Source: Blastocatellia bacterium (lineage in GTDB: Bacteria; Acidobacteriota; Blastocatellia; Chloracidobacteriales; Chloracidobacteriaceae). From it: a stretch of DNA of 64,000 nucleotides. The notes beneath the pieces are model-generated. The model did no database searches, was not told the origin of the DNA, and saw only the letters and a list, made by a program, of their open reading frames with translations. The stretch lies in NCBI GenBank assembly GCA_019695185.1, contig JAIBAN010000026.1, positions 1 through 64,000 on the forward strand, given 5' to 3'. The position numbers and the translations under genes were made by a program. Position 1 is the first letter of the stretch; each line of letters opens with the position of its first letter. Of the stretch, positions 1-64,000 are shown piece after piece.

Positions 1-85
1 TATGCGGAATCCAGAGCAGCGTGACCCCGCAGATGAGGGATGGAATCAGAAATGCAAAAATAAACGGGTAGCCTTCTTTCGCCAT
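1..85 (-). CDS. psd: Phosphatidylserine decarboxylase N-terminus (partial)
   Basis: The gene runs off the left edge; only the first 28 codons are visible, starting at an ATG at 85. The visible peptide begins MAKEGYPFIFAF and continues into a hydrophobic membrane segment. The EGYPFI start resembles the short (archaeal-type) phosphatidylserine decarboxylase proenzymes, which make phosphatidylethanolamine at the inner membrane. No in-frame ATG, GTG or TTG lies just upstream before a stop, and no strong ribosome binding site is seen. The pyruvoyl-forming site lies outside the window, so the name rests on a short N-terminal similarity only. Confidence 0.42.
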   Translation of the reverse strand, partial: MAKEGYPFIFAFLIPSLICGVTLLWIPH

Positions 86-230
86 AGCTAAATATTGAGT
101 GCGATTCTTTCCTTTGGAGTGTTCTCAGGGGCCGAGTGAAATTCAAACCGGAACGGCGACTACCTTACCTGGAAGGGAAACAGGCTGGAGGTTGATTTCG
201 CTCACTTTGAAAACTGCTTCCCAGCGTAAC

Positions 231-262
231 AAAAAGAGAGCGCCTTGTGGTAGGGCGCTCTC
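231..262 (-). terminator. Rho-independent terminator after ydcH-like gene
   Basis: The arms GAGAGCGCC (236-244) and GGCGCTCTC (254-262) pair perfectly over 9 bp with a 9-base loop. On the minus strand the hairpin is followed by five T (231-235). It ends the leftward transcript of the small gene at 344-589. Confidence 0.85.
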
Positions 263-343
263 GGGGATGGATGAATTTTTTGTGAAAATCACGTGTCTGG
301 AGCTTGTAAGTAAAGGCGGAATCCCTGCGGCGGCAAGGCCGGT

Positions 344-589
344 TCAGTGCCCGGCGGAGGCTGTCTTTCTATGCGCTTGCAGGATTTCTTCCATTCGGTC
401 TTTGATACCAAGTTTTTTCTTTTTCAGAAACGCTTCTTCCTCAAGCTCCTCCTGACTTGGATACTGAAGGGCGAGGAGTTCGCTAATGCGGGCTTCGCAA
501 CGTTTGTGTTCCCGGGAGAGTTCTCGAAATTCACTGTGACTGGCAAGCAACTCAGCCTTGAGCGTTTCCATATTTACTGATGAGCTCAT
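344..589 (-). CDS. YdcH/DUF465-family small coiled-coil protein
   Basis: This 81-residue, highly charged protein is almost entirely helical in appearance. Its pattern (LLASHSEFRELSREHKRCE, then EEAFLKKKKLGIKDRMEEIL) matches the DUF465/YdcH family, typically 70-85 residues. The family's role is not established; members are small cytoplasmic coiled-coil proteins. The ATG at 589 is set by AGGAGG at 598-603, eight bases upstream. It is monocistronic, with a strong terminator downstream and a divergent acyl-CoA dehydrogenase upstream. Confidence 0.78.
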   Translation of the reverse strand: MSSSVNMETLKAELLASHSEFRELSREHKRCEARISELLALQYPSQEELEEEAFLKKKKLGIKDRMEEILQAHRKTASAGH

Positions 590-800
590 GGGTGTGGCCT
601 CCTGAGGGTGAGAATAAATGGGTTTTTGGTGAGCCGAAAGACATCAAATCATGTCCTGATTGAAAGCGTAAGCACTTTATTACAGTCGTTTTCAGAAAGC
701 AATATGGTCAGAGTCCGGCATTTCAGGGCTTGAAAAGCGCCGCTCCGCACTCTGCTGCCAGGCCGGGAACGGCGAATGGGTGCTTTACCGGGTGGACCCG

Positions 801-809
801 TGCTATAAA
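801..809 (+). promoter_or_regulatory. Candidate extended -10 for acyl-CoA dehydrogenase
   Basis: TGC followed by TATAAA (804-809) forms an extended -10 element about 50 bases before the ATG at 860. No convincing -35 is seen. The same TGn-TATAGT style recurs upstream of other genes in the window. Confidence 0.38.
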
Positions 810-859
810 GAACTCCGCGCATCCGCAATTATTCTATTTTGTCCAGGAGTTAAAAGGTT

Positions 860-2038
860 ATGAGTCAACCAGCACGCGAACTGGTGCAGGCAACCCCGGC
901 ACTGACCACGTTAAGTGAAGAGGAAGTCATGTTTCGTGACACCGTGGCCGACTTTGCCCGCGAGCAGGTCGGTCCGCATGTCGCCCAAATGGACCGCGAC
1001 GCCAGCATGCAGCCGGCGCTTATCAAACAGTTCTTCGACATGGGTTTGATGGGTATCGAAGTCCCCACCGAGTTCGGCGGGTCCGGCGGCACGTTTTTTA
1101 TGTCGGTTTTGGCCGTGGAGGAATTGTCACGGGTGGATCCTTCCGTCGGCGTTATGGTGGACGTGCAAAACACGCTCGTCAACAATGCCGTGTTGCGCTG
1201 GGCCACCCCTGAGCAGCAAAAGAAATATTTTCCCCGCCTGAGCGGCGACACGGTGGCTTCCTATGCCTTGTCCGAAGCCGGTTCCGGCAGTGATGCCTTT
1301 GCCCTCAGTTGCAAGGCCGAAGACAAGGGCGACCACTGGCTGCTCAACGGCGAAAAAATGTGGATTACCAATGCCGCTGAAGCCGGCTTCTTTCTGGTTT
1401 TCGCCAATGTCAACCCGGCAGCCGGCTATAAGGGAATCACGGCTTTTATTGTGGAAAAAGACTTTCCCGGTTTCAGCATTGGCAAGCGCGAAGACAAACT
1501 GGGCATTCGGGCTTCTTCCACCTGCACCCTGATTTTTGAAGACTGCCGCGTTCCCAAGGAAAACATTCTGGGTGAAGTCGGCAAAGGATACAAGGTGGCG
1601 ATTGAAACCCTGAACGAAGGCCGGATTGGCATCGGTGCCCAAATGATTGGGCTGGCGCACGGTGCCTTTGAACAAGGCATCAAGTACACACAGGAACGCA
1701 AGCAGTTCGGGAAACGGATTGCTGATTTCCAGGGGGTTCAATTTCAGTTGGCAGAACTTGCAACCGAAATCGAAGCCGCACGTTTAATGGTCTACAACTC
1801 GGCCCGTTTGCGCGACGCCGGGAAACCATTTTTGAAAGAAGCAGCCATGGCGAAATATTACTCTTCCCAGGTCGCCGAACGCGTTGCCTCGCAAGTGATT
1901 GAATTTCACGGCGGCTACGGGTTCACCAAGGAATACCCGGTTGAGAAATATTTCCGTGATTCCAAAATCGGCAAAATCTACGAAGGCACTTCCAACATGC
2001 AGTTGCAGACGATTGCCAAGATTTTGCTGGCAGACTGA
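860..2038 (+). CDS. Acyl-CoA dehydrogenase (short/branched-chain type)
   Basis: This 392-residue FAD enzyme catalyses the first alpha,beta-dehydrogenation of acyl-CoA and passes electrons to ETF. The family layout is complete: N-terminal helical domain (about 20-135), middle beta domain with the YALSEAGSGSDA substrate/FAD segment (about 136-250), and C-terminal helical domain with ERKQFGKRIADFQ and IEFHGGYGFTKEYPVEK. The catalytic base is Glu375 in IYEGTSN. The start has AGGAG at about 845, a little far from the ATG. The electron acceptor genes etfB-etfA lie 13 kb downstream and a thiolase sits at the right edge, which fits a beta-oxidation lifestyle. Chain-length specificity cannot be read from sequence; short or branched chain is inferred from overall similarity. 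Confidence 0.95.
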   Translation: MSQPARELVQATPALTTLSEEEVMFRDTVADFAREQVGPHVAQMDRDASMQPALIKQFFDMGLMGIEVPTEFGGSGGTFFMSVLAVEELSRVDPSVGVMVDVQNTLVNNAVLRWATPEQQKKYFPRLSGDTVASYALSEAGSGSDAFALSCKAEDKGDHWLLNGEKMWITNAAEAGFFLVFANVNPAAGYKGITAFIVEKDFPGFSIGKREDKLGIRASSTCTLIFEDCRVPKENILGEVGKGYKVAIETLNEGRIGIGAQMIGLAHGAFEQGIKYTQERKQFGKRIADFQGVQFQLAELATEIEAARLMVYNSARLRDAGKPFLKEAAMAKYYSSQVAERVASQVIEFHGGYGFTKEYPVEKYFRDSKIGKIYEGTSNMQLQTIAKILLAD

Positions 2039-2044
2039 AACAAC

Positions 2045-2181
2045 GGGGTTCAGGGTTCAGGGTTCAGGGGCTTTGAAATGGACAATTGACAATGGAAAAT
2101 TGACAATTAACACCCAAACAGAACATCAAATTTCCTGGTATTCCAAACCCCTGAACCCTGAACCCTGAACCCTGAACCCTT
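2045..2181. repeat. Inverted heptamer array, unit TGAACCC
   Basis: Left arm 2045-2070 has three GGGTTCA units; right arm 2148-2181 carries the reverse complement, so the two can pair. Between them lies a small second family, GACAATTGACAAT (2081-2109), and a core (2124-2148) that recurs beside other arrays of this family. The right arm runs to within about 17 bases of the downstream start codon. Confidence 0.9.
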
Positions 2182-2197
2182 GAAAAGGCGGTGCTCC

Positions 2198-3109
2198 GTG
2201 AAATCCTCTCCGACCCTTCCTGATTTTTCCAAGTTTTCCACCACAACCACCAAGGAAGCAGCCGAAGGAACCCCTCTCCGCTGGCTGATTGCGGCAACCC
2301 TCTTGACTTTGGTGTTGGGTGTGGTTCCGTACGCTGCGGTTTTAACTTATCCCATTCGGCTGTTTGTGACTTTTATTCACGAAGGAGGGCATGCTTTGGC
2401 AGCGGTTCTCACTTTGGGGACTGTCACGGGTTTGACCGTGGCGTGGGATGGAAGCGGATTAACCCATACGCAAGGTGGTTTGGGAGTGTTGGTTTCAAGC
2501 GCTGGGTACCTGGGAACCACGCTTTTTGGAGCATTGCTCCTGCTGCTTGCCCAACGTCAGTCACGGGCCCGGTTTTTGTTGTCGGCCTGTGGCGGCTTGG
2601 TTTTGTTCATGACCATGTTCTGGGTCAATGGGTCGGCCTCCCTGCTGGTCATGGCATTGCTCATGTTGGCAGTCTTTATGTGGCTCGGTGCCTTTCGCCC
2701 TGGGTTTGCCAAAGGCGCACGGGTCGGGTTTATGGCTGGCAGTTCGCTGATTTTGATTCTGCTGGTCCTGTTTTGGGCCGCCACCGGAACGCTTTTCAGT
2801 TGGCTGGTGGGATTGACGCTGGCGGTGGGATTGCTGACGCTGGGTTATGTTTCTACCCCGAAAGTGGCCCATTTTCTGATCAATTTTCTGGCAGTTCAGT
2901 GTTGTCTGAATGCGCTGGTGGACCTGAAAACCCTTTTTCTGATTTCCGCCATGTCGACTGAAACCCATACGGATGCTTTGAACATGCAAATGATGACCGG
3001 AGTTCCGGCGATTGTCTGGTCTGTGGTCTGGGGAGTGTTGGCTCTCGCAATCCTGGTTTTGGCCCTGTGGACCATGCCCAGGAAGAAAACCTCCCAGCCA
3101 GCCTCATAA
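2198..3109 (+). CDS. M50-family (M50B-like) membrane zinc peptidase
   Basis: This polytopic membrane protein has about eight hydrophobic segments and the zinc-protease motif HEGGHALAA near the end of the first membrane region, as in site-2-protease-like M50B proteins that cut within membranes. About 303 residues. I place the start at GTG 2198, preceded by AAGGCGG at 2184-2190; an in-frame TTG at 2180 would lie inside the heptamer array. A second metal ligand (usually an NPDG-like motif) is not obvious, so activity is uncertain. It is isolated between an array and a strong terminator, so no substrate can be inferred. Confidence 0.8.
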   Translation: MKSSPTLPDFSKFSTTTTKEAAEGTPLRWLIAATLLTLVLGVVPYAAVLTYPIRLFVTFIHEGGHALAAVLTLGTVTGLTVAWDGSGLTHTQGGLGVLVSSAGYLGTTLFGALLLLLAQRQSRARFLLSACGGLVLFMTMFWVNGSASLLVMALLMLAVFMWLGAFRPGFAKGARVGFMAGSSLILILLVLFWAATGTLFSWLVGLTLAVGLLTLGYVSTPKVAHFLINFLAVQCCLNALVDLKTLFLISAMSTETHTDALNMQMMTGVPAIVWSVVWGVLALAILVLALWTMPRKKTSQPAS

Positions 3110-3130
3110 CCAATTGAGAAGATAAATTGA

Positions 3131-3179
3131 TGCCAGCACCATAGCCCGAAAGGACCTGGGAGGTGCTGGCAGTTTTTTT
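3131..3179 (+). terminator. Rho-independent terminator
   Basis: TGCCAGCACC (3131-3140) pairs with GGTGCTGGCA (3162-3171), followed by seven T (3173-3179). It ends the M50 peptidase transcript before the convergent LolA-like gene. Confidence 0.9.
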
Positions 3180-3214
3180 GCCTGTTGGCAGGTGCTTGGT
3201 GTGGTTTGGGTGAG

Positions 3215-4099
3215 CTACCGGAAAATCGAATCGTTCAGGTCCACGTTTTCGTCATATTTGTCAATCACTACCTGGATGGTATGTGAGGGAAGCACCTCCT
3301 TGTAACGGAAGGGAAGTTTGACTCCGTTGACATCGCGGAAATCATCGGTTTCAAATTCCAGTGTGACGGCACTGAGGGCACCACCGCCAAATCCGCCGGA
3401 AGAGGACACGCCGGAAAACGTTCCCCCGCCCGAGGCTCCGCTGCCGGGTACGGCTCCGACTCCGGAGCCGGAGCCACCAGGGTCATAGACAAACGAAACC
3501 ATGGTTTTCACCCGCAAAAAAGTGACGGTGTCAATATAGAGCTTGGCTGACAGGTCGGACCGTTTGATTTCAACCTGATAAGTTTCCCGGTCATTGATCT
3601 TTTTGGTTCCCTTGTATTTGATCTCACCCTGACCAGGGGTCAGGAGGGTATCAAACACTGAAATGTCATGGAGCATGCAGCCACTGCTGAGAAGCCCTTT
3701 CAGGGTACGAATCAGCACCCCGTCGGTAGAAGGCGGCATGGGCCTCATCCATGCCTGACTGCCGTCAAAACCGCGCAAAATACCCTGACCGCTGAAATCA
3801 AACGCCATGACGACTTTGTTGGGAAGTTTGGAGGAAAAAGTCGCTTTTCCGGACATGGCCGGAAGCGACGACCCTTTGCCTGGGACAAACTGAACTTTCC
3901 CGGTGGCCACGCGGGTGGTTGTTTTTTGGATGCGTTCCTGCCCTCCCAAAGCAGCGATGTGCCGGTTGAGAATTTCCTGGATGGTTATTTTATCGTCGGC
4001 TGCTGAGATGGTTGGAGAATTGGTGGTGAACCAACCACACCAGACAAAAACAAAACCGACGCAGAGCACCAACTGAAACTTGTAGCGTGTGTTGTGCAT
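3215..4099 (-). CDS. Secreted LolA-like outer-membrane lipoprotein-sorting protein
   Basis: This 294-residue protein has an N-terminal signal peptide (hydrophobic run about residues 8-33). It then has a beta-rich body typical of LolA/LolB-like periplasmic lipid-binding folds common in Acidobacteria (ALGGQERIQKT start, then YQVEIKRSDL and VNGVKLPFRY strands). An unusual Gly/Ser-rich insert (about residues 205-250) splits the fold, probably as a surface loop. AAGGGGG sits seven bases before the ATG. The family either carries lipoproteins across the periplasm or has an unknown lipid-related role; it is not enough like canonical LolA to assign that gene name. Confidence 0.65.
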   Translation of the reverse strand: MHNTRYKFQLVLCVGFVFVWCGWFTTNSPTISAADDKITIQEILNRHIAALGGQERIQKTTTRVATGKVQFVPGKGSSLPAMSGKATFSSKLPNKVVMAFDFSGQGILRGFDGSQAWMRPMPPSTDGVLIRTLKGLLSSGCMLHDISVFDTLLTPGQGEIKYKGTKKINDRETYQVEIKRSDLSAKLYIDTVTFLRVKTMVSFVYDPGGSGSGVGAVPGSGASGGGTFSGVSSSGGFGGGALSAVTLEFETDDFRDVNGVKLPFRYKEVLPSHTIQVVIDKYDENVDLNDSIFR

Positions 4100-4151
4100 G
4101 ACGGGCCCCCTTTTTGGAAAAAGGTTTACGGGAACGGCGTGCAGGCCACTT

Positions 4152-4238
4152 CATGTACGATGTGCCATGTACGATGTGCCATGTGTTCATCCCACAGGAA
4201 AGACAAAATGGCAAATGGCCAATCGCCAATCGCACATG
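4152..4238. repeat. Degenerate inverted heptamer arrays (14-mer and AATGGCA)
   Basis: Two copies of CATGTACGATGTGC (4152-4179) form a 14-base, i.e. 2x7, period. They are followed by AATGGCA, AATGGCC, AATCGCC, AATCGCA (4207-4234). The reverse complement of the right part resembles the left part, so this looks like a diverged inverted pair. It abuts the 3' end of the methyltransferase gene. Confidence 0.7.
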
Positions 4239-5105
4239 TCAGGGCTTGGCTTTTTCAGTCTTGGTTTTGATGCGTCCGCTCCCTTCCGGTTGACGATTTC
4301 CGATGACAACTGCTGTTTTGATGCTGATTTCAAATGTTTGCCCGTTCCGGTCACGGTCAATGATGGCGCAGATTGCCTCTTTGACCCGCTTCCGGTCGGT
4401 GGGCTGCGGCAGAATTTGAAACCAGGGTTCCAAACGGTATTCGGCAATCACAGGGGAGGAGAGAAACTCCTCGCCGCTGTGGAATGAAAATTCCTCCTTG
4501 GCTGTAAAAATCTGCACATTTCGCAAGCCGGCTAATCTCGACTGGTCTTCCACTTCAACAAGCGTGGGGTGACCATAGAGCAAGGTTTCCAGTTGAGCAT
4601 TGAGGTGTTCGGCCAAACCACATTCATAAAGTGCTTCCCAGTAGACTGAGAAGAACTCGTCAAAACTCCCCCGAATAATGGTATAGAGCACCACTTTTCC
4701 TTCAGGTGAGATGGTGTTGAAAAGCATTCGGGCGAGAGGCTCGAATTCGGCAGCCGGCAGCAGGGAGGCATCCCCTACCACAAAATCATAGGCGTTGGGG
4801 GTTAATTCCTGATGAAGCTGCTGGTCTGATATAAAATGGAGGTTTTCCAATTTGACTGTGGTGGATTTGGCCTGAGCCAGGTCCAGATATTCCGCATCAC
4901 GGTCGGAGGCGGTGACGGAGCCGGAGTCTTTCAGATGGTTGGCCAGTTCCAGGGCCAATCCGCCGGTACCGCATTCGACGAGCAACACCCGGCCTTCAGT
5001 CGGCAGGGGCACATGGTCCAGGAAAAGCTGGTCAAAGCGGTCGCGCCAGAGCGGAGCCAGATATAAATCGTAGAGATACGCACGGGTTCGTGTTTCGGTG
5101 GTCAC
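4239..5105 (-). CDS. Class I SAM-dependent methyltransferase, substrate unknown
   Basis: About 288 residues with a Rossmann methyltransferase core: motif I VLLVECGTGGLALEL, an acidic second strand (VTASDRDAEYLDLA), and YDFVVGDASLL after it. The C-terminal third has no family I recognise. I choose GTG 5105, which has AAAGGAA six bases upstream; an ATG at 5141 adds 12 residues without a comparable site. The last residues run into a degenerate repeat region. Neighbours are unrelated (LolA-like protein downstream, divergent aldehyde dehydrogenase upstream), so the methyl acceptor cannot be inferred. Confidence 0.72.
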   Translation of the reverse strand: MTTETRTRAYLYDLYLAPLWRDRFDQLFLDHVPLPTEGRVLLVECGTGGLALELANHLKDSGSVTASDRDAEYLDLAQAKSTTVKLENLHFISDQQLHQELTPNAYDFVVGDASLLPAAEFEPLARMLFNTISPEGKVVLYTIIRGSFDEFFSVYWEALYECGLAEHLNAQLETLLYGHPTLVEVEDQSRLAGLRNVQIFTAKEEFSFHSGEEFLSSPVIAEYRLEPWFQILPQPTDRKRVKEAICAIIDRDRNGQTFEISIKTAVVIGNRQPEGSGRIKTKTEKAKP

Positions 5106-5361
5106 ACAAGGTTCCTTTCCGGTTCCCAAAAACGCTTTCAAAAAAGTTACTGCAATGATGGTTTTGAATGATAATGGTGGGTTGTTTGTGATACTGCCGT
5201 AAAGTTTACTTCAAAGTCGGCCCAAAATACGATATGAATCGCCTTGCACTTTACCATCCACCATTTTTCCAGTACACCGCGGACGCCGGAAAGCAGGACA
5301 GCCGGGCTGTTTGGTTGGTTCCCGCGTCCCCTTTGAACCTCACCTCAACCAGGAGTTCTTT

Positions 5362-6885
5362 ATGTCTACACCGGAACAAAAAGTAACGGCTGCCCAGCAG
5401 TCCGAACCACGGACCTATCAGTTGTTGATTGACGGTAAATTTGTCGATGCGGCTTCGGGGCGCACCTTTGAAACCTTGAATCCAACCACCGGAGCCGTTC
5501 TGGCCCATGTGGCGGAAGGCGATGCCGAAGATGTCAACCGGGCAGTGGCTGCCGCCCGCCGGGCTTTTGAAAGCGGCCCTTGGGCGAAAATGACTCCCCA
5601 CCAACGCGGAAAAATCATTTACAAGGCCGCTCAACTGATTAGCGAGCGGGCCAAAGAGCTGGCCGAACTGGAAACCCTCGATAACGGCAAACCGATTCGG
5701 GAATCGTCCTATGTTGATATTCCGCAGACCGTCCAGCATTTTGAATATTTCGCCGGGATGGCTGATAAATTGCAGGGCGACACGATTCCGATTGGCGGTA
5801 ATGTCTTTACTTACACCATGCGGGAACCGATTGGCGTCTGCGGTCAAATCATTCCCTGGAATTTCCCCTTGCTGATGGCCGCCTGGAAACTGGGGCCTGC
5901 CTTGGCTGCCGGCAATACGGTGGTTTTGAAACCGGCGGAACAGACCCCCTGTACGGCTATGGAACTTGGCAAAATTTTCCTTGAAGCCGGGCTGCCTGAT
6001 GGGGTGCTCAACATCGTACCGGGTTTTGGTGAGATTGCCGGAGCGGCGATTTCCCATCACATGGACGTGGACAAAGTGGCCTTCACCGGTTCCACCGAAG
6101 TGGGCAAACTGATTGCCGAGGCCGCCGCCCGCACCAACCTCAAAAAAGTGACGTTGGAACTGGGCGGGAAAGCCCCGAACGTCGTTTTTGCCGACGCCGA
6201 TTTGGAACATGCCGTGGAAGGCGCGCTATTTTCGATTTTCTTCAATCAGGGGCAGGTCTGCTGCGCCGGTTCGCGGCTGTTTGTGGAGGAATCCATCCAC
6301 GACGAGTTTGTCGAACGGCTGGCCAACCGGGCCAAGAGCCTCCGGGTCGGAAACCCGCTCAACAAAGACACCCACATGGGACCGCAGGTGACCCGTGAAC
6401 AACTTGACCGGATCAAACGCTATGTCGGCTATGGCGAGGAAGCCGGGGCAAAAGTGCTGGCCGGTGGCCGGAGTCCCGAAGCGGAAGAACTGCAAAACGG
6501 GTTCTTCTTTACTCCGACGATTCTGGATTGCGTGACCAATGACATGAAAGTGGCGCAGGAGGAAATTTTCGGACCCGTCGTGTCAGTGCTGACCTTCCAG
6601 AACGATAAAGACCTGCTTAAACAAGCCAATGATGTGGTCTTTGGTTTGTCCGCCGGAATTTGGACCCGTGACATCAAACGGGCCCATCGTTTTGCCAAAT
6701 CGGTCAAAGCCGGTGTGGTCTGGATCAACACCTACAACATGTTCAACGCGGCCATGCCGTTTGGCGGTTACAAGCAATCCGGCTATGGTCGGGAAATGGG
6801 CTTCCAGGTGATGGATGCCTATACCCAATGCAAGAGCGTTTGGGTGGATTTGAGCGAGAATCCGATTGGCTGGTTCTCAAATTAA
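5362..6885 (+). CDS. NAD(P)-dependent aldehyde dehydrogenase (ALDH1/2-like)
   Basis: This 507-residue enzyme oxidises aldehydes to carboxylic acids. It has all family landmarks: Asn167 in PWNF, Glu266 in LELGGK, catalytic Cys300 in NQGQVC, and the C-terminal EIFGPV and PFGGYKQSGYGRE segments. The sequence is closest in feel to betaine/retinal-type ALDH1/2 enzymes; exact substrate unknown. The ATG at 5362 follows AGGAG by six bases. A strong terminator follows, so it is probably a single-gene unit. Confidence 0.93.
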   Translation: MSTPEQKVTAAQQSEPRTYQLLIDGKFVDAASGRTFETLNPTTGAVLAHVAEGDAEDVNRAVAAARRAFESGPWAKMTPHQRGKIIYKAAQLISERAKELAELETLDNGKPIRESSYVDIPQTVQHFEYFAGMADKLQGDTIPIGGNVFTYTMREPIGVCGQIIPWNFPLLMAAWKLGPALAAGNTVVLKPAEQTPCTAMELGKIFLEAGLPDGVLNIVPGFGEIAGAAISHHMDVDKVAFTGSTEVGKLIAEAAARTNLKKVTLELGGKAPNVVFADADLEHAVEGALFSIFFNQGQVCCAGSRLFVEESIHDEFVERLANRAKSLRVGNPLNKDTHMGPQVTREQLDRIKRYVGYGEEAGAKVLAGGRSPEAEELQNGFFFTPTILDCVTNDMKVAQEEIFGPVVSVLTFQNDKDLLKQANDVVFGLSAGIWTRDIKRAHRFAKSVKAGVVWINTYNMFNAAMPFGGYKQSGYGREMGFQVMDAYTQCKSVWVDLSENPIGWFSN

Positions 6886-6917
6886 ACCTGCCGCCTGCTG
6901 GCTGTTTGTCTGTTCCT

Positions 6918-6960
6918 GCCCTGTCAAAGCCTTTTTCAAAGGTTTTGGCAGGGCGGTTTT
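6918..6960 (+). terminator. Rho-independent terminator after aldehyde dehydrogenase
   Basis: GCCCTG (6918-6923) pairs with CAGGGC (6949-6954), with further pairing inside (CAAAgcCTTT with AAAGgtTTTG). Four T follow at 6957-6960 and a T-rich tract beyond. Confidence 0.82.
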
Positions 6961-7069
6961 GCTTTTGGATTTTTCCCGCCCTGTTGTTTGTTTTTTCACT
7001 TTTCGCCAACTGCTGCAAGAGGTATCTTTACCTTCCGGGCATCCAAATTCTCACGCCGCCAAAATAAAA

Positions 7070-10000
7070 ATGAAGCACCGGAAAATGACACTGGCAAGTC
7101 TTTGCTGTGGCTGGTTGCTGCTCCTGTGGGGAAGCTGGGCCGAAGTGTCTCAACCGGTGGGAGCCGCCTCCAATCGGTTGCAACTGGGGCATCTGGGCTT
7201 GGAACAAGGGCTATCCCAGAGTGGTGTCATGGCGCTGCTGCAGGACCGCAAAGGCTTTTTGTGGTTGGGGACGCAGGACGGGCTGAACCGTTACGATGGG
7301 GCGACTTTCAAAGCATACCGCCACAATCCGGCGGACCCGACATCACTTTCCAACAATTTTATCAAAACTCTCTACGAAGACCGCGCCGGGCAATTGTGGA
7401 TTGGCACCGATGGCGGCGGGCTCAACCGGTACGACGCCCAAACTGACAGTTTTGTCAGCTTCAAAGCGGACCCAACGGTTCCCGGCAGCCTTGGGGCAAA
7501 TTCCGTCTGGGCGATTGGCGAAGACGCCCAAGGGCGTTTGTGGGTCGGAGGATATGGCAGCGGATTATGCCGGTTTGACCCTCAGGCAAACCGGTTTTCC
7601 GTCTATCAGCATGACCCGACACGAGCCGGAAGCCTGCCGGGAGATAACGTTTTTGCCCTGTACCTGGACCGCCAGCAACGGTTATGGGTTGGAATGTGGG
7701 GCGGCGGACTCTGCCAGTATGACCCGCTGACCGATGGGTTTCTTTCCTGGAATGATGGGCCGGAACGACCCACGGGGCTGAATTCCCGGTTTGTTTATGC
7801 GCTGACTGAGGACCGGCAGGGGAATTTGTGGCTTGCGACGGGTGGAAACGGGGTCTATCGTCTGGATGCCCGACGGGAACGGTTTGTCAATTACCGGTCT
7901 GACCTGAAAAACCCGGTCAGCCTGACTACGGATTATGTCTTTACCATCTTTGAAGATAGCCAGGGGAAAATCTGGGTAGGGACACGCGGGGGTGGTGTCT
8001 GTCGGTATAACCCGCAACGAGACGGTTTTGATGCCATGACCTTGGACCGAAACCATCCGGATGTGAGCAGTTGCCGGGTGATTCGGGCTTTTTTTCAGGA
8101 CCGGGCCGGAACGCTCTGGATTGGAACCGAAGGTGAAGGGGTTTATTTTTACGACCCGCTGGCCGAGCGGTTTCACAACCTGAAACCTGACCCACACCGT
8201 CTGGATGGGCTGCCCGAAAAGGCGGTCAAGGCCGTTCTGCAAGACCGGAGCGGCAGGATTTGGATTGGGACCTGGGGCGGTGGATTATGCCGGTATGACC
8301 CGGTGAGCGACCGTTATCAAACCTTCCGCCAGGAACCGCAGGTGCCCGGCAGCCTTCCGAATGATTCAGTCTTCGCGCTCTATGAAGATTCCGCCGGGCG
8401 GTTGTGGGTCGGCACCGATGGGGGCGGGCTGTGCCGGTACGACCCCGCCACGGAACGGTTTGTGCTCTATCCGGGGGACGCCCAAAACCCTGAAGCCCTG
8501 CCGAGCAACAATATTGCTGCGCTGGCTGAAGACAGCCGACACAATCTGTGGGTGGGACTCAATGGAAGTGGTGTATGCCAGTTTAACCCCCAAACCGGAA
8601 AAGTGCTCCGGCGCTTTCAAAATGACCCGCACCGGTCTGACTCGTTAAGCAGTGATGCCATTTACGCTTTGTTCATTGGGGTGGACGACACCATCTGGGT
8701 GGGAACCAGAGGTGGTGGCCTCTGCCGCTACCTTCCGCAGACCGAAACATTTCAGCAGTATGGCGTGCTTCCGGCACAAGCCAACGGGCTGACGGCCAAT
8801 GTGGTGAATGCACTCTATCAGGATGCCCAACGGGTGTTATGGATTGGCACCAGAGGCGGCGGACTCAACCGGTTGGACCCTCAAACCGGCCTGATAACGG
8901 TTTTTCAGATACAAAATGGCTTGCCCAATGATGTGATTAACGCGATTGCCCCTGACCGCCAGGGGAATCTGTGGTTGAGCACCAACCGGGGGATTGCAAA
9001 ATTTGACCCGCGCCGGGGAACGTTTCGCAATTTCGATGCCGGAGACGGTTTGCAAAGCAACGAGTTCAGTCCTGGTGTGACGTTTGTCAGCCGGGAAGGG
9101 GAAATCTTCTTTGGCGGTGTGGCGGGAGTGACCTCATTTCATCCGGAAGCAGTCCGCGACAATATGTATCTGCCACCGGTTGTCATCACCGATTTCAAAA
9201 AATTCAATCAAAGTGTGAGCTTGCCGACGGCAATTGCCGAAACTCCGGAACTGACGCTTGATTACAAGGATAACTTCATCACCTTTGAATTTGCCGCGCT
9301 CAACTTCACCAATCCGGGAAAAAACCAATATGCCTATCGGCTGGTTGGATTTGACCAAAACTGGATTCCCGCCGGTACCCAGCGCAGTGCCACCTATACC
9401 AATCTGGATGGCGGCACCTATGTTTTTCAGGTCAAAGGCTCAAACAATGACGGGCTGTGGAATGAAGCCGGAGCTTCCATTCGCTTGCGGGTGTTGCCGC
9501 CACCCTGGAAGCGCTGGTGGGCTTATTGTCTGTATGTCACGGTGGCTGCTTTGGGAATTTGGGGCGGTGTGCGCTTGCAGACCAATCGGGTGCAGGCCAA
9601 AGCCAATGTTCGGGAAGCCCGGCTGAAGGCCGCTGCTGCTGAAATCGAGGCCCGTGCGATTGCTGCCGAAAATCTCCAACGGGTGGCCAATGAAGCGGAA
9701 ATGCAGCGTAAGAACCAGGAACTCAACCAGAAAATCCGCGAACTGGACCAAGCCAACCAGAACCTGCTGCGTTCGCAAATGCAGGCTGACCGGATTTTCT
9801 CGGCCCTCGCCGAGGCCTTGCCCGGAACCGTGCTCGAAGGCAAATATCAGTTGGGGGAACGTATTGGTTCCGGAGGCTTTGGCGCGGTGTTCCGGGGCAA
9901 ACATTTGGGGTTGAATGCAACCGTGGCGGTCAAGGTTTTTCGCCCTGCACCGGGCAACGACAGCACGCTGGCGGTCGAACGGTTCCGGCTGGAAGGAGTT

Positions 10001-10852
10001 TCCGCCGCCCGCATACAGCACCCGAACGCCATTCGGATTCTGGATTCAGGGATTTCGGCGGAAGGCATTGCCTATCTGGTCATGGAACTGCTGGATGGCG
10101 TTTCCCTCGCCGATGAATTGGCTGTTCGCCAACGTTTGAGCCTGCGCCGGGCGGTGGCCATTATCCACCCGGTTTGCCTGGCCCTGGCTGAAGCTCATCG
10201 GTTGGGCATCATCCACCGTGACATCAAACCGGCCAATATTTTTCTCCACCGTGCGCCGGAGGGGGAAATCGTCAAACTGGTTGATTTCGGGATTGCCAAA
10301 ATGTTGGGCGAGGATACGGATGAAAAATTGCAGAACCTGACGGCCACCGGGGGTTTTATCGGAACACCGACCTACATGGCTCCGGAACGGTTGCGGGGTC
10401 AGGAATATGATGGCCGGTCAGATGTCTACAGCCTGGGCGTGGTCCTGTACGAAATGTTATGTGGCCGCACACCCTATGCCGCCGGTGCCGGAAATCCGTT
10501 TAGCGTGGTGGTCAAGCACTTGTATGAAGGGATTCCCTCCCTGCGGCAGTTCAATCCGCAGCTTCCGGTTGAGGTTGAAACCATCATTCTCACCGCCCTG
10601 GCCAAAAACCCTGAGGAACGGCCTGGAGCCAAAGAATTTGCCGACCTGCTGTGGGCGGCAGCCGAACCCTTTTTCGAGCCGGAGTCTATCGAAACCGGTC
10701 CGGCGCTTGTCACCATTGAGGTTGACCCGGATGCCCCGACTGGGATTTTTGACCAACTGCCCACCACTGCACGACCCCAGGTTGACACAGCAATGGAAGA
10801 AGCCCCGACCGGTTTCTTTGCCGGGCAACTGGAACAAGGCTCCCCGGATTGA
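7070..10852 (+). CDS. Two-component-type beta-propeller sensor fused to Ser/Thr protein kinase
   Basis: About 1260 residues. Order: signal peptide (about 5-30); 14 Reg_prop blades (about 35-710) with repeated LWIGTxGGGLxRYD motifs, enough for two seven-bladed propellers; Y_Y_Y domain (about 737-807); one transmembrane helix (about 813-835); cytoplasmic coiled coil (about 840-915); Hanks-type kinase (about 920-1190) with GSGGFG loop, AVKVF lysine, HRDIKPAN catalytic loop, DFG and APE-like PERLRG; acidic tail with three T-G-I/F-F repeats. Propeller-Y_Y_Y ectodomains normally drive histidine kinases of the hybrid (BT4663-like) type; here a Ser/Thr kinase takes that place. The start is the ATG at 7070, before the signal peptide; no good ribosome site is seen. 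The ligand is unknown, perhaps a glycan by family analogy. Confidence 0.9.
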   Translation: MKHRKMTLASLCCGWLLLLWGSWAEVSQPVGAASNRLQLGHLGLEQGLSQSGVMALLQDRKGFLWLGTQDGLNRYDGATFKAYRHNPADPTSLSNNFIKTLYEDRAGQLWIGTDGGGLNRYDAQTDSFVSFKADPTVPGSLGANSVWAIGEDAQGRLWVGGYGSGLCRFDPQANRFSVYQHDPTRAGSLPGDNVFALYLDRQQRLWVGMWGGGLCQYDPLTDGFLSWNDGPERPTGLNSRFVYALTEDRQGNLWLATGGNGVYRLDARRERFVNYRSDLKNPVSLTTDYVFTIFEDSQGKIWVGTRGGGVCRYNPQRDGFDAMTLDRNHPDVSSCRVIRAFFQDRAGTLWIGTEGEGVYFYDPLAERFHNLKPDPHRLDGLPEKAVKAVLQDRSGRIWIGTWGGGLCRYDPVSDRYQTFRQEPQVPGSLPNDSVFALYEDSAGRLWVGTDGGGLCRYDPATERFVLYPGDAQNPEALPSNNIAALAEDSRHNLWVGLNGSGVCQFNPQTGKVLRRFQNDPHRSDSLSSDAIYALFIGVDDTIWVGTRGGGLCRYLPQTETFQQYGVLPAQANGLTANVVNALYQDAQRVLWIGTRGGGLNRLDPQTGLITVFQIQNGLPNDVINAIAPDRQGNLWLSTNRGIAKFDPRRGTFRNFDAGDGLQSNEFSPGVTFVSREGEIFFGGVAGVTSFHPEAVRDNMYLPPVVITDFKKFNQSVSLPTAIAETPELTLDYKDNFITFEFAALNFTNPGKNQYAYRLVGFDQNWIPAGTQRSATYTNLDGGTYVFQVKGSNNDGLWNEAGASIRLRVLPPPWKRWWAYCLYVTVAALGIWGGVRLQTNRVQAKANVREARLKAAAAEIEARAIAAENLQRVANEAEMQRKNQELNQKIRELDQANQNLLRSQMQADRIFSALAEALPGTVLEGKYQLGERIGSGGFGAVFRGKHLGLNATVAVKVFRPAPGNDSTLAVERFRLEGVSAARIQHPNAIRILDSGISAEGIAYLVMELLDGVSLADELAVRQRLSLRRAVAIIHPVCLALAEAHRLGIIHRDIKPANIFLHRAPEGEIVKLVDFGIAKMLGEDTDEKLQNLTATGGFIGTPTYMAPERLRGQEYDGRSDVYSLGVVLYEMLCGRTPYAAGAGNPFSVVVKHLYEGIPSLRQFNPQLPVEVETIILTALAKNPEERPGAKEFADLLWAAAEPFFEPESIETGPALVTIEVDPDAPTGIFDQLPTTARPQVDTAMEEAPTGFFAGQLEQGSPD

Positions 10853-10893
10853 CTCCCGGAACGACAGATTTTCCCCTGTAAAAACCACAAATC

Positions 10894-10902
10894 TGCTATA
10901 GT
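10894..10902 (+). promoter_or_regulatory. Candidate extended -10 for hybrid histidine kinase
   Basis: TGC-TATAGT at 10894-10902, about 90 bases before the chosen start at 10991. No clear -35 is visible. It suggests the histidine kinase has its own promoter despite the close upstream kinase gene. Confidence 0.38.
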
Positions 10903-10990
10903 TTTTTATCCTCACAAAATGGCCTGAGGGACAGTGCATCTCTCACCGCCGAAGTTCTCACGTCCGAAGTCGTTTGGAAACAATTCGCCA

Positions 10991-13633
10991 ATGCCGGTTC
11001 ACCGCAACATTTGGGGGAACTTGTCTATTGTGTGCATCCTGCTGGTTGCCACGGTATTGTTTTGGCCGTTGAAAGTGGTTGAGGGGCAGGCGACTGGATC
11101 CCAGGCCGCCCGGATTGCCAGCCTGGATGAGACCACGGCCAAATACGACCTCTCGCCGGTGATTGATATCCTGGAGGACCCGTTGCGGACCCTGACTGTT
11201 GAGGAAGTGGCCACACCCACCTGGGACAGCCGCTTTGTTCCCAATCGGCAGCCCATTCCCAATCTGGGGTTTTCCAATTCGGCATTTTGGTTGCGGGTCA
11301 CGGTGCAAAACCTGACCCTGGCACGGGATGAATATGTATTGGAGTTGGCTTTTCCCCGGCTGACCAGGGTTGATTTCTATCAACCGCAAACGGCGGGTGA
11401 GTCGGGAGAACGATTGAAAGCGCGTTTCTCCCATCAGGTTTCCGGGGCTGAAATTGCTTTTGTCCAACGGGAAGTCAAACACCACAATTTGATTTTCAAC
11501 GTGCATATCAAACCCAGGGAAGTCAAAACTCTTTACTTGCGGGTGACAGCCCGGAGTGCGCTCACTTTTCCGTTGACGTTGTGGAGCCGTGAAGCGCTGG
11601 TCGAAAAAGACCGGACTGAAGTGCTTATTCTGGGCATGTATTACGGCATCCTGCTGGTAATGGTGGTGTACAACACGTTTTTGTTTGTGGTGGTGCGTGA
11701 CCGGAACTACCTGCTTTATGTACTGGTTTCAACCGGCATTGGGGTCTTGCAGTTCGCCCAGGATGGGTTTGCCTCGGCATATTTATGGCCGGAGTCATCT
11801 TATTGGGCCAGTCATGCGATTTTGGTTCTGGCTTCTTTGAGTGCTGTATTTGTGGTGTTTTTTGCCCAGGAATATTTGTTGTTGCGGCGGAATGCCCCCG
11901 GTTTCAACAAATTTCTGCATGGTTTTAATGGATTGAATGGCTGTGCCGTTGTCTTTTTTCTGGTTTCCTATAACGTCACGCTGCATAAACTGGAAACCTT
12001 TGGCGGGATTCTGCTGTTTCTCATTTTATTGGCTGGAACCATCCTTTGCATGCAACGGAAATATCGCCCGGCCCGGTTTTATCTGCTTTCGGTCGTGTCT
12101 CTGGCTGCCGGTTTCTGTATCTCTCTGATGCGCAACTTTGGCTTTTTTCCGGACAATTTCCTGACTCATTACAGCATTCATATTGGGACGGCAGTGGACG
12201 TGGTATTGCTTTCGATAGGGTTGGCCGACCGTATCAACCTGCTTCAGGCAGAAAAGCAAGAAGCGGAAACGGTTGCCGCACTCAAAGAGAAGGATGTGGA
12301 ACTCTTTCGCCTGCGCAACGAGGAACTTTCGAATATCAACCACAAACTGAAGGAACTGGACCAACTCAAAGTCGGATTTACCGCCATGCTGGTTCATGAT
12401 TTGAAATCCCCTTTGACGGTCGTCCGGACCACGCTGGACATGTTCAAAAGCAAGGACCTGCCCGCCCAGGTCTTGAACGAGTTGTTGACCACTTCGGAAC
12501 GCAATGTGGACCGGATTCTTACCCTCGTCAATGAAGTGCTGGAACTGTATCGGACGGAAGCGCAGGGACTACAGGTCAAACTGGAACCAGTTGCCCCCGA
12601 ACCATTTCTCTCTGCTTGCGCCAGGTCGGCCCAACTGGCTGCCTCTCCGCAATCCATCACGGTCGAATTCCGCCGCAAAACCTCCCTTCCACCCATTTCG
12701 GCTGACCTGAGCCAACTGGAACGGGTTTTTTCCAACCTCCTTTCGAATGCCATCAAGTTTACCGCACCGGGAGGGGCCGTTGTTTTGGAAGCCGCAGCCG
12801 TTCAGGGAAGCGGAGTGGAATTCGGATTGACCAAACTGGTGGTAAGCGTAACGGACACTGGGGAGGGAATTGCTCCGGAGGCCATCCCTTACATTTTTGA
12901 ACCGTATCGTCAGGCTGAAGCCGGTCGAAAAAAAATAGGGGTGGGGTTGGGACTGGCGATTGTCAAACGGATTGTGGCGGCCCACGGGGGCAATATCTCG
13001 GTGCGCAGCCAGCTTGGGGTGGGTAGTTCCTTCACGGTCGTTTTGCCGGCGGTGTCGGCGGTGCCGGATGAGCAGGGCTGGGAATCTGTTGCAGGTGAGA
13101 CGAGTATTCCGAATTCCTTACTGCTGTGGGGGGAAAAGGCTGCGGAATCAGCAGCGGCCATTCCCCGGTTTGCCACCCAGCCGTTCATTTTGGTGGCGGA
13201 TGACAATCCCATCAATCGCAAGGTGGTCCAAATGCAGTTAAAGAAACTGGGCTGTGAGGTTGAAACCGTTGCAAATGGGCTGGAAGTACTGGAAGCCCTG
13301 TCCCGGAAATCGTTTGATCTTGTGTTTTTGGATTGCCGGATGCCTGAAATGGACGGCTTTGAAACAGCCGCAGCCATCCGCCAGCGGGAACAGGGAAGCG
13401 GAGCCTTGCTCCTGCACGGTGGTGAACCTGCCAAAGATGGGGCTCCAGCGGTGCGTGGCGGTTTGCCGCGGCTTCCGGTGGTGGCGCTGACGGCCAGTTC
13501 GATTGACGGGCGGGACTCATGCCTGGCCGCCGGGATGGATGATTTCCTCGAAAAACCGTTCAAGTCTGAAGAACTGGCTGCAATTCTGGCCCGCTGGCTC
13601 CCGGTTTCATTTGAGCAAGCACCTCAGAACTGA
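10991..13633 (+). CDS. 7TMR-DISM hybrid histidine kinase with receiver domain
   Basis: About 880 residues. Order: signal/TM segment; periplasmic 7TMR-DISM extracellular domain (about 45-205); seven hydrophobic helices (about 210-415); coiled coil; HisKA with phospho-His in MLVHDLKSPL (about 466); HATPase with LLSNAIKFT, DTGEGIAPE and GVGLGLAIVKR; receiver domain (about 730-875) with DD acid pair, phospho-Asp in VFLDCRMPEMDG, ALTASS and LEKPF. All catalytic residues are present. The output partner is not in the operon; a separate Hpt or response regulator must lie elsewhere. An upstream GTG at 10934 with a GAGGGA site is an alternative start. It is 138 bases downstream of another large sensor kinase, so they may respond to related cues. 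Confidence 0.92.
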   Translation: MPVHRNIWGNLSIVCILLVATVLFWPLKVVEGQATGSQAARIASLDETTAKYDLSPVIDILEDPLRTLTVEEVATPTWDSRFVPNRQPIPNLGFSNSAFWLRVTVQNLTLARDEYVLELAFPRLTRVDFYQPQTAGESGERLKARFSHQVSGAEIAFVQREVKHHNLIFNVHIKPREVKTLYLRVTARSALTFPLTLWSREALVEKDRTEVLILGMYYGILLVMVVYNTFLFVVVRDRNYLLYVLVSTGIGVLQFAQDGFASAYLWPESSYWASHAILVLASLSAVFVVFFAQEYLLLRRNAPGFNKFLHGFNGLNGCAVVFFLVSYNVTLHKLETFGGILLFLILLAGTILCMQRKYRPARFYLLSVVSLAAGFCISLMRNFGFFPDNFLTHYSIHIGTAVDVVLLSIGLADRINLLQAEKQEAETVAALKEKDVELFRLRNEELSNINHKLKELDQLKVGFTAMLVHDLKSPLTVVRTTLDMFKSKDLPAQVLNELLTTSERNVDRILTLVNEVLELYRTEAQGLQVKLEPVAPEPFLSACARSAQLAASPQSITVEFRRKTSLPPISADLSQLERVFSNLLSNAIKFTAPGGAVVLEAAAVQGSGVEFGLTKLVVSVTDTGEGIAPEAIPYIFEPYRQAEAGRKKIGVGLGLAIVKRIVAAHGGNISVRSQLGVGSSFTVVLPAVSAVPDEQGWESVAGETSIPNSLLLWGEKAAESAAAIPRFATQPFILVADDNPINRKVVQMQLKKLGCEVETVANGLEVLEALSRKSFDLVFLDCRMPEMDGFETAAAIRQREQGSGALLLHGGEPAKDGAPAVRGGLPRLPVVALTASSIDGRDSCLAAGMDDFLEKPFKSEELAAILARWLPVSFEQAPQN

Positions 13634-13642
13634 GGGCCGGAT

Positions 13643-14398
13643 TTAGGGCACCAGGATTTCCAAAAAACGGTCATAGGCGGAACCAACCGGCAGGTCCGGT
13701 TCGCAGTGCAACCGTTTGCGTTGAGCCAGAACTTCCTGTCCGGTTTGAGGGTTGAAAGCCGTCTTTTCAAACCTTTCCCAATAGATGCCCAGCCCTCGTT
13801 TTTGCCAGTTGGGCACTTGGGCGAATGAAATTCCGTAACCTTCCAACAGCTTTTCCTTGTCCGCCACGGAAACGGAAGCCAAGCGGGTGGCTGCGGTTTC
13901 CGGCGCGGCTCCGTGCTGGCGTAAGGTCCAGTAACACCAGGCATTGAGCGCATTGCGGTGGGCATCTTCGGCCCGCCAGCGAAAATAATCGCGGACCAGT
14001 TCCCGATTGGGCAGTTGGGAAATCCGGCAATCAAACACAGCCACGGTTCCCACCGCCAGTGAAAATCTGGCGCTCGCCTCACCCGCCAGAACCGAGTGGA
14101 GCTTGCGCAGTTTGCGCTGAAAGACGGTTTCCTCCGGATGCAGGAGCAAGGAAATCTCGTCGCTTTCCGTGTAGCCGTAGACCACACGAAATCCGCAGGT
14201 CATAAGGTGTTTAACCGTCAGCCGCATGGCATCACGGAATTTTTCATCAAACGGGGCGGCATATTTCATGACCTCGCGGGTGAAGGTGGTAAAGTGCCGT
14301 CCGTCCAGCCGGGCCACCATATACATGCCGGGCAAAACACAGTGGTCGTGGGCGGTTTCAAAAACCCGCATCCGGGCATCCAGGTCATCAAATTTCAT
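13643..14398 (-). CDS. Thg1-like protein (tRNA-His guanylyltransferase family, 3'-5' polymerase)
   Basis: About 251 residues. Thg1 and bacterial Thg1-like proteins add nucleotides to the 5' end of tRNA in the reverse (3'-5') direction; bacterial members repair 5'-truncated tRNAs. Metal-binding signatures are intact: RLDGRHFTTFT (Asp-Gly), YTESDEISLLL (Asp-Glu) near residue 90. NWQKRGLGIYW matches the C-terminal conserved block. The start at 14398 follows AAGGTGG. It overlaps the upstream PNK-like gene by 11 bases, so the two are translationally coupled. Whether the organism needs it for tRNA-His G-1 (normally encoded in bacteria) or for RNA repair is open; the partner gene favours repair. Confidence 0.9.
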   Translation of the reverse strand: MKFDDLDARMRVFETAHDHCVLPGMYMVARLDGRHFTTFTREVMKYAAPFDEKFRDAMRLTVKHLMTCGFRVVYGYTESDEISLLLHPEETVFQRKLRKLHSVLAGEASARFSLAVGTVAVFDCRISQLPNRELVRDYFRWRAEDAHRNALNAWCYWTLRQHGAAPETAATRLASVSVADKEKLLEGYGISFAQVPNWQKRGLGIYWERFEKTAFNPQTGQEVLAQRKRLHCEPDLPVGSAYDRFLEILVP

Positions 14399-14849
14399 CG
14401 TTCCACCTTGTGACTTCAAAAGATTGAGGTGCATCCAGCCGGACAAAAAACAAATCGTCAAAACCTTCGGCCAAGCTGGGCATTTCCAGCCGGTTGCGGG
14501 TGTTGCGCACACCTTGGGGCGGAATCCGTTCCGGCCCGGTTCGGGTTTCATTGCGAACCAGGGCCTCAGCTATTCGGGATTCGAAAAAATATCCGGTAAT
14601 CCGAAATCCGGCAGCCCTGGCCGGTGCAAGATAGCGGGACCGGTCACGCCGGGAAGGATTGGTGTTATCCACCACAAACGACTGATTCATTTCCAGGCAG
14701 GCATTGAGCAAAATCAGTTCGCGCTGCCGGGTTTTGAGCATGTCCAGATTGATACGGACATGCGTGCGAAAAAACCGCTCCCGGAAAAAAGTGGATTTTC
14801 CAGTAGCCTGAATTCCCATCAGGATGACGGCCTCTGATTGGTGTGGCAT
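14388..14849 (-). CDS. PNK-like P-loop kinase (AAA_33), RNA-repair partner of Thg1-like protein
   Basis: A compact 153-residue P-loop kinase: Walker A GIQATGKST at residues 12-20, an NLDMLK segment whose Asp matches the general base of T4 polynucleotide kinase, and VVDNTNPSRRDRSRYL, the diagnostic block of PNK-like (COG4639-type) kinases. These phosphorylate 5'-OH ends or small molecules. No phosphatase or ligase domain is present. I choose ATG 14849 because sequence further upstream is a TTTGAGC heptamer array; no Shine-Dalgarno is visible. Coupling with the Thg1-like gene suggests it prepares 5' ends for 3'-5' extension, which is my inference. Confidence 0.8.
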   Translation of the reverse strand: MPHQSEAVILMGIQATGKSTFFRERFFRTHVRINLDMLKTRQRELILLNACLEMNQSFVVDNTNPSRRDRSRYLAPARAAGFRITGYFFESRIAEALVRNETRTGPERIPPQGVRNTRNRLEMPSLAEGFDDLFFVRLDAPQSFEVTRWNDEI

Positions 14850-14856
14850 AGGGAGT

Positions 14857-14881
14857 TTTTGAGCTTTGAGCTTTGAGTTTT
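14857..14881. repeat. Heptamer array, unit TGAGCTT/TGAGTTT
   Basis: Three to four tandem 7-base units based on TTTGAGC directly upstream of the PNK-like start codon. A clear inverted partner is not seen. Confidence 0.7.
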
Positions 14882-14950
14882 GGGTATCAGGTCTGGGATT
14901 GTGGCTGAATGGTTTGACGGAAATCAAATCGCTCACACGATTGATTTCAA

Positions 14951-15110
14951 ACCTTGAACCCTAAATCGAACCATATGAGACTGGTACAGTTTTTCACCGC
15001 AGAGACGCAGAGGTTTCGCAGAGGTTTTCTTTTTGTTCTCGGCGGAGTCTTGGCGTCTCTGCGGTGAAGAAAAAAATTCATGTGTACCAATGTTTTGTGG
15101 TTTGATTTAG
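14951..15110. repeat. Large imperfect inverted-repeat element
   Basis: Nested arms: CTAAATCGAACCA (14951-) with TGGTTTGATTTAG (to 15110), TGGTACA (14982-14988) with TGTACCA (15083-15089), and a perfect 16-base inner pair TTCACCGCAGAGACGC (14993-15008) with GCGTCTCTGCGGTGAA (15053-15068). No open reading frame inside. It looks like a small non-autonomous (MITE-like) or REP-like element. Confidence 0.8.
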
Positions 15111-15112
15111 AC

Positions 15113-15192
15113 CTTGAACCCTGAACCCTGAACCCTGAACCCTGAACCCTGAACCCCAGACCCCAGACCCCAGACCCTAGACCCTGAACCCG
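15113..15192. repeat. Heptamer array, units TGAACCC and CCAGACC
   Basis: About eleven tandem 7-base units: first CCTGAAC copies, then three CCCAGAC copies, then back to CCTGAAC. A short copy of the same unit (ACCTTGAACCCT) lies on the left side of the adjacent inverted element. The whole 14937-15439 gap has no gene; beyond the repeats (15200-15430) I see only the etfB upstream region. Confidence 0.88.
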
Positions 15193-15439
15193 GAAAAAAA
15201 TGAATCACCATTCATTCTGAATGCACGGGAGCGGTTGTCAGCAAGCCATCAGTCGTGTTAAGAGTGGATATCAAACTTTTTCATCGTGTGTCACCCGTTT
15301 CCTCCTGTAAGTCAGCGTGTGCAGCTTTGTTTTCCTGTCTTGCCCTGTAATGAGGTGCAGCGTTCAGCCGAGGGAACGTTCCTTTGGTGTCACACCTTGC
15401 GTGTTTATTTCTTTCCTAAAGTTGACAGGGAGGTTTGCC

Positions 15440-16225
15440 TTGAAAATCGCAGTATGTTTGAAAGCCGTGCCGGAAACCGACACCCGGATCCGCATTGCCG
15501 CGGACGGGCGTTCGATTGATCCGACGGATGTGAAGTTCATTATGAGCCCCTACGACGAGTTCGCTTTGGAAGCGGCTCTTTTGACCAAAGAAGCCAAAGG
15601 CGGCGAAGTCGTGGTGTTTGGGCTGGGCGGTGATGAAGTCCCGACCGTGTTGCGCGACGGCCTGGCGCGGGGCGCGGAACGGGCGGTTCATATCAGCAGT
15701 GCCGGAATTGCCACCCATGACCCGATGATTGTCGGGACTGTGCTGGCTGCCGCCCTCAAAGAGTACGGGCCGGATATTACTTTCTTTGGCAAGCATGGCG
15801 TCGGCGGCGACAATCAGGCCGTTCCGTCCATGGTGGCCGAACATCTGGGGGTGCCCCAGGCAACCGTGGTGACCAAAATCGAAGTCAACGACCGCGCCGT
15901 TCGGTGCGAACGTGAAATCGAAGGCGGTTTGGAAGTTGTTTCCACCACGCTCCCCTGCGTGATTGCCGCGCAGAAAGGGATGAACGAACCGCGCTATCCG
16001 AAACTCCCGGCCATTATGCAGGCCAAAAAGAAACCTTTTGCCACCAAAACAGCGGCTGACCTCGGTTTGTCGGCAGCTCAGGTGGGCGATGCGGCTGCAA
16101 CCATGACAATTACGGAATTGCGGTTGCCCCCCGCCCGGCAGGCTGGCCGGCGCATTGAAGGCGATGTCAACGAGCAGGTCAACGGGTTGCTCAGTGCGTT
16201 GCAAAACGAGGCAAAGGTTCTCTAA
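15440..16225 (+). CDS. etfB: Electron transfer flavoprotein beta subunit
   Basis: About 261 residues. ETF accepts electrons from acyl-CoA dehydrogenases and passes them to ETF-quinone oxidoreductase; the beta subunit binds AMP and holds the recognition loop. Family markers: KIAVCLKAVPETD at the N-terminus, SPYDEFALEAAL, GKHGVGGDNQAVPSMVAEHLG, and GLEVVSTTLPCVIAAQKGMNEPRYPKLPAIMQAKKK, whose last part is the ETF-beta signature. The start is TTG 15440, preceded by AGGGAGG at 15427-15433; upstream in-frame codons give no conserved residues. Followed by etfA. Confidence 0.95.
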   Translation: MKIAVCLKAVPETDTRIRIAADGRSIDPTDVKFIMSPYDEFALEAALLTKEAKGGEVVVFGLGGDEVPTVLRDGLARGAERAVHISSAGIATHDPMIVGTVLAAALKEYGPDITFFGKHGVGGDNQAVPSMVAEHLGVPQATVVTKIEVNDRAVRCEREIEGGLEVVSTTLPCVIAAQKGMNEPRYPKLPAIMQAKKKPFATKTAADLGLSAAQVGDAAATMTITELRLPPARQAGRRIEGDVNEQVNGLLSALQNEAKVL

Positions 16226-16226
16226 T

Positions 16227-16280
16227 AGCTATCAGCTATCAGCCGTCAGCCTTTTCCCCGCTGAAAGCTGAAAGCTGGGT
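16227..16280. repeat. Inverted heptamer array between etfB and etfA, units TGATAGC and TGAAAGC
   Basis: AGCTATC AGCTATC AGCCGTC on the left and GCTGAAA GCTGAAA GCTG on the right, forming a short potential hairpin in an 80-base gap inside an operon. The left arm starts one base after the etfB stop. Confidence 0.82.
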
Positions 16281-16305
16281 GCTTTTCAGAAAGGTTACAG
16301 TTTTT

Positions 16306-17292
16306 ATGTCGAATGGAGTTTTGGTATTTGCAGAACAACGCGACGGGCATTTCAAAAAAGCGGGCCTTGAAGCGTTGTCAGAAGGACGGCGGTTGGCCGA
16401 TAAAACGGGAGGTTCCCTGCACGCCGTTGTGATTGGCTCCAATGTGCAAGGGCTGGCCGCTGAAGCCGGTCATTATGGAGCCGACGTGGTGCATGTGGCC
16501 GACAATGCGGCGCTGGCCAAATATTCAACTGATGGATATGCAAAAATCCTGACCGATGTGGTTCGGGACGTGCAACCGGCAGTGGTGGTGGCTTCGGCAA
16601 CCGCCATGGGCAAGGATTTGGCTCCGCGTGTGGCTGCCCGTCTGGGCGTGGGGTTTGCTTCGGATGTGACGGAAACTTCCGTTGACGGCGGCGCTTTCAC
16701 GGTGGTCCGTCCGATGTACGCCGGCAAGGCTTTTGCCAAAGTGGCGTTCAATCGGGCTCCGGCGGTGGCGACCCTGCGGCCCAACGTTTTCGCGGCGGCG
16801 GCACCGGATGCCGGACGCACGGCGGAAGTCAAAGCCGTTGGCGGCGTGGTGGTGGATGGCCTGGCAGCCAAGGTGACGGATATTTTGGCAGCGGCAGGTG
16901 GCAAGATTGAATTGACCGAAGCCGACATCATTGTCTCCGGCGGACGTGGTATCAAAGGACCGGAAAACTATCCTCTGATTCAAGGTCTGGCCGATGCGCT
17001 GGGCGGTGCGGCTGGCGCTTCGCGGGCCGTGGTGGATGCAGGCTGGGTGGACCATTCCTATCAGGTTGGCCAGACCGGTAAAACGGTCAGCCCGTCGCTT
17101 TACATTGCCTGTGGCATTTCAGGTGCCATTCAGCACTTGGCCGGAATGTCGTCCTCGAAATTCATCGTGGCAATCAACAAAGACCCGGATGCACCGATTT
17201 TCAAAGTGGCCGACTATGGCATTATCGGCGACCTCTTTGAAGTCGTGCCGCGTTTGACCGAACAGGCCAAAGCACTCAAGGCCAAAGCCTAG
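16306..17292 (+). CDS. etfA: Electron transfer flavoprotein alpha subunit
   Basis: About 328 residues, partner of EtfB. N-terminal ETF domain (1-190) and C-terminal FAD-binding domain (200-325) with the signature region SGGRGIKGPENYPLIQ, GWVDHSYQVGQTGKTVSP, YIACGISGAIQHLAGM and INKDPDAPIFKVADYGIIGD. The ATG 16306 follows GAAAGG at some distance; an alternative upstream start at 16279 would begin inside the heptamer region. Same strand and order as most bacterial etfBA operons, interrupted only by a repeat. Confidence 0.95.
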   Translation: MSNGVLVFAEQRDGHFKKAGLEALSEGRRLADKTGGSLHAVVIGSNVQGLAAEAGHYGADVVHVADNAALAKYSTDGYAKILTDVVRDVQPAVVVASATAMGKDLAPRVAARLGVGFASDVTETSVDGGAFTVVRPMYAGKAFAKVAFNRAPAVATLRPNVFAAAAPDAGRTAEVKAVGGVVVDGLAAKVTDILAAAGGKIELTEADIIVSGGRGIKGPENYPLIQGLADALGGAAGASRAVVDAGWVDHSYQVGQTGKTVSPSLYIACGISGAIQHLAGMSSSKFIVAINKDPDAPIFKVADYGIIGDLFEVVPRLTEQAKALKAKA

Positions 17293-17299
17293 TTTTTCA

Positions 17300-17427
17300 A
17301 ATTGAGAATTGAGAATTGAGAATTGAGAATTAAAACCTGATAATGTGGGTAGTGATGTTTGGAGCTTCACCCAAAATTGTTGGGACTGTAAAATAATTCT
17401 CAATTCTCAATTCGAAATTCTCAATTC
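17300..17427. repeat. Inverted heptamer array, unit TGAGAAT
   Basis: Left arm 17300-17331 (TTGAGAA, four to five units) and right arm 17395-17427 in reverse complement, with a core of about 63 bases between. The right arm ends three bases before the next start codon. Confidence 0.9.
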
Positions 17428-17429
17428 CT

Positions 17430-17927
17430 ATGTTGGAACAACTGCAACGCGACATCCTCGAAGCGTTGGGAACGCGCGCCGTTCCTGTTATCTACCGCGA
17501 GCAGATATTGAGCGGACGGACACGGCAGTTTGTTCTGTTTCCCGAATCCTCCCGCCGGGTTCCTCCCGAAGACATCGCCATCATTCATACGTTGCTGGGC
17601 ATTGAAATCAAAGTCGGTCGCCGCCGTTTGGGTTGTCCCGACCTTGCCACCGCCCGTTTCTTGCAGGTTTTCGCCCGCCTGGGCGTTGGAACCGTGGCGG
17701 TTCCTTACGATATTTCCCAAATCTCCCGCATTGCTGACGACCTTGAATCCGGCTGGCAACACTTGCTCCTGATTATCGAAGACCGCGCCGGAGACCGTCC
17801 CGGACGAACCCGCATCCAACTGCGGAACCAGTTGATTGCCTTCATGCGGGCGGAAATCGAAAAACTTGGTGCCGGAACCAAAATCCCCGAATTCAACCAA
17901 AACACCAAACAACGCCGGTTGCGGTAA
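17430..17927 (+). CDS. Conserved hypothetical protein, 165 residues
   Basis: I do not recognise this protein. It is soluble, with mixed alpha/beta composition, no signal peptide or Cys motif, and a basic, probably disordered tail (NQNTKQRRLR). The body (VIYREQILSGRTRQFVLFPE, then HTLLGIEIKVGRRRLGCPDLAT) suggests a small compact domain. The start codon follows directly on a heptamer array and has no Shine-Dalgarno sequence, so initiation there is doubtful; no better in-frame start is visible. It follows etfA by 137 bases on the same strand. Confidence 0.6.
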   Translation: MLEQLQRDILEALGTRAVPVIYREQILSGRTRQFVLFPESSRRVPPEDIAIIHTLLGIEIKVGRRRLGCPDLATARFLQVFARLGVGTVAVPYDISQISRIADDLESGWQHLLLIIEDRAGDRPGRTRIQLRNQLIAFMRAEIEKLGAGTKIPEFNQNTKQRRLR

Positions 17928-17990
17928 AAACACAAAAAACGCTTGGTTACTTTCAAGAAAAACTGAAAATTTTGGGTATAGAGGTTGGAT

Positions 17991-18440
17991 ATGGAAGAAC
18001 CAAAACCAAAACCAGCCCCCACGAAACCTCAGCCGTTTGTGATTCTTTCGGAATCACCGGTTCAACGCTGCGAAGTTTGCCATCAATCCGATTGTTTGAA
18101 CCTGGAAACCGGTGTCTGTTCCCGCTGTCAGCACCTCGATGTGACAGCACTGGAACAACAGCGGTCTGAGGCTGATGGGAGGCACGTCAACCAGTCGGTT
18201 GCTGAAAACAGAGATACTGAATCGGAACCCTATGAAGCTTTGGCGATGGCCGAAGGTGGAAAGGGTCTGGGTGGAATACTTGCCTTCCTTTTAGGAATCA
18301 GGTTTCTGTTGTGGGTCTGGGAACAAGCCAAAACCGGTGAATACACCCTGGCTGGATTCGCTCTGGTTTTTATTGTTCTGTCCTGTCTTTTCTTGGGTTA
18401 TGGCTGGGCCACCAGCCACAGCCAGGATACAGATAAATAA
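17991..18440 (+). CDS. Zinc-ribbon plus TM-hairpin protein, copy 1
   Basis: 149 residues. A Pro/Lys-rich start, then a cysteine module CEVCHQSDCLNLETGVCSRC (about residues 23-42), which should bind zinc, an acidic linker, and two transmembrane helices (about 94-113 and 117-137). The next gene is a partial duplicate: the first 55 residues or so are nearly identical while the rest differs. Start ATG 17991 follows GAGG by six bases. Function unknown; cytoplasmic zinc ribbon tethered to membrane is the likely topology. Confidence 0.7.
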   Translation: MEEPKPKPAPTKPQPFVILSESPVQRCEVCHQSDCLNLETGVCSRCQHLDVTALEQQRSEADGRHVNQSVAENRDTESEPYEALAMAEGGKGLGGILAFLLGIRFLLWVWEQAKTGEYTLAGFALVFIVLSCLFLGYGWATSHSQDTDK

Positions 18441-18466
18441 CATTCAGCATGCTGTGTCGGAGGGTT

Positions 18467-18913
18467 ATGGAAAAGCTTGCTGCCAAACCGGTTGCCACCA
18501 AACCACAGCCGTTTGTGATTCTTTCGGAGTCACCGGTTCAACGCTGTGAAATATGCCATCAATCCGATTGCCTGAACCCGGAAACCGGGGTGTGTTCGCG
18601 CTGTCAGGGCGTTGATGTGATGGCACTGGAACAACGACAGACGGTGGACGAGGCGTTTCAAAACATCCTCAAAGAACATCAAACGGAGGATCCATTTTCA
18701 GGACTCCGAACAGTCGCAACCATTGCCCGTATCCTTGGGGGCGTCATGATAGGTATCATGATGCTCATGTATTTGCTCCTGCTCGTGGTAAAAACCAAAT
18801 TTGGTGAATCCCTGTCGGCAGGGTTGGGCTTGTTTATGATTTTTCTGCTGGTCTTCCCAATGTTGTTGGTAAGACTGGCAAAACGAAAAAAGACAGATAA
18901 CGAATTGCCCTGA
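18467..18913 (+). CDS. Zinc-ribbon plus TM-hairpin protein, copy 2
   Basis: About 148 residues. The N-terminal module (KPQPFVILSESPVQRCEI, then the CHQSDCLNPETGVCSRCQ cysteine run) is almost the same as in the preceding gene, while the two C-terminal transmembrane helices are unrelated in sequence. This is a tandem duplicate or a shared module with swapped membrane anchors. GGAGGG at 18459-18464 lies only two bases from the chosen ATG; the ATG at 18449 is the alternative and lacks a site. Function unknown. Confidence 0.68.
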   Translation: MEKLAAKPVATKPQPFVILSESPVQRCEICHQSDCLNPETGVCSRCQGVDVMALEQRQTVDEAFQNILKEHQTEDPFSGLRTVATIARILGGVMIGIMMLMYLLLLVVKTKFGESLSAGLGLFMIFLLVFPMLLVRLAKRKKTDNELP

Positions 18914-18981
18914 ATTTGAAACCGGGGAACCAATTGCTCCAAATCACGCCACATTTTCCAACACATTTTTCAAAAAATGGG

Positions 18982-18987
18982 TATAGT
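18982..18987 (+). promoter_or_regulatory. Candidate -10 (TATAGT)
   Basis: TATAGT about 40 bases before the ATG at 19028. No convincing -35. Same hexamer as upstream of several other genes here. Confidence 0.3.
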
Positions 18988-19027
18988 TGCGAAGCCTTGC
19001 TTCGCCATAACACCTGAAAGGTCACTG

Positions 19028-19624
19028 ATGGCAATGAAACTCTGGAAAGGAACCCTTCCTCTCTCTCATCTCCGCAACCTCTGTACCGCTTCTTTTTTCA
19101 TACTTGGCATGCTCCTGGCACCGGGCTGGTTTTCCGCACCGACCCTGGCACAGGACCCGGCAGCCGACCGAGCCACACTGCTCAAGGAAATCAACCGCGA
19201 TATTTGGCTTCCATTTGCCAAAGCCTTTGCTGAAGACAAAGCCGAAGACTTCATCAGCCTTCATTCCAAAGACATGATTCGGGCCGAGGGCAATGGCAAA
19301 CGGATTTTGAGTTTGTCGCAATATGCTGAAAATACCCGTAAATCATTCAAAACCCGCATTGAAGCCGGAGGAAAGATTGAGATTCACTTCCGGTTTTTGG
19401 AGCGGATTGTGAATCCGCAATTTGCCTCAGAGCGGGGTATTTTTGAATTTGTGGCGATTTCGCCCAAAGGTGAAACCGCCAAATTCTATGGCAAGTTCCA
19501 CGTCTTTTCGCGCAAGGAAACTGGAACCTGGAAAATTCTGGTTGATTACGATTCCAATGAAGGCAAGACCATCAACGAAGAATCATTCAAGAGCGCAGCC
19601 GCTTTGGATGATTTTAAGAATTGA
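19028..19624 (+). CDS. Secreted SnoaL/NTF2-like protein
   Basis: 198 residues with a signal peptide (hydrophobic stretch about 17-40, cleavage likely near LAQDP). The mature part has the layout of a DUF4440/SnoaL-like NTF2 fold: a first helix (LPFAKAFAEDKAEDFISLHS) and beta strands ending in TGTWKILVDYDS. Such domains bind small ligands or are enzymes; no catalytic residue is evident. The ATG follows AAAGG by seven bases. The stop codon TGA is the first heptamer of the downstream array. Confidence 0.62.
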   Translation: MAMKLWKGTLPLSHLRNLCTASFFILGMLLAPGWFSAPTLAQDPAADRATLLKEINRDIWLPFAKAFAEDKAEDFISLHSKDMIRAEGNGKRILSLSQYAENTRKSFKTRIEAGGKIEIHFRFLERIVNPQFASERGIFEFVAISPKGETAKFYGKFHVFSRKETGTWKILVDYDSNEGKTINEESFKSAAALDDFKN

Positions 19625-19822
19625 GAATTGAGAATTGAGAATTGAGAATTGAGAGATGTTTGGGTTTATTCACGCAGTGAAGGCAAAAGTACCAAATTCG
19701 GCGACAAGTCGCCGAAAAACAAAGCGGTGACAAGTCCCCGCACTCCAAAAAAAGCAATTTCCAAGTACGCTCTGAGAAAAGCAACCTGGAATTCTCAATT
19801 CTCAATTCTCAATTCTCAATTC
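19612..19822. repeat. Inverted heptamer array, unit TGAGAAT, between convergent genes
   Basis: Left arm 19612-19654 and right arm 19790-19822 in reverse complement. The left arm provides the stop of the SnoaL-like gene, the right arm encodes the last residues and stop of the LysR gene. The core contains the palindrome TTCGGCGAC-AA-GTCGCCGAA (19697-19716). Confidence 0.9.
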
Positions 19823-20692
19823 TTTCACCATATTCAGAAAAGCCTGAAGCACCGAGGATTGGTCTTCTGCTCGGCAAGCCAGAGCCAGTTCGACACTGGC
19901 CGTCGGCTCATCCAGCGGAAGATAAACGATGCCGGGCACCTGGAAAAACCGCACTGAAGCCGGAACCAGTGTGACACCCAACCCGGCAGCCACAAAGCTG
20001 AGGATGATTTGCAGTTGGGTTGCTTCCTGCGTGACTTTGGGGGAAAACCCGGCAGTCGTGCAGAGGTGGCTGATTTGGTTGTAAAAGCCACAGCCCAGGT
20101 CGCGGGGAACGAGCACAAAATGCTCGGAGGACACATCGGCCAGCGAGAGGTTTTCTTGGGCCGCCAGCGGGTGTCCCTTGTGAAGCGCCACATAAACCGG
20201 CTCCGTAAGGACCGACTCCAGCCGGATGTCATCGTCACATTCCACCGGCAACACCACCAATCCAACGTCCAATTGATTGATGCCCAGTTCATAAAGCTGC
20301 TGCATTGAGGGCAGTTCCCGCACCACCAGTTCGACCTTGGGAAACCGTTTTCGATACGTCCCAAAAACCGGTGCCACCGGACAATAGACCGACGAAGCCT
20401 CCACTCCGACCACCAGACGACCAATTTCGCCGCGACTGGCGCGGGCCGCCGTCTGCACCGCCTGGTCCGCCTGGGCCAAAATGCGGCGGGCTTCGGCCAG
20501 AAACAGGCGTCCGGCATCGGTGACAATCACACTGCGCTTAGTGCGGCTGAAAATCTGGATGCCCAGTTCTTCCTCAAGTTCCTGAACCTGACGGCTGAGG
20601 GCCGGTTGGGAAACGTGCAAAATTTCGGCAGCCCGGCTGAAACTGAGTTCATCCGCAACGGTCACGGTATAGCGGAGGTGTCGGAGTTCCAT
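19802..20692 (-). CDS. LysR-family transcriptional regulator
   Basis: 296 residues. N-terminal winged helix-turn-helix (1-60: ELSFSRAAEILHVSQPALSRQVQELE), then the substrate-binding domain (90-290). Divergent from the DUF3386 gene and 4 kb from a catalase. Cys201 and Cys211 flank the segment where OxyR has its redox pair (Cx8C there, Cx9C here), while the rest resembles CbbR/BenM-like regulators. The final residues ELRIEN are encoded by a heptamer array, so the C-terminus has been lengthened by the repeat. The target is likely the divergent gene or itself, by family habit. Confidence 0.92.
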   Translation of the reverse strand: MELRHLRYTVTVADELSFSRAAEILHVSQPALSRQVQELEEELGIQIFSRTKRSVIVTDAGRLFLAEARRILAQADQAVQTAARASRGEIGRLVVGVEASSVYCPVAPVFGTYRKRFPKVELVVRELPSMQQLYELGINQLDVGLVVLPVECDDDIRLESVLTEPVYVALHKGHPLAAQENLSLADVSSEHFVLVPRDLGCGFYNQISHLCTTAGFSPKVTQEATQLQIILSFVAAGLGVTLVPASVRFFQVPGIVYLPLDEPTASVELALACRAEDQSSVLQAFLNMVKELRIEN

Positions 20693-20827
20693 ATTTTTCG
20701 CCCAAAACGTGAGATTTGCAGTAAAGTGTAGTGTTTACGAGAACCCGAGCCTACCACTGAGGCCGGTTTCTGCATATCAACAATCAGTGGAGACTGGCTT
20801 TTACTTTTTCTGAAAGGAAATTTGGTT

Positions 20828-21529
20828 ATGACATACACCTATCAAGATACAAAAACAAACGAAGCAGCCGCCGGGAACCCGGCTGCCGACCCCGAAGCCT
20901 ATGCCTTGCTCCAATCCATCCACGAATCCCGCCAAACCTGGCCCAGCGAATTTGCAGGGTTCGCGGCGAATGTCCGCCTCAACGACAATGGCCGAAGTTT
21001 GACGGGGAGGGCCGAGTATTCACCTGAAAACGGAGTCAAGCTCAAAATCGATGGGTTTGTCGAACCGGGTGACGGCTGGTTCGAAGACCAAATCCGGAGC
21101 ATTTTTGGCCATCGGCGCGGCGGCAGCTTTGCGGCTGGTGATGGTCGGTTTCCCTTGACCTTTGGGCCTGACGAGGGCCACCCCTTGGGCCGAATGGTTT
21201 GCCTCAACGACCAAATGCAATCCACCTACCGGTTGGGTGATGGGTACATTGCCGAAGTCTCGCGCACGATGGGCGAAGAACGGTTTGTGATTACCGTGTT
21301 GGAGGTCGCCTGGAACGAAAACGGAAAATACCTGCCCAAACATTTTCTGGTGACCTATTTTAACTTGGCGACCCAAGCCATTTCCAAAGTGGACGCTTAT
21401 TCCGATAGCTTTACCCTGCTTGACGGTTTCTGGATTCCTACCTCCCGCCGTGTCATCCGCACCGAAACCGGTTCGTTTACCGTGCGCACCATCGAGTTTC
21501 AAAATCCCCAATTGCTTAGAAAGGACTGA
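20828..21529 (+). CDS. DUF3386-family protein
   Basis: 233 residues. The pattern IHESRQTWPSEFAGFAANVRL, then YRLGDGYIAEVSRTMGEERFVITVLEV and a final WIPTSRRV block matches DUF3386, a family of unknown role described mainly from cyanobacteria and plastids. No signal peptide, no membrane segment. AAAGGAAA lies about nine bases before the ATG. Divergent from the LysR gene, so it is a candidate target of that regulator. The stop codon lies within the first heptamer of the following array (last residues RKD). Confidence 0.75.
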   Translation: MTYTYQDTKTNEAAAGNPAADPEAYALLQSIHESRQTWPSEFAGFAANVRLNDNGRSLTGRAEYSPENGVKLKIDGFVEPGDGWFEDQIRSIFGHRRGGSFAAGDGRFPLTFGPDEGHPLGRMVCLNDQMQSTYRLGDGYIAEVSRTMGEERFVITVLEVAWNENGKYLPKHFLVTYFNLATQAISKVDAYSDSFTLLDGFWIPTSRRVIRTETGSFTVRTIEFQNPQLLRKD

Positions 21530-21666
21530 GGACTGAGGACTGAGGACTGAGTGAAATTCTTACCAGATGAATGAGCCATCAGCGTTCCTCTTGGTTGATG
21601 ATATACTCAGTCCTCAGTCCTCAGTCCTCAGTCCTTTCTTTTCAGTCCTTAGCCCTCAGTCCTCGG
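21522..21666. repeat. Inverted heptamer array, unit TGAGGAC
   Basis: Left arm 21522-21551 (GGACTGA, four units), right arm 21605-21666 (reverse complement, about eight units, some degenerate). Core of about 53 bases containing ATTCTTACCAGATG, which resembles the cores of other arrays of this family. Confidence 0.9.
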
Positions 21667-21788
21667 CTTTAATGTTTTTTCCGCATAAGTTGATGCGAAA
21701 GAAGTATTGGACGGCTCGGTACATCACTCATACAGTTTCCCTGAACAAAACCGGATGCCAGCAACAAAGCCATTCGCCCGGCAACATC

Positions 21789-21824
21789 GGCAAATGGCAA
21801 ATGGCAAATGGTAAATGGCAAATG
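21789..21824. repeat. Heptamer array, unit AATGGCA
   Basis: Five tandem units of AAATGGC with one change, ending 20 bases before the pirin start. Similar units occur at 4207-4234. This is one of the few families without a TGA in the unit. Confidence 0.8.
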
Positions 21825-21843
21825 AAAAACAGGGAGAAACCGT

Positions 21844-22551
21844 ATGATGAACCTTCGTCGCAGCAACGAGCGTGGCCAAACCAAAATCGGCTGGCTGGAC
21901 AGCCGCCACAGCTTTTCCTTCAATCGTTATTTTGACCCCCGCCACATGGGATTTCAGCATTTGCGGGTCATCAATGAAGACTGGGTTAAACCTGATACCG
22001 GTTTTGGAACCCACCCGCACAATGACATGGAAATCGTGACCTTTGTCCTGAAAGGAACCCTGGCTCACAAGGACAGTACCGGAGGCATTGGCTACATTCA
22101 TGCCGGAGAGGTCCAGCGCATGACCGCCGGAACCGGCATTGAGCACAGTGAATTCAATGAAAGTCAGGATGCAACCGTCCATTTGTTTCAAATCTGGATT
22201 GTACCCGAACGGCGCGGTTTGGAACCCGGCTATGAACAACGGAAGTTTTCCGCCGTTGACCGGGCCGACAACCTGTTATTGGTGGCTGCCCGTGACGGAC
22301 GAAACAATGCCCTGACCATCCATCAGGATGTGGACATTTATGTTTCCTCCCTGACTGAAGGGAAAGAACTTTCCCACCGGCTCTGTCCGACCCGTCATGC
22401 CTGGGTCCAGGTGGCAACCGGAAAGCTCAAAGTCAATGGGGTGGAACTGCAAACCGGAGACGGTCTGGCCGTCAGTGATTTGGAAAATCTGAGCTTTCAG
22501 GCTTTGGAAAACTCGGAATTTATGCTTTTTGATTTGGCCACAATGCGGTAA
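21844..22551 (+). CDS. Pirin family protein (YhhW/quercetin-dioxygenase-like)
   Basis: 235 residues, bicupin. Metal-binding residues are present: the THPHNDMEIVT block gives two His, and GIEHSEFNES gives His and Glu. Pirins are cupins; bacterial YhhW has quercetin 2,3-dioxygenase activity in vitro and others are redox sensors or coregulators. Start ATGATG at 21844 with GGGAGA upstream. It sits between DUF3386, FMN reductase and catalase, a context that hints at redox stress, but no direct link is proven. Confidence 0.9.
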   Translation: MMNLRRSNERGQTKIGWLDSRHSFSFNRYFDPRHMGFQHLRVINEDWVKPDTGFGTHPHNDMEIVTFVLKGTLAHKDSTGGIGYIHAGEVQRMTAGTGIEHSEFNESQDATVHLFQIWIVPERRGLEPGYEQRKFSAVDRADNLLLVAARDGRNNALTIHQDVDIYVSSLTEGKELSHRLCPTRHAWVQVATGKLKVNGVELQTGDGLAVSDLENLSFQALENSEFMLFDLATMR

Positions 22552-22562
22552 GAAGCCAAAAG

Positions 22563-22743
22563 CAGGGTTCAGGGTTCAGGGTTCAGGGTTTTCGAATATC
22601 AGAGAAATTTGATTTGTTGAATTGGGAGTGAATTGTTCATTGTCTATTCAAAAGACTTTGAACCCTGAACCCTGAACCCTGGACCCTGGACCCTGGACCC
22701 TGAACCCTGAACCCTGAACCCTGAACCCTGAACCCCAGACCTT
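22563..22743. repeat. Inverted heptamer array, unit TGAACCC (with TGGACCC variants)
   Basis: Left arm 22563-22590 (four GGGTTCA units), right arm 22659-22743 (about twelve units; three consecutive CTGGACC variants, then one CCAGACC). The core after the left arm (22588-22616: TTTTCGAATATCAG and on) recurs at other arrays of this family. Confidence 0.92.
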
Positions 22744-22756
22744 GAAAGGAATTTTC

Positions 22757-23338
22757 ATGCCAACACCAAAAATTTTGGCTTTTGCGGGAAGTGCCCGTAC
22801 TGATTCAGTCAACCAGAAACTGGTCCAAATTGCCGCTGCCGGGGCTGTGAATGCCGGGGCGGAAGTAACCGTTATCAATTTGCGGGATTTTCCGCTGCCG
22901 ATTTATGACGGCGACCTGGAAGCCGCCGAAGGTTTGCCGGAAAACGTCAAAAAACTGAAGGAATTGTTCCTGGCTCATGACGGGCTGCTGATTGCGTCTC
23001 CGGAATACAACAGCTCCATTTCCCCGCTGTTAAAGAATGTGATTGATTGGGTTTCGCGTCCTGGTGCAGGTGGTGAAGCTCCGCTGGCCTGCTACCACAA
23101 CAAGGTTGCCGGTTTGGTGGCGGCTTCGCCCGGAGCTTTGGGCGGCCTGCGCGGATTGGTTCACGTGCGCGCCATTTTGGGTAATATAGGCGTCACCGTC
23201 GTACCGGCCCAGGTTGCGGTCGGAAGCGCGTTCTCGGCTTTTGCGGAGGCCGGTCACCTGAAGGACGAAAAACAGCAGGCTGCGGTTGAAGGAATTGGCA
23301 AGGCCGTGGCCACACTGCTCCACAAACTGCTCAACTAA
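22757..23338 (+). CDS. NADPH-dependent FMN reductase / quinone reductase
   Basis: 193 residues with a flavodoxin-like fold. FMN phosphate loop [13 protein letters not shown] near the N-terminus, and [22 protein letters not shown], the family's flavin-contacting signature. Reduces FMN, quinones or azo compounds with NAD(P)H. Start with AAAGGA upstream, immediately after the heptamer array. Next to catalase, consistent with protection against oxidants. Confidence 0.92.
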
Positions 23339-23447
23339 TCAGCTTCGGGTTTCAGTTTTGACAGCGAATGTGGTTTGGCGGTTTCGCTGGGAAATGCAAA
23401 GCCCGGAAGCTGCACATCAAAAATTTTCACCTTTCAAGGAGTTGCAA

Positions 23448-24911
23448 ATGAGTGAGAATGCAAAGAAACCCTTGACGACTGCTGCCGGAATTCCGGTGGC
23501 GGACAATCAAAACTCGATGACGGCAGGCGAACGGGGGCCTCTTTTGGTGCAGGATTTTCACCTCATTGAGAAACTGGCCCACTTCAACCGGGAACGGATT
23601 CCCGAACGGGTGGTTCATGCCAAAGGCGCGGGAGCCTACGGTTATTTTGAAGTCACCCATGACGTAACCCAATGGACCAAAGCCGATTTTCTTTCCGAAG
23701 TCGGCAAACGGACGGAAATTTTTATCCGGTTTTCCACTGTGGGGGGCGAACGTGGTTCCGCCGACACTGACCGGGACCCGCGCGGGTTTGCCATCAAGTT
23801 CTACACGCAACAGGGAAACTATGACATCGTAGGCAACAACACACCGGTTTTCTTTTTGCGTGACCCGCTCAAGTTTCCCGATATGGTTCACACCCATAAA
23901 CGGAACCCGGCCACGAATTGCAAAGACCCCAATGCTTTCTGGGATTTTCATTCACGCACACCGGAATCCCTGCATCAAATCACGATTTTGTTTTCCAGTC
24001 GCGGAACACCAAAGAGTTACCGCCACATGCACGGGTTCAGCTCGCATACTTTCAAATGGGTCAATGCCGAGGGGAAAGGTGTGTGGGTGAAATATCACTT
24101 CAAAACCGAAACCGGGGTGGAAAATTGGACTGCGGCTGATTCCGGACGGCTTTCCGGGGAAGACCCCGATTATGCCACCCGTGACTTGTACAATCACATT
24201 CAGGGTGGAGGAATTGCCGCCTGGAAAGCCTACGTGCAAATCATGCCGTTGGAGGATGCCGCCAGCTACCGGTTTAATCCTTTTGATTTAACCAAAGTCT
24301 GGTATTACAAGGACTATCCGCTGATTCCCATTGGGCGGCTGGTGCTGGACCGCAATCCGGAAAATTATTTTGCCGAGGTCGAACAGGCGGCTTTCACTCC
24401 GGCCAATCTGGTGCCGGGAGTGGAACCATCACCGGACAAAATGTTGCAGGCCCGGTTGTTTGCCTATGGTGATGCCCAACGTTATCGCCTGGGAGCCAAT
24501 CACCAGATGCTGCCGGTCAATCGTCCGCATGCTGCGCCGATTCACAGCCATCAACGGGATGGGGCCATGCGGTTTGACGATAACGGAGGGGGAACACCCA
24601 ACTACGAACCGAACAGCTACGACGGGATTGGGGAATCACCCGAACATACCGAGCACCGGTTGCCGCTCGCCGGGGCTGCCGGGCGTTACGCCCCTTCGCA
24701 TGACGATGATTTTGAACAACCCGGTGCCCTTTATCGGGTGCTTTCTGACGAAGAGAAAGCCCGGTTGGTGGAAAACCTGACCGGACACCTCAAGCATGCC
24801 GAACGCTCCATTCAGGTCCGGCAGGTCAAGCAGTTCTATCGGGCCGATACCGATTACGGGACCCGTGTCGCCCAAGGGCTGGGAATTGACGTGGCGGAAA
24901 TTTCCGCTTAG
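23448..24911 (+). CDS. katA: Catalase (small-subunit, clade 3)
   Basis: 487 residues, typical size of small-subunit monofunctional haem catalases that convert hydrogen peroxide to water and oxygen. Distal His57 in [12 protein letters not shown], the [15 protein letters not shown] segment, proximal haem ligand Tyr in [15 protein letters not shown]. Complete, including the C-terminal alpha-helical part. Start at 23448 is set by AAGGAG six bases upstream. A bidirectional terminator follows. A LysR gene 2.8 kb away with a Cys pair is a possible but unproven regulator. Confidence 0.96.
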
Positions 24912-24930
24912 GGTTTTCGGAAGAAGAAAA

Positions 24931-24975
24931 CAACCAGCCGAGTTGATTGAACTCGGCTGGTTGTTTGTTTTTTTT
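24931..24975. terminator. Bidirectional Rho-independent terminator
   Basis: Perfect 14-bp stem CAACCAGCCGAGTT (24931-24944) with AACTCGGCTGGTTG (24950-24963), a five-base loop, followed by a T-rich tract to 24975. On the minus strand the hairpin is followed by TTTTCTTC. It serves the convergent catalase and aldehyde dehydrogenase genes. Confidence 0.93.
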
Positions 24976-25004
24976 CAAGGATTCGGAATCAATCCTGAAA
25001 TTGG

Positions 25005-26465
25005 TTACAGTTTTACGCAGATATTGCGCATTTCCGAATAGAACTGAATTGAGTGAATCCCGCCTTCCCGACCAATGCCACTCATTTTGACGCCGCCGAA
25101 CGGCGTCCGCAAATCCCGCAAAAACCACGTATTCACCCAGACAATGCCGGTTTCGAGTTTTTTTGCCACCCGATGTCCCCGTGAAAGGTTTTGGGTCCAG
25201 ACCGCAGCGCAAAGCCCATATTCGGTGGCATTCGCCATGGCAATGGCTTCTTCCTCGGTATCAAAGGGCTGGATGTGGCAGACCGGACCGAAAATTTCCT
25301 CTTTGACACAGCGGGCGGATTCAGGAAGTCCGGTCCAGATAGTTGGCTGGACAAAGGAACCGTTTGCAAACGGGGCTTCCATTTCCGGGACGCCTCCGCC
25401 GGTGATGACTTGCGCCCCTTCTGCACGGGCCAGTTGGTAATAGGACAGCACTTTGTCGCGGTGGGCCTGAGAAATCAACGGGCCAATCGTGGTGTCCGGG
25501 TCATATGGGTCACCCGGTTTCAGTTTTTCAGCCGCCAGTTTCAATGCTTCGACGAACCGCTCGAAAAGCGGGCGTTCCACATACACCCGTTCGGAACAAA
25601 GGCAGACCTGCCCGCAATTGGAAAAGACGGAACGCACGGTTCCGGCCACGGCCTTGTCAAAGTCCGCATCGGCAAAAATGATGGCCGGGTTTTTTCCGCC
25701 CAGTTCAAAAGAAAGGTGTTTCACCTGCGCCGCCGCGTTCCGCATAATTGCAGAGCCGGTGCGGGTTTCCCCGGTGAAGGTAATGGCCCGGACGCCCGGA
25801 TGCTGAACCAGGGCTTCGCCCGCCGAGTCAGGGCCGAACCCGTGGACCACGTTATAGACACCGGCGGGAATGCCGACTTCCCTCATGACTTCGGCGAGCA
25901 AGGTGGCCGTGGCAGGTGTTTCTTCCGAAGGTTTGACCACCACCGTATTGCCTGCCGCCAGCGCCGGTGCCACTTTCCAGGTCATCAGAAGCAGGGGCAG
26001 ATTCCAGGGACAAATCACGCCCACCACGCCAATCGGAACCCGCAGGGCATAATTGAGCGCACCTTCACCGTCATCCGTATCGGTTTCAAAACAATCGGTG
26101 GCAAAGCTCCGCGCCAGGTCGGCAAAAATGCGGAAATTGGCGGCTCCGCGCGGGATGTCCACGGAACAGGCCAGGCTCCGGGGTTTGCCCGTGTCGGCTA
26201 TTTCCGCTGCCAGAAACTCGTCAAACCGGGCTTCAATCCCGTCTGCCACCTTGCGCAACAAGGCCAACCGTTCTGTCACAGGCATGGTTCCCCAGGGGCC
26301 ATGAAGGGCCTGTTCCGCCGCCCGCACCGCGGCATCCACGTCTGCTGCGGTGGCTTCGGTAACCTCGGCAATCTGTTCGCCCGTGACCGGATTGATGTCG
26401 GGAAAGGATTTCCCGGATTGTGAATCGGAGAATTCGTTATTGATAAAGAGTTGGAGTTTTTTCAT
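25005..26465 (-). CDS. 2-hydroxymuconate/2-aminomuconate semialdehyde dehydrogenase-like ALDH
   Basis: 486 residues. Asn155 in PWNL, Glu254 in FELGGK, catalytic Cys288 in NCGQVC; the end SIQFYSEMRNICVKL is close to the tail of aromatic meta-cleavage and kynurenine-pathway semialdehyde dehydrogenases (DmpC/XylG, ALDH8A1). It oxidises a ring-cleavage semialdehyde to a dicarboxylate. The next gene on the same strand is a kynurenine-formamidase-like cyclase, favouring the aminomuconate (tryptophan) route. No ring-cleavage dioxygenase is in the window. Confidence 0.82.
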   Translation of the reverse strand: MKKLQLFINNEFSDSQSGKSFPDINPVTGEQIAEVTEATAADVDAAVRAAEQALHGPWGTMPVTERLALLRKVADGIEARFDEFLAAEIADTGKPRSLACSVDIPRGAANFRIFADLARSFATDCFETDTDDGEGALNYALRVPIGVVGVICPWNLPLLLMTWKVAPALAAGNTVVVKPSEETPATATLLAEVMREVGIPAGVYNVVHGFGPDSAGEALVQHPGVRAITFTGETRTGSAIMRNAAAQVKHLSFELGGKNPAIIFADADFDKAVAGTVRSVFSNCGQVCLCSERVYVERPLFERFVEALKLAAEKLKPGDPYDPDTTIGPLISQAHRDKVLSYYQLARAEGAQVITGGGVPEMEAPFANGSFVQPTIWTGLPESARCVKEEIFGPVCHIQPFDTEEEAIAMANATEYGLCAAVWTQNLSRGHRVAKKLETGIVWVNTWFLRDLRTPFGGVKMSGIGREGGIHSIQFYSEMRNICVKL

Positions 26466-26470
26466 AAAAG

Positions 26471-26585
26471 CAGGACTGAGGACTGAGGACTGAGGGCCAA
26501 GGTTTTAATCAAAAGTGAGAAACTTTGGAGAGCTAGCCATCTGGAACAAGTCTCACTCAGTCCTCAGTCCTTAGTCCTCAGTCCT
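26471..26585. repeat. Inverted heptamer array, unit TGAGGAC
   Basis: Left arm 26471-26498 and right arm 26555-26585. It separates the two tryptophan-pathway-like genes. The right arm encodes the last residues (RTED) and stop of the cyclase gene. Confidence 0.9.
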
Positions 26586-27401
26586 AAAGAATGTAACCAA
26601 CGCGCCTTTTGCATCGGGAAAAATCTGCATTGGGTTCCACAAAACCTGCAACAATCCATCCAGGCGCAAGGTTGTTGGCAATCGGTCCGTTTCCAGACCT
26701 TCCAGAATTGCAACTCGCCCCGCCCACAATCCTCCGTGGGCACAGGCAATGATAGGCGAAGCCGCAGGATGGTCCACCGATGGCGCATCGGTGCCGAACA
26801 AAAGCAAATGCGGCAAGGTTCCCAGAAATTCCCCGGCGGCAGGGGACAGATGAGCAAAGGTGTCTTCCCAAATGGTGGGGGTTTGGTGGTACGTTCGCAA
26901 CAAAACCCGCTTGGCGGTTTGCCAGTCAAAGCCGGTTTCGTTGGCGATGTGTTCAAGCAACGGAACTGTAATTACGGATTTTCCGGATTTTTCCAAAAGT
27001 GCTGCCAGATTCAAAATCGTGACCGGCCCATTGTATTGACGGTTGTCAAATTCGGAAAACGGCGGTTGGGCCAGCCAGTGAGCCGGTTGGTCGGCATGTG
27101 ACCCGGCGTGGGCATTCGAACGCAGATACAGATTTGCCGACACCAGACAAACGCCCGCCGGATGTGAGGAAACATCCACCAGTTCGCTCACCAGCCCGGA
27201 AATCAGGTCAGGCTGGATTCCGAGACTGGAGGCCAGTGTGGTTCGGTTCAAAACTTCAAAAACCGGAGTGTAACCGGGTGCAGGAAACGAAATCCGGGGA
27301 TGGCCGGGCGGGGAAGAGAGGTCAATTCCATCCGCCAGCCGTACTGTGGGCACCGACTCCTGGTTGATTGCCGCAAGTTTGCGGGAAAGGATTTCATCCA
27401 T
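26571..27401 (-). CDS. Cyclase family protein, kynurenine-formamidase-like
   Basis: 276 residues. The metal site of the cyclase/KynB family is present: HAGSHADQPAHW, His98, His102 and Asp104 (HxGxHxDxPxH). KynB hydrolyses N-formylkynurenine to kynurenine; other members are arylformamidases or isatin hydrolases. Pairing with a 2-aminomuconate-type dehydrogenase supports kynurenine degradation. At 276 residues it is longer than typical KynB (about 210), with an N-terminal extension of some 30 residues. The C-terminal RTED is encoded by a heptamer array. Confidence 0.75.
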   Translation of the reverse strand: MDEILSRKLAAINQESVPTVRLADGIDLSSPPGHPRISFPAPGYTPVFEVLNRTTLASSLGIQPDLISGLVSELVDVSSHPAGVCLVSANLYLRSNAHAGSHADQPAHWLAQPPFSEFDNRQYNGPVTILNLAALLEKSGKSVITVPLLEHIANETGFDWQTAKRVLLRTYHQTPTIWEDTFAHLSPAAGEFLGTLPHLLLFGTDAPSVDHPAASPIIACAHGGLWAGRVAILEGLETDRLPTTLRLDGLLQVLWNPMQIFPDAKGALVTFFRTED

Positions 27402-27404
27402 GAA

Positions 27405-27519
27405 TTAAGAATTGAGAATTGAGAATTGAGAATTGAGAATTGAGAACGGGTATTGCTAAACCAAGGTGCGTACCGCAATCAGAGATTTCTCAATTCTCAA
27501 TTCTCAATTCTCAATTCTC
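27405..27519. repeat. Inverted heptamer array, unit TGAGAAT
   Basis: Left arm 27405-27446 (five to six TTGAGAA units) and right arm 27486-27519 in reverse complement, core of about 40 bases. The right arm touches the stop codon of the GT2 gene. Confidence 0.9.
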
Positions 27520-28253
27520 TAGGTTTTATCAGGCAAACTTGGCACGTAGGGATTTCGCGGGACCGTAAATCCGTATTTCGTCAAACACCACAGTGCCTGC
27601 ACCCCGTCCTTCCAACCTATTTTCTTGCCTTCGGCGTAGGTTCTGCCATCGTAACTGATGCCGACTTCATAAACCCGGACACCCATCCGGGCGACTTTGA
27701 TGGTGACTTCAGGTTCAAAGCCAAACCGGTCCTGTTCCAGTTTCATGGATTGAATGATTTCCCGTTTGAAAACCTTGTAGCAGGTTTCCATGTCGGTCAG
27801 ATTCAGGTCCGAAACCATATTGGAAAGCAACGTCAGGAACCGGTTTCCCATTGAGTGCCAGAAATAGAGGACCCGGTGGGCGTCACCGCCCAGGAAGCGG
27901 GAGCCGAAAACCACATCGGCCCGCCCGTCAAGCAGGGGGCCAAGGACTTTCCCGTAATCGTTGGGGTCATATTCCAGGTCGGCGTCCTGCACAATCACAA
28001 AATCACCGGTTGCATGTTTGAACCCTTCCCGCAAGGCCGCACCCTTGCCACAGTTTTTCGGTTGCAGAAACACCCGAATGTTGGGGTATTCCTGTCCCAG
28101 TTGGGCCAGCAAATCGCGGGTGCCGTCTTTGGAAAAGTCATCCACGCAAATCAGTTCCTTTTCCAGGGGAATGTCAACTGCCTGCACCCGTTCGACAATG
28201 GTCCGGAGGGTGCGGATTTCGTTGTAAATCGGGATGACGATGGAAAGTTTCAT
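27519..28253 (-). CDS. Family 2 glycosyltransferase (dolichol-phosphate-mannose-synthase-like)
   Basis: About 244 residues, one GT-A domain: MKLSIVIPIYNEIRTLRTIV, DDFSKDGTRD, DADLEYDP (DxD metal site) and GSRFLGG. It lacks the C-terminal membrane region of some relatives. Such enzymes transfer a sugar from a nucleotide sugar to a polyprenyl phosphate. The GT39-like membrane enzyme 4 kb upstream would be a plausible user of the product. Start ATG 28253 directly abuts a heptamer array, without Shine-Dalgarno. It closely resembles the GT2 half of the fused protein at 41592-43283. Confidence 0.88.
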   Translation of the reverse strand: MKLSIVIPIYNEIRTLRTIVERVQAVDIPLEKELICVDDFSKDGTRDLLAQLGQEYPNIRVFLQPKNCGKGAALREGFKHATGDFVIVQDADLEYDPNDYGKVLGPLLDGRADVVFGSRFLGGDAHRVLYFWHSMGNRFLTLLSNMVSDLNLTDMETCYKVFKREIIQSMKLEQDRFGFEPEVTIKVARMGVRVYEVGISYDGRTYAEGKKIGWKDGVQALWCLTKYGFTVPRNPYVPSLPDKT

Positions 28254-28256
28254 AAG

Positions 28257-28400
28257 CAGGACTGAGGACTGAGGACTGAGGGCTGAGGGCTGAGGGCTGA
28301 GTTCCACACCACAAAAACAGCAGGGGAATCTGTCTTCAATGAACATCTGAAGAAGAAACTGCTCAGTTCTCAGTCCTCAGTCCTCAGTCCTCAGTCCTAA
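28257..28400. repeat. Inverted heptamer array, units TGAGGAC and TGAGGGC
   Basis: Left arm 28257-28301 (three GGACTGA then three GGGCTGA units), right arm 28361-28400 (reverse complement). A change from one unit to another within one arm is visible. Core about 60 bases; its reverse complement has TTTCTTCTTCAGATG, similar to the core at 21552-21604. Confidence 0.92.
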
Positions 28401-28402
28401 AA

Positions 28403-31216
28403 TTAGGCGGTTCGCGCAGCGGCTGACTGACCGTCACCGGAAGCTTCCGCCAAAGCGGCCTGGGCGGCTGCCAGACGGGCAATCGGCACCCGGTAGGGGG
28501 AGCAACTGACATAATTCATTCCCACCCGATGGCAGAAATGCACACTCTGTGGTTCGCCGCCATGTTCGCCGCAGATTCCGACTTTGAGCCCGGCCCTGGC
28601 GGAGCGGCCTTTCTGAATGCCGATTTCGACCAACTGACCGACACCTTCCTGGTCCAGGACCTGGAACGGGTCGTCCGGCAGAATTTTGTTTTCGACATAG
28701 AAAGGCAGGAAGGTTCCCGCGTCGTCCCGCGACAACCCAAAGGTGGTCTGGGTCAGGTCGTTGGTGCCAAAGCTGAAAAATTCCGCCACGCGGGCAATTT
28801 TGTCAGCCGTCAGGGCGGCTCGCGGCAATTCAATCATGGTGCCGACCAGATATTCGATTTGAACATGTGTCTGGTCCATGACTTCATTGGCTACCCGGCG
28901 GACGATATGTTCCTGCCGTTGTAATTCCTTGACATCGGCCACCAGCGGAATCATGACTTCCGGAAAGACTTTGACGCCGGCCTGTTGCACGTGGGCAGCC
29001 GCTTCGAAGATGGCACGGGCCTGCATTTCCGTAATTTCCGGATAGACCAGACCCAACCGGCAGCCACGATGGCCGAGCATCGGGTTTGATTCGCGCAGGG
29101 CTTCGATTTTGTTTTCGATTTCCTTGACGGTCAAACCGACTTTTCCAGCCAGATCGTTGATGGTTTCGTCATCATGGGGCAAAAATTCATGGAGCGGTGG
29201 ATCCAGCAACCGGATGGTGACCGGGAAGCCGTCCATGGCCTGGAAAATCCCGATAAAGTCTTCCCGCTGCATGGGCAGGAGTGCTGCCAACGCACCCATG
29301 AACAACTGTTTCGGTTTGGCGATTTTTTCGTCGTACTGCGCCAGTTGTTCCTTCAGGCTGTCAAGTCGTTCGGATTTTCCGCCGGATTTGGCGGTTTCCT
29401 TGGCGATTTCCTGGTGCAACACCGAGCGGTCAGCTTCCAGCCGCTTGTATTCAGCCGACACCATAATCATCTGCCGGACCATATCAATCCGGTTGCCTTC
29501 AAAGAACATGTGTTCCGTCCGGCAGAGGCCGATGCCTTCCGCGCCAAATTCACGGGCGACGCGGGAGTCGTGCGGCGTGTCGGCATTGGTGCGGACACCG
29601 AGTTTCCGGTATTCGTCCACCCAGGACATAAATTCCTTAAACTCGCCGCTGATTTCGGGCTTGATGAGCGGTACTTCACCGGCAATCACCCGTCCGGTGG
29701 TCCCGTCCAGGGTAATGGCTTCGCTTTCTTTGATAACCCGGTCACCGATGCGGATTTCCTTCGTTTGGTAGTCAATTTCAAGGGCGCTGCATCCGGCCAC
29801 GCAGCATTTGCCCATGCCACGGGCAACCACGGCGGCGTGACTTGTCATGCCCCCGCGAGCGGTCAAAATCGCCTGGGCCGCCACCATGCCGTGGAAGTCT
29901 TCGGGTGAGGTTTCAACCCGCACGAGAATCACTTTTTCACCAGCCTGACCGCGTTCCTCGGCGGTGTCGGGGTCAAACACCACTTTGCCGGTGGCCGCGC
30001 CGGGGCTGGCCGGAAGCCCGGTGGCAAGGAGGTCAATTTCCGCTTGCGGGTCAATCATGGGGTGAAGCAACTGGTCAAGCTGGGCGGGTTCGACCCGGTT
30101 GACGGCTTCCTGTTTGGAGATGATGCCTTCGTTGGCCATATCCACCGCAATTTTGACGGCAGCCGGTCCGGTTCGTTTGGCGTTGCGGGTCTGGAGCATC
30201 CAGAGCTTGCCCCGTTCGATGGTGAATTCCAGGTCCTGCACATCCTTGTAATGCTTTTCCAGCAACTGCGCCACTTTGGCAAACTGGTCGTAAACTTCGG
30301 GCATTTCCTCTTTAAGATGGGCAATTTTGAAGGGCGTCCGGATGCCGGCCACCACGTCTTCACCCTGGGCATTGGTCAGGTATTCGCCAAAGAGGATGCC
30401 TTCGCCGGTCGAAGGATTGCGGGTAAAGGCGACACCCGTGCCGGAATCGGTTCCCATGTTGCCGAACACCATGGCCACCACGTTGACTGCCGTGCCCAGG
30501 TCGTCAGGGATTTTATTAATGCGGCGATAATCAATGGCCCGTTTGCCAAACCAGGAGGAAAAGACGGCCACAATGGCCAGTTTCAACTGGTCATAAGGGT
30601 CGGTGGGAAATGCCTGTCCGGTTTCAGTCGCCACCAGTTCCTTGAACTGGGCCACGATGGCGCGCAAATCCGCTGCGTCGAGGTCGGTGTCCTGGGTCAC
30701 GCCTTTGGCTTTCTTGGCGGAATCGAACGCATGGTCAAATTTTTCCCCTGAAACACCCAGCACAATCCGGCCAAACATTTGAATGAACCGGCGATAGGCA
30801 TCCTGGGCGAAGCGGTCGTTGGAGGTCAAAGCGGCCAATCCGGCCACCGTGTCATCGTTGAGCCCCAGGTTGAGGACCGTATCCATCATGCCGGGCATGG
30901 AAAACTTGGCTCCGGAACGAACCGAAACCAGCAACGGGTTTTCCTGGTTGCCGAAGCCTTTGCCCGTGGCTGCCTCAACCGCCTGCATGGCAGTCAGGAC
31001 TTCTTCCCACAGCCCTTCGGGAAATTGCTTGCCTGAGTTGTAATACAGGTTGCAGCAGTCGGTGGTGATGGTAAATCCGGGCGGCACCGGAAGGCTGGCC
31101 AACGTCATTTCAGCCAGACCTGCGCCTTTTCCACCCAGCGTGTCCTTCATTTTTCCGTTGCCGTCGGCTTTGCCGTCGGCAAATAAGTAAACTTTCTTTG
31201 AGGTTGTTTCCGACAT
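28403..31216 (-). CDS. ppdK: Pyruvate, phosphate dikinase
   Basis: 937 residues, slightly longer than the usual 870-900. PPDK interconverts pyruvate, ATP and phosphate with PEP, AMP and pyrophosphate. N-terminal ATP-grasp (GKGAGLAEMT, SVRSGAKFSMPGMMDTVLNLGLND), central swivelling domain with catalytic His in ARGGMTSHAAVVARGMGKCCV, C-terminal PEP domain ending in GTNDLTQTTFGLSRDD and GICGEHGGEPQSVHFCHRVGMNYVSCSPYRVPIARLAAAQA. GGAGAAA precedes the ATG by eight bases. It feeds gluconeogenesis, supplying PEP for sugar synthesis downstream. Confidence 0.97.
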   Translation of the reverse strand: MSETTSKKVYLFADGKADGNGKMKDTLGGKGAGLAEMTLASLPVPPGFTITTDCCNLYYNSGKQFPEGLWEEVLTAMQAVEAATGKGFGNQENPLLVSVRSGAKFSMPGMMDTVLNLGLNDDTVAGLAALTSNDRFAQDAYRRFIQMFGRIVLGVSGEKFDHAFDSAKKAKGVTQDTDLDAADLRAIVAQFKELVATETGQAFPTDPYDQLKLAIVAVFSSWFGKRAIDYRRINKIPDDLGTAVNVVAMVFGNMGTDSGTGVAFTRNPSTGEGILFGEYLTNAQGEDVVAGIRTPFKIAHLKEEMPEVYDQFAKVAQLLEKHYKDVQDLEFTIERGKLWMLQTRNAKRTGPAAVKIAVDMANEGIISKQEAVNRVEPAQLDQLLHPMIDPQAEIDLLATGLPASPGAATGKVVFDPDTAEERGQAGEKVILVRVETSPEDFHGMVAAQAILTARGGMTSHAAVVARGMGKCCVAGCSALEIDYQTKEIRIGDRVIKESEAITLDGTTGRVIAGEVPLIKPEISGEFKEFMSWVDEYRKLGVRTNADTPHDSRVAREFGAEGIGLCRTEHMFFEGNRIDMVRQMIMVSAEYKRLEADRSVLHQEIAKETAKSGGKSERLDSLKEQLAQYDEKIAKPKQLFMGALAALLPMQREDFIGIFQAMDGFPVTIRLLDPPLHEFLPHDDETINDLAGKVGLTVKEIENKIEALRESNPMLGHRGCRLGLVYPEITEMQARAIFEAAAHVQQAGVKVFPEVMIPLVADVKELQRQEHIVRRVANEVMDQTHVQIEYLVGTMIELPRAALTADKIARVAEFFSFGTNDLTQTTFGLSRDDAGTFLPFYVENKILPDDPFQVLDQEGVGQLVEIGIQKGRSARAGLKVGICGEHGGEPQSVHFCHRVGMNYVSCSPYRVPIARLAAAQAALAEASGDGQSAAARTA

Positions 31217-31245
31217 TCGAAATTTCTCCGAAGAAAAGGGTGTGA

Positions 31246-31375
31246 GCTTGCAGCCGTCAGCACTCAGCTTTCAGCTCAGTAAGATACATTCAAGTTGGGT
31301 CAGCTCTGTCCGTTCCCGTTTCCACAGCAGTCCGCTTTTTCAAAAAGCCGAGAGCTGGGAGCTCAAAAGCTGAAG
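31246..31375. repeat. Degenerate inverted heptamer array (CAGCTTT/AGCTGAA type)
   Basis: Left part CAGCCGTCAGCACTCAGC, then TTTCAGCTCAG (to 31280); right part GAGAGCTGGGAGCTCAAAAG (from 31350). Diverged from the unit family seen at 16227-16280. It fills the gap between recO and ppdK. Confidence 0.55.
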
Positions 31376-32125
31376 TTATGAACGCATTTGACGCAAAATC
31401 GCGTAGGATTTCAGTTCTCGTTCGAGTGCGGCAGTAATTAAGAGATGATACACGGTTTCCAGCGTCTTCCGGGTTGGTTCGTCAAGCGGCAGGGCGGCAA
31501 ACTCAGCCGGAGGGCGGCGCACCATGCGGTGAATCGTTTGACGCACCAAGCCAGTGACGGCAACTCCACGGCTGTGGCTGCAATCAGGACATTCGGGAGT
31601 TCCGTCCCGTGCCAGGCACACCACCTCGGTGGGTTCAATGGTCCGACCACATGTCACACATGATTGAAAATCAGGCAAGAAACCGGAGAACTTCAAAATC
31701 CAGGTTTCGCAGTATCTGAGTAAAGCATCGCCCCCGTCAAGGCCACGTTCGACGGAGTCAAGTAAAGCCTGAATCAGCCGGTACATATGTTCGTTGGCCT
31801 GATGGGCCGGGAAAAACTCGATGATGAGTTCGGCCCAGTACGCCAGCAGGGCGGCGGTTTCGGGCTGGGAAGCCGCATCAAAGTGTGACGTGATGAGTTC
31901 ACAATCGGAAAGCTGGACCATCTCCCGGCCCTCTTTCTCCCGATATTTGAGGTGGACTTCGGAAAAGAGTTCCAGACCGGCTCCATACCGGTTTTTCAGA
32001 CTTCGTGACCCATGGGCCACCGCCCGCACCAAGCCGAATTGTTTGGTAAAAAAGACTGCCGCCCGGTGATTTTCCGCATAAGGAAAGGTTTTTAAGGTAA
32101 ATGCGTCGGTTTCGTGTAAGGCCAT
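31376..32125 (-). CDS. recO: DNA repair protein RecO
   Basis: 249 residues. RecO loads RecA on SSB-coated DNA in the RecFOR pathway. N-terminal OB fold (1-80: TFPYAENHRAAVFFTKQFGLVRAVAHGSRS), helical middle, and a zinc site CVTCGR (about 156-161) paired with CPDC (about 180-183). The adjacent upstream gap (32126-32282, 157 bases) holds no gene; a weak TATACG hexamer at 32179-32184 (minus) may be its -10. Confidence 0.94.
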   Translation of the reverse strand: MALHETDAFTLKTFPYAENHRAAVFFTKQFGLVRAVAHGSRSLKNRYGAGLELFSEVHLKYREKEGREMVQLSDCELITSHFDAASQPETAALLAYWAELIIEFFPAHQANEHMYRLIQALLDSVERGLDGGDALLRYCETWILKFSGFLPDFQSCVTCGRTIEPTEVVCLARDGTPECPDCSHSRGVAVTGLVRQTIHRMVRRPPAEFAALPLDEPTRKTLETVYHLLITAALERELKSYAILRQMRS

Positions 32126-32282
32126 TGCGTCGTCCGGTTTAGAAGGGTTGAGGTACCGAAGCTTGAAACATAAAACCCGTATACTTTCACCCCGACAATT
32201 GGCAGCAAGAGCTGGATGGGTGACCCATACTTGAAAAAAACAGACAGAAAAAATCTGCCCCGAATTTCCCCAAACTGCTTAG

Positions 32283-34055
32283 TTATTTGGGGCCGGTTGG
32301 ATTTTCTGGCTCAGGATTCAGCTCCACAATGAGTTGATTGCTTCCAGGGGGCTGAAAGACCACTTTTCCCAGGTGCTTGTGACTTTCGGGTGTCGTGTCC
32401 GCCATTGCCACATAATAACGGACCCCAAACCGGGTTTTTGCCTTCAAAGAAAAAGGCATGGTTTTTCTGCCACTGAACATATATACAAACGGGCTGTTGT
32501 CAGAGGTAACCACTTCACCGGGATTGGTGTGATCCTTGATCCATTGCACCATTTGCAACCCACCTTCAAACGATTGCCGCCAAGGCAGGTGAGTTGTCGC
32601 CGACTGCTGGCGGGCCAGCACGTACCCTGTATGATCAAATACATATAATCCAACCACACTCATCAAAAAAATCCGTTCCAGAGGCGAACTGTTGGAAGCG
32701 GCAGGCAACCTGTCTTTCCTTCGCCACACTTGGCATCCCAGGATTTTCAACCCGGTTCCAATATAAAATAAGAGAAAGGGGAGTAAGGGGAGAACATAGC
32801 GAAAAGGCGTTCCCGGCCAGATCACAATTAAAACCAGGGAAAATCCCACATATAACTCGGCTGCCTGCCACTGTTTCCGGATTTTGGATAGAAATCCGAA
32901 CAATCCCAGAACTGAGAAGACAGCCGAAATTCCCATTGTGATTGGTGACAATCCCATGTTACCGACTCCAGCCCCAATCGCATCGGGACCAATTCCGAGA
33001 TATTGAGTCATTCCAAGAGTTTCCATCCCGCTTTCAGGCGCAGCCCGAAAAATCTCCGGTACCGTCAGGCCGCCGACCGAAACCCCGATCACAATCGTTG
33101 AATTCTGGGTAACACGCCAGCCAAAGTCAGCCAAAGTCATCTTCGGACGGGTCGGGTCACCTGCTTGGTGCCAAAATTGTGTTCCATAACCTGTCGTAAA
33201 CATTTGGGCATCAGTTTGGCGGTTCACAGCGGAGGTGGCGTGGAATTGCGAGTATGCCCACCAGGGACCGAGGCTCAGTAAAACCCCGCCTCCAAAAACC
33301 AGCCCGACCCGCCATTGTCGCTTTAAGCCAAGCTGACAACAGACAGCCAGAATCAACATCAACCCAATTGAACGGGTTAAGTAGGTGAGTCCGGCCAAAA
33401 CTCCGGCTAGGAGCCAGATGCGGGGTTTCCCAGGTTTCGAATCAGTGGGGCTCCCTTCAGCCACCATGACGAGGGTCATGATGTGGAGCAAGGAAAAAAC
33501 ACATTCCGACATCACCGAAGTTGTCGCCAACAAAACAAACGCGGGACTGAGCATGGTTGCCAAGGCCAGGAGCCAGGAGATCAAGGGCTGCGTTCTCTGT
33601 GACACCTGAAAATACCGTGCTGCCAGAACCCCGCATCCAAACATGGCGACCAGGGAAAATCCTTTGAGCCATAAAAGGTTGTCCGGAAAATTGGGGAAAC
33701 AGCGAAACACCAAAGAAAGAAGAAATGGATAGAGGGGCGGATAGTAGGAAAGTCCGGTTTCAAAAGGAAAATTTGTCAAATGGTAGCCTTGCCCCGCAGC
33801 CAGTGACTGGGCCAAAACCAGATACCAGGCATCATCCTTAAATAAACCAACCGGGGGTTCCAGGCGTAACAGGTAGATGACCAGGGCCCCAACCAACGCA
33901 ACGGCAATGACAATCCGTTCCCATGTTGAGGGCGATAGCGAAACGGGTTCAGCAGAGATTTCCATCACTGGGCGGGCGGATGGCTCTTGTGCAAAACTTC
34001 CCATGGCTGGTTCAACTGTTTCGTTTGGTTTGGGTTGCCTGACAAGCTCAGACAT
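32283..34055 (-). CDS. GT39/ArnT-like membrane glycosyltransferase (GT-C fold)
   Basis: 590 residues with 10-12 hydrophobic segments, beginning after a soluble N-terminal tail of about 45 residues. FKDDAWYLVLAQSLA holds the DD pair expected in the first periplasmic loop of GT-C enzymes; LSYYPPLYPFLLS and TRSIGLMLILA follow the PMT/ArnT pattern. These enzymes transfer a sugar from a polyprenyl phosphate to a lipid or protein on the periplasmic side. Target unknown; the glycan locus directly follows downstream. No clear ribosome binding site. Confidence 0.83.
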   Translation of the reverse strand: MSELVRQPKPNETVEPAMGSFAQEPSARPVMEISAEPVSLSPSTWERIVIAVALVGALVIYLLRLEPPVGLFKDDAWYLVLAQSLAAGQGYHLTNFPFETGLSYYPPLYPFLLSLVFRCFPNFPDNLLWLKGFSLVAMFGCGVLAARYFQVSQRTQPLISWLLALATMLSPAFVLLATTSVMSECVFSLLHIMTLVMVAEGSPTDSKPGKPRIWLLAGVLAGLTYLTRSIGLMLILAVCCQLGLKRQWRVGLVFGGGVLLSLGPWWAYSQFHATSAVNRQTDAQMFTTGYGTQFWHQAGDPTRPKMTLADFGWRVTQNSTIVIGVSVGGLTVPEIFRAAPESGMETLGMTQYLGIGPDAIGAGVGNMGLSPITMGISAVFSVLGLFGFLSKIRKQWQAAELYVGFSLVLIVIWPGTPFRYVLPLLPFLLFYIGTGLKILGCQVWRRKDRLPAASNSSPLERIFLMSVVGLYVFDHTGYVLARQQSATTHLPWRQSFEGGLQMVQWIKDHTNPGEVVTSDNSPFVYMFSGRKTMPFSLKAKTRFGVRYYVAMADTTPESHKHLGKVVFQPPGSNQLIVELNPEPENPTGPK

Positions 34056-34097
34056 GGTGGAACGAGGCTCGAATGATGGTTTTTTCCTGTGGTTCGG

Positions 34098-34814
34098 TTA
34101 AAGGGAATATCCGGCAGCCTGAGCATCGTTATAGAACATTGCCACCGTTTCCAATGAATATTCCGTCAGGTCTTTTCCAATCAGCGGCAGTTTTTTCAAA
34201 ATGTCGGTGGTCACGGTGATGATATGGCAGCCGATGGCATTGGCCTGAAATACATTGAGCAGTTCGCGCGGGCTGGCCCACAGCAGTTCCTGATTGGGAA
34301 AGGGCCGCATGATTTCAAGGGCCTCCACCATGGTTTCCACCGGGTCGCGGCCAGTGTCGGCAATCCGGCCCCCAAAAATTGAAAGACAACAGGGGGCATG
34401 GTCAGCCAAAGCGGCAGACATCAAGCGCAACTGGTCACTCGTGAGCATGGCCGTGACATTGATTTTCACCCCGTCACGGGCCAACCGTTCCACAATGCCT
34501 GCCGGAGATTCCCCTTTTGTATTGGTCACTGGAATTTTGACGTAGACATTCTCACCCCATGAGGCAATTTCCCGCGCCTGTCGTTCCATTTCCGCAATGT
34601 CATCGGTGAAAACCTCAAATGAAACTGGTTTCTCCCGGATTTCCGCCAGGATTTCACGGGCAAACCCACGATAGTCCGTGACACCAGCCTTGCGCATGAG
34701 GGTTGGATTGGTGGTCACCCCGGCAATATAGGGGAGCCGGGTCAGGCGCAGCAAATCAGCCTTGTCAGCGCCATCGGCAAAGATTTTAACCGTCAGGTCC
34801 GAGAGCTGAGGCAT
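34098..34814 (-). CDS. Transaldolase (short, TalC/fructose-6-P-aldolase-like)
   Basis: About 238 residues with a single TIM barrel. The Schiff-base Lys is in NVYVKIPVTNTKG; GVTTNPTLM and INVTAMLTSDQL are family blocks. It may transfer or cleave a C3 unit; transaldolase makes sedoheptulose 7-phosphate, the substrate of GmhA just upstream. The start at 34814 follows GAGG; a GTG at 34835 would overlap gmhB. Its position at the end of the heptose cassette suggests it supplies the seven-carbon precursor, although the sequence alone cannot tell transaldolase from aldolase. Confidence 0.83.
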   Translation of the reverse strand: MPQLSDLTVKIFADGADKADLLRLTRLPYIAGVTTNPTLMRKAGVTDYRGFAREILAEIREKPVSFEVFTDDIAEMERQAREIASWGENVYVKIPVTNTKGESPAGIVERLARDGVKINVTAMLTSDQLRLMSAALADHAPCCLSIFGGRIADTGRDPVETMVEALEIMRPFPNQELLWASPRELLNVFQANAIGCHIITVTTDILKKLPLIGKDLTEYSLETVAMFYNDAQAAGYSL

Positions 34815-34831
34815 GGGACGAAATCCTCGTT

Positions 34832-35377
34832 TCACAAAAGCGTGTGGATCAATTCCGTGGCCCGGAACAAATCCTGGCTGACAAAGTCCGGTTGACAGCG
34901 TTCACGGTGGCTATAGGGCTGGTCCAACAAGATGGTGCGACAGCCGGCTGCCGCCCCGGCCACAATGTCGCTCCACCGGTCCCCCACTAAAAAACTGGCG
35001 GCCAGATTGATTTCAAACTGCCGGGCCGCTTCCAAAATCAAGCCAGGTTTGGGTTTGCGGCACGGGCAGGCATCCGCATTGTCATGAAAACACGTGAAAA
35101 AACCATCCAGCGGCAATTGACTGGACAAAGCCTGGTTGATGGCCTCCACCACAGATTGCTGCTGTTGCCCCCTGGCCACATCGGGCTGATTGGTGACGAC
35201 CAGCAGCCAAAATCTGCCGGCTGCCAGCCGTTCCAGGGCTTCAGGAACGCCGGGCAGGATTTCCAGTTCCGCGAGCGTGGCCGGCGGATGCGGAATTCCA
35301 TTTCTGACAAACGTTCGATTAAGCACGCCATCCCGGTCCAGAAAAACCGCCGGACGGCCTAACGTGTGGATTCCCAT
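34832..35377 (-). CDS. gmhB: D-glycero-D-manno-heptose-1,7-bisphosphate 7-phosphatase
   Basis: 181 residues, HAD superfamily. FLDRDGVLNRTF is the catalytic DxD motif; TNQPDVARGQ is motif II; CPCRKPKPG the zinc-loop/motif III Lys; VGDRWSDIVAGAAAG motif IV. It removes the 7-phosphate of heptose bisphosphate. The start overlaps the end of gmhA by 19 bases, showing tight coupling. Zinc site partly present (HDNADACPC). Confidence 0.92.
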   Translation of the reverse strand: MGIHTLGRPAVFLDRDGVLNRTFVRNGIPHPPATLAELEILPGVPEALERLAAGRFWLLVVTNQPDVARGQQQQSVVEAINQALSSQLPLDGFFTCFHDNADACPCRKPKPGLILEAARQFEINLAASFLVGDRWSDIVAGAAAGCRTILLDQPYSHRERCQPDFVSQDLFRATELIHTLL

Positions 35378-35955
35378 TTCATGTGTGACGTGCGGAGTTT
35401 GGGATGGGAAACAATCAGGTGCCAGACAACCGCCTGAAAGGCTTCCGTGTGCGGGGTGACGGTTTCGGAATTAACGGTCGGGATAATAACACAGGCATCA
35501 GCCGTCCGTGCAGTAAATCCGCCATCCCGCCCAACCACTCCGCCGATGGCGGCCCCGACGGATTTGGCATATTCCAGGGCGCGGACCAGATTCGGACTGA
35601 TATTGCGTTCCAGGTCACCCCCGCCGACGGAAAAAACCATGACCATATCGTCGGATTGGAGGCGGCTGCCGCGCAGCCAGTTGGCAAAAACCGTATCCCA
35701 GCCGTCATCGTTGATGCGGGCCGTCAGTTCCGCCACATTGTCAGTTGGGGCATAGGCTTCAAAACCGCAAATCTTGCGGAAGTCATTGACCGCGTGTGAG
35801 GCATTGGCCGCGCTGCCTCCGACACCCAGGAAAAACAGGCGTCCATTTCGTTCCCGGACCATCAGCAGGGTGTCAATCAGGCACTCAAGGGCTGTCACGT
35901 CGAGCTGCTCAATGATGCGGGTGGCTTCAGCCAAAAAGGTTTGGACATAGGACAT
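35359..35955 (-). CDS. gmhA: Sedoheptulose-7-phosphate isomerase
   Basis: 198 residues, SIS fold. FFLGVGGSAANASHAVNDFRK holds the sugar-phosphate binding Ser; VFSVGGGDLERN and PTVNSETVTPHTEAFQAVVWH are GmhA-type blocks. It converts sedoheptulose 7-phosphate to D-glycero-D-manno-heptose 7-phosphate. Start ATG 35955 with AAGGGGAAA upstream. The variant VGGGDLERN in place of the usual TSGNS is found in the GmhA group linked to HddA/HddC clusters. Confidence 0.9.
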   Translation of the reverse strand: MSYVQTFLAEATRIIEQLDVTALECLIDTLLMVRERNGRLFFLGVGGSAANASHAVNDFRKICGFEAYAPTDNVAELTARINDDGWDTVFANWLRGSRLQSDDMVMVFSVGGGDLERNISPNLVRALEYAKSVGAAIGGVVGRDGGFTARTADACVIIPTVNSETVTPHTEAFQAVVWHLIVSHPKLRTSHMKWESTR

Positions 35956-35978
35956 AGTGGATTTCCCCTTGTCGGTTT

Positions 35979-36692
35979 TCACCAGTTGTCATTCTTCAGA
36001 AAGGCTTCGGTTTCCTGCAACCCCTGAGGGGTGCCGATTTCGTAAAAACGTTCGGTGACTTCATACCCAATCATTTCACCGGTTTCCACCAAATTGTGAT
36101 ACAGGTCGGCCAAATCGAAAAAGGTATCGGGCGGGATGCGCTCCAGGGCTGCCCGCCGCAAAAGGGCCGCGCCATAGTCAATGTAATCCATCTCCGGCAA
36201 CGGGTGGTGTTTGTCATAACATTTCAAGGTTCCGTTTTGAAAAACCACATTGCTTTTGTCCCAGCGATTTCCGTTTCGCAGCACGGTCATCAGTCCCTGC
36301 GCGCCGGAAACGGCAAAACCGTCAAAAACAGCTTGATAGTCAAACCGCAGGTAGGAATCCCCATAAAGGACCCAAAACACTTCACCCAACTGAGGGGCAG
36401 CCCGCCGCAGCGCACCTCCGGTTCCGAGCAGCGTCTTACCGTCATAACTGTATGACAGACACAGGTCCGGGATGGGATGTTTGGTCAGGTAAGTTTGCAC
36501 CAACTCGCCCAGATGGCCCAGGCACAAGACCACCCGCCGGATGCCGGTTTCCCGCAGCAACTCCAGTTGGTGGGCCAGAAAGGGTTTGCCGGCCACTGAA
36601 ACCAGTGCTTTGGGAATGGTTTCCGTGACGGGTCGGAGCCGGGTTGCCAATCCGCCGGCCAGGAGTGCCACCGGAACTTCTTCAAATTTCAT
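35979..36692 (-). CDS. hddC: D-glycero-D-manno-heptose-1-phosphate guanylyltransferase (HddC-like)
   Basis: About 237 residues. Nucleotidyltransferase fold: VALLAGGLATRLRPVTETIPKALVSVAGKPF, then LGTGGALRRA and GDSYL. In the GDP-heptose pathway HddC uses GTP to activate heptose 1-phosphate. The assignment relies on the neighbours gmhB, gmhA and hddA; the sequence alone fits any sugar-1-P nucleotidyltransferase. Start 36692 (MKFEEVPVALL). Confidence 0.85.
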   Translation of the reverse strand: MKFEEVPVALLAGGLATRLRPVTETIPKALVSVAGKPFLAHQLELLRETGIRRVVLCLGHLGELVQTYLTKHPIPDLCLSYSYDGKTLLGTGGALRRAAPQLGEVFWVLYGDSYLRFDYQAVFDGFAVSGAQGLMTVLRNGNRWDKSNVVFQNGTLKCYDKHHPLPEMDYIDYGAALLRRAALERIPPDTFFDLADLYHNLVETGEMIGYEVTERFYEIGTPQGLQETEAFLKNDNW

Positions 36693-36710
36693 AACTGAAA
36701 GCAGAGTCAA

Positions 36711-36785
36711 TAAACCGCGAAACACGCGAAATCAGCGAAAACAAAAAACAAATTTTCTCTTTTTTTCGCGTATTTCGCGGTTAAA
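36711..36785. repeat. Inverted-repeat hairpin element between hddC and hddA
   Basis: TAAACCGCGAAACACGCG (36711-36728) pairs with CGCGTATTTCGCGGTTA (36767-36783). The left arm has a 9-base repetition (CGCGAAAC, ACGCGAAAT, CAGCGAAAA). No gene inside. Confidence 0.8.
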
Positions 36786-36794
36786 AAAACCTTG

Positions 36795-37775
36795 TTACTG
36801 AATCACCGCTTTGGTTCCCTCAAAATCAAAGCAGAAACGGACTTCGCGCAAACCGGTCTGGCGCAACGCATGACGGAGCCGGATTTTATCTTCGGTATAA
36901 AACATCAAAAAACCGCCGCCCCCGGCCCCAATCAGTTTGCCGCCCAGTGCGCCGTTCTGCATGGCCAGGTCGTACCAGTCGTTGATGTGCTGGTTGCTCA
37001 TGCCGGAACTGCGTTTTTTCTTGTGTTCCCAATGAACATGCATCAATTCGGCAAAACGGTGGAGGTTGCCGCGCTCCAGTGCTTCGCAGCTTTGGTAGCC
37101 CAGGTCTTTGACAAAATGCAGGTTGGCAATCATGTCCTGGTCATGGGCCCGGCTTTTAACATCCTGTTCGCGCAAAATATCGGAGGCCGCCCGGCTGTAG
37201 CCCGTAAAAAACAACAGCAGATGATCTTCCAGATTGGCCAGGGTTTCGCTGTCAATCTGCAACGGCCAGACCCGCACCGTGTCGTCCGGTTGAAACTGAA
37301 AACAGGTCAGTCCGCCAAAAGCGGCAATATACTGGTCCTGTTTGCCAACCGGTTCACCCAGTTTTTCGATTTCAATGTGACACGCCTGTTCGGCCAGTTC
37401 GCGCGGATGGATGAAATTTTTGCGGTAGGTATGCAGAGCTTTGAGCAAGGCGGTGGTGAAACTTCCTGAGGAGCCCAGGCCGGTGCCTGCCGGAATATCG
37501 GCCATGCTCGTGATTTCCAAGTTTGGTTCGCGGATATCCAGTCCGCGCAGGGCTTCGCGGATAATCGGGTGTTGCACCTCATCAATCGTTCCTACCCGCT
37601 CCATTTTGGAGTATTTGATAATCAATTCCTGGATAAAGGTCTGATGGACCGTGATATAGACATATTTGTCAATCGCGGCGGCAATCAGAAAACCGCTGTG
37701 TTTACGGTAATAAGAAGGCAGGTCGGTTCCGCCCCCGCCCAGCGAAATGCGTAAGGGACTGCGTGTAATAATCAC
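36795..37775 (-). CDS. hddA: D-glycero-D-manno-heptose 7-phosphate 1-kinase (HddA, GHMP family)
   Basis: 326 residues. GHMP kinase: N-terminal RSPLRISLGGGGTDLPSYY, ATP-binding PAGTGLGSSGSFTTALLKAL, C-terminal GAGGGGFLMFYT. HddA phosphorylates the anomeric position of heptose 7-phosphate to give the 1,7-bisphosphate for GmhB. The start is GTG at 37775 and overlaps the Gfo/Idh gene stop by 4 bases (GTGA). Part of the heptose cassette. Confidence 0.92.
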   Translation of the reverse strand: MIITRSPLRISLGGGGTDLPSYYRKHSGFLIAAAIDKYVYITVHQTFIQELIIKYSKMERVGTIDEVQHPIIREALRGLDIREPNLEITSMADIPAGTGLGSSGSFTTALLKALHTYRKNFIHPRELAEQACHIEIEKLGEPVGKQDQYIAAFGGLTCFQFQPDDTVRVWPLQIDSETLANLEDHLLLFFTGYSRAASDILREQDVKSRAHDQDMIANLHFVKDLGYQSCEALERGNLHRFAELMHVHWEHKKKRSSGMSNQHINDWYDLAMQNGALGGKLIGAGGGGFLMFYTEDKIRLRHALRQTGLREVRFCFDFEGTKAVIQ

Positions 37776-38761
37776 CGGTTGCCTCGACTGATACGGTAGA
37801 GGGTTTCAACAATCTCCAGGGCCGCTGCTGCATCCGCCAGCGACCCCCAAGGCGTGCGGCGGTCGGCAATGCAGGCGGTGAAATGCTCAAACTCGGCCCG
37901 CCAGGACGTATCTTCACCGGGGTATTCCCAAATGGTGGTTTCCGGCGGACCCATTTGGGGCAGCATCCGATAGAACGACAGCCGCTCCGTCCCGTAACTG
38001 CCGCCCAGGCCGTCAATCTGCAATTTGCCGTCCCGGCCAAAGATTTCAAAACAAAAAAGGTTTTTCCATTCGGTGCAACTGGCGTGCAGCCAGGCAATCT
38101 GCCCGGCAGCCGTCCGCAAAAAGGCAAACCCGTTGTCTTCAACCGGCATTTTCCAGAAAAAAGTACCGACCAAGCCATTGACTTCGGTAAAATCCCCGGC
38201 AAACCAGCGGGCCAAATCAATCAAATGCACGCCTTGATCAAGCATCTCTCCGCCGCCCGCCGTTTCAGGGTCGGCCCGCCATTCGCGTTCGTATCCCAAC
38301 CGCCCGCCGTGGCCATACCGCGCCCGGATGTACAGCAACGGCCCCACCGCTCCGTTGGCAAATAATTCCCAGCTTTTCTGAAAGGCCGGATGAAACCGAT
38401 GATTGAAGCCAACCTTCACCGTGACCTCAGCGACAGCGGCAGCGGCAATTAAAGGAGCAAGTTCCTGGCTGGAACGGGCTGCCGGTTTTTCCAGCAGCAC
38501 ATGATGACCGGCGTTGACGGCAGCCAGGGCCACCGGTACCAGGGCGTCATTGGTGGTCGCCACAATCACAACATCAAGTTCCGGACGGGTGGCGGCTTCC
38601 ATCCAGGTTTCGGCCACGGTACAACCGGGAAACCCGGCGGCCAGCCGTTCCGCTCGTTCCCGGACCGTATCAAAAACCGTGATGAGCTGGTGTTCACCCA
38701 AAGCCTTGGCCCGTTTTCCGCCAATCAATCCGCATCCGACAATGCCAACCCGAAGATTCAT
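37772..38761 (-). CDS. Gfo/Idh/MocA-family sugar oxidoreductase
   Basis: 329 residues. N-terminal NAD(P) fold with VGIVGCGLIGGKRAKAL, the EKPAARS motif (Lys near residue 95) and a C-terminal alpha/beta domain with GEMLDQGVHLIDLARWF. It oxidises or epimerises sugars, probably a nucleotide sugar in glycan synthesis; the exact reaction is unknown. Overlaps both neighbours by 4 bases, so it belongs to one operon. Confidence 0.92.
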   Translation of the reverse strand: MNLRVGIVGCGLIGGKRAKALGEHQLITVFDTVRERAERLAAGFPGCTVAETWMEAATRPELDVVIVATTNDALVPVALAAVNAGHHVLLEKPAARSSQELAPLIAAAAVAEVTVKVGFNHRFHPAFQKSWELFANGAVGPLLYIRARYGHGGRLGYEREWRADPETAGGGEMLDQGVHLIDLARWFAGDFTEVNGLVGTFFWKMPVEDNGFAFLRTAAGQIAWLHASCTEWKNLFCFEIFGRDGKLQIDGLGGSYGTERLSFYRMLPQMGPPETTIWEYPGEDTSWRAEFEHFTACIADRRTPWGSLADAAAALEIVETLYRISRGNR

Positions 38762-39627
38762 GCCAGCCCCTCAATTCCCCGTTCCGCCGGCAAAATCCGG
38801 CGCAAGGTAAAAACGTCGGTGGTTTGCAACACTTCCACAAACTGTGGCCAGTCGCTCCATTTGTCATGTACGGCGGCGACAAATTTTCCGCTGATGCCAC
38901 GGGCCTGTTCGGAAATCAGAAAAGCGGCGGCTGAAGCCCCGACCTCTGCCGGAACCCCGCCTTCGGCCAGTTGGGCTTTGGTTTTTTCCAGATAGGCAGG
39001 ATTCACCCGGCCTTCGGCTGCGAGGGTTTCACGGTGCATCCGGGTGGCGACAAAACCAGGAGCGACACAGTTGATTTCGATGTTGTAGGGCTTCATTTCC
39101 TCTGCCACCGTTTCGGCAAAGCGGACCACTGCCACTTTGCTACAGGCATAGGAGGTATAATCCGGAAAGGGAAACGAAGCTCCGCCCCCGGAAAAAAGGA
39201 CAATCCGGCCACCCCTCCATTTCTGTCGCATCCGCAGGCAGCTTTGGCGGGTAACCAAAAAGGTGCCAAACAGGTTGATTTCAATGTTGCGTTTCCAGTC
39301 AGCCGGCTCGATTTCCAGAATGTTCCCAATCGGAGACAGGACGGCAGCGGCATGGATGACAGCGTTGACCGGGCCAAATTCGGTTTCCACCGCATCCAGC
39401 ACCCGTTCCACATCGGCTTCCTGCGAGACATCGGCGGCCACGGCGCGCACGTCGGTCAATCCTTGGTGGTGCAGTTCAGTCAGCGTTTGGTCAAGGTCAG
39501 TCTGGGTGCGGGAGCAAAAAACCACTTTGGCACCGGCCTGGGCGCACATTTCGACTGCTGCCCGCCCGATGCCGGTGCTGCCACCGGTGATAAGTATGCG
39601 TTTATCCGATAAATCGTAAGCTTTCAT
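38758..39627 (-). CDS. Short-chain dehydrogenase/reductase (classical SDR)
   Basis: 289 residues. Cofactor loop ITGGSTGIGRAA near the N-terminus, a serine region (VLFSGGGASFP) and catalytic YACSK (Tyr-x-x-x-Lys), with a C-terminal extension of about 35 residues beyond the usual 250. Probably reduces or oxidises a sugar keto group in this locus. Coupled by ATGA overlaps on both sides. Confidence 0.9.
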   Translation of the reverse strand: MKAYDLSDKRILITGGSTGIGRAAVEMCAQAGAKVVFCSRTQTDLDQTLTELHHQGLTDVRAVAADVSQEADVERVLDAVETEFGPVNAVIHAAAVLSPIGNILEIEPADWKRNIEINLFGTFLVTRQSCLRMRQKWRGGRIVLFSGGGASFPFPDYTSYACSKVAVVRFAETVAEEMKPYNIEINCVAPGFVATRMHRETLAAEGRVNPAYLEKTKAQLAEGGVPAEVGASAAAFLISEQARGISGKFVAAVHDKWSDWPQFVEVLQTTDVFTLRRILPAERGIEGLA

Positions 39628-40508
39628 TTTCGTTTCCAGCCAAACGGCATGTGTGAAATCCCATAGCGCAGGTCAACCATTCGTGCCAAAACCGGCCAGG
39701 GAAGGGTTTTTTCCCACCAGTTGACAGACTGAACTTTGAGCGCCTTGAGCATCTTGAACCGGATAATGTCAGTCAGGCCCGCTTGAAAGGGGAGTTTTTT
39801 AATGGCAAACCCGGTCTGGCGGAGGGCCAGGTCGAGTGTGCCGGGTTCATAATAGGTGATATGGATATCGGGCATGACGTATGCCCAATTGAAAAAATCG
39901 GTTTGAAACTGAGCGGCGTTGCCGGTGGTGTAGAAAAAAACCCCGCTTCCGTCAAGCAACCGGTAGATTTCTTCCAATACTTCCATCGGATGTTCGACAT
40001 GTTCCAGCACTTCAATTGCAGTTATCACATCGTAGCATGTGCTCTGGGCGACCAACTCAGGCTTGGTCAAAATCGGAATTCCCTGGGCGCGGGCCAAGTC
40101 GGCCATGGCACCCATTTCAAATCCAACTGCCGGAACGTCATGGTGTTCCCGCAGCCACCGCACCAACCCGCCATTTCCGCAGCCATAATCCAGCCAGCGC
40201 ATCTGTGGCGACAGCCCTTTGATGTGCCGGACAGTGGCGGCCACGCCTCGCCACTCATATTGCCTGACGGTTGTCTGCGGCTGCTCCAGTTCCGCCAGAT
40301 AGTTGACGGTCGGGTCCACCCCGCGCCCGCTGTAATAGTCGAGGTCATAAATTTCGGCAAAATTCCGATTGGGGTTGGAAATAAAGCGCAACCGGCAACC
40401 CGGACAGAGATGGAACCGATAGGGTTCGGCTTGTAAGTGACCGGTTTTTTCCCCCAGAAAGGGAGAAGGCGTGGCACAGATTGGACAGGGAACCAGTTGC
40501 ACCTTCAT
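39624..40508 (-). CDS. SAM-dependent methyltransferase with N-terminal zinc ribbon
   Basis: 294 residues. Zinc-binding CPIC and CPGC pairs in the first 50 residues, then a class I methyltransferase fold (LDYGCGNGGLVRWL, VITAIEVLEHVEHP). The zinc-ribbon layout is common among glycan methyltransferases and rhamnosyl/keto-sugar C-methyltransferases. ATGA overlaps with neighbouring genes on both sides. Confidence 0.87.
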   Translation of the reverse strand: MKVQLVPCPICATPSPFLGEKTGHLQAEPYRFHLCPGCRLRFISNPNRNFAEIYDLDYYSGRGVDPTVNYLAELEQPQTTVRQYEWRGVAATVRHIKGLSPQMRWLDYGCGNGGLVRWLREHHDVPAVGFEMGAMADLARAQGIPILTKPELVAQSTCYDVITAIEVLEHVEHPMEVLEEIYRLLDGSGVFFYTTGNAAQFQTDFFNWAYVMPDIHITYYEPGTLDLALRQTGFAIKKLPFQAGLTDIIRFKMLKALKVQSVNWWEKTLPWPVLARMVDLRYGISHMPFGWKRK

Positions 40509-41461
40509 GACCGCTCCAAAACCCAATGATTTTCCTCAAGGTACCGGGCTGTTCGCAGAACTGCCTCCCGAATGGTCAGTTGGGGCTGCCAGCCAAGGCT
40601 GCGGACTTTGGCCGTATCCAGAAAAATGAACGGGCTGTCGCCAATCCAGCCCCGTTCGCCCCCAGTATAGGCGCGTTCCGGTTGGACGCCCAAATGTTCA
40701 CACAGCCAGCCCAGTGAATCATTCACGCTGCAAAATTCGTCCGTTCCCAGATTGAAAATATTGACCGGTGCGGCGGCCTTTTCAATCACCGCCAGCATGG
40801 CTGCGATACAGTCCTGCACATACAGATAGGATTTGCGCTGCCTGCCGTTTCCCAGCACTTCAATCCGGTGCGGGTTGGCCAGCAGTTTGCGGTAAAAGTC
40901 ATAGACATGGCCGTGGGTGTAGCGTTCCCCCAAAATCGAGACGAACCGGAAAATAAACCCCTGAAAGCCAAACCCCGTGCAATAGGCGGCAATGAGCCCT
41001 TCACCAGCTAATTTCGAGGCTCCATACAAGCTGGTTTGAACCGGAAACGGACAGGTTTCCGGAGTCGGAAAGACCTCCGGCTCACCGTAAATGGAACCGG
41101 TGGACGAAAAGCCAATCCGGCGGACTCCGGCCTGCCGCATGGCTTCAAGCACGGTAAAGGTGCCGATGGTATTGCTGTCGAGGTCTTTGCGCGGATGTTC
41201 CGTGCCAAACCGAACGTCGGCATTGGCGGCCAGATGGAAAACAAAATCATGTCCGGCCAGAGCCTCGGTCAAACGGGTGGCATCCAGGATGTCTCCTTCC
41301 ACCAGATGGAACCGGGGTGAAGCCAGCGCCAGTGCCAAAAACTCGCGTCGTCCGGTCGAAAAATTGTCATAGACCGTGACTTCGTGGCCGAGTTCCAGTA
41401 ATCGGTCGGTCAGGTTGCTGCCAATGAAACCGGCTCCGCCGGTAATGAAAAATCTGCTCAT
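40505..41461 (-). CDS. NAD-dependent epimerase/dehydratase (extended SDR)
   Basis: About 318 residues. FITGGAGFIGSNLTDRLL nucleotide loop, catalytic YGASK with an upstream Ser/Thr (GFSSTGSIYG), sugar-nucleotide binding region later. Close to UDP-glucose 4-epimerase or GDP-mannose epimerase types, but the exact sugar is not determined. First gene of the stretch with 4-base overlaps that ends at hddA. The ATG at 41461 is chosen because the Rossmann loop follows directly. Confidence 0.9.
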   Translation of the reverse strand: MSRFFITGGAGFIGSNLTDRLLELGHEVTVYDNFSTGRREFLALALASPRFHLVEGDILDATRLTEALAGHDFVFHLAANADVRFGTEHPRKDLDSNTIGTFTVLEAMRQAGVRRIGFSSTGSIYGEPEVFPTPETCPFPVQTSLYGASKLAGEGLIAAYCTGFGFQGFIFRFVSILGERYTHGHVYDFYRKLLANPHRIEVLGNGRQRKSYLYVQDCIAAMLAVIEKAAAPVNIFNLGTDEFCSVNDSLGWLCEHLGVQPERAYTGGERGWIGDSPFIFLDTAKVRSLGWQPQLTIREAVLRTARYLEENHWVLERS

Positions 41462-41492
41462 AAAAAATTGGTGAAAAGAAATTCCGGCTTTC

Positions 41493-41570
41493 TCCACGAA
41501 GGACACGAAGAAACATGAAGAAAGAATAAAGGGGTTGTTTCTCTTAGTGCCGCTTCATGTCCTTCGTGGA
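41493..41570. repeat. Inverted-repeat hairpin element
   Basis: TCCACGAAGGACACGAAG (41493-41510) and CTTCATGTCCTTCGTGGA (41553-41570) pair with one mismatch over 18 bases; loop 42 bases. No gene inside. It splits the glycan locus into two transcription segments. Confidence 0.82.
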
Positions 41571-41591
41571 TAAAATTCTGAAAAAAACTGA

Positions 41592-43283
41592 TTATTCTTT
41601 GGCGGCAGGCTGATTATCACCGGCCAGAAGTTTTTGTTGCCGCTCGATTTCAGCCAGTTGGTCAATCGTTTCCGTGCGTAACCGGGCAATCGCCCAGAGC
41701 CAGTTGAACGGGTCCCGCCACATGGAGACTTTTTTTCCTTCCTTGAACGAACGGGAATGATAATTCACCGGAATTTCAATCGGGCGGTATCCCTTGCGGA
41801 CCAGTTTGACCAACAATTCATAGTCAAAGTCGAACCGGTTGCAGTGAAACCGCAATCCGTGCAGGCAGTCACGGCGAAAAACTTTGTACATGGTAAACGG
41901 GTCACGCAGGCTCAGGCCGAAGCAGATATTGACCAGGGTGGTAAAAAACCAATGCCCGAAATTCAAAGCCATGCTCAAAATGGGCTGGCCGGTAAACTGC
42001 CGCATTTTCCAGGCGGTTCCGCCGTGGCGCGAGCCCAGCACAAAGGCTTCCCGGTGCATTTTTAACGGCTCAAGCAGCACGTCGTAATCTTCCAGGTCAT
42101 ATTCCAGGTCGGCATCCTGAATCAGGATAAAGTCACCAGTTGCATGGCGGAGCCCCGTGCGGACGGCATGGCCTTTTCCACTTGGTTTATCCTCCAGAAT
42201 CACCTGCACCTGCGGATATTGCTCAAACCGTTGCACGATTTCCCGAGTGCCGTCGGTTGAATTGCTTTCCACCACGACAATTTCCATGTCGAGGTCCGGG
42301 ATTTTCTTTTTCAGCAACAGGTTGAGCACCTGTTCAATGGTGGCAGCTTCATTATAAGCAGCTACAATCACCGAAACCTTTTGGCGAACCGGCAGTGGCA
42401 TAGACCGGGCCAGAACCACCATGCCGCTGGCCACCACCGGGATCTGGCGTTTTTGCAGCTTGGCGGGGAGAATTCGCTGCCCTATCCGTATCAAACGGGA
42501 AAAAAGCGGCACTGGAAACCGTTCGAAATGGTGGGCCACATAATCAAAGGTCAGCACCTTCCAGCCCGGCTGGTGCAACATTTCCCGAAAGCCCGTGCGA
42601 TGGAGCAGATGCTGGATGTTGTTGCGGTCAAAGTACGTCAGATGTTCAGTTTTGATTTCCATCCAATTTTGCTGCAACATCCGAGCTGACCAGGAGTCCA
42701 GTGAAGGTGTGGCAACAAAGACCACTCCGTTTGGTTTGAGCAGCCGCCGGACGTGCATCAGAAAAGCAGCCGGGTTGCGAGTGTGCTCAATCACGTCGGC
42801 CAGCACACATACATCAAAATAACCGTCCGGGAGTGTGACATCTTCAATCTGCCCTTGAAAAATGGCTTCGGGGCGGCCCAACCGGGCGCGGGCATGGGTT
42901 GAGGCGGCTTCAGAAATTTCGACTCCAAACACATCATACCCAACAGCCGCTGCTTCCTTGAGAAAATCACCCCGCCCACACCCTACTTCCAACAGCCTGC
43001 CTCCGTGCCCACCCTGGTAATGTCCCAGTAAATCAAGATACCGCCGGGCGGTGGCCGCCTTCATTTCGGCAACCTGTAACCGGGCTGCTTCGGTATCCTC
43101 GCTGAGCATGTAGGCTTCAGTGTAAATCGCGGCCAGTTCCGCATCGCTGGGTTGTGGGTTAAACAGGAGCAGGGCGCAATCCGCACACCGAACCAGCCGG
43201 TATTCCTGATAGGAAAAGGCATAGTACAACCTGCGGCTTTCGCAGATAGGGCAGGTGGATAGAACAGGGCGTTGTGTTTCCAT
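41592..43283 (-). CDS. Methyltransferase-GT2 glycosyltransferase fusion
   Basis: 563 residues with two full domains. N-terminal half (1-280): zinc-ribbon CPIC/CADC and class I methyltransferase core LLEVGCGRGDFLKEA, VLADVIEHTRNPA. C-terminal half (about 300-545): GT-A fold, VSVIVAAYNEAATIEQV, ESNSTDGTRE, DADLEYDLEDY (DxD). The GT part resembles the separate gene at 27519-28253. Both domains look intact, so the fusion may combine sugar methylation with transfer to a polyprenyl carrier. No ribosome site is obvious. Confidence 0.88.
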   Translation of the reverse strand: METQRPVLSTCPICESRRLYYAFSYQEYRLVRCADCALLLFNPQPSDAELAAIYTEAYMLSEDTEAARLQVAEMKAATARRYLDLLGHYQGGHGGRLLEVGCGRGDFLKEAAAVGYDVFGVEISEAASTHARARLGRPEAIFQGQIEDVTLPDGYFDVCVLADVIEHTRNPAAFLMHVRRLLKPNGVVFVATPSLDSWSARMLQQNWMEIKTEHLTYFDRNNIQHLLHRTGFREMLHQPGWKVLTFDYVAHHFERFPVPLFSRLIRIGQRILPAKLQKRQIPVVASGMVVLARSMPLPVRQKVSVIVAAYNEAATIEQVLNLLLKKKIPDLDMEIVVVESNSTDGTREIVQRFEQYPQVQVILEDKPSGKGHAVRTGLRHATGDFILIQDADLEYDLEDYDVLLEPLKMHREAFVLGSRHGGTAWKMRQFTGQPILSMALNFGHWFFTTLVNICFGLSLRDPFTMYKVFRRDCLHGLRFHCNRFDFDYELLVKLVRKGYRPIEIPVNYHSRSFKEGKKVSMWRDPFNWLWAIARLRTETIDQLAEIERQQKLLAGDNQPAAKE

Positions 43284-43363
43284 TCAAAAAAGAAGGTCGG
43301 TTTGATGTGGTGCGGGATTGGGAAATGCTGGCCTGATTGCTGTGAACCGATCCGGATAACGTA

Positions 43364-43391
43364 ACTATAGCAATGAATTCTCAATTCTCAA
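43364..43391 (-). promoter_or_regulatory. Candidate promoter: -35 TTGAGA inside heptamer array, extended -10 TGC-TATAGT
   Basis: On the minus strand TTGAGA (43391-43386) lies 16 bases from TATAGT (43369-43364), preceded by TGC. The TTGAGA belongs to a TGAGAAT heptamer. The predicted start is about 75 bases before the fusion gene. Confidence 0.45.
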
Positions 43392-43402
43392 TTCTCAATT
43401 TT
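43379..43402. repeat. Heptamer array, unit TGAGAAT (single arm)
   Basis: Three units; no inverted partner nearby. It encodes the last residues (LRIEN) and stop of the GT9 gene. Confidence 0.82.
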
Positions 43403-44550
43403 TGAACGGCGGCAAAAACATCCGTCACTTCCATGGTGTTGAGGCAATTGTAATGCGGGCAGGTCAACACTTTTTCCGGGCCATCCATGCGAAAACAGGG
43501 GCTACATGAGACATGTTTGCTGACCATGGTATGAAGCGGACCCAGCGGCGCGGTCCGGCGGTAATCGGTCGGGCCGTAAATAGCCACCACCGGCGTATCC
43601 ACCGCCACTGCCACATGCATCAACCCGCTGTCATTGCACAAGAGCAGTCGGCAGCTTTTAACCAGGGCCGCCACCTGCTTGACCGACGTATCGCCAACGG
43701 CAAACACCACCCGCTCGGAAAGTCCGCGCATGGCTTCGGTAATCATGAGGGCTTCGTTCGGAGCTCCCAGCATCAGCAACACTGCGTTTGGCCAAGTGGC
43801 CAGAATCAGTTCGCAGAGGGTCCGGAACTTTTGCGGCGACCATTGTTTCCAGCGCATATTGGGTGATGTTCCCATTTGCACCCCAACCAGCCATGCTTCG
43901 GGTGGAACGTTCATCCCGCGTAAAAACTCCCGTGCCCAGACCAGATGTTCCTTTTCCAGCATCATAAAGGTTTTCCGGTTGAACATCGTTTCCTGTATGC
44001 CCAATTTTCGGGCCAGGGCAAAGTAGCGGTCAATCTCGTGCTGGTCTTCCTCCATCGTGACCGGCAGGTTGTAAATAAACCCGTAGCGGTCCGGCCAGCC
44101 GGGACTGCGCACATGACCCAATCGGTAGGGCGCACCTGACAAACTCACCATGGCCGCCAGATGCTGCGAGTTGCTGTGAAATTCGTTGATGAGCAGGTCG
44201 TAGTGTTCTGCCTGAATCCGCTTGATATGCTCCCGCCAGCGTTTCCAACTGGCTTTGGCGCACATATCAAAGGTGTGGTGAAAATAACCGCTGCCTTCCA
44301 GGACCTGTTCACAGCCAGTCCGGTTTCCGACCTGCAAATCAATCCGGGCATCGGCAAAATACTCGCGGAACGCCCGCAAGGCCGGGGTATACATCAGGAA
44401 GTTTCCCAATCCGTGGTAGGCACAAATCAGGATTTTTTTGAGTGAGCGGGGCACCGGTGTCACCGCCTGCGGGCGAAAGGCCAGATTGTAGGCCCGCAAC
44501 GACTTTTCCACCGCTTGTTCCGACCAGTATTCACGTGTCCAGGCAACCAT
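43381..44550 (-). CDS. Family 9 glycosyltransferase (heptosyltransferase-like)
   Basis: About 389 residues. GT-B fold of GT9: ILICAYHGLGNFLMYTPALRA near residue 40, C-terminal donor site (LLLCNDSGLMHVAVAVDTPVVAIYGPTDYRRTAPLG). GT9 members (WaaC/WaaF) add heptose to LPS core from ADP-heptose. With a GDP-heptose cassette next door, this one may use GDP-heptose, which is my inference. The start at 44550 is set by the domain; upstream codons are repeat-like. Its C-terminal LRIEN comes from a heptamer array. Confidence 0.86.
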   Translation of the reverse strand: MVAWTREYWSEQAVEKSLRAYNLAFRPQAVTPVPRSLKKILICAYHGLGNFLMYTPALRAFREYFADARIDLQVGNRTGCEQVLEGSGYFHHTFDMCAKASWKRWREHIKRIQAEHYDLLINEFHSNSQHLAAMVSLSGAPYRLGHVRSPGWPDRYGFIYNLPVTMEEDQHEIDRYFALARKLGIQETMFNRKTFMMLEKEHLVWAREFLRGMNVPPEAWLVGVQMGTSPNMRWKQWSPQKFRTLCELILATWPNAVLLMLGAPNEALMITEAMRGLSERVVFAVGDTSVKQVAALVKSCRLLLCNDSGLMHVAVAVDTPVVAIYGPTDYRRTAPLGPLHTMVSKHVSCSPCFRMDGPEKVLTCPHYNCLNTMEVTDVFAAVQKLRIEN

Positions 44551-44551
44551 G

Positions 44552-44588
44552 GGTTCAGAGTTTTCGGGTTCAGGGTTTGGGGGTTCAA
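44552..44588. repeat. Degenerate heptamer array, GGGTTCA type
   Basis: GTTCAGAGTTTTCGGGTTCA and following bases, next to the GT9 start codon. Degenerate; no full partner arm, although CAGGTTCAGGG occurs at 44631-44641. Confidence 0.55.
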
Positions 44589-44590
44589 GG

Positions 44591-44599
44591 TGGTATAGT
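44591..44599 (+). promoter_or_regulatory. Candidate extended -10 (TGG-TATAGT)
   Basis: TATAGT at 44594-44599, about 48 bases before the 44647 start. No good -35. Confidence 0.33.
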
Positions 44600-44646
44600 T
44601 TGGCGGAAGGGCAACCGTCAACCATCATTTCAGGTTCAGGGCTGGT

Positions 44647-44991
44647 ATGTTTACCCAGGAAGAAGCCAATCAAATGGCTGTGATTGATTTCATCCAGATA
44701 TTACTGGTTGGACAAAGCATTGCCCGTCTGACCATTGCGTTTCCCATGGCTGATGCTGTCTTTCAGTTTGACCGGGGAATTTTGCGCGGGGTCCGCTTTG
44801 GAAACCTCGGAGGACTGCCGGCGCTCCATTACGCCCTGGTTGTGGATGCTTGTTGTCCCAAGGTTGTGAAAGTGGAAAACCTGTCTGAAATTACGGAAAC
44901 TGGAGCCCCTGCCTACACAATTGATGATGTGAAATTTATGTTTGAAAGGCTCCAGGCGGCTCAGGCTGATTATGAAACTGAGGCGGACTGA
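44647..44991 (+). CDS. Small DUF4388/PATAN-like protein
   Basis: 114 residues. The pattern (FIQILLVGQSIARLTI, then FDRGILRGVRFGNLGGLPALHYALV) resembles the DUF4388/PATAN domain, a small alpha/beta fold found in gliding and regulatory proteins. Here it stands alone. An internal ATG at 44674 is an alternative start. Function unknown; not clearly linked to neighbours. Confidence 0.5.
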   Translation: MFTQEEANQMAVIDFIQILLVGQSIARLTIAFPMADAVFQFDRGILRGVRFGNLGGLPALHYALVVDACCPKVVKVENLSEITETGAPAYTIDDVKFMFERLQAAQADYETEAD

Positions 44992-45086
44992 AGCTCGCAG
45001 GTTCTGAGAAAACAGAAAAAGCCGGAACTCCAGGCTGCCAATGGTGTCCAACCAGAAAACCCCCATCTTTCTGGAAGGTTCACCTC

Positions 45087-46154
45087 ATGAAACGCTGTTT
45101 CTTTGCCTGGTTGCTGCTTCTGTGGGGCCTCACAATCCCGGTAGGGGCTGACTCGGAGGGGATGATTCTCCCCTATCAACTTGAATCGGCTGATGGAAAA
45201 TATGTGTTTGTCATGCGCGACAGCGCCGACCGGGAGCAGGTTTATCGAAGCCATCCGAGCCGTTACCCTGCCAGCGGACTGTATCGCAATGATGGTTCTC
45301 TTACTCCCTTATGGACGGTTGACTGGGCCGGAAACGTTTTGCTCCCTTCTGACGGAAAGCATGTCGTTCGACTTGGTCCCTGGCCCCGCACGGAAAACGG
45401 ATTCAGTGAAACCGCCCTGGTCTTTTATGCTCAGGGAAAAGAACTGAAACGCCATGAGGTACGTGATATTGTGGCCCTTCCCTGGCTGTTGCCACATACT
45501 GTTTCCCATTACATGTGGATGCGCCCGCTGGAGGCAAAACGGTGGACCCCCAGGCTAAAAATCAGCAATGCGGGGGGAACCGAGACTGTTTCCCAACCGG
45601 TCTTTTTTGATGAATCCAGCCATTTCATGACGCTTGAAACCCTATTGGGAGAGGAACTTGTCTTTGACCTCGAAACCGGAGAACTGGTCAACGAATATCG
45701 CCCGGTTCAGGATTGGGCCAGAGCCATTGGCGAACTCTTCCTGGTTTTCTACGGCTGGCTGGTTTGGTACCGGACCGGTCGCCCCCGCACCTCCTGGCGC
45801 AGGCAGGGTGGGTGGTATCTGGTGGGAAGTCTGGCCCTTGCTCTGGCCATGAGCGGTTTGGTTACCAAGGTTGGGCAATATCTTGAACTGCAAGACCAGA
45901 CCGGCCAGGGATTAGACAGGTTGCCGTGTGTGTTGGGCCGGGCATTGATTTACCATTCGGCCTGTCACCTGAATGATTGGGTAAATCACGGGAACCTGTT
46001 GTATTACGGCCTGCTGCAGGAATTAGGGGGATTGGCCTTTGTTTCCTGGTTGCTGGCGTTGGTGTGTCTGTCCGGAACTGACTGGTTGCTGGTGGAAGGT
46101 ATTCGTTGGTGGCGGGTCAGGCAGCGCTTCCGGTTTCATTCCAGGTTTGTTTGA
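45087..46154 (+). CDS. Secreted/membrane protein of unknown function
   Basis: 355 residues: signal peptide (1-22), a mostly beta-stranded ectodomain (about 25-205), then about three transmembrane helices and a short basic tail. I do not recognise the family. GGAAGG precedes the start by eight bases. It is followed by a terminator. A membrane-anchored sensor-like shape is possible, but no signalling domain is present. Confidence 0.68.
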   Translation: MKRCFFAWLLLLWGLTIPVGADSEGMILPYQLESADGKYVFVMRDSADREQVYRSHPSRYPASGLYRNDGSLTPLWTVDWAGNVLLPSDGKHVVRLGPWPRTENGFSETALVFYAQGKELKRHEVRDIVALPWLLPHTVSHYMWMRPLEAKRWTPRLKISNAGGTETVSQPVFFDESSHFMTLETLLGEELVFDLETGELVNEYRPVQDWARAIGELFLVFYGWLVWYRTGRPRTSWRRQGGWYLVGSLALALAMSGLVTKVGQYLELQDQTGQGLDRLPCVLGRALIYHSACHLNDWVNHGNLLYYGLLQELGGLAFVSWLLALVCLSGTDWLLVEGIRWWRVRQRFRFHSRFV

Positions 46155-46181
46155 GTATTTCAAAAAATCCGGTTGGAAAGT

Positions 46182-46229
46182 GGGGTTCAACTTTCACTGC
46201 AAGTGAAACCTGAACCCCGCTGCTTTTTT
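46182..46229 (+). terminator. Rho-independent terminator
   Basis: Arms at 46182-46198 and 46202-46218 pair at 15 of 17 positions, followed by six T (46224-46229). It ends the membrane-protein gene before the convergent DNA-repair gene. Confidence 0.82.
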
Positions 46230-46247
46230 ACCTGTGTCCGTTGGGAG

Positions 46248-46919
46248 TCATCCTTTTTTCCGCGCCACGGTTTTCAAAATGTAGCTTTCGGCGTCAGGGG
46301 TTTTGCAGGCTGTGTCTCCGTGGTCAACTTTGACCTTGCCAATTTTGCGGGCCGTGGCAATTGCCCGGTCCTGAAGGTTGGAATTGCGAACCCCGATGGC
46401 GACCACTGCCATGTTCATCGCATGGCGGGTCCGGTTTTTACGGGTGTGAATGGTTGTCTCAATCACACTCAGGTAGGAAAGAAAAAAATCATCCGGTAGG
46501 CTGTCTTCCGTCCGGGCCAACAGGCTCAACAAAGACCAGCCGGTTTGTCCAATCCAGTCATTGTCGGAACCGGTCCATTGTTCGAGCATGGTGCGGACTG
46601 CTGCTGTTTGCACGACATATTTTGAGAAAGCGTCTGCCTGGGCGTAGTTGGTGAGGCTGGCAGCCCAGGCTTCAAGGAGTTCGTCAGTGGCCTGGGCCGG
46701 GTCGGCAATCATGGTTGCCAGAATGCGGGCATCATGGTTGCCGCTGGCCCAAAGTCCCAAGGCCAATGGGTGGTTGATTTTGATTTTTTTGCGGAGCTTT
46801 TCCAGGTTGGCAAAACTGACGCCATAGAGTTCTCCGGCAACTCCATGATTGCGATACACTTTCCGGTTTTGCTCCGTTCCCAGGGATTCCAGGGTTTGCA
46901 AAGCTTCAGTTGGATTCAT
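46248..46919 (-). CDS. DNA alkylation repair protein (AlkD/HEAT-like)
   Basis: 223 residues, helical throughout, matching the DNA_alkylation_repair family of HEAT-like repeats (YGVSFANLEKLRKKIKINHPLALGLW, then DARILATMI and the C-terminal KIGKVKVDHGDTACKTPDAESYI). AlkD-type members excise 3-methyladenine or 7-methylguanine; many relatives have lost activity. The conserved acid/tryptophan pair cannot be firmly placed. Single gene. Confidence 0.82.
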   Translation of the reverse strand: MNPTEALQTLESLGTEQNRKVYRNHGVAGELYGVSFANLEKLRKKIKINHPLALGLWASGNHDARILATMIADPAQATDELLEAWAASLTNYAQADAFSKYVVQTAAVRTMLEQWTGSDNDWIGQTGWSLLSLLARTEDSLPDDFFLSYLSVIETTIHTRKNRTRHAMNMAVVAIGVRNSNLQDRAIATARKIGKVKVDHGDTACKTPDAESYILKTVARKKG

Positions 46920-47173
46920 GATATGTGAGAGAGTCCTTTATCAGCAGAAGTGTGTGTGGAGCACAACGGGATAAGTTGTTGGAATGTATGCCGATACGTT
47001 ACAGCCTTCAGGCCGGGTTCGCAAATTTGTAAAAAATCATTCCGCAACCTGACAATTTTTTTGCTTTGGTTCCGCGTTGAACAAGTGAGGGAAGTCCGCC
47101 GGAAAGAGGATTTCCGTAAGATGACCAGACACATCTCTATATTTCCCTCAAAAAAAATACAGCGGGGACTGTT

Positions 47174-50100
47174 ATGTTGGTTCGTAGTTTTGTCAGAAAC
47201 AGTTGGATAAGCGTTAGTTTATTGGCTGTGGCATTGCTGTTTCCAGGTTCGGCCTGGATGAATGCCCGGCGAAGCGCCGTCGCGATGCAGAGCGGCGGGT
47301 TACTCATCAAGCAAAAAAATCCGGTGGTCAATGAAGGCAACCGGATTCGCCTGGCGGCGCTGGATGCGGCGGGTAATCCGGCGGAAGCTGTCCGATGGGT
47401 TTCAGGGAGCCCCGACATTGCCCAGGTTGATACCCTGACCGGCGAAATCAGCGGTGTGAAACAAGGCTTTTCGACCATCACCGCGCAGCGTGGAGGGGAA
47501 AGCGCTTCGGTGTTTGTGGTGGTGGCGCGGGTTCGCAAAGGACCGGGGGAAACCGTTCCGGGCGATACGAAGGCAGATGCCTCCGGGCGGATTTACCTGA
47601 GCAACCCCCAGCAGAACGTTATCCTTACAGCCTCAAAAGCACTCGAATCTCCCCTTGAACTGTATGCCGGAACCAAAGGTGTCAAGGGATTGCGTGATGG
47701 AGGTGTGAATCAGGCATTATTTGCCGGGCCGACGGCGCTCACGGTCAACAACATGGCTCAGGGTGGGGTCTATCTGGCTGACACACTCAATCACAGCGTG
47801 CGGAAAATCGGCTCCAACCAAGTGGTCGAAACGATATTAGGCAGTGGTTCACCAGGGCTGCCGCTGTTTGACGGAAACGGGAAAACCGCCTTTGAACGGC
47901 TGGTGCTGAACGGACCGCGCGGAATTGCCACCGATAAGGGGGGGAACCTGTTGCTGGCCGACACCAACAACCATGCCATTTACTATGCGGATATGGCGAG
48001 CCGGGAGGTGACCTTGCTGGCGGGGCAACCGGGAGTTGCGGGCAAAGCCGATGGGGAAGGTGGGGTTGCCCGGTTTTTCCGTCCCGCCGGAATAGCCCTG
48101 GACCAGACCGGGCGCGTTCTGGCAGTGGCGGACCAGGATAACAATCTGGTTCGGTTGCTGGAACTGGTCCCGACTCCAACCGGCGGCTTGACGGCACGTG
48201 TCACCACGATTGGAGCGGTTGCGGGCAGAAACCTGACAGAGCCTGCCGACCTTACGTTTCGGCAACCCGTCAGCGTTGGCTTTGACAGCTCTGGCAACGT
48301 GCTGGTGGTGGATGCGGAAAGTGTGTATGTCGTGACCCAGCCTTTGGGTCCGAACCCCCAAAAAGTGGAACTGGCGCAACCAGGCAGTTTTCAAAAACCG
48401 GCCAGTGTGATGGTGCAGGGAACCGAGAGCTTTATTCTGGATGTGGGTGTGGATACCTCCGAATCGTTGCAGGCGGTGACGGTGGGCGCACCGGAAATCA
48501 ACGGCGTGAGCAAAACCACGGTCCGCATTGAAGGCGGGGCGGAAATTGTCGTCACCGGAAAGAATTTCGCACCGGAATCCGTCGTGGTATTGGGTGATGC
48601 TCTTGTGGATGGTCTGGAAGTGCGGAGTGCAACCGAGTTGCGGTTTCAATCACCAAGACAACTGACCCATGGTGACCGGACGCTGACAATCCAAACCCGT
48701 GGCGGCATCGCCCAAACCAAAGTCACCGTGATTCCGAAACCGGTTTCCGAACTCGCCGTGGGCGAAATCACCACCGTAGCGGGGGGAATCCCTTACCTTG
48801 GCGACGGTGGGGAAGCTGTGAAATCCGCTCTTTCGGCAGTGGATGTGGCAGTTGACAGTTTGGGCAATCTGTATGTGGCTGACCGGGAAAATAGTCGGAT
48901 TCGCAGCATATCTCCCAAAGGAATCATTACAACCATTGCCGGAACCGGAATTCAGGGGACAGCCGGAGACACTGACGCTGCCGTAACTTCCCAGCTTTCA
49001 ATTCCGGAAACTATTGCCTTGGATGGAAAAGGGAACCTCTTTGTGGGAACACAATTCCAAAAAATCCGCCGGATTGATGGAATTACTGGGAAAATTACTT
49101 CATTGACTGGTATCAATGCTGGTGCGGCTTTGGCAATTGATGGTCAGGGAAATTTATTTTATGCAGATAATGTAGAGTATGCGAAAGCGACGGTCTATCG
49201 GATGGACGCCGTAACCGGAAAGCAAACCGTGGTGGCGGGAGGACAAAAAGGATTCAGTGGGGATGGGGGATTGGCTACCTCCGCTGCATTTAGCTATGTG
49301 ACCGGTCTTTCCTTTGATTCGGCAGGAAACCTTTACGTGACCGACACTGGAAATGAACGGATTCGGCGGGTGGATGTCAGGACCCGGATTGTCACGACGA
49401 TTGCCGGGAACGGTGACCGGAATGGAACGGCGGAAGATGGCAACTTGGCTACTAAAACTTACCTGCACCCCTTGGGAAAAACGGTCTTTGATGTTGGGGG
49501 AAACCTCTTGTTTGCGGATGGATTCAAGGTGCGCCGGATTGATGCCATCAGCCAGAAGATTTCAACAGTTGCCGGAATCGGTTACTCACCTGAAACTGAA
49601 TATTTGGGGGATGGTGGTCCGGCGATTCTCGCCCGATTGGTAGCACCTCGAAATCTTTCCCTGGACGGTCAAGGAAATCTTTTCATTGCTGATGGATTCC
49701 GCGTGCGCCGAGTTGATGCCCGGACTGGGATTATCTCGACTCTGGCCGGGTATGGAAAAAACCCGGTAGGGTTCGAGTATGTATTTCAGAATGTGGACAG
49801 TCTCTCCACCAGCACCTTGTTTTTTGTGAAGGATATAGAGGTTGATCAAACTGGAAACTTGTATCTGTTTGATGGTCTGACCGGCCGACTGTACTTGGCG
49901 GACATGACGACCGGAACACGTGTTCACTTTGCAGGGAATGGATCAATCGACGATTCTAGCGATGGTGGGCCGGCTATCAAAGCAGGAATTTATCCCAATC
50001 GGCTGAAAATCGGACCTGCCGGCAATCTGTATCTGTGTGAATCTAATATTATTCGCCGGATTGATGTCCGAACGGGCATTATTACCAGGGTGGCAGGCAA

Positions 50101-50782
50101 TGGGCAGTTTGGCTCCAGCGGGGATGGCGGACCCGCATTGAGGGCAGGAATCCGAGCAAATGAGATTGAATTTGATGAAAAAGGAAATCTCTTTATTTCC
50201 GATATAGCGACTGAAAGGGTGCGTCGGGTTGATGCTCAAACCGGAATCATTTCAGCTTTTGCAGGGTTGAGCCGACCTGCCAAGAATAGCAGTCAGTTGG
50301 GCGATGGGGGGCCGGCTGCCCAAGCAGCCATCGTTCAACCATCTGGGCTGGCGGTTGATTTTTTGGGAAATGTGTTTATCTCTCAGGTCTTGGCACAAAA
50401 CCGACTGCGAAAGGTGGATGCGAAAACCGGTCTCATCTCGACCCTGGCAGGAGCCAAGCGGTCAGGTTTCCAGGGCGATGACGGCTTGGCCGCCAATGCA
50501 CGGCTGAATTTGCCACTTGCCATTACGGTTGACGGAGCGGGAAATCTCTTTATTGCCGATACGCAAAACAGGCGGGTCCGGCGCGTAGATGTCGTTTCAG
50601 GAGTGATTTCGACTGTCGCAGGAGGACTTTCTGCTTCTCTTCCCAACAATGATGGTGGGTCCGCTCTCAAAGCCAACCTTTTTCCTCTATCAGTGAAGGT
50701 TGATGGTCAGGGAAACCTCTATATTGTAGATGGTCGGACCGTCCGGGTGGTGAAAGGCATTGCCGTTCCTCGCAAATATTAA
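47174..50782 (+). CDS. Secreted Big-NHL-TIG repeat protein
   Basis: 1202 residues. Signal peptide (1-28), a Big_2-like domain (about 45-118: QKNPVVNEGNRIRLAALDA, TGEISGVKQGFSTITAQ), a first NHL propeller (about 125-430), an IPT/TIG domain (about 435-525: VVTGKNFAPESVVVLGD), and a second region of NHL repeats (about 535-1195) with recurrent TxAG, GDGG and NLYVADxxNxRIRRVD motifs. NHL propellers bind proteins or glycans; this large secreted form is common in Acidobacteria and its role is unknown. No catalytic domain. Start follows GGGGAC. Confidence 0.88.
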   Translation: MLVRSFVRNSWISVSLLAVALLFPGSAWMNARRSAVAMQSGGLLIKQKNPVVNEGNRIRLAALDAAGNPAEAVRWVSGSPDIAQVDTLTGEISGVKQGFSTITAQRGGESASVFVVVARVRKGPGETVPGDTKADASGRIYLSNPQQNVILTASKALESPLELYAGTKGVKGLRDGGVNQALFAGPTALTVNNMAQGGVYLADTLNHSVRKIGSNQVVETILGSGSPGLPLFDGNGKTAFERLVLNGPRGIATDKGGNLLLADTNNHAIYYADMASREVTLLAGQPGVAGKADGEGGVARFFRPAGIALDQTGRVLAVADQDNNLVRLLELVPTPTGGLTARVTTIGAVAGRNLTEPADLTFRQPVSVGFDSSGNVLVVDAESVYVVTQPLGPNPQKVELAQPGSFQKPASVMVQGTESFILDVGVDTSESLQAVTVGAPEINGVSKTTVRIEGGAEIVVTGKNFAPESVVVLGDALVDGLEVRSATELRFQSPRQLTHGDRTLTIQTRGGIAQTKVTVIPKPVSELAVGEITTVAGGIPYLGDGGEAVKSALSAVDVAVDSLGNLYVADRENSRIRSISPKGIITTIAGTGIQGTAGDTDAAVTSQLSIPETIALDGKGNLFVGTQFQKIRRIDGITGKITSLTGINAGAALAIDGQGNLFYADNVEYAKATVYRMDAVTGKQTVVAGGQKGFSGDGGLATSAAFSYVTGLSFDSAGNLYVTDTGNERIRRVDVRTRIVTTIAGNGDRNGTAEDGNLATKTYLHPLGKTVFDVGGNLLFADGFKVRRIDAISQKISTVAGIGYSPETEYLGDGGPAILARLVAPRNLSLDGQGNLFIADGFRVRRVDARTGIISTLAGYGKNPVGFEYVFQNVDSLSTSTLFFVKDIEVDQTGNLYLFDGLTGRLYLADMTTGTRVHFAGNGSIDDSSDGGPAIKAGIYPNRLKIGPAGNLYLCESNIIRRIDVRTGIITRVAGNGQFGSSGDGGPALRAGIRANEIEFDEKGNLFISDIATERVRRVDAQTGIISAFAGLSRPAKNSSQLGDGGPAAQAAIVQPSGLAVDFLGNVFISQVLAQNRLRKVDAKTGLISTLAGAKRSGFQGDDGLAANARLNLPLAITVDGAGNLFIADTQNRRVRRVDVVSGVISTVAGGLSASLPNNDGGSALKANLFPLSVKVDGQGNLYIVDGRTVRVVKGIAVPRKY

Positions 50783-50796
50783 CCGTCAATGGAATC

Positions 50797-50817
50797 GGGG
50801 GCAGGTGCTCCGCCCCC
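50797..50817. other. Short GC-rich hairpin
   Basis: GGGGGC (50797-50802) pairs with GCCCCC (50812-50817) at the convergent gene ends. No T-run follows, so it is weak as a terminator. Confidence 0.4.
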
Positions 50818-51653
50818 TACAAATCCCGTTTTCGAAACTGCCAGACGGCAAACAGGAACGTCACCAGAATATAGCCAATGGCCCAATAGACCATTTTTTC
50901 ACTGGGAACCGAGGCTGGTGAAAAAGGGGTCAGGTTGATGTCGCGCATCAGGGGCGGCTGCATATTGTAGGCCGCCAGTTGCCACAACGACTCGCTCGGT
51001 ACCAACAGGCTGGTCACAATTCCGATGTTGCGGGTCACGGTGTTTCCAAAAATGGTGCCGATTTGCTCCATCCATCCACCAATAAAGGCCATGCCGTACA
51101 GGCCGAACCCCATCACACCGTTGGCCAGAGTGCTCAGACGGGTGCCTCCGGCGATGGAAATCGTCATCAGCAACGTGCCCTCGAGAAACATGAGCGGCAC
51201 GCCTTTGAGGACATTGGGAGGCGTAAACCCGCTAAAGAGCCGGGCAATCAGGAGCACGCCCCCAGCCATCATGGTCACATAGAGTGCCAGAATGCCCACA
51301 TAGCCCAGCCATTTCCCGGCCACGATTTCCCAGCGCCGAATGGGTTTCGTGACCAGTGTCTGCACCACACCTGAGCCGATTTCTCCTGCCAGTGTGTCAA
51401 CCGGCATCAACACCGCCGTCATGACAATCAGAAAATTGACTGCATAAAGTCCAGCCATAATCACAAAATTCAGACCAATCTGAATTTGTGTCTGGATGCG
51501 CGAGGGGCTTGCCTGCATCTTGGAGTATACAAAGTAAAAGCCAAGCGCAAAAATCAGCAAAAAAGCCGAGCCTAAAACCAGGGCAGCCAGCAGAATTTTA
51601 CGCCGCCGGGCTTCGTGAAATGTGAGATGGGCGATGGTGAGCAGACCGGGCAT
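50817..51653 (-). CDS. ABC-2 type transporter permease
   Basis: 278 residues with six transmembrane segments, beginning with a short cytoplasmic helix (TFHEARRRKILLAALVLGSAF). Partner of the ATPase at 51798-52715, on the same strand. ABC-2 exporters move lipids, polysaccharides or drugs; substrate unknown. The ATG 51653 is chosen; an upstream TTG lies against the repeat array. The gap to the ATPase holds a long repeat. Confidence 0.87.
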   Translation of the reverse strand: MPGLLTIAHLTFHEARRRKILLAALVLGSAFLLIFALGFYFVYSKMQASPSRIQTQIQIGLNFVIMAGLYAVNFLIVMTAVLMPVDTLAGEIGSGVVQTLVTKPIRRWEIVAGKWLGYVGILALYVTMMAGGVLLIARLFSGFTPPNVLKGVPLMFLEGTLLMTISIAGGTRLSTLANGVMGFGLYGMAFIGGWMEQIGTIFGNTVTRNIGIVTSLLVPSESLWQLAAYNMQPPLMRDINLTPFSPASVPSEKMVYWAIGYILVTFLFAVWQFRKRDL

Positions 51654-51660
51654 AAGCAAG

Positions 51661-51794
51661 TCTTGGGAGTCTTGGGAGTCTTGGGAGTCTTGGGAGTCAA
51701 AACCAGGACTGAGGACTGAGGACTGAGGACTGAGAAATCTTTCTTCATCCTCAACCAGTCTTCGACTCCCAAGACTCCCAAGACTCCCAAGACT
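51661..51794. repeat. Nested repeat: 9-mer inverted arms around a heptamer array
   Basis: Left arm: four units of TCTTGGGAG (51661-51698). Then four units of GGACTGA (51705-51734). Right arm: three to four reverse-complement 9-mers (51764-51794). The 9-base arm enclosing a single TGAGGAC arm is unusual. Confidence 0.9.
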
Positions 51795-51797
51795 GTA

Positions 51798-52715
51798 TTA
51801 TCCAGGCCGTTCCGTGTCTCCAATCACTTCCAGAAACAACGATTCAAGTGAAGGTTTGACGGTCGTCAGGCGGTAAATATTGACGTTTTGGGTAACCAGC
51901 CAGCGGGCGATGTCGGCCAAAACGCTCTCGGTTTCAATTTGCAGCCGGATGATGTCCTGTTCCTGTGTCAATTGACTGCCGAATTGTGCCAGTTTTTGCA
52001 GGAGTGATGGCGTCACCGGATCCAGCTTGAGTTCAGCCAGCAGGAATTTATCAGTTTGACCCAGGCTGACTTCGCGCACCACGACGCCTCGTTTGACAAA
52101 CACCACCCGGTCACAGGTGATTTCCACTTCACTCAATAAATGGGAATTAAGAAACACCGAGGTACCCTGGTCGCGCAATTCGGAAATGATGTCACGCACC
52201 AGCAGGCGGCCCAGCGGGTCCAGCCCGGAGGTTGGTTCATCCAGGAAAATCAGGTCCGGTTCATTGAGCAGAGCCTGGGCCAGCCCAATCCGCTGGAGCA
52301 TTCCTTTGCTATATTCGCGCAGCCGACGATGGGCGGCGTCCAGCATATCCACCCGGACCAGCAACTGCTCAATCCGTTGTTCCAGGCCGGAGCCACGCAT
52401 TCCATACAGTTTTCCGTGAAACTGTAAAAATTCGCGCCCCGTCAGCCAATCATGAAACCGGAAATGTTCGGGCAGAAATCCAAGTTTGGCACGGGCAGCC
52501 GTGTTGCCCAGCGGTGCCCCCAGGACGCTGCCGCTCCCGGCAGTCGGTCTCACCAAACCCAACAACATTTTGATGGAGGTTGTTTTTCCGGCACCGTTCG
52601 GTCCCAAAAAACCGAACACTTCACCCCGCTTGACTGACAGAGTCAGATTGGCGACAGCGGTTTTATCCCCAAACTGTTTGTGGAGTCCGGTTGTTTGAAT
52701 AGCAAATTCAGTCAT
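51798..52715 (-). CDS. ABC transporter ATPase
   Basis: 305 residues. Walker A GPNGAGKTTS (about 38-47), signature REYSKGMLQR in place of LSGGQ, Walker B DLIFLDEPTSGLDP, switch His in NSHLLSEVE. A C-terminal tail of about 80 residues is typical of ABC-2 ATPases. Pairs with the permease at 50817-51653. Substrate unknown. Confidence 0.94.
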   Translation of the reverse strand: MTEFAIQTTGLHKQFGDKTAVANLTLSVKRGEVFGFLGPNGAGKTTSIKMLLGLVRPTAGSGSVLGAPLGNTAARAKLGFLPEHFRFHDWLTGREFLQFHGKLYGMRGSGLEQRIEQLLVRVDMLDAAHRRLREYSKGMLQRIGLAQALLNEPDLIFLDEPTSGLDPLGRLLVRDIISELRDQGTSVFLNSHLLSEVEITCDRVVFVKRGVVVREVSLGQTDKFLLAELKLDPVTPSLLQKLAQFGSQLTQEQDIIRLQIETESVLADIARWLVTQNVNIYRLTTVKPSLESLFLEVIGDTERPG

Positions 52716-52725
52716 GGTTGAAGGT

Positions 52726-52807
52726 AGGGTTCAGGGTTCAGGGTTCAGGGAAGAAACTCAGTCCTCAGTCCTCAGTCCTCATTCCTTAGAAGAGTCCTCA
52801 GTCCTTG
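52726..52807. repeat. Mixed heptamer arrays, units TGAACCC and TGAGGAC
   Basis: GGGTTCA units at 52726-52750 followed directly by reverse-complement GGACTGA units (52757-52807). Two families stand side by side without the normal inverted partners. The right end encodes the last residues (SKD) and stop of the WG-repeat gene. Confidence 0.85.
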
Positions 52808-53982
52808 CTTTGTCGGGTTTTACTTTGCCAGACAACGGTTCCGGCAGCATCAATGTACGTTTTACAATTTTCGCAATATTCATCGCAATTGACGCCTGCC
52901 AATCCGCCTTTGAATGGCTGCACATGGCGAAACTGTGGGGCAATGACCGGTTTTCCTTCCGGATTGATGTAACCCCACAACAGTTTCTCATCCGGTCCCC
53001 GAACAGCCACAGCAGCCAGTCCTTCGGAAAAATCGCGGGCATCCGCAAATGTCGGAGGAATCACAATCGTTCCAGTGGTGTCAAGATACCCATATCCGTG
53101 GTTGGTTCCGTATTGCACGAAAACCGCGCGGCCTTGGGCGAACCGTCGCACATTGGCAAATCTGGGCGGAATCACAAATTTGCCCGTCCGGTCAATAAAG
53201 CCATAGAGTTCTTCCTGAGAACCTTGATAAAGCCGGTTGTTTCGCACCATGACCTGAACTGCTGCCAGACCTTCTGAGAAATCTGCAATATCCAGCCATT
53301 TGGGATTGGAAAGCGCCAGTCTGCCGGTTTGATCAATAAATCCCAGGTTTCCTTTCTCCAAAGTGACTAAAGCCAGGCCGTCGTGAAACGGATTGGCCAC
53401 GGTCAAGAGAAACGGAACCACCACTTTTCCCTGACGATTGATGTAACCGTATTTGTCAGAACGGAATTTTCGAACTGCGGCCAGCCCTTCGGAAAAATCC
53501 GTTACCTCATAAAACTGGGCCGGAATCACCTCGTTTCCCTGCCGGTCAATAAACCCTCCGCCTCCCGTGCCGTGAAAGCGGGCTAGACCTTCGTGAAAGT
53601 CTCCGTATCTGGAATATGAAGACTTGGGCGGAATCACCAGCCGGCCAGTTTCGTCAATGATTCCATTGATATTAAATGGATTGCGGCATTGCGGACAAAG
53701 CGACCAGCCAGCCAGTGCAAATCCTTCGGAAAAGTCACCGAAATGAACCGAGATTCCATCCTTGAAACGTGGCCGGGATAAAGGGGAATTCAAATTCTTT
53801 GAAGCTTGATTGACCTCGGCCAACAGTTCCGGACTTTTGGGGGGAATCACCACACGTCCCTGCCGGTCAATGAATCCAGTGTTGTTTTCAATCGGAAACA
53901 AGGTCCGTGTTGCTGCTTGTTGGGCGTTCATGGTTGAAGCTCCTCCCAGAAACAGCAGGCACCAGAAAAGCAGTTTATTCAT
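52798..53982 (-). CDS. Secreted WG-repeat protein
   Basis: 394 residues with a signal peptide (1-21). About nine WG-type repeats (GFIDRQGRVVIPPK, GYINRQGKVVVPF, GFIDRTGKFVIPPRF and so on), each ending in a SEGLAAV-type block. WG repeats form beta-rich solenoids of unknown binding partner. CPQC and CEYCENC near the ends may bind metal. GAAAGGAA precedes the ATG. C-terminal SKD comes from a heptamer array. Confidence 0.85.
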   Translation of the reverse strand: MNKLLFWCLLFLGGASTMNAQQAATRTLFPIENNTGFIDRQGRVVIPPKSPELLAEVNQASKNLNSPLSRPRFKDGISVHFGDFSEGFALAGWSLCPQCRNPFNINGIIDETGRLVIPPKSSYSRYGDFHEGLARFHGTGGGGFIDRQGNEVIPAQFYEVTDFSEGLAAVRKFRSDKYGYINRQGKVVVPFLLTVANPFHDGLALVTLEKGNLGFIDQTGRLALSNPKWLDIADFSEGLAAVQVMVRNNRLYQGSQEELYGFIDRTGKFVIPPRFANVRRFAQGRAVFVQYGTNHGYGYLDTTGTIVIPPTFADARDFSEGLAAVAVRGPDEKLLWGYINPEGKPVIAPQFRHVQPFKGGLAGVNCDEYCENCKTYIDAAGTVVWQSKTRQSKD

Positions 53983-54139
53983 TATGAGATTCCTTTCCGA
54001 TGCTGCTTGCCACTTCCCAGGAGGTGGCCGGCTCAAGCAGAAAAACCTGGGACCTGAATATACGAGTGGCAGTGCATCCTATCACAACCAGTTTTTCGGC
54101 TGGCAGTTGAAACTGAAGCTGGTGGATGTGAAATCACTC

Positions 54140-54170
54140 TTTACAAACCTGCCTCCGGTCCGGCTATAGT
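54140..54170 (+). promoter_or_regulatory. Candidate promoter for murI, leaderless transcript possible
   Basis: TTTACA (54140-54145), 19-base spacer, TATAGT (54165-54170). The GTG start begins seven bases after the -10, so the transcript start would fall at or beside the start codon. The spacer is long, which weakens the call. Confidence 0.35.
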
Positions 54171-54177
54171 TGCCCCC

Positions 54178-55008
54178 GTGAAACCAGACAATATTCCACA
54201 CTGCAATCAACCCATTGGAATTTTCGACTCAGGCGTCGGCGGATTGACGGTCTATCGGGCCGTGCGGGACCGCCTGCCCGGAGAAAACGTGGTCTATCTG
54301 GGTGATACCGCCCGAATTCCCTATGGCACCCGTTCACCGGTCACCGTCCGGCGCTATGCCATGGAGGATGCTGCCTTTCTCATGTCGCGTCATATTAAGC
54401 TGCTGGTGGTTGCCTGTAATACGGTTTCTTCAGTAGCCATGGAACTGCTGCGGGATTCGCTCCCGATTCCGGTGATTGGCATGATTGAGCCGGGGGCCAG
54501 ACGGGCGGCGCAGGTTTCCCGCAGCGGAAAAATCGGAGTCATCGGAACCGAAGCCACGGTTGGCAGCGGTGCCTATAAATCAGCCATTGGAGCGATTCGC
54601 CCCGATGCCTATGTGGTTGAGCGCAGTTGTCCGCTTTTTGTTCCGCTCACGGAGGAAGGCTGGGCGGCGCACAAGGTTGCGGAAATGGTGGCTGCCGAGT
54701 ATCTTGCGCCTTTTCGGGCAATTGGCATTGATACACTGGTGCTGGGCTGTACTCATTACCCGATTTTGCGGCCTCTGATTCAAAAAATTGTCGGACCTGA
54801 TGTGTATCTGGTTGATTCCGGTGCCAGTGCTGCCGCAGAAGTTGAACGCCTGTTGCGTGACCGGGAACTGACCGCTGACACAGTGGAACCTCCCGAAACC
54901 CAATTTTGCGTCACGGATTTCGGCGACCGGTTTCGCCGGGTGGCCGAGATTTTTTTAGGACAACCGATGGACCATCCGGAAACGGTGGACCTGTGGGGAA
55001 AACAATAA
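54178..55008 (+). CDS. murI: Glutamate racemase
   Basis: 276 residues. Converts L- to D-glutamate for peptidoglycan. Catalytic cysteines Cys80 (VVACNT) and Cys191 (GCTHYP), substrate loop IFDSGVGGLTV. The start is GTG at 54178, with no Shine-Dalgarno sequence; a TATAGT hexamer lies just upstream, suggesting a leaderless transcript. Followed by rph after a heptamer array. Confidence 0.96.
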   Translation: MKPDNIPHCNQPIGIFDSGVGGLTVYRAVRDRLPGENVVYLGDTARIPYGTRSPVTVRRYAMEDAAFLMSRHIKLLVVACNTVSSVAMELLRDSLPIPVIGMIEPGARRAAQVSRSGKIGVIGTEATVGSGAYKSAIGAIRPDAYVVERSCPLFVPLTEEGWAAHKVAEMVAAEYLAPFRAIGIDTLVLGCTHYPILRPLIQKIVGPDVYLVDSGASAAAEVERLLRDRELTADTVEPPETQFCVTDFGDRFRRVAEIFLGQPMDHPETVDLWGKQ

Positions 55009-55119
55009 TTTTGAGTTTTGAGTTTTGAGTTCAACCTTTGGCGACTATTCCAACTTCTACCTTCCGGCAGAAGGCAAACTTCAATAACTCAAAACTCACA
55101 ACTTAAAACTCAAAACTCT
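55009..55119. repeat. Inverted heptamer array, unit TGAGTTT
   Basis: Left arm 55009-55030 (TTTTGAG, three units), right arm 55085-55119 (reverse complement, degenerate). Starts directly after the murI stop and ends near the rph ribosome site. Confidence 0.87.
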
Positions 55120-55133
55120 CTCAAGGAGATACT

Positions 55134-55856
55134 ATGCGCCCCGATGGCAGAGCGCCCAATGTGTTGCGACCCATTACCATTACGCCCGGTTTTGCCAAAC
55201 ATGCCGAAGGTTCGGCTTTAATCGAATTTGGCGACACCAAGGTTTTATGCACCGCCAGTGTCGAAGACCGGGTGCCTCCATTTTTGAAAAACAAAGGAAT
55301 TGGCTGGGTCACCGCTGAATATTCGATGCTGCCGCGTTCGACCGAAACCCGGACCTCCCGTGAAGTCGGGCGGGGCGGGCCTTCCGGGCGCACCCACGAA
55401 ATCCAGCGATTGATTGGGCGCAGCCTGCGGGCGGTGGTCCAGACCGATAAAATGGGTGAGCGGACGATTACCCTTGATTGCGATGTGATTCAGGCCGACG
55501 GCGGCACCCGCACGGCTTCGATTACCGGAGCGTTTGTGGCGCTCGTTTTGGCCTGTCGTCATCTGCAAAAAAAAGGAGTGCTTCGCAACCTGCCGATTTC
55601 CGACTACATCGCAGCCATCAGTGTCGGAGTGGTCAATGGCACGGCAGTGCTGGACCTGAACTACATTGAAGATTCCCGCGCCGAAGTTGACATGAACGTG
55701 GTTTGCACCGGCGATGGCCGTTTTGTCGAGGTGCAGGGAACTGCCGAACACAAGCCTTTTTCAATGGAACAAATGAACTCGATGTTAGGGCTGGCCCGCA
55801 AAGGCATTGATGACCTCATCGGGCAGCAAAAGAAAATACTTGGGATTTTGGAGTAA
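55134..55856 (+). CDS. rph: Ribonuclease PH
   Basis: 240 residues, phosphate-dependent 3'-5' exoribonuclease that trims tRNA 3' ends. Family blocks: [76 protein letters not shown]. Good AAGGAG-type site before the ATG. A secreted-protein gene follows 37 bases later. Confidence 0.97.
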
Positions 55857-55893
55857 AACAGAGAGAAAGGTCGAAAGGGAAGCGGCCAAAGAG

Positions 55894-56481
55894 ATGTCTA
55901 TGAAACTGTTAGTGTCTGGTTTCATCTTCATAATCATGCTGATGGGGCTGGGAGGCACTCCGCTTTGGGCACAGAAAATTGATGTTCCCCAAACGGAGGA
56001 ACCACCCAAAACCGGCCCCCAGGTCTTTCGGGACGAAGAAGGCGGGTATCAGCTTACCCTCGAGAAAGGGTGGCGGACTGAGGTTGCGGTTGAAAACAGT
56101 GGCAAACGATCAACCGAAATTATTTTCATGGACCGCAGTTATTCGCTCATGAAAGTAAAAAAGGAAAAAGTGCCGGCGGACCAGCCGGTTGTTCTGGACC
56201 CGGTTCGGGACCTGCTCAACCGCGAGGTGGACAACGACCTGCATTACCGCCCGGATTTCAAAGTGATTTCCCAGGAACGTTTTGTGAACAGTGTCGGACA
56301 AGGCGTCATGTTCCAGTTCAATTACCGCCGGGTGGGCAAACCGATGACCGGACGTTATTATTTTGTGCAGACTGCGCCGGATACGATTTGGGTGATGCGG
56401 TTTACCGGCGAACAAAAATTTCACGACCCGTTGCGCTACCAGACCGACCAGTTGGCGCGAACCTTCAAACTGCTTCCCTAA
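55894..56481 (+). CDS. Secreted protein of unknown function
   Basis: 195 residues. Signal peptide (about 1-26, cleavage near LWAQKID), then a single domain with beta strands (GGYQLTLEKGWRTEVAVE, VMFQFNYRRVGKPMTGRYYFVQ). It has the look of PsbP/DUF-type lipid- or substrate-binding folds, but I do not assign a family. Start 55894 or ATG 55900; the site AAAGAG favours the latter. It lies between rph and a biotin carrier gene. Confidence 0.6.
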   Translation: MSMKLLVSGFIFIIMLMGLGGTPLWAQKIDVPQTEEPPKTGPQVFRDEEGGYQLTLEKGWRTEVAVENSGKRSTEIIFMDRSYSLMKVKKEKVPADQPVVLDPVRDLLNREVDNDLHYRPDFKVISQERFVNSVGQGVMFQFNYRRVGKPMTGRYYFVQTAPDTIWVMRFTGEQKFHDPLRYQTDQLARTFKLLP

Positions 56482-56537
56482 CGGCATCGCCGGTTGCCGC
56501 CAACCGGTTTATTTCCAACCAGAAAACCGCTTTTCTT

Positions 56538-57029
56538 ATGCAGATTGAAATCACCAAAGACGGCACCTCCTTTCAATTGGACATCACCCGTGAAAACGGC
56601 CAGCTTCAGGCCCAAATCGGGGAAACCAGACATATTGCCGAAGTTCTTCAGCCGGAACCGAACCTGTATGTGTTCCGGATTGGAAATCAAGTGCTTCAAA
56701 CCAGGGTCGCCTCCCGTGATGACGGCAAAGTGGATGTCATGTACGCCGGAAAACGAAATGTGGTGCAGGTGCTTGACCGGCGGCGGCGGGACGCCAGTAC
56801 AACTGTGGCTGAGGGGCCGCAACCGGTCACTTCGCCAATGCCAGGGCGGGTGGTCCGGCTGCTGGCTGCTGTGGGTGATGAAGTTGAGGCCGGTCAGGGC
56901 GTGGTGGTGGTCGAAGCCATGAAGATGCAAAACGAGATGGGAGCCGGCAAGGCCGGTAAAGTGATTGAAATCTGTGTCACGGAAGGCCAGACCGTCAAAG
57001 GCGGCGAAACACTGGCCGTTATTGAGTAA
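56538..57029 (+). CDS. Biotin/lipoyl carrier protein
   Basis: 163 residues. C-terminal biotinyl domain (about 95-163) with VEAMKMQNEM; biotin attaches to Lys129. N-terminal part (1-90) is a beta domain of the kind seen in acetyl/propionyl-CoA carboxylase alpha subunits. A linked carboxylase subunit is not in the window. Overlaps the next gene start (TAATG). Confidence 0.88.
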   Translation: MQIEITKDGTSFQLDITRENGQLQAQIGETRHIAEVLQPEPNLYVFRIGNQVLQTRVASRDDGKVDVMYAGKRNVVQVLDRRRRDASTTVAEGPQPVTSPMPGRVVRLLAAVGDEVEAGQGVVVVEAMKMQNEMGAGKAGKVIEICVTEGQTVKGGETLAVIE

Positions 57030-57826
57030 TGGTGGTCCATTTACGCTCAAGGTTGAAATACCTTCGTCTGACCGGCTGGTCCTTTCTGCCCCACGTCTGC
57101 GGTCTGCTGGTGGTTGCTTATCTATTGGGGGGAGTCCCGGTGGCTGGGAAACAGGAACCCCAAACCGGAGAAAAACCGAAATGGACTGACACGGCAAACG
57201 CCCGCCGTGCCGTGGTGGCAGACACCGCTCTGGCAGCCCTGCGCCTGAACCCGGCTGTGACTGGCCGTGTGAAACAGCGGTTACGGGCCGGCCGGGCGGT
57301 CTACATTTTGCAATCCCAACGGAACCGCGAAGGGGTGCGCTATGACTGGGTGGCCGTGACCCGCCGCACCCGTGGCTGGATTGACCATCGGGCACTGGTC
57401 CGGATTGGGGTTGAAGCAGACGCCATGCGCCTGCTCAAACTCATGCAGGCCGAGTCAAATGAGTTTGACCGGTTGCGGCTGGCCTGCCTGTTTTTAGACC
57501 TTTTTCCCAAATCTCCGCACAAACCGGAAGTCTTGCTGGACCTGGGCCAAACCGCCGACCGTGAAGCACCGGCTTTGACCCGCCGGGCAGAACGGCGGGT
57601 CCGCGAGGCTGCCACCTCCCAAAATACCGACGAAAAAACCTACTTTGATAATGATTCCGGGCTGGACCGTTACAACCGGCTGGGGGTTGTGTTCCGCTAT
57701 GACGAAACCGGGGCTGGTTACGCCTATGATGGCTGGGCGTACCGAGAAATTCTCCGGCTATATCCCCACAGTCCCCAGGCACAACTTGCCCGCGAACGCC
57801 GCACTGCCCCCGCCCGCCAAAAATAA
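57029..57826 (+). CDS. Secreted/anchored protein with SH3-like domain
   Basis: 265 residues. Hydrophobic N-terminal anchor (about 15-40), then a segment resembling bacterial SH3 domains (residues 58-115: LRAGRAVYILQSQRNREGVRYDWVAVT), followed by a helical region and a final aromatic block (YRLG-type, DGWAYREILRLYPHSP). Not a known family overall. Start couples to the biotin carrier by one base (TAATG). Confidence 0.55.
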   Translation: MVVHLRSRLKYLRLTGWSFLPHVCGLLVVAYLLGGVPVAGKQEPQTGEKPKWTDTANARRAVVADTALAALRLNPAVTGRVKQRLRAGRAVYILQSQRNREGVRYDWVAVTRRTRGWIDHRALVRIGVEADAMRLLKLMQAESNEFDRLRLACLFLDLFPKSPHKPEVLLDLGQTADREAPALTRRAERRVREAATSQNTDEKTYFDNDSGLDRYNRLGVVFRYDETGAGYAYDGWAYREILRLYPHSPQAQLARERRTAPARQK

Positions 57827-57906
57827 CCCTTCCTCTTTACCATTGGAAAAAGAGTGGTTGAAGGTGTTTTTGTGACTTTGTGCTACTTTGGCTTAGTAAA
57901 GAAAGC

Positions 57907-57935
57907 TTGACAATGATGCACTCAGATATTAGACT
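57907..57935 (+). promoter_or_regulatory. Candidate dnaK promoter
   Basis: TTGACA (57907-57912), 17-base spacer, TAGACT (57930-57935), 90 bases before dnaK. Strong -35, weak -10. Two direct copies of CTTGA (57969-57973 and 57986-57990) lie between promoter and gene. Confidence 0.38.
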
Positions 57936-58024
57936 CCTGCCAACGTTCGAGATCGGTTGCAAAGTTCGCTTGAGCCGGTTTCAGACTTGAAATTTCTCCA
58001 GATAGAAAAGGGTGGGAGGCATAA

Positions 58025-59959
58025 ATGGGTAAGATTATTGGAATTGACTTAGGGACGACGAACTCAGTTGTTGCCGTGATGGAAGGCGGTGAGCCGATTG
58101 TCATCACCAACTCCGAAGGTGCGCGCACAACACCGTCCGTCGTGGCATTTACCAAGGATGGGAACCGGTTGGTCGGCCAGGTCGCCAAACGGCAGGCGGT
58201 GACCAATCCGGAAAACACCATTTACTCAATCAAGCGTTTTATGGGTCGCCGGTTTGATGAAGTCACGGGCGAGATTTCCCAGGTTCCGTATTCGGTTCAA
58301 CCGGCATCCAATCGGGATGTCCGGGTCAATGCCGGTGGCAAAGACTGGGCTCCGCCGGAAATCTCAGCGATGATTTTGCAGAAACTCAAATCAGCCGCAG
58401 AAGATTACCTGGGTCAGTCGGTAACGGAAGCTGTGATTACGGTTCCGGCTTACTTTAACGATGCCCAACGGCAAGCAACCAAAGACGCAGGCCGGATTGC
58501 CGGTCTGGATGTGAAGCGGATTGTGAACGAACCGACCGCTGCCGCGCTGGCTTACGGGCTGGACAAGAAGAAGGATGAAATCATCGCGGTCTTTGACTTC
58601 GGGGGCGGTACCTTTGACATCTCGGTGCTCGAAGTGGGTGAAGGCGTGGTTGAAGTGAAATCAACCAACGGCGATACGCACCTGGGCGGTGACGACATTG
58701 ATAAACGCCTGATTGAATGGATTATCAGCGAGTTCAAAAAAGACCAGGGAATTGACCTTTCATCAGACAAAATGGCGTTGCAACGCCTGAAGGAAGCAAC
58801 GGAAAAAGCAAAAATCGAGCTTTCTTCGGCTATGGAGACCGAAATCAACCTGCCGTTCATCACGGCGGATGCTTCCGGGCCAAAACATTTGGTGATGAAA
58901 CTCACCCGCGCCAAGTTTGAATCGCTGGTTGAAGACATTCTGCAACGGACGCTTGAACCCTGCCGCCGGGCTTTGGAAGATGCCGGCCTGAAAGCCAGCC
59001 AGATTCATGAAGTGGTGCTGGTGGGCGGTTCGACCCGGATTCCGAAGATTCAGCAGATGGTGAAGGAATTTTTCGGCAAGGAACCCAATCGTTCGGTGAA
59101 TCCGGACGAAGTGGTGGCAGTCGGCGCGGCAGTGCAGGCCGGTGTTTTGGCTGGAGACGTGAAAGACCTGCTGCTCCTGGACGTGACTCCGCTTTCGCTG
59201 GGGATTGAAACCCTGGGTGGAGTGATGACGACGCTGATTCAGCGCAACACGACCATTCCAACCCGCAAGAGCGAAGTTTTTTCAACTGCTTCGGATAACC
59301 AGACGCAGGTTGAGGTTCACGTGCTGCAAGGTGAGCGCCCAATGGCACGCGACAACCGGACCCTGGGACGCTTCCACCTGGTGGGCATTCCGCCGGCACC
59401 GCGTGGCGTGCCGCAAATTGAAGTCACCTTTGATATTGACGCCAATGGAATCGTCAATGTGTCGGCGAAAGACATGGGCACCGGACGCGAACAAAAGATT
59501 CAAATCACGGCCAGTTCCGGTCTTTCCAAAGAAGACATCGACAAGATGATGCGCGAGGCCGAAACCAATGCGGCGCAGGACCAGCAGGAACGCGAACGCA
59601 TCGAAGCCAAAAACCGGCTTGACGGTTTGATTTACCAGACCGAAAAAGCTTTGGCGGAAAATCGTGACAAAGTGGATGCCGCCACCATCAGCGAGCTGGA
59701 AGCTGTTCTCAGCGAAGCACGGGGCAAAGTGGAAACCGGAAATGCGGCTGAACTCAACAGCCTGATTGATAAACTGGGCAAAGTTTCGCAAAAACTGGGT
59801 GAAGCAGTGTATCAACAGGCTTCAGCCGCTGGTGCTCAGGGCGCAGGTCCGGGGGCGGGTCCGGGGGCAGCCGCTGGTGCGGCCAGCGGAGCCGGTTCCA
59901 ATGGCAAAGATGATGATGTCATTGATGCCGAATATGTGGACGTCGACGACCGGAAGTAA
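58025..59959 (+). CDS. dnaK: Chaperone DnaK (Hsp70)
   Basis: 644 residues. ATPase domain ([70 protein letters not shown]), substrate-binding domain and lid, with a Gly/Ala-rich tail ending in [14 protein letters not shown]. Complete. GGGAGG lies five bases before the start. dnaJ follows at 60181 and an hspR-like gene after that; grpE is not between them. Confidence 0.98.
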
Positions 59960-59966
59960 TGGCATG

Positions 59967-60060
59967 GTGGTCAATGGTCAATGGTAGATGATGTTTCCGG
60001 AAAAACAATGAGACATTGTTTGCCACTCACCATTCGCCATTTTTCAACCCAAGTGAACGG
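59967..60060. repeat. Weak heptamer-like region (TCAATGG)
   Basis: GGTCAATGGTCAATGG (59967-) and a partial reverse complement (CACCATTCGCCATT) before 60060. Weak and degenerate. Confidence 0.4.
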
Positions 60061-60180
60061 ATGATTGGGTGACAGGGTGACCGCCGGTTTCTCACCCTTC
60101 CCACCCCGGCACACTGGCATCGTTTCATCCGTTCGCTTGATTCAGCTTGAAACCGACGGATTTTTTGACGGGGGAGGGTT

Positions 60181-61284
60181 ATGGCAAGCGAAGACTACTA
60201 CAAAGTATTAGGGGTTCCGCGCACGGCGACTGCTGAAGAAATCAAAAAGTCCTACCGCAAGCTTGCCCGGAAATACCATCCCGACCTCAATCCGGGCAAC
60301 AAGACTGCGGAAGAAAAATTCAAGCAGTTGTCAGAAGCCTTTGAGGTTCTGAGCGATCCTGGAAAGCGCGAAATTTACGACAAATACGGCAGTTATAACG
60401 AGAGTTTTGCCAATGCCTCGCAAGGCGGCAAAGGGTTTGGCGGGTTTGATTTCGGAGACCTGGGGGGAGCTTCGTTCCGGGATATTTTTTCTGAATTTTT
60501 TGGCGGCGGAAAATCACCCAAAGGGCCAGCCGCCCCACAGCCCGAACGGGGCATGGATATTGAGTTTCCGCTGGCGGTTTCCTTTGAGGATGCAGTCAAC
60601 GGGTTGACGGCTCCGATTACCTATAACCGCCAGGATGCCTGTGCCAAATGTAATGGCAGTGGTGATGGCAGCGGTCCCCCCACGACTTGCGGAGCCTGCG
60701 GTGGTTCAGGGCAACGCAATACCAGTCGGCTTGGGGCCGGGCTTAACTTTCCCTGCCCGGATTGCAACGGCAGTGGCCGCCGTCGTCCGGTCTGCACCAA
60801 TTGCAATGGTGGCGGAACCGTTTCCAAGTCGGAAACCGTAAAGGTTCGGATTCCCGCCGGGGTGGATACCGGTTCGCGGGTCCGGATTGCCGGAAAAGGG
60901 AATGGCGGGTTGCGCGGCGGTCCCAGCGGAGACCTGTTTATTGTGACGAATGTTGGCTCTCATCCCTACTTTACGCGCAAGGGCGACAACATTCATTGTG
61001 TCTTGCCGATTACAATCCCTGAGGCTGCCTTGGGCACGAAAATAGAAGTTCCCACGGTTTCCGGCAAAGCTGTGTTGCGCATCCCACCGGGAACCCAGTC
61101 GGGGCAGCAATTCCGGTTACGGGAAAAAGGGTTTCCGGCACTGCGCAGTCAGGTGCGGGGCGACCAGTACGTCGAAGTGCGGATTACCTTGCCGAAAGTC
61201 ATTTCGGAAGAAACCAAAGAAGTGCTGCGCGAATTTGCCCGGTTGAACCCCGAAAATCCCCGTGCGGAAATTGGACTTTCATAA
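60181..61284 (+). CDS. dnaJ: Chaperone DnaJ
   Basis: 367 residues. J-domain (1-70) with a HPD motif ([10 protein letters not shown]), Gly/Phe-rich linker, four CxxCxGxG zinc motifs ([32 protein letters not shown]), C-terminal substrate-binding domains. All intact. It stimulates DnaK. Confidence 0.98.
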
Positions 61285-61286
61285 AA

Positions 61287-61434
61287 CCAGGGTTCAGGGT
61301 TCAGGGTTTTCGAATACCAGAAACTTGAGGTTTGGACTTGGCTTTCAACTCTCAACTTTTCAACTCTCAACTTGATTGACCCTGAACCCTGAACCCTGAA
61401 CCCTGAAGAACCCTGAACCCTAAGCCTAGACCCC
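61287..61434. repeat. Inverted heptamer array, unit TGAACCC, with a TGAGAGT core family
   Basis: Left arm 61287-61310 (GGGTTCA), right arm 61378-61434 (reverse complement). In the centre, 61344-61372 has CAACTCT/CAACTTT repeats, i.e. units of the TGAGAGT type. The core after the left arm (61307-61328, TTTTCGAATACCAG) matches that of two other arrays. Confidence 0.92.
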
Positions 61435-61448
61435 AGTGAGGTGGCGTG

Positions 61449-61913
61449 ATGCGCGAACGAAAGAAACGAGTGAGACGATACACAATTGGGATTGTGGCGG
61501 ATACGTTCGGCGTTCACGAACAAACATTGCGGCTGTATGAACGGGAAGGACTGCTGACACCTTCACGTTCGGAAAAGAACACCCGTTACTACACAGACGA
61601 AGACCTCGAAAAGCTCAAAATGATTCTGAATCTGACTCGTGATATGGGGGTGAATCTGGCAGGGGTCCAGATTATTCTCAACATGCGGGAGCAGATGGAT
61701 GAAATGAAACGGGAATTCAACCGGTTTCTGAGCTTTATTCGGGAGCAGATGCACCCCGAAGCCTCACCTGAACACTTCAATATCAGCAACGCATTGGTTC
61801 GGATTACACCCACCTATATGATTCATGTCGAATCCGAAATCCAGGAACCACGCCCGGTGACGCTCCGACCGGTTAAACCCATCAAAATCGAAACAGATTC
61901 GGATGAAGACTGA
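61449..61913 (+). CDS. hspR: HspR-like MerR-family regulator
   Basis: 154 residues. N-terminal MerR winged helix (about 8-78: YTIGIVADTFGVHEQTLRLYEREGLLTPSRSEKNTRYYTDEDLEKL), then a coiled coil and a C-terminal tail. HspR represses dnaK operons in actinobacteria and others. Position after dnaJ supports this role. The ATG at 61449 follows GAGGTGG. A HAIR operator (CTTGAGT-N7-ACTCAAG) was not found at dnaK, so the target site is unclear. Confidence 0.88.
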   Translation: MRERKKRVRRYTIGIVADTFGVHEQTLRLYEREGLLTPSRSEKNTRYYTDEDLEKLKMILNLTRDMGVNLAGVQIILNMREQMDEMKREFNRFLSFIREQMHPEASPEHFNISNALVRITPTYMIHVESEIQEPRPVTLRPVKPIKIETDSDED

Positions 61914-62395
61914 ATTTTCACGGTTCGGCTTGTGAAGCTAACCGTTTGGGCGGCTTAAACCGGGTCATCGCCGGCCCATTCACTTTTTCCCTGATAAAAC
62001 AAACTTACTGTCACTTGCGCTTTCCATCCAGGGTTGCTCACTCGGCGGACTGGATAAAAGCCCGCAAAACCTAATTGAAGGAAGACTTGGAGCGGCAGCG
62101 ATGCACCATCTGCCCAAACTGCGATTTCTCCATGAGGGGGGGGCGGTCAAACCAGTAATTCAAACACTCACCGAAATCCGGATTGGCCTGACAATGGTGG
62201 TGCCAGGCCAGCCCAACGAATTGCCACAGCAGGTGGCAGAATTCCACTTCTGAGCCAAACGGACCCAGCGCCAGCCCGGCCTGGAGCCACATCTATCCGG
62301 AATTGCCAACGGGCAGTTCTCCATTTTTTATTTAAACCTGGATGCCGCGTCGTTTGGGGCGTAACTGCTGCAGGCCCTGGTGAAACCCTTCTCAA
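61914..62395. other. 482-base stretch without a supported gene; possible decayed coding remnant
   Basis: No recognised gene. A 73-codon minus-strand frame (62292-62071) reads as a Trp/His-rich peptide (VGLAWHHHCQANPDFGECL) but has a stop directly before its ATG and no ribosome site, so it may be a fragment of a decayed gene. A second frame overlaps it. No terminator of quality after hspR. Confidence 0.3.
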
Positions 62396-62845
62396 TCATT
62401 TTGTTTCAACGGCGGTCTTGATATCGTTCAGGTCTTGCAAGGCCGTCTTTTGAATCACGCCCTTGAAGAAAAGCCTCATGGGAATCGTCATCAATGTTGG
62501 GATGATCCCTTGGGGAATGGTCTCATGAGATTCAGTCAATCTCATCCCGTCCAGGTTCTCCGAAATCCTTTTTGTGGTTACAAATACAAATCCGCCATCT
62601 TCAGCCCTCGTTTGGTAAAATTCGTTTTCAGCCGCATCAGTGATCCATTTTTCCACGCTGGTTGGTTTGCCAAAGAGCATTCGGGTCTCCCGCCACTTGA
62701 GTCCGACGATTCCTTGTGCCGGTTGTTCCAGAATCTCGATTTTTTGGATTCCGCTGATGATATCCGGGGCATTTCCGATGTTGGTGATGGCGGCCCAGAC
62801 CGCTTCCCTCGACCCGTTGATGGTGACTTCTGCTGCAACGATCAT
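62396..62845 (-). CDS. SRPBCC (START-like) family protein
   Basis: 149 residues, a helix-grip fold: starts MIVAAEVTINGSREAVWAAITNIGN, ends with a long C-terminal helix (LFFKGVIQKTALQDLNDIKTAVE). SRPBCC proteins bind hydrophobic ligands such as lipids or polyketides; no ligand is known. No strong ribosome site is visible, though GGAGC lies upstream. Confidence 0.82.
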   Translation of the reverse strand: MIVAAEVTINGSREAVWAAITNIGNAPDIISGIQKIEILEQPAQGIVGLKWRETRMLFGKPTSVEKWITDAAENEFYQTRAEDGGFVFVTTKRISENLDGMRLTESHETIPQGIIPTLMTIPMRLFFKGVIQKTALQDLNDIKTAVETK

Positions 62846-63284
62846 GATGCTGCTCCTTGGTTCAAGTGATGGGGTGAGCCCATCACGGCACCCGGCTCGT
62901 TTTCGGTTGAGTTCCGCGTTTTACTGCCAACGCCGGCCAGTCGCCGGTTTACCCAACGTCAATCAGCTTGCCTTGAGACCAATCAAACCCGCTAATGGCT
63001 GAGTTGCCATTTGCCGATTACGACTGCCATCCTACCAAAGATTGCCCTCCGGGTCACCAGCCGGAGCGGCCAGCGCCGGCAGGAGGCGAAAGACCGTAAG
63101 TTGCCAGAAAACTGGCTTGGAATGATTAGTCACCCCAAGCCAGTTTTCTGCAAACTTACAAGCAGCAGCACTTGTACCAGGAAATCAAAAACAGAAGGAA
63201 CGTTTCCGTGCAAAGGGAAACAGGCTGCTCAAAGAACAGAGCAGCCCGTTATTTGGTACTCGTCAATTGGTGATGGAACCGGCT
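62846..63284. other. 439-base stretch without a gene, containing a long hairpin
   Basis: Nothing protein-like that I would keep. At 63097-63160 a long hairpin occurs: CAGAAAACTGGCTTGG (63105-63120) with CCAAGCCAGTTTTCTG (63135-63150), perfect over 16 bp, with further pairing of GTAAGTTG and CAAACTTAC outside. No T-run. Confidence 0.7.
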
Positions 63285-63620
63285 TCAGCTTACCAATCCC
63301 TCTTGTCCCCCGCCCATGTATTCCATCAACGAAAGGCCGACCCGCTGGCCGAATTGCTCTTCCAAAGAAAGAATTTCGCCGATGGTTTCATCCATCTGAA
63401 TCCGCTCGACCCGCCACATCGGGACAAAACTGTAGGCCAGCCCGATATTGTATTCGCCGCAGGTGACAGCATTCACCCAGTCATCAAACGTATTGATGTC
63501 GAGTCCCCGGATTTGGACTCCAGACCCGTCAATTGAAACCAGAATGCCCCAAATTTTTTCTCGTGGGCTATGCAGGCTGAGTACCACGCACACACCGGGT
63601 TCAATTTTTGAAAATCGCAC
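63285..63620 (-). CDS. Conserved hypothetical protein, 111 residues
   Basis: Not assigned. Small, soluble, beta-rich start (KIEPGVCVVLSLHSPREKIWGILVSIDGSGVQIRGLDINTFDDWV) that looks like a small barrel, then an acidic helix. The GTG at 63620 follows AGAGGAAA, which directly abuts a heptamer array. Adjacent to a thiolase gene on the same strand, but a metabolic role cannot be inferred. Confidence 0.6.
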   Translation of the reverse strand: MRFSKIEPGVCVVLSLHSPREKIWGILVSIDGSGVQIRGLDINTFDDWVNAVTCGEYNIGLAYSFVPMWRVERIQMDETIGEILSLEEQFGQRVGLSLMEYMGGGQEGLVS

Positions 63621-63634
63621 AGGCTTTTCCTCTC

Positions 63635-63805
63635 AGGGTTCAGGGTTCAGGGTTCAGGGTCTGGGGTTCAGGGTTCAGGGTCCAGGGTTCAGGGTCCAGG
63701 GTTCAGGGTTCAGGGTTCAGGGTTTTTCGAATTCTAGAAAAGTGAGTCTTCGGATTCAGGTTTAATTCTCAATTCTCAATTCAAAAACCCTAGACCCCAG
63801 ACCCG
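63635..63805. repeat. Composite heptamer arrays, units TGAACCC, TGAGAAT and CCAGACC
   Basis: Left 63635-63728 (about twelve GGGTTCA/GGGTCCA units), a core (63721-63746) similar to other arrays, then two AATTCTC units (63764-63781) and CCCTAGACCCCAGACCC (63788-63804). Several families within one element. Confidence 0.88.
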
Positions 63806-63809
63806 ACAA

Positions 63810-64000
<191 letters not shown>

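What the first reader, a model, noticed from the sequence alone, without database searches (positions are those of the whole stretch)
7070..10852. Two-component-type propeller sensor wired to a Ser/Thr kinase
Fourteen Reg_prop blades and a Y_Y_Y domain usually sit on histidine kinases of the hybrid type. Here the same ectodomain, one membrane helix and a coiled coil lead to a complete Hanks-type kinase. This would turn a glycan-sensing or similar input into Ser/Thr phosphorylation. The acidic tail has three similar T-G-I/F-F motifs, which may be phosphorylated or act as docking sites.
Basis: partly seen in the sequence, partly recalled or inferred. Interest (0 to 1): 0.65.

Follow-up and report, generated by a model that had tools for sequence, protein, structure and literature searches.

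The report
Propeller sensors driving Ser/Thr kinases
This gene encodes a membrane receptor whose outer part is a sugar-sensor-type double propeller normally attached to a histidine kinase but here attached to an intact Ser/Thr kinase; the same genome holds about 28 such receptors, and one kinase module has repeatedly replaced the histidine-kinase output.

Summary
Window 7070-10852 encodes a 1260-aa protein: signal peptide, 14 Reg_prop blades, Y_Y_Y, one membrane helix, coil, complete PknB-like kinase, 68-aa tail (two TG[IF]F motifs, not three). The ectodomain models onto BT4663, the kinase onto PknA/PknB. It is not a lone curiosity: this 8.3-Mb genome (family of Chloracidobacterium, inferred) has about 79 propeller sensors, ~28 ending in this kinase, ~41 in histidine kinases, one in a SpoIIE phosphatase. 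These kinases share a coil/ADRIFSALAEALPGT signature and form one clade that also sits under 7TMR-DISM and PAS sensors and behind receiver domains beside hybrid histidine kinases. In the sensor tree, Ser/Thr-kinase output is scattered (at least 6 changes forced; single clade rejected, p 3e-7); two paralogues share 81-88% of coil/kinase but only 32-41% of sensor. So an STPK module repeatedly replaced the HK output. The direct fusion was found in 13 of 14 genomes of the order and nowhere else among about 1,300 sampled, apart from one independent GAF-containing case. Ligand, substrates and activity are untested; glycan sensing has no support from neighbouring genes. New variant of a known kind.

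The parts
7070..10852 (+). Whole gene: propeller/Y_Y_Y/TM/coil/Ser-Thr kinase receptor, 1260 aa
7070..7165 (+). N-terminal signal peptide (residues 1-32, hydrophobic stretch 6-24)
   Evidence: sequence; hydropathy 1.45; inference
7175..9301 (+). Fourteen Reg_prop blades, two seven-bladed propellers (within residues 36-744)
9302..9493 (+). Y_Y_Y domain (residues 745-808)
9515..9583 (+). Single membrane helix (residues 816-838)
   Evidence: position, model helix, hydropathy
9584..9769 (+). Juxtamembrane coil (residues 839-900); first part shared with propeller histidine kinases, second part shared with REC-STPKs; module boundary about residues 866-880
9770..9829 (+). RSQMQADRIFSALAEALPGT signature (residues 901-920) specific to this kinase module
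9845..10645 (+). Hanks-type kinase domain (residues 926-1192), catalytic residues intact; T1091/T1093 align with PknB activation-loop threonines
10646..10849 (+). Disordered Thr/Pro/acidic tail (residues 1193-1260)
   Evidence: pLDDT about 40 in most of it
10730..10750 (+). Tail motif DAPTGIF (1221-1227)
10799..10819 (+). Tail motif EAPTGFF (1244-1250)
10988..13633 (+). Neighbour, not shown to belong: 7TMR-DISM hybrid histidine kinase (DISMED2-7TMR-HisKA-HATPase-REC), 135 bp downstream
   Evidence: such a neighbour is not conserved among paralogues

Best explanation
This is a transmembrane receptor Ser/Thr kinase made by replacing the phosphotransfer output of a propeller-type histidine kinase with a ready-made Ser/Thr kinase module. 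Likely working: a periplasmic ligand binds the double propeller; the Y_Y_Y domains of a dimer close as in BT4663; the movement passes through the single membrane helix into the continuous coil; two kinase domains are brought together and autophosphorylate the activation loop (T1091/T1093); the active kinase phosphorylates cytoplasmic targets and probably its own hydrophobic-P-T tail motifs, which could dock FHA proteins. Shown here: gene, domains, intact catalytic residues, predicted folds, paralogue family and module swapping. Inferred: dimer, ligand control, trans-phosphorylation, tail phosphorylation, FHA docking. Unknown: ligand and substrates.
For: Domain calls and fold matches over the full length. 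28 own-genome proteins with all catalytic residues kept. The N-terminal part of the coil profile is matched in propeller HKs (median end at position 76 of 117) and the C-terminal part in REC-STPKs (median start at 61), so the join lies in the coil. L011 versus L022: coil 88%, kinase 81%, propellers 32-40%, Y_Y_Y 41%, TM 27%. Sensor tree: STPK output needs 15-16 changes, at least 6 forced by strongly supported branches; one clade rejected, delta lnL 844, p-AU 3.2e-7. Kinase tree: the PROP, REC, 7TMR and PAS kinases that carry the coil fall on one side of a 99% branch from nearly all other STPKs. The genome has 35 FHA matches, and one kinase of the clade is followed 16 bp downstream by an FHA-GAF-SpoIIE gene (L041). 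Tail motif [DE]x0-2[LMIVA]PT: 37 observed against 6.2 in shuffles.
Against: No biochemical evidence. Tail-motif enrichment may partly reflect common descent. No conserved partner gene marks a pathway. Many branches in the sensor tree are weak, so the number of swaps is a minimum plus a parsimony figure. The membrane helix is only modestly hydrophobic.
Confidence: 0.82

Rival explanations
1. The propeller is not a small-molecule sensor but a docking platform for envelope or surface partners (as for PorZ-type double propellers); the kinase answers assembly or contact rather than a soluble ligand.
For: Double propellers with similar architecture serve non-sensing roles (PMC5121618). Neighbouring genes are functionally mixed, giving no sign of glycan or nutrient operons.
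Against: Closest structural matches over the full length are BT4663-type sensors. The same ectodomain clade carries HK, STPK and SpoIIE outputs, as expected for a sensor.
Confidence: 0.2
2. The receptor works together with the downstream 7TMR-DISM hybrid histidine kinase (10988-13633) as one operon in which Ser/Thr and His-Asp signalling meet.
For: Same strand, 135 bp gap. Elsewhere in the genome kinases of this clade abut hybrid HKs through receiver domains (L035, L039, L040, L042) and one propeller-STPK sits 12 bp after an NtrC regulator and its HK (L022).
Against: Most of the other propeller-STPK genes have no HK neighbour. The orthologue in G003 lies at a contig end, so conservation could not be tested (L165).
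Confidence: 0.15
3. The kinase domain is a pseudokinase or scaffold.
For: None found.
Against: VAVK lysine, alpha-C glutamate, HRD, N1056, DFG and activation-loop T1091 all kept and invariant in 28 paralogues.
Confidence: 0.03
4. The fusion is an assembly error.
For: Fragmented assembly of 222 contigs.
Against: 28 paralogues of the same build, a probable orthologue at 68% identity over the junction region in G003, and the junction in 13 of 14 genomes of the order, including two-contig genomes.
Confidence: 0.005

Closest known systems
BT4663-type hybrid two-component sensors of Bacteroides (4a2l, 4a2m, 3v9f)
   Same: Full-length ectodomain: two seven-bladed Reg_prop propellers plus Y_Y_Y
   Different: Output is a Hanks-type Ser/Thr kinase, with no HisKA, HATPase, receiver or HTH domain
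Mycobacterium PknB/PknA receptor kinases
   Same: Kinase domain fold and sequence, activation-loop threonine register, membrane receptor layout
   Different: Ectodomain of PknB is PASTA repeats (PMC6213207); here a double propeller with Y_Y_Y and a histidine-kinase-type coil
Mycobacterium tuberculosis PknD
   Same: Transmembrane Ser/Thr kinase with a beta-propeller ectodomain (PMC6213207)
   Different: PknD has one propeller of six sheets; here 14 Reg_prop blades plus Y_Y_Y, and no NHL match
Reg_prop/Y_Y_Y sensors with other outputs, e.g. GdpX2 and GdpX3 of Xanthomonas oryzae (PMC6637768)
   Same: The same kind of sensor joined to a non-histidine-kinase output
   Different: There c-di-GMP enzymes; here a Ser/Thr kinase

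Membership tests
Hybrid two-component system (BT4663 type) | Reg_prop double propeller plus Y_Y_Y ectodomain | tested here: met
Hybrid two-component system (BT4663 type) | HisKA/HATPase_c core with receiver and HTH | tested here: not met
   no such Pfam match in 1260 aa at E up to 1
Hanks-type Ser/Thr kinase | Conserved Gly loop, VAIK Lys, alpha-C Glu, HRD, DFG, APE | tested here: met
Hanks-type Ser/Thr kinase | Phosphorylates Ser/Thr | not testable with these tools
   needs an assay
PASTA receptor kinases (PknB type) | Extracellular PASTA repeats | tested here: not met
   no PASTA match
PknD-type propeller kinase | Single six-bladed (NHL-type) propeller ectodomain on a transmembrane kinase | tested here: not met
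   14 Reg_prop blades plus Y_Y_Y, no NHL match
Coil-STPK module family defined here | C-terminal coil with ADRIFSALAEALPGT signature followed by a kinase of one clade | tested here: met

The most novel reading that the evidence does not exclude
In one order of Acidobacteriota a single Ser/Thr-kinase module (coil, signature, kinase, Thr-rich tail) acts as an interchangeable output that has taken over inputs of two-component signalling: propeller/Y_Y_Y, 7TMR-DISM and PAS sensors directly, and receiver domains fed by hybrid histidine kinases. Much of the input side of its two-component network would thus run on Ser/Thr phosphorylation, with propeller-SpoIIE and FHA-SpoIIE proteins as matching phosphatases.
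Probability: 0.7. Interest if true: 0.7.

Novelty: new variant of a known kind. Interest (0 to 1): 0.58.

Why it matters
Bacterial Ser/Thr receptor kinases are mostly known with a few ectodomains, and histidine kinases are thought of as the owners of propeller sensors. Here the same sensor clade carries histidine kinase, Ser/Thr kinase or SpoIIE phosphatase outputs inside one genome, so the question of how a sensor and coil drive different catalytic outputs can be tested with natural chimeras. The receiver-kinase operons give a direct His-Asp to Ser/Thr relay to test. The held open-access papers searched contain no description of it, though that library is partial.

Tried and rejected
Assembly chimera: rejected (paralogues, orthologue, junction across the order). 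Pseudokinase: rejected on motifs. Glycan sensing from gene context: not supported. A link with TPR-CHAT genes: three of about 28 propeller-STPK genes have an immediate TPR-CHAT neighbour (L025, L028, L031), with about 57 CHAT genes in the genome; a rough post hoc figure is 0.47 expected, P about 0.01, with an assumed 7,000 genes; kept as a lead, not claimed. Conserved partner gene: none found. Plasmid search returned propeller proteins; no place covered 80% of the query and the ten best matched essentially only the sensor part.

Full report
What is there. The gene at 7070-10852 (+) is a single open frame of 1260 aa. It reads: signal peptide; 14 Reg_prop blades at about 48-residue spacing; Y_Y_Y at 745-808; a membrane helix at 816-838; a coil to about 916; a Hanks-type kinase at 926-1192; and a Thr/Pro/acidic tail of 68 aa. 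The ectodomain model (mean pLDDT 90.9) matches BT4663 over its full length (E 4e-63, TM 0.81-0.83), and sequence alone gives 2.6e-119. The kinase aligns with PknB across the whole domain, including LTATGG against VTQTAA, which puts T1091 and T1093 on the PknB activation-loop threonines T171 and T173 (register; that these are PknB phosphorylation sites is from my own knowledge). All catalytic residues are present and invariant in 28 paralogues. The tail holds two TG[IF]F motifs, not three.

Host. The genome is 8.33 Mb in 222 contigs. Members of another genus in its family have two replicons of 2.66 and 1.00 Mb, 3.7 Mb in all, which fits Chloracidobacterium, whose isolates have two chromosomes of about 2.7 and 1.0 Mb (PMC8245765). 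I therefore infer the family of Chloracidobacterium (Acidobacteriota); genomes in this tool are unnamed, so this is inference.

One of many. A search of the genome with the whole protein, followed by fetching of the places found, gave 79 propeller proteins long enough for a tree: 29 with this kinase (one with a truncated kinase), 41 with histidine kinases, one with a SpoIIE-type phosphatase (L043), eight cut short or without a recognised output; one cut row duplicates a listed histidine kinase. The same kinase clade also occurs under 7TMR-DISM (L034, L037, L019), 7TMR-DISM plus four PAS domains (L038), and behind receiver domains (L035, L036, L039, L040, L042, L183), whose phosphoacceptor aspartates are kept. 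Three of the receiver kinases overlap the end of a hybrid histidine kinase gene (L035, L039, L042) and a fourth precedes one by 22 bp (L040), which is the layout expected for a His-Asp relay into a Ser/Thr kinase.

How the family arose. A profile of the juxtamembrane region is matched along its whole length by propeller kinases, only in its first part by propeller histidine kinases (median end 76 of 117), and only in its last part by receiver kinases (median start 61), so the join between sensor chassis and kinase module lies in the coil, near residues 866-880 of this protein. In a tree of the sensor's last 320 residues, Ser/Thr-kinase output is scattered through several well-supported sensor clades: 15-16 changes by parsimony, at least six forced by strongly supported branches, and a single clade is rejected (delta lnL 844, p-AU 3.2e-7). 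The window's protein sits in a clade (99%) of twelve STPK, four HK and one SpoIIE sensors. In the kinase tree almost all kinases with the coil fall together, apart from other STPKs (99% branch). L011 and L022 are a clear case: coil 88% and kinase 81% identical, but propellers 32-40%, Y_Y_Y 41% and membrane helix 27%. This is domain swapping with the coil as the joint.

Distribution. A profile of the junction (Y_Y_Y, helix, coil, kinase N-lobe) is matched end to end in 13 of 14 genomes of the order. In a sample of 396 Acidobacteriota, end-to-end matches occur only in the two families of this order. None was found in 282 Myxococcota, 294 Planctomycetota, 298 Gemmatimonadota or 39 mixed genomes; group names there come from the record titles of the centre genomes. 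Limits: only the five to eight best first-look candidates per genome were scored in the large scans, Bacteroidota could not be sampled, and variants with an inserted domain are missed. One such variant exists: a Thermoanaerobaculia genome has propeller-Y_Y_Y-GAF-kinase, whose kinase groups with other STPKs (on a long branch), next to a receiver kinase of the present clade (L196). The idea has thus probably arisen at least twice.

Tail and partners. In 58 tails of this clade the pattern [DE]x0-2[LMIVA]PT occurs 37 times against 6.2 in shuffled tails, and [LMIVAF]PT 47 against 14.4. Common descent may explain part of this. The genome has 35 FHA matches, and one kinase of the clade is followed 16 bp downstream by FHA-GAF-SpoIIE (L041). 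Tail phosphorylation and FHA docking are thus reasonable proposals, not findings.

Context. The window gene lies between an aldehyde dehydrogenase and a 7TMR-DISM hybrid histidine kinase. Flanks of paralogues are mixed and show no conserved partner. I found nothing that supports glycan sensing in particular beyond the resemblance to BT4663.

Verdict. The architecture is common within one order but I found no description of it in the papers held. The surprising part is the scale and the modularity: one kinase module used as the output for several kinds of two-component inputs. I call it a new variant of a known kind.

Noticed in passing
L025:10205-13783, L028:3-3083, L031:6767-10210 (own genome): TPR-CHAT (caspase-like) genes are immediate neighbours of three propeller-STPK genes; the genome has about 57 TPR-CHAT genes. 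Rough post hoc P about 0.01.
   Followed up: partly
L043:2842-8255: A soluble STPK gene followed 33 bp later by a propeller-Y_Y_Y protein with a SpoIIE-type phosphatase output: a possible kinase/phosphatase pair with a sensed phosphatase.
   Followed up: partly
L195:1197-5051 (other Acidobacteriota genome): A single protein with HisKA, receiver and then a kinase of the same clade: an HK-REC-STPK fusion.
   Followed up: partly
L022:3920-10999: Histidine kinase, NtrC-type regulator and propeller-STPK in a row on one strand, 12 bp between the last two.
   Followed up: no
L192:5312-7285: In the related family a propeller-STPK is followed by an STPK fused to an FGE-sulfatase (formylglycine-enzyme-like) domain.
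   Followed up: no
window 13643-14551 (-): A bacterial Thg1-type tRNA-His guanylyltransferase-like gene (Pfam Thg1 5.5e-31).
   Followed up: no
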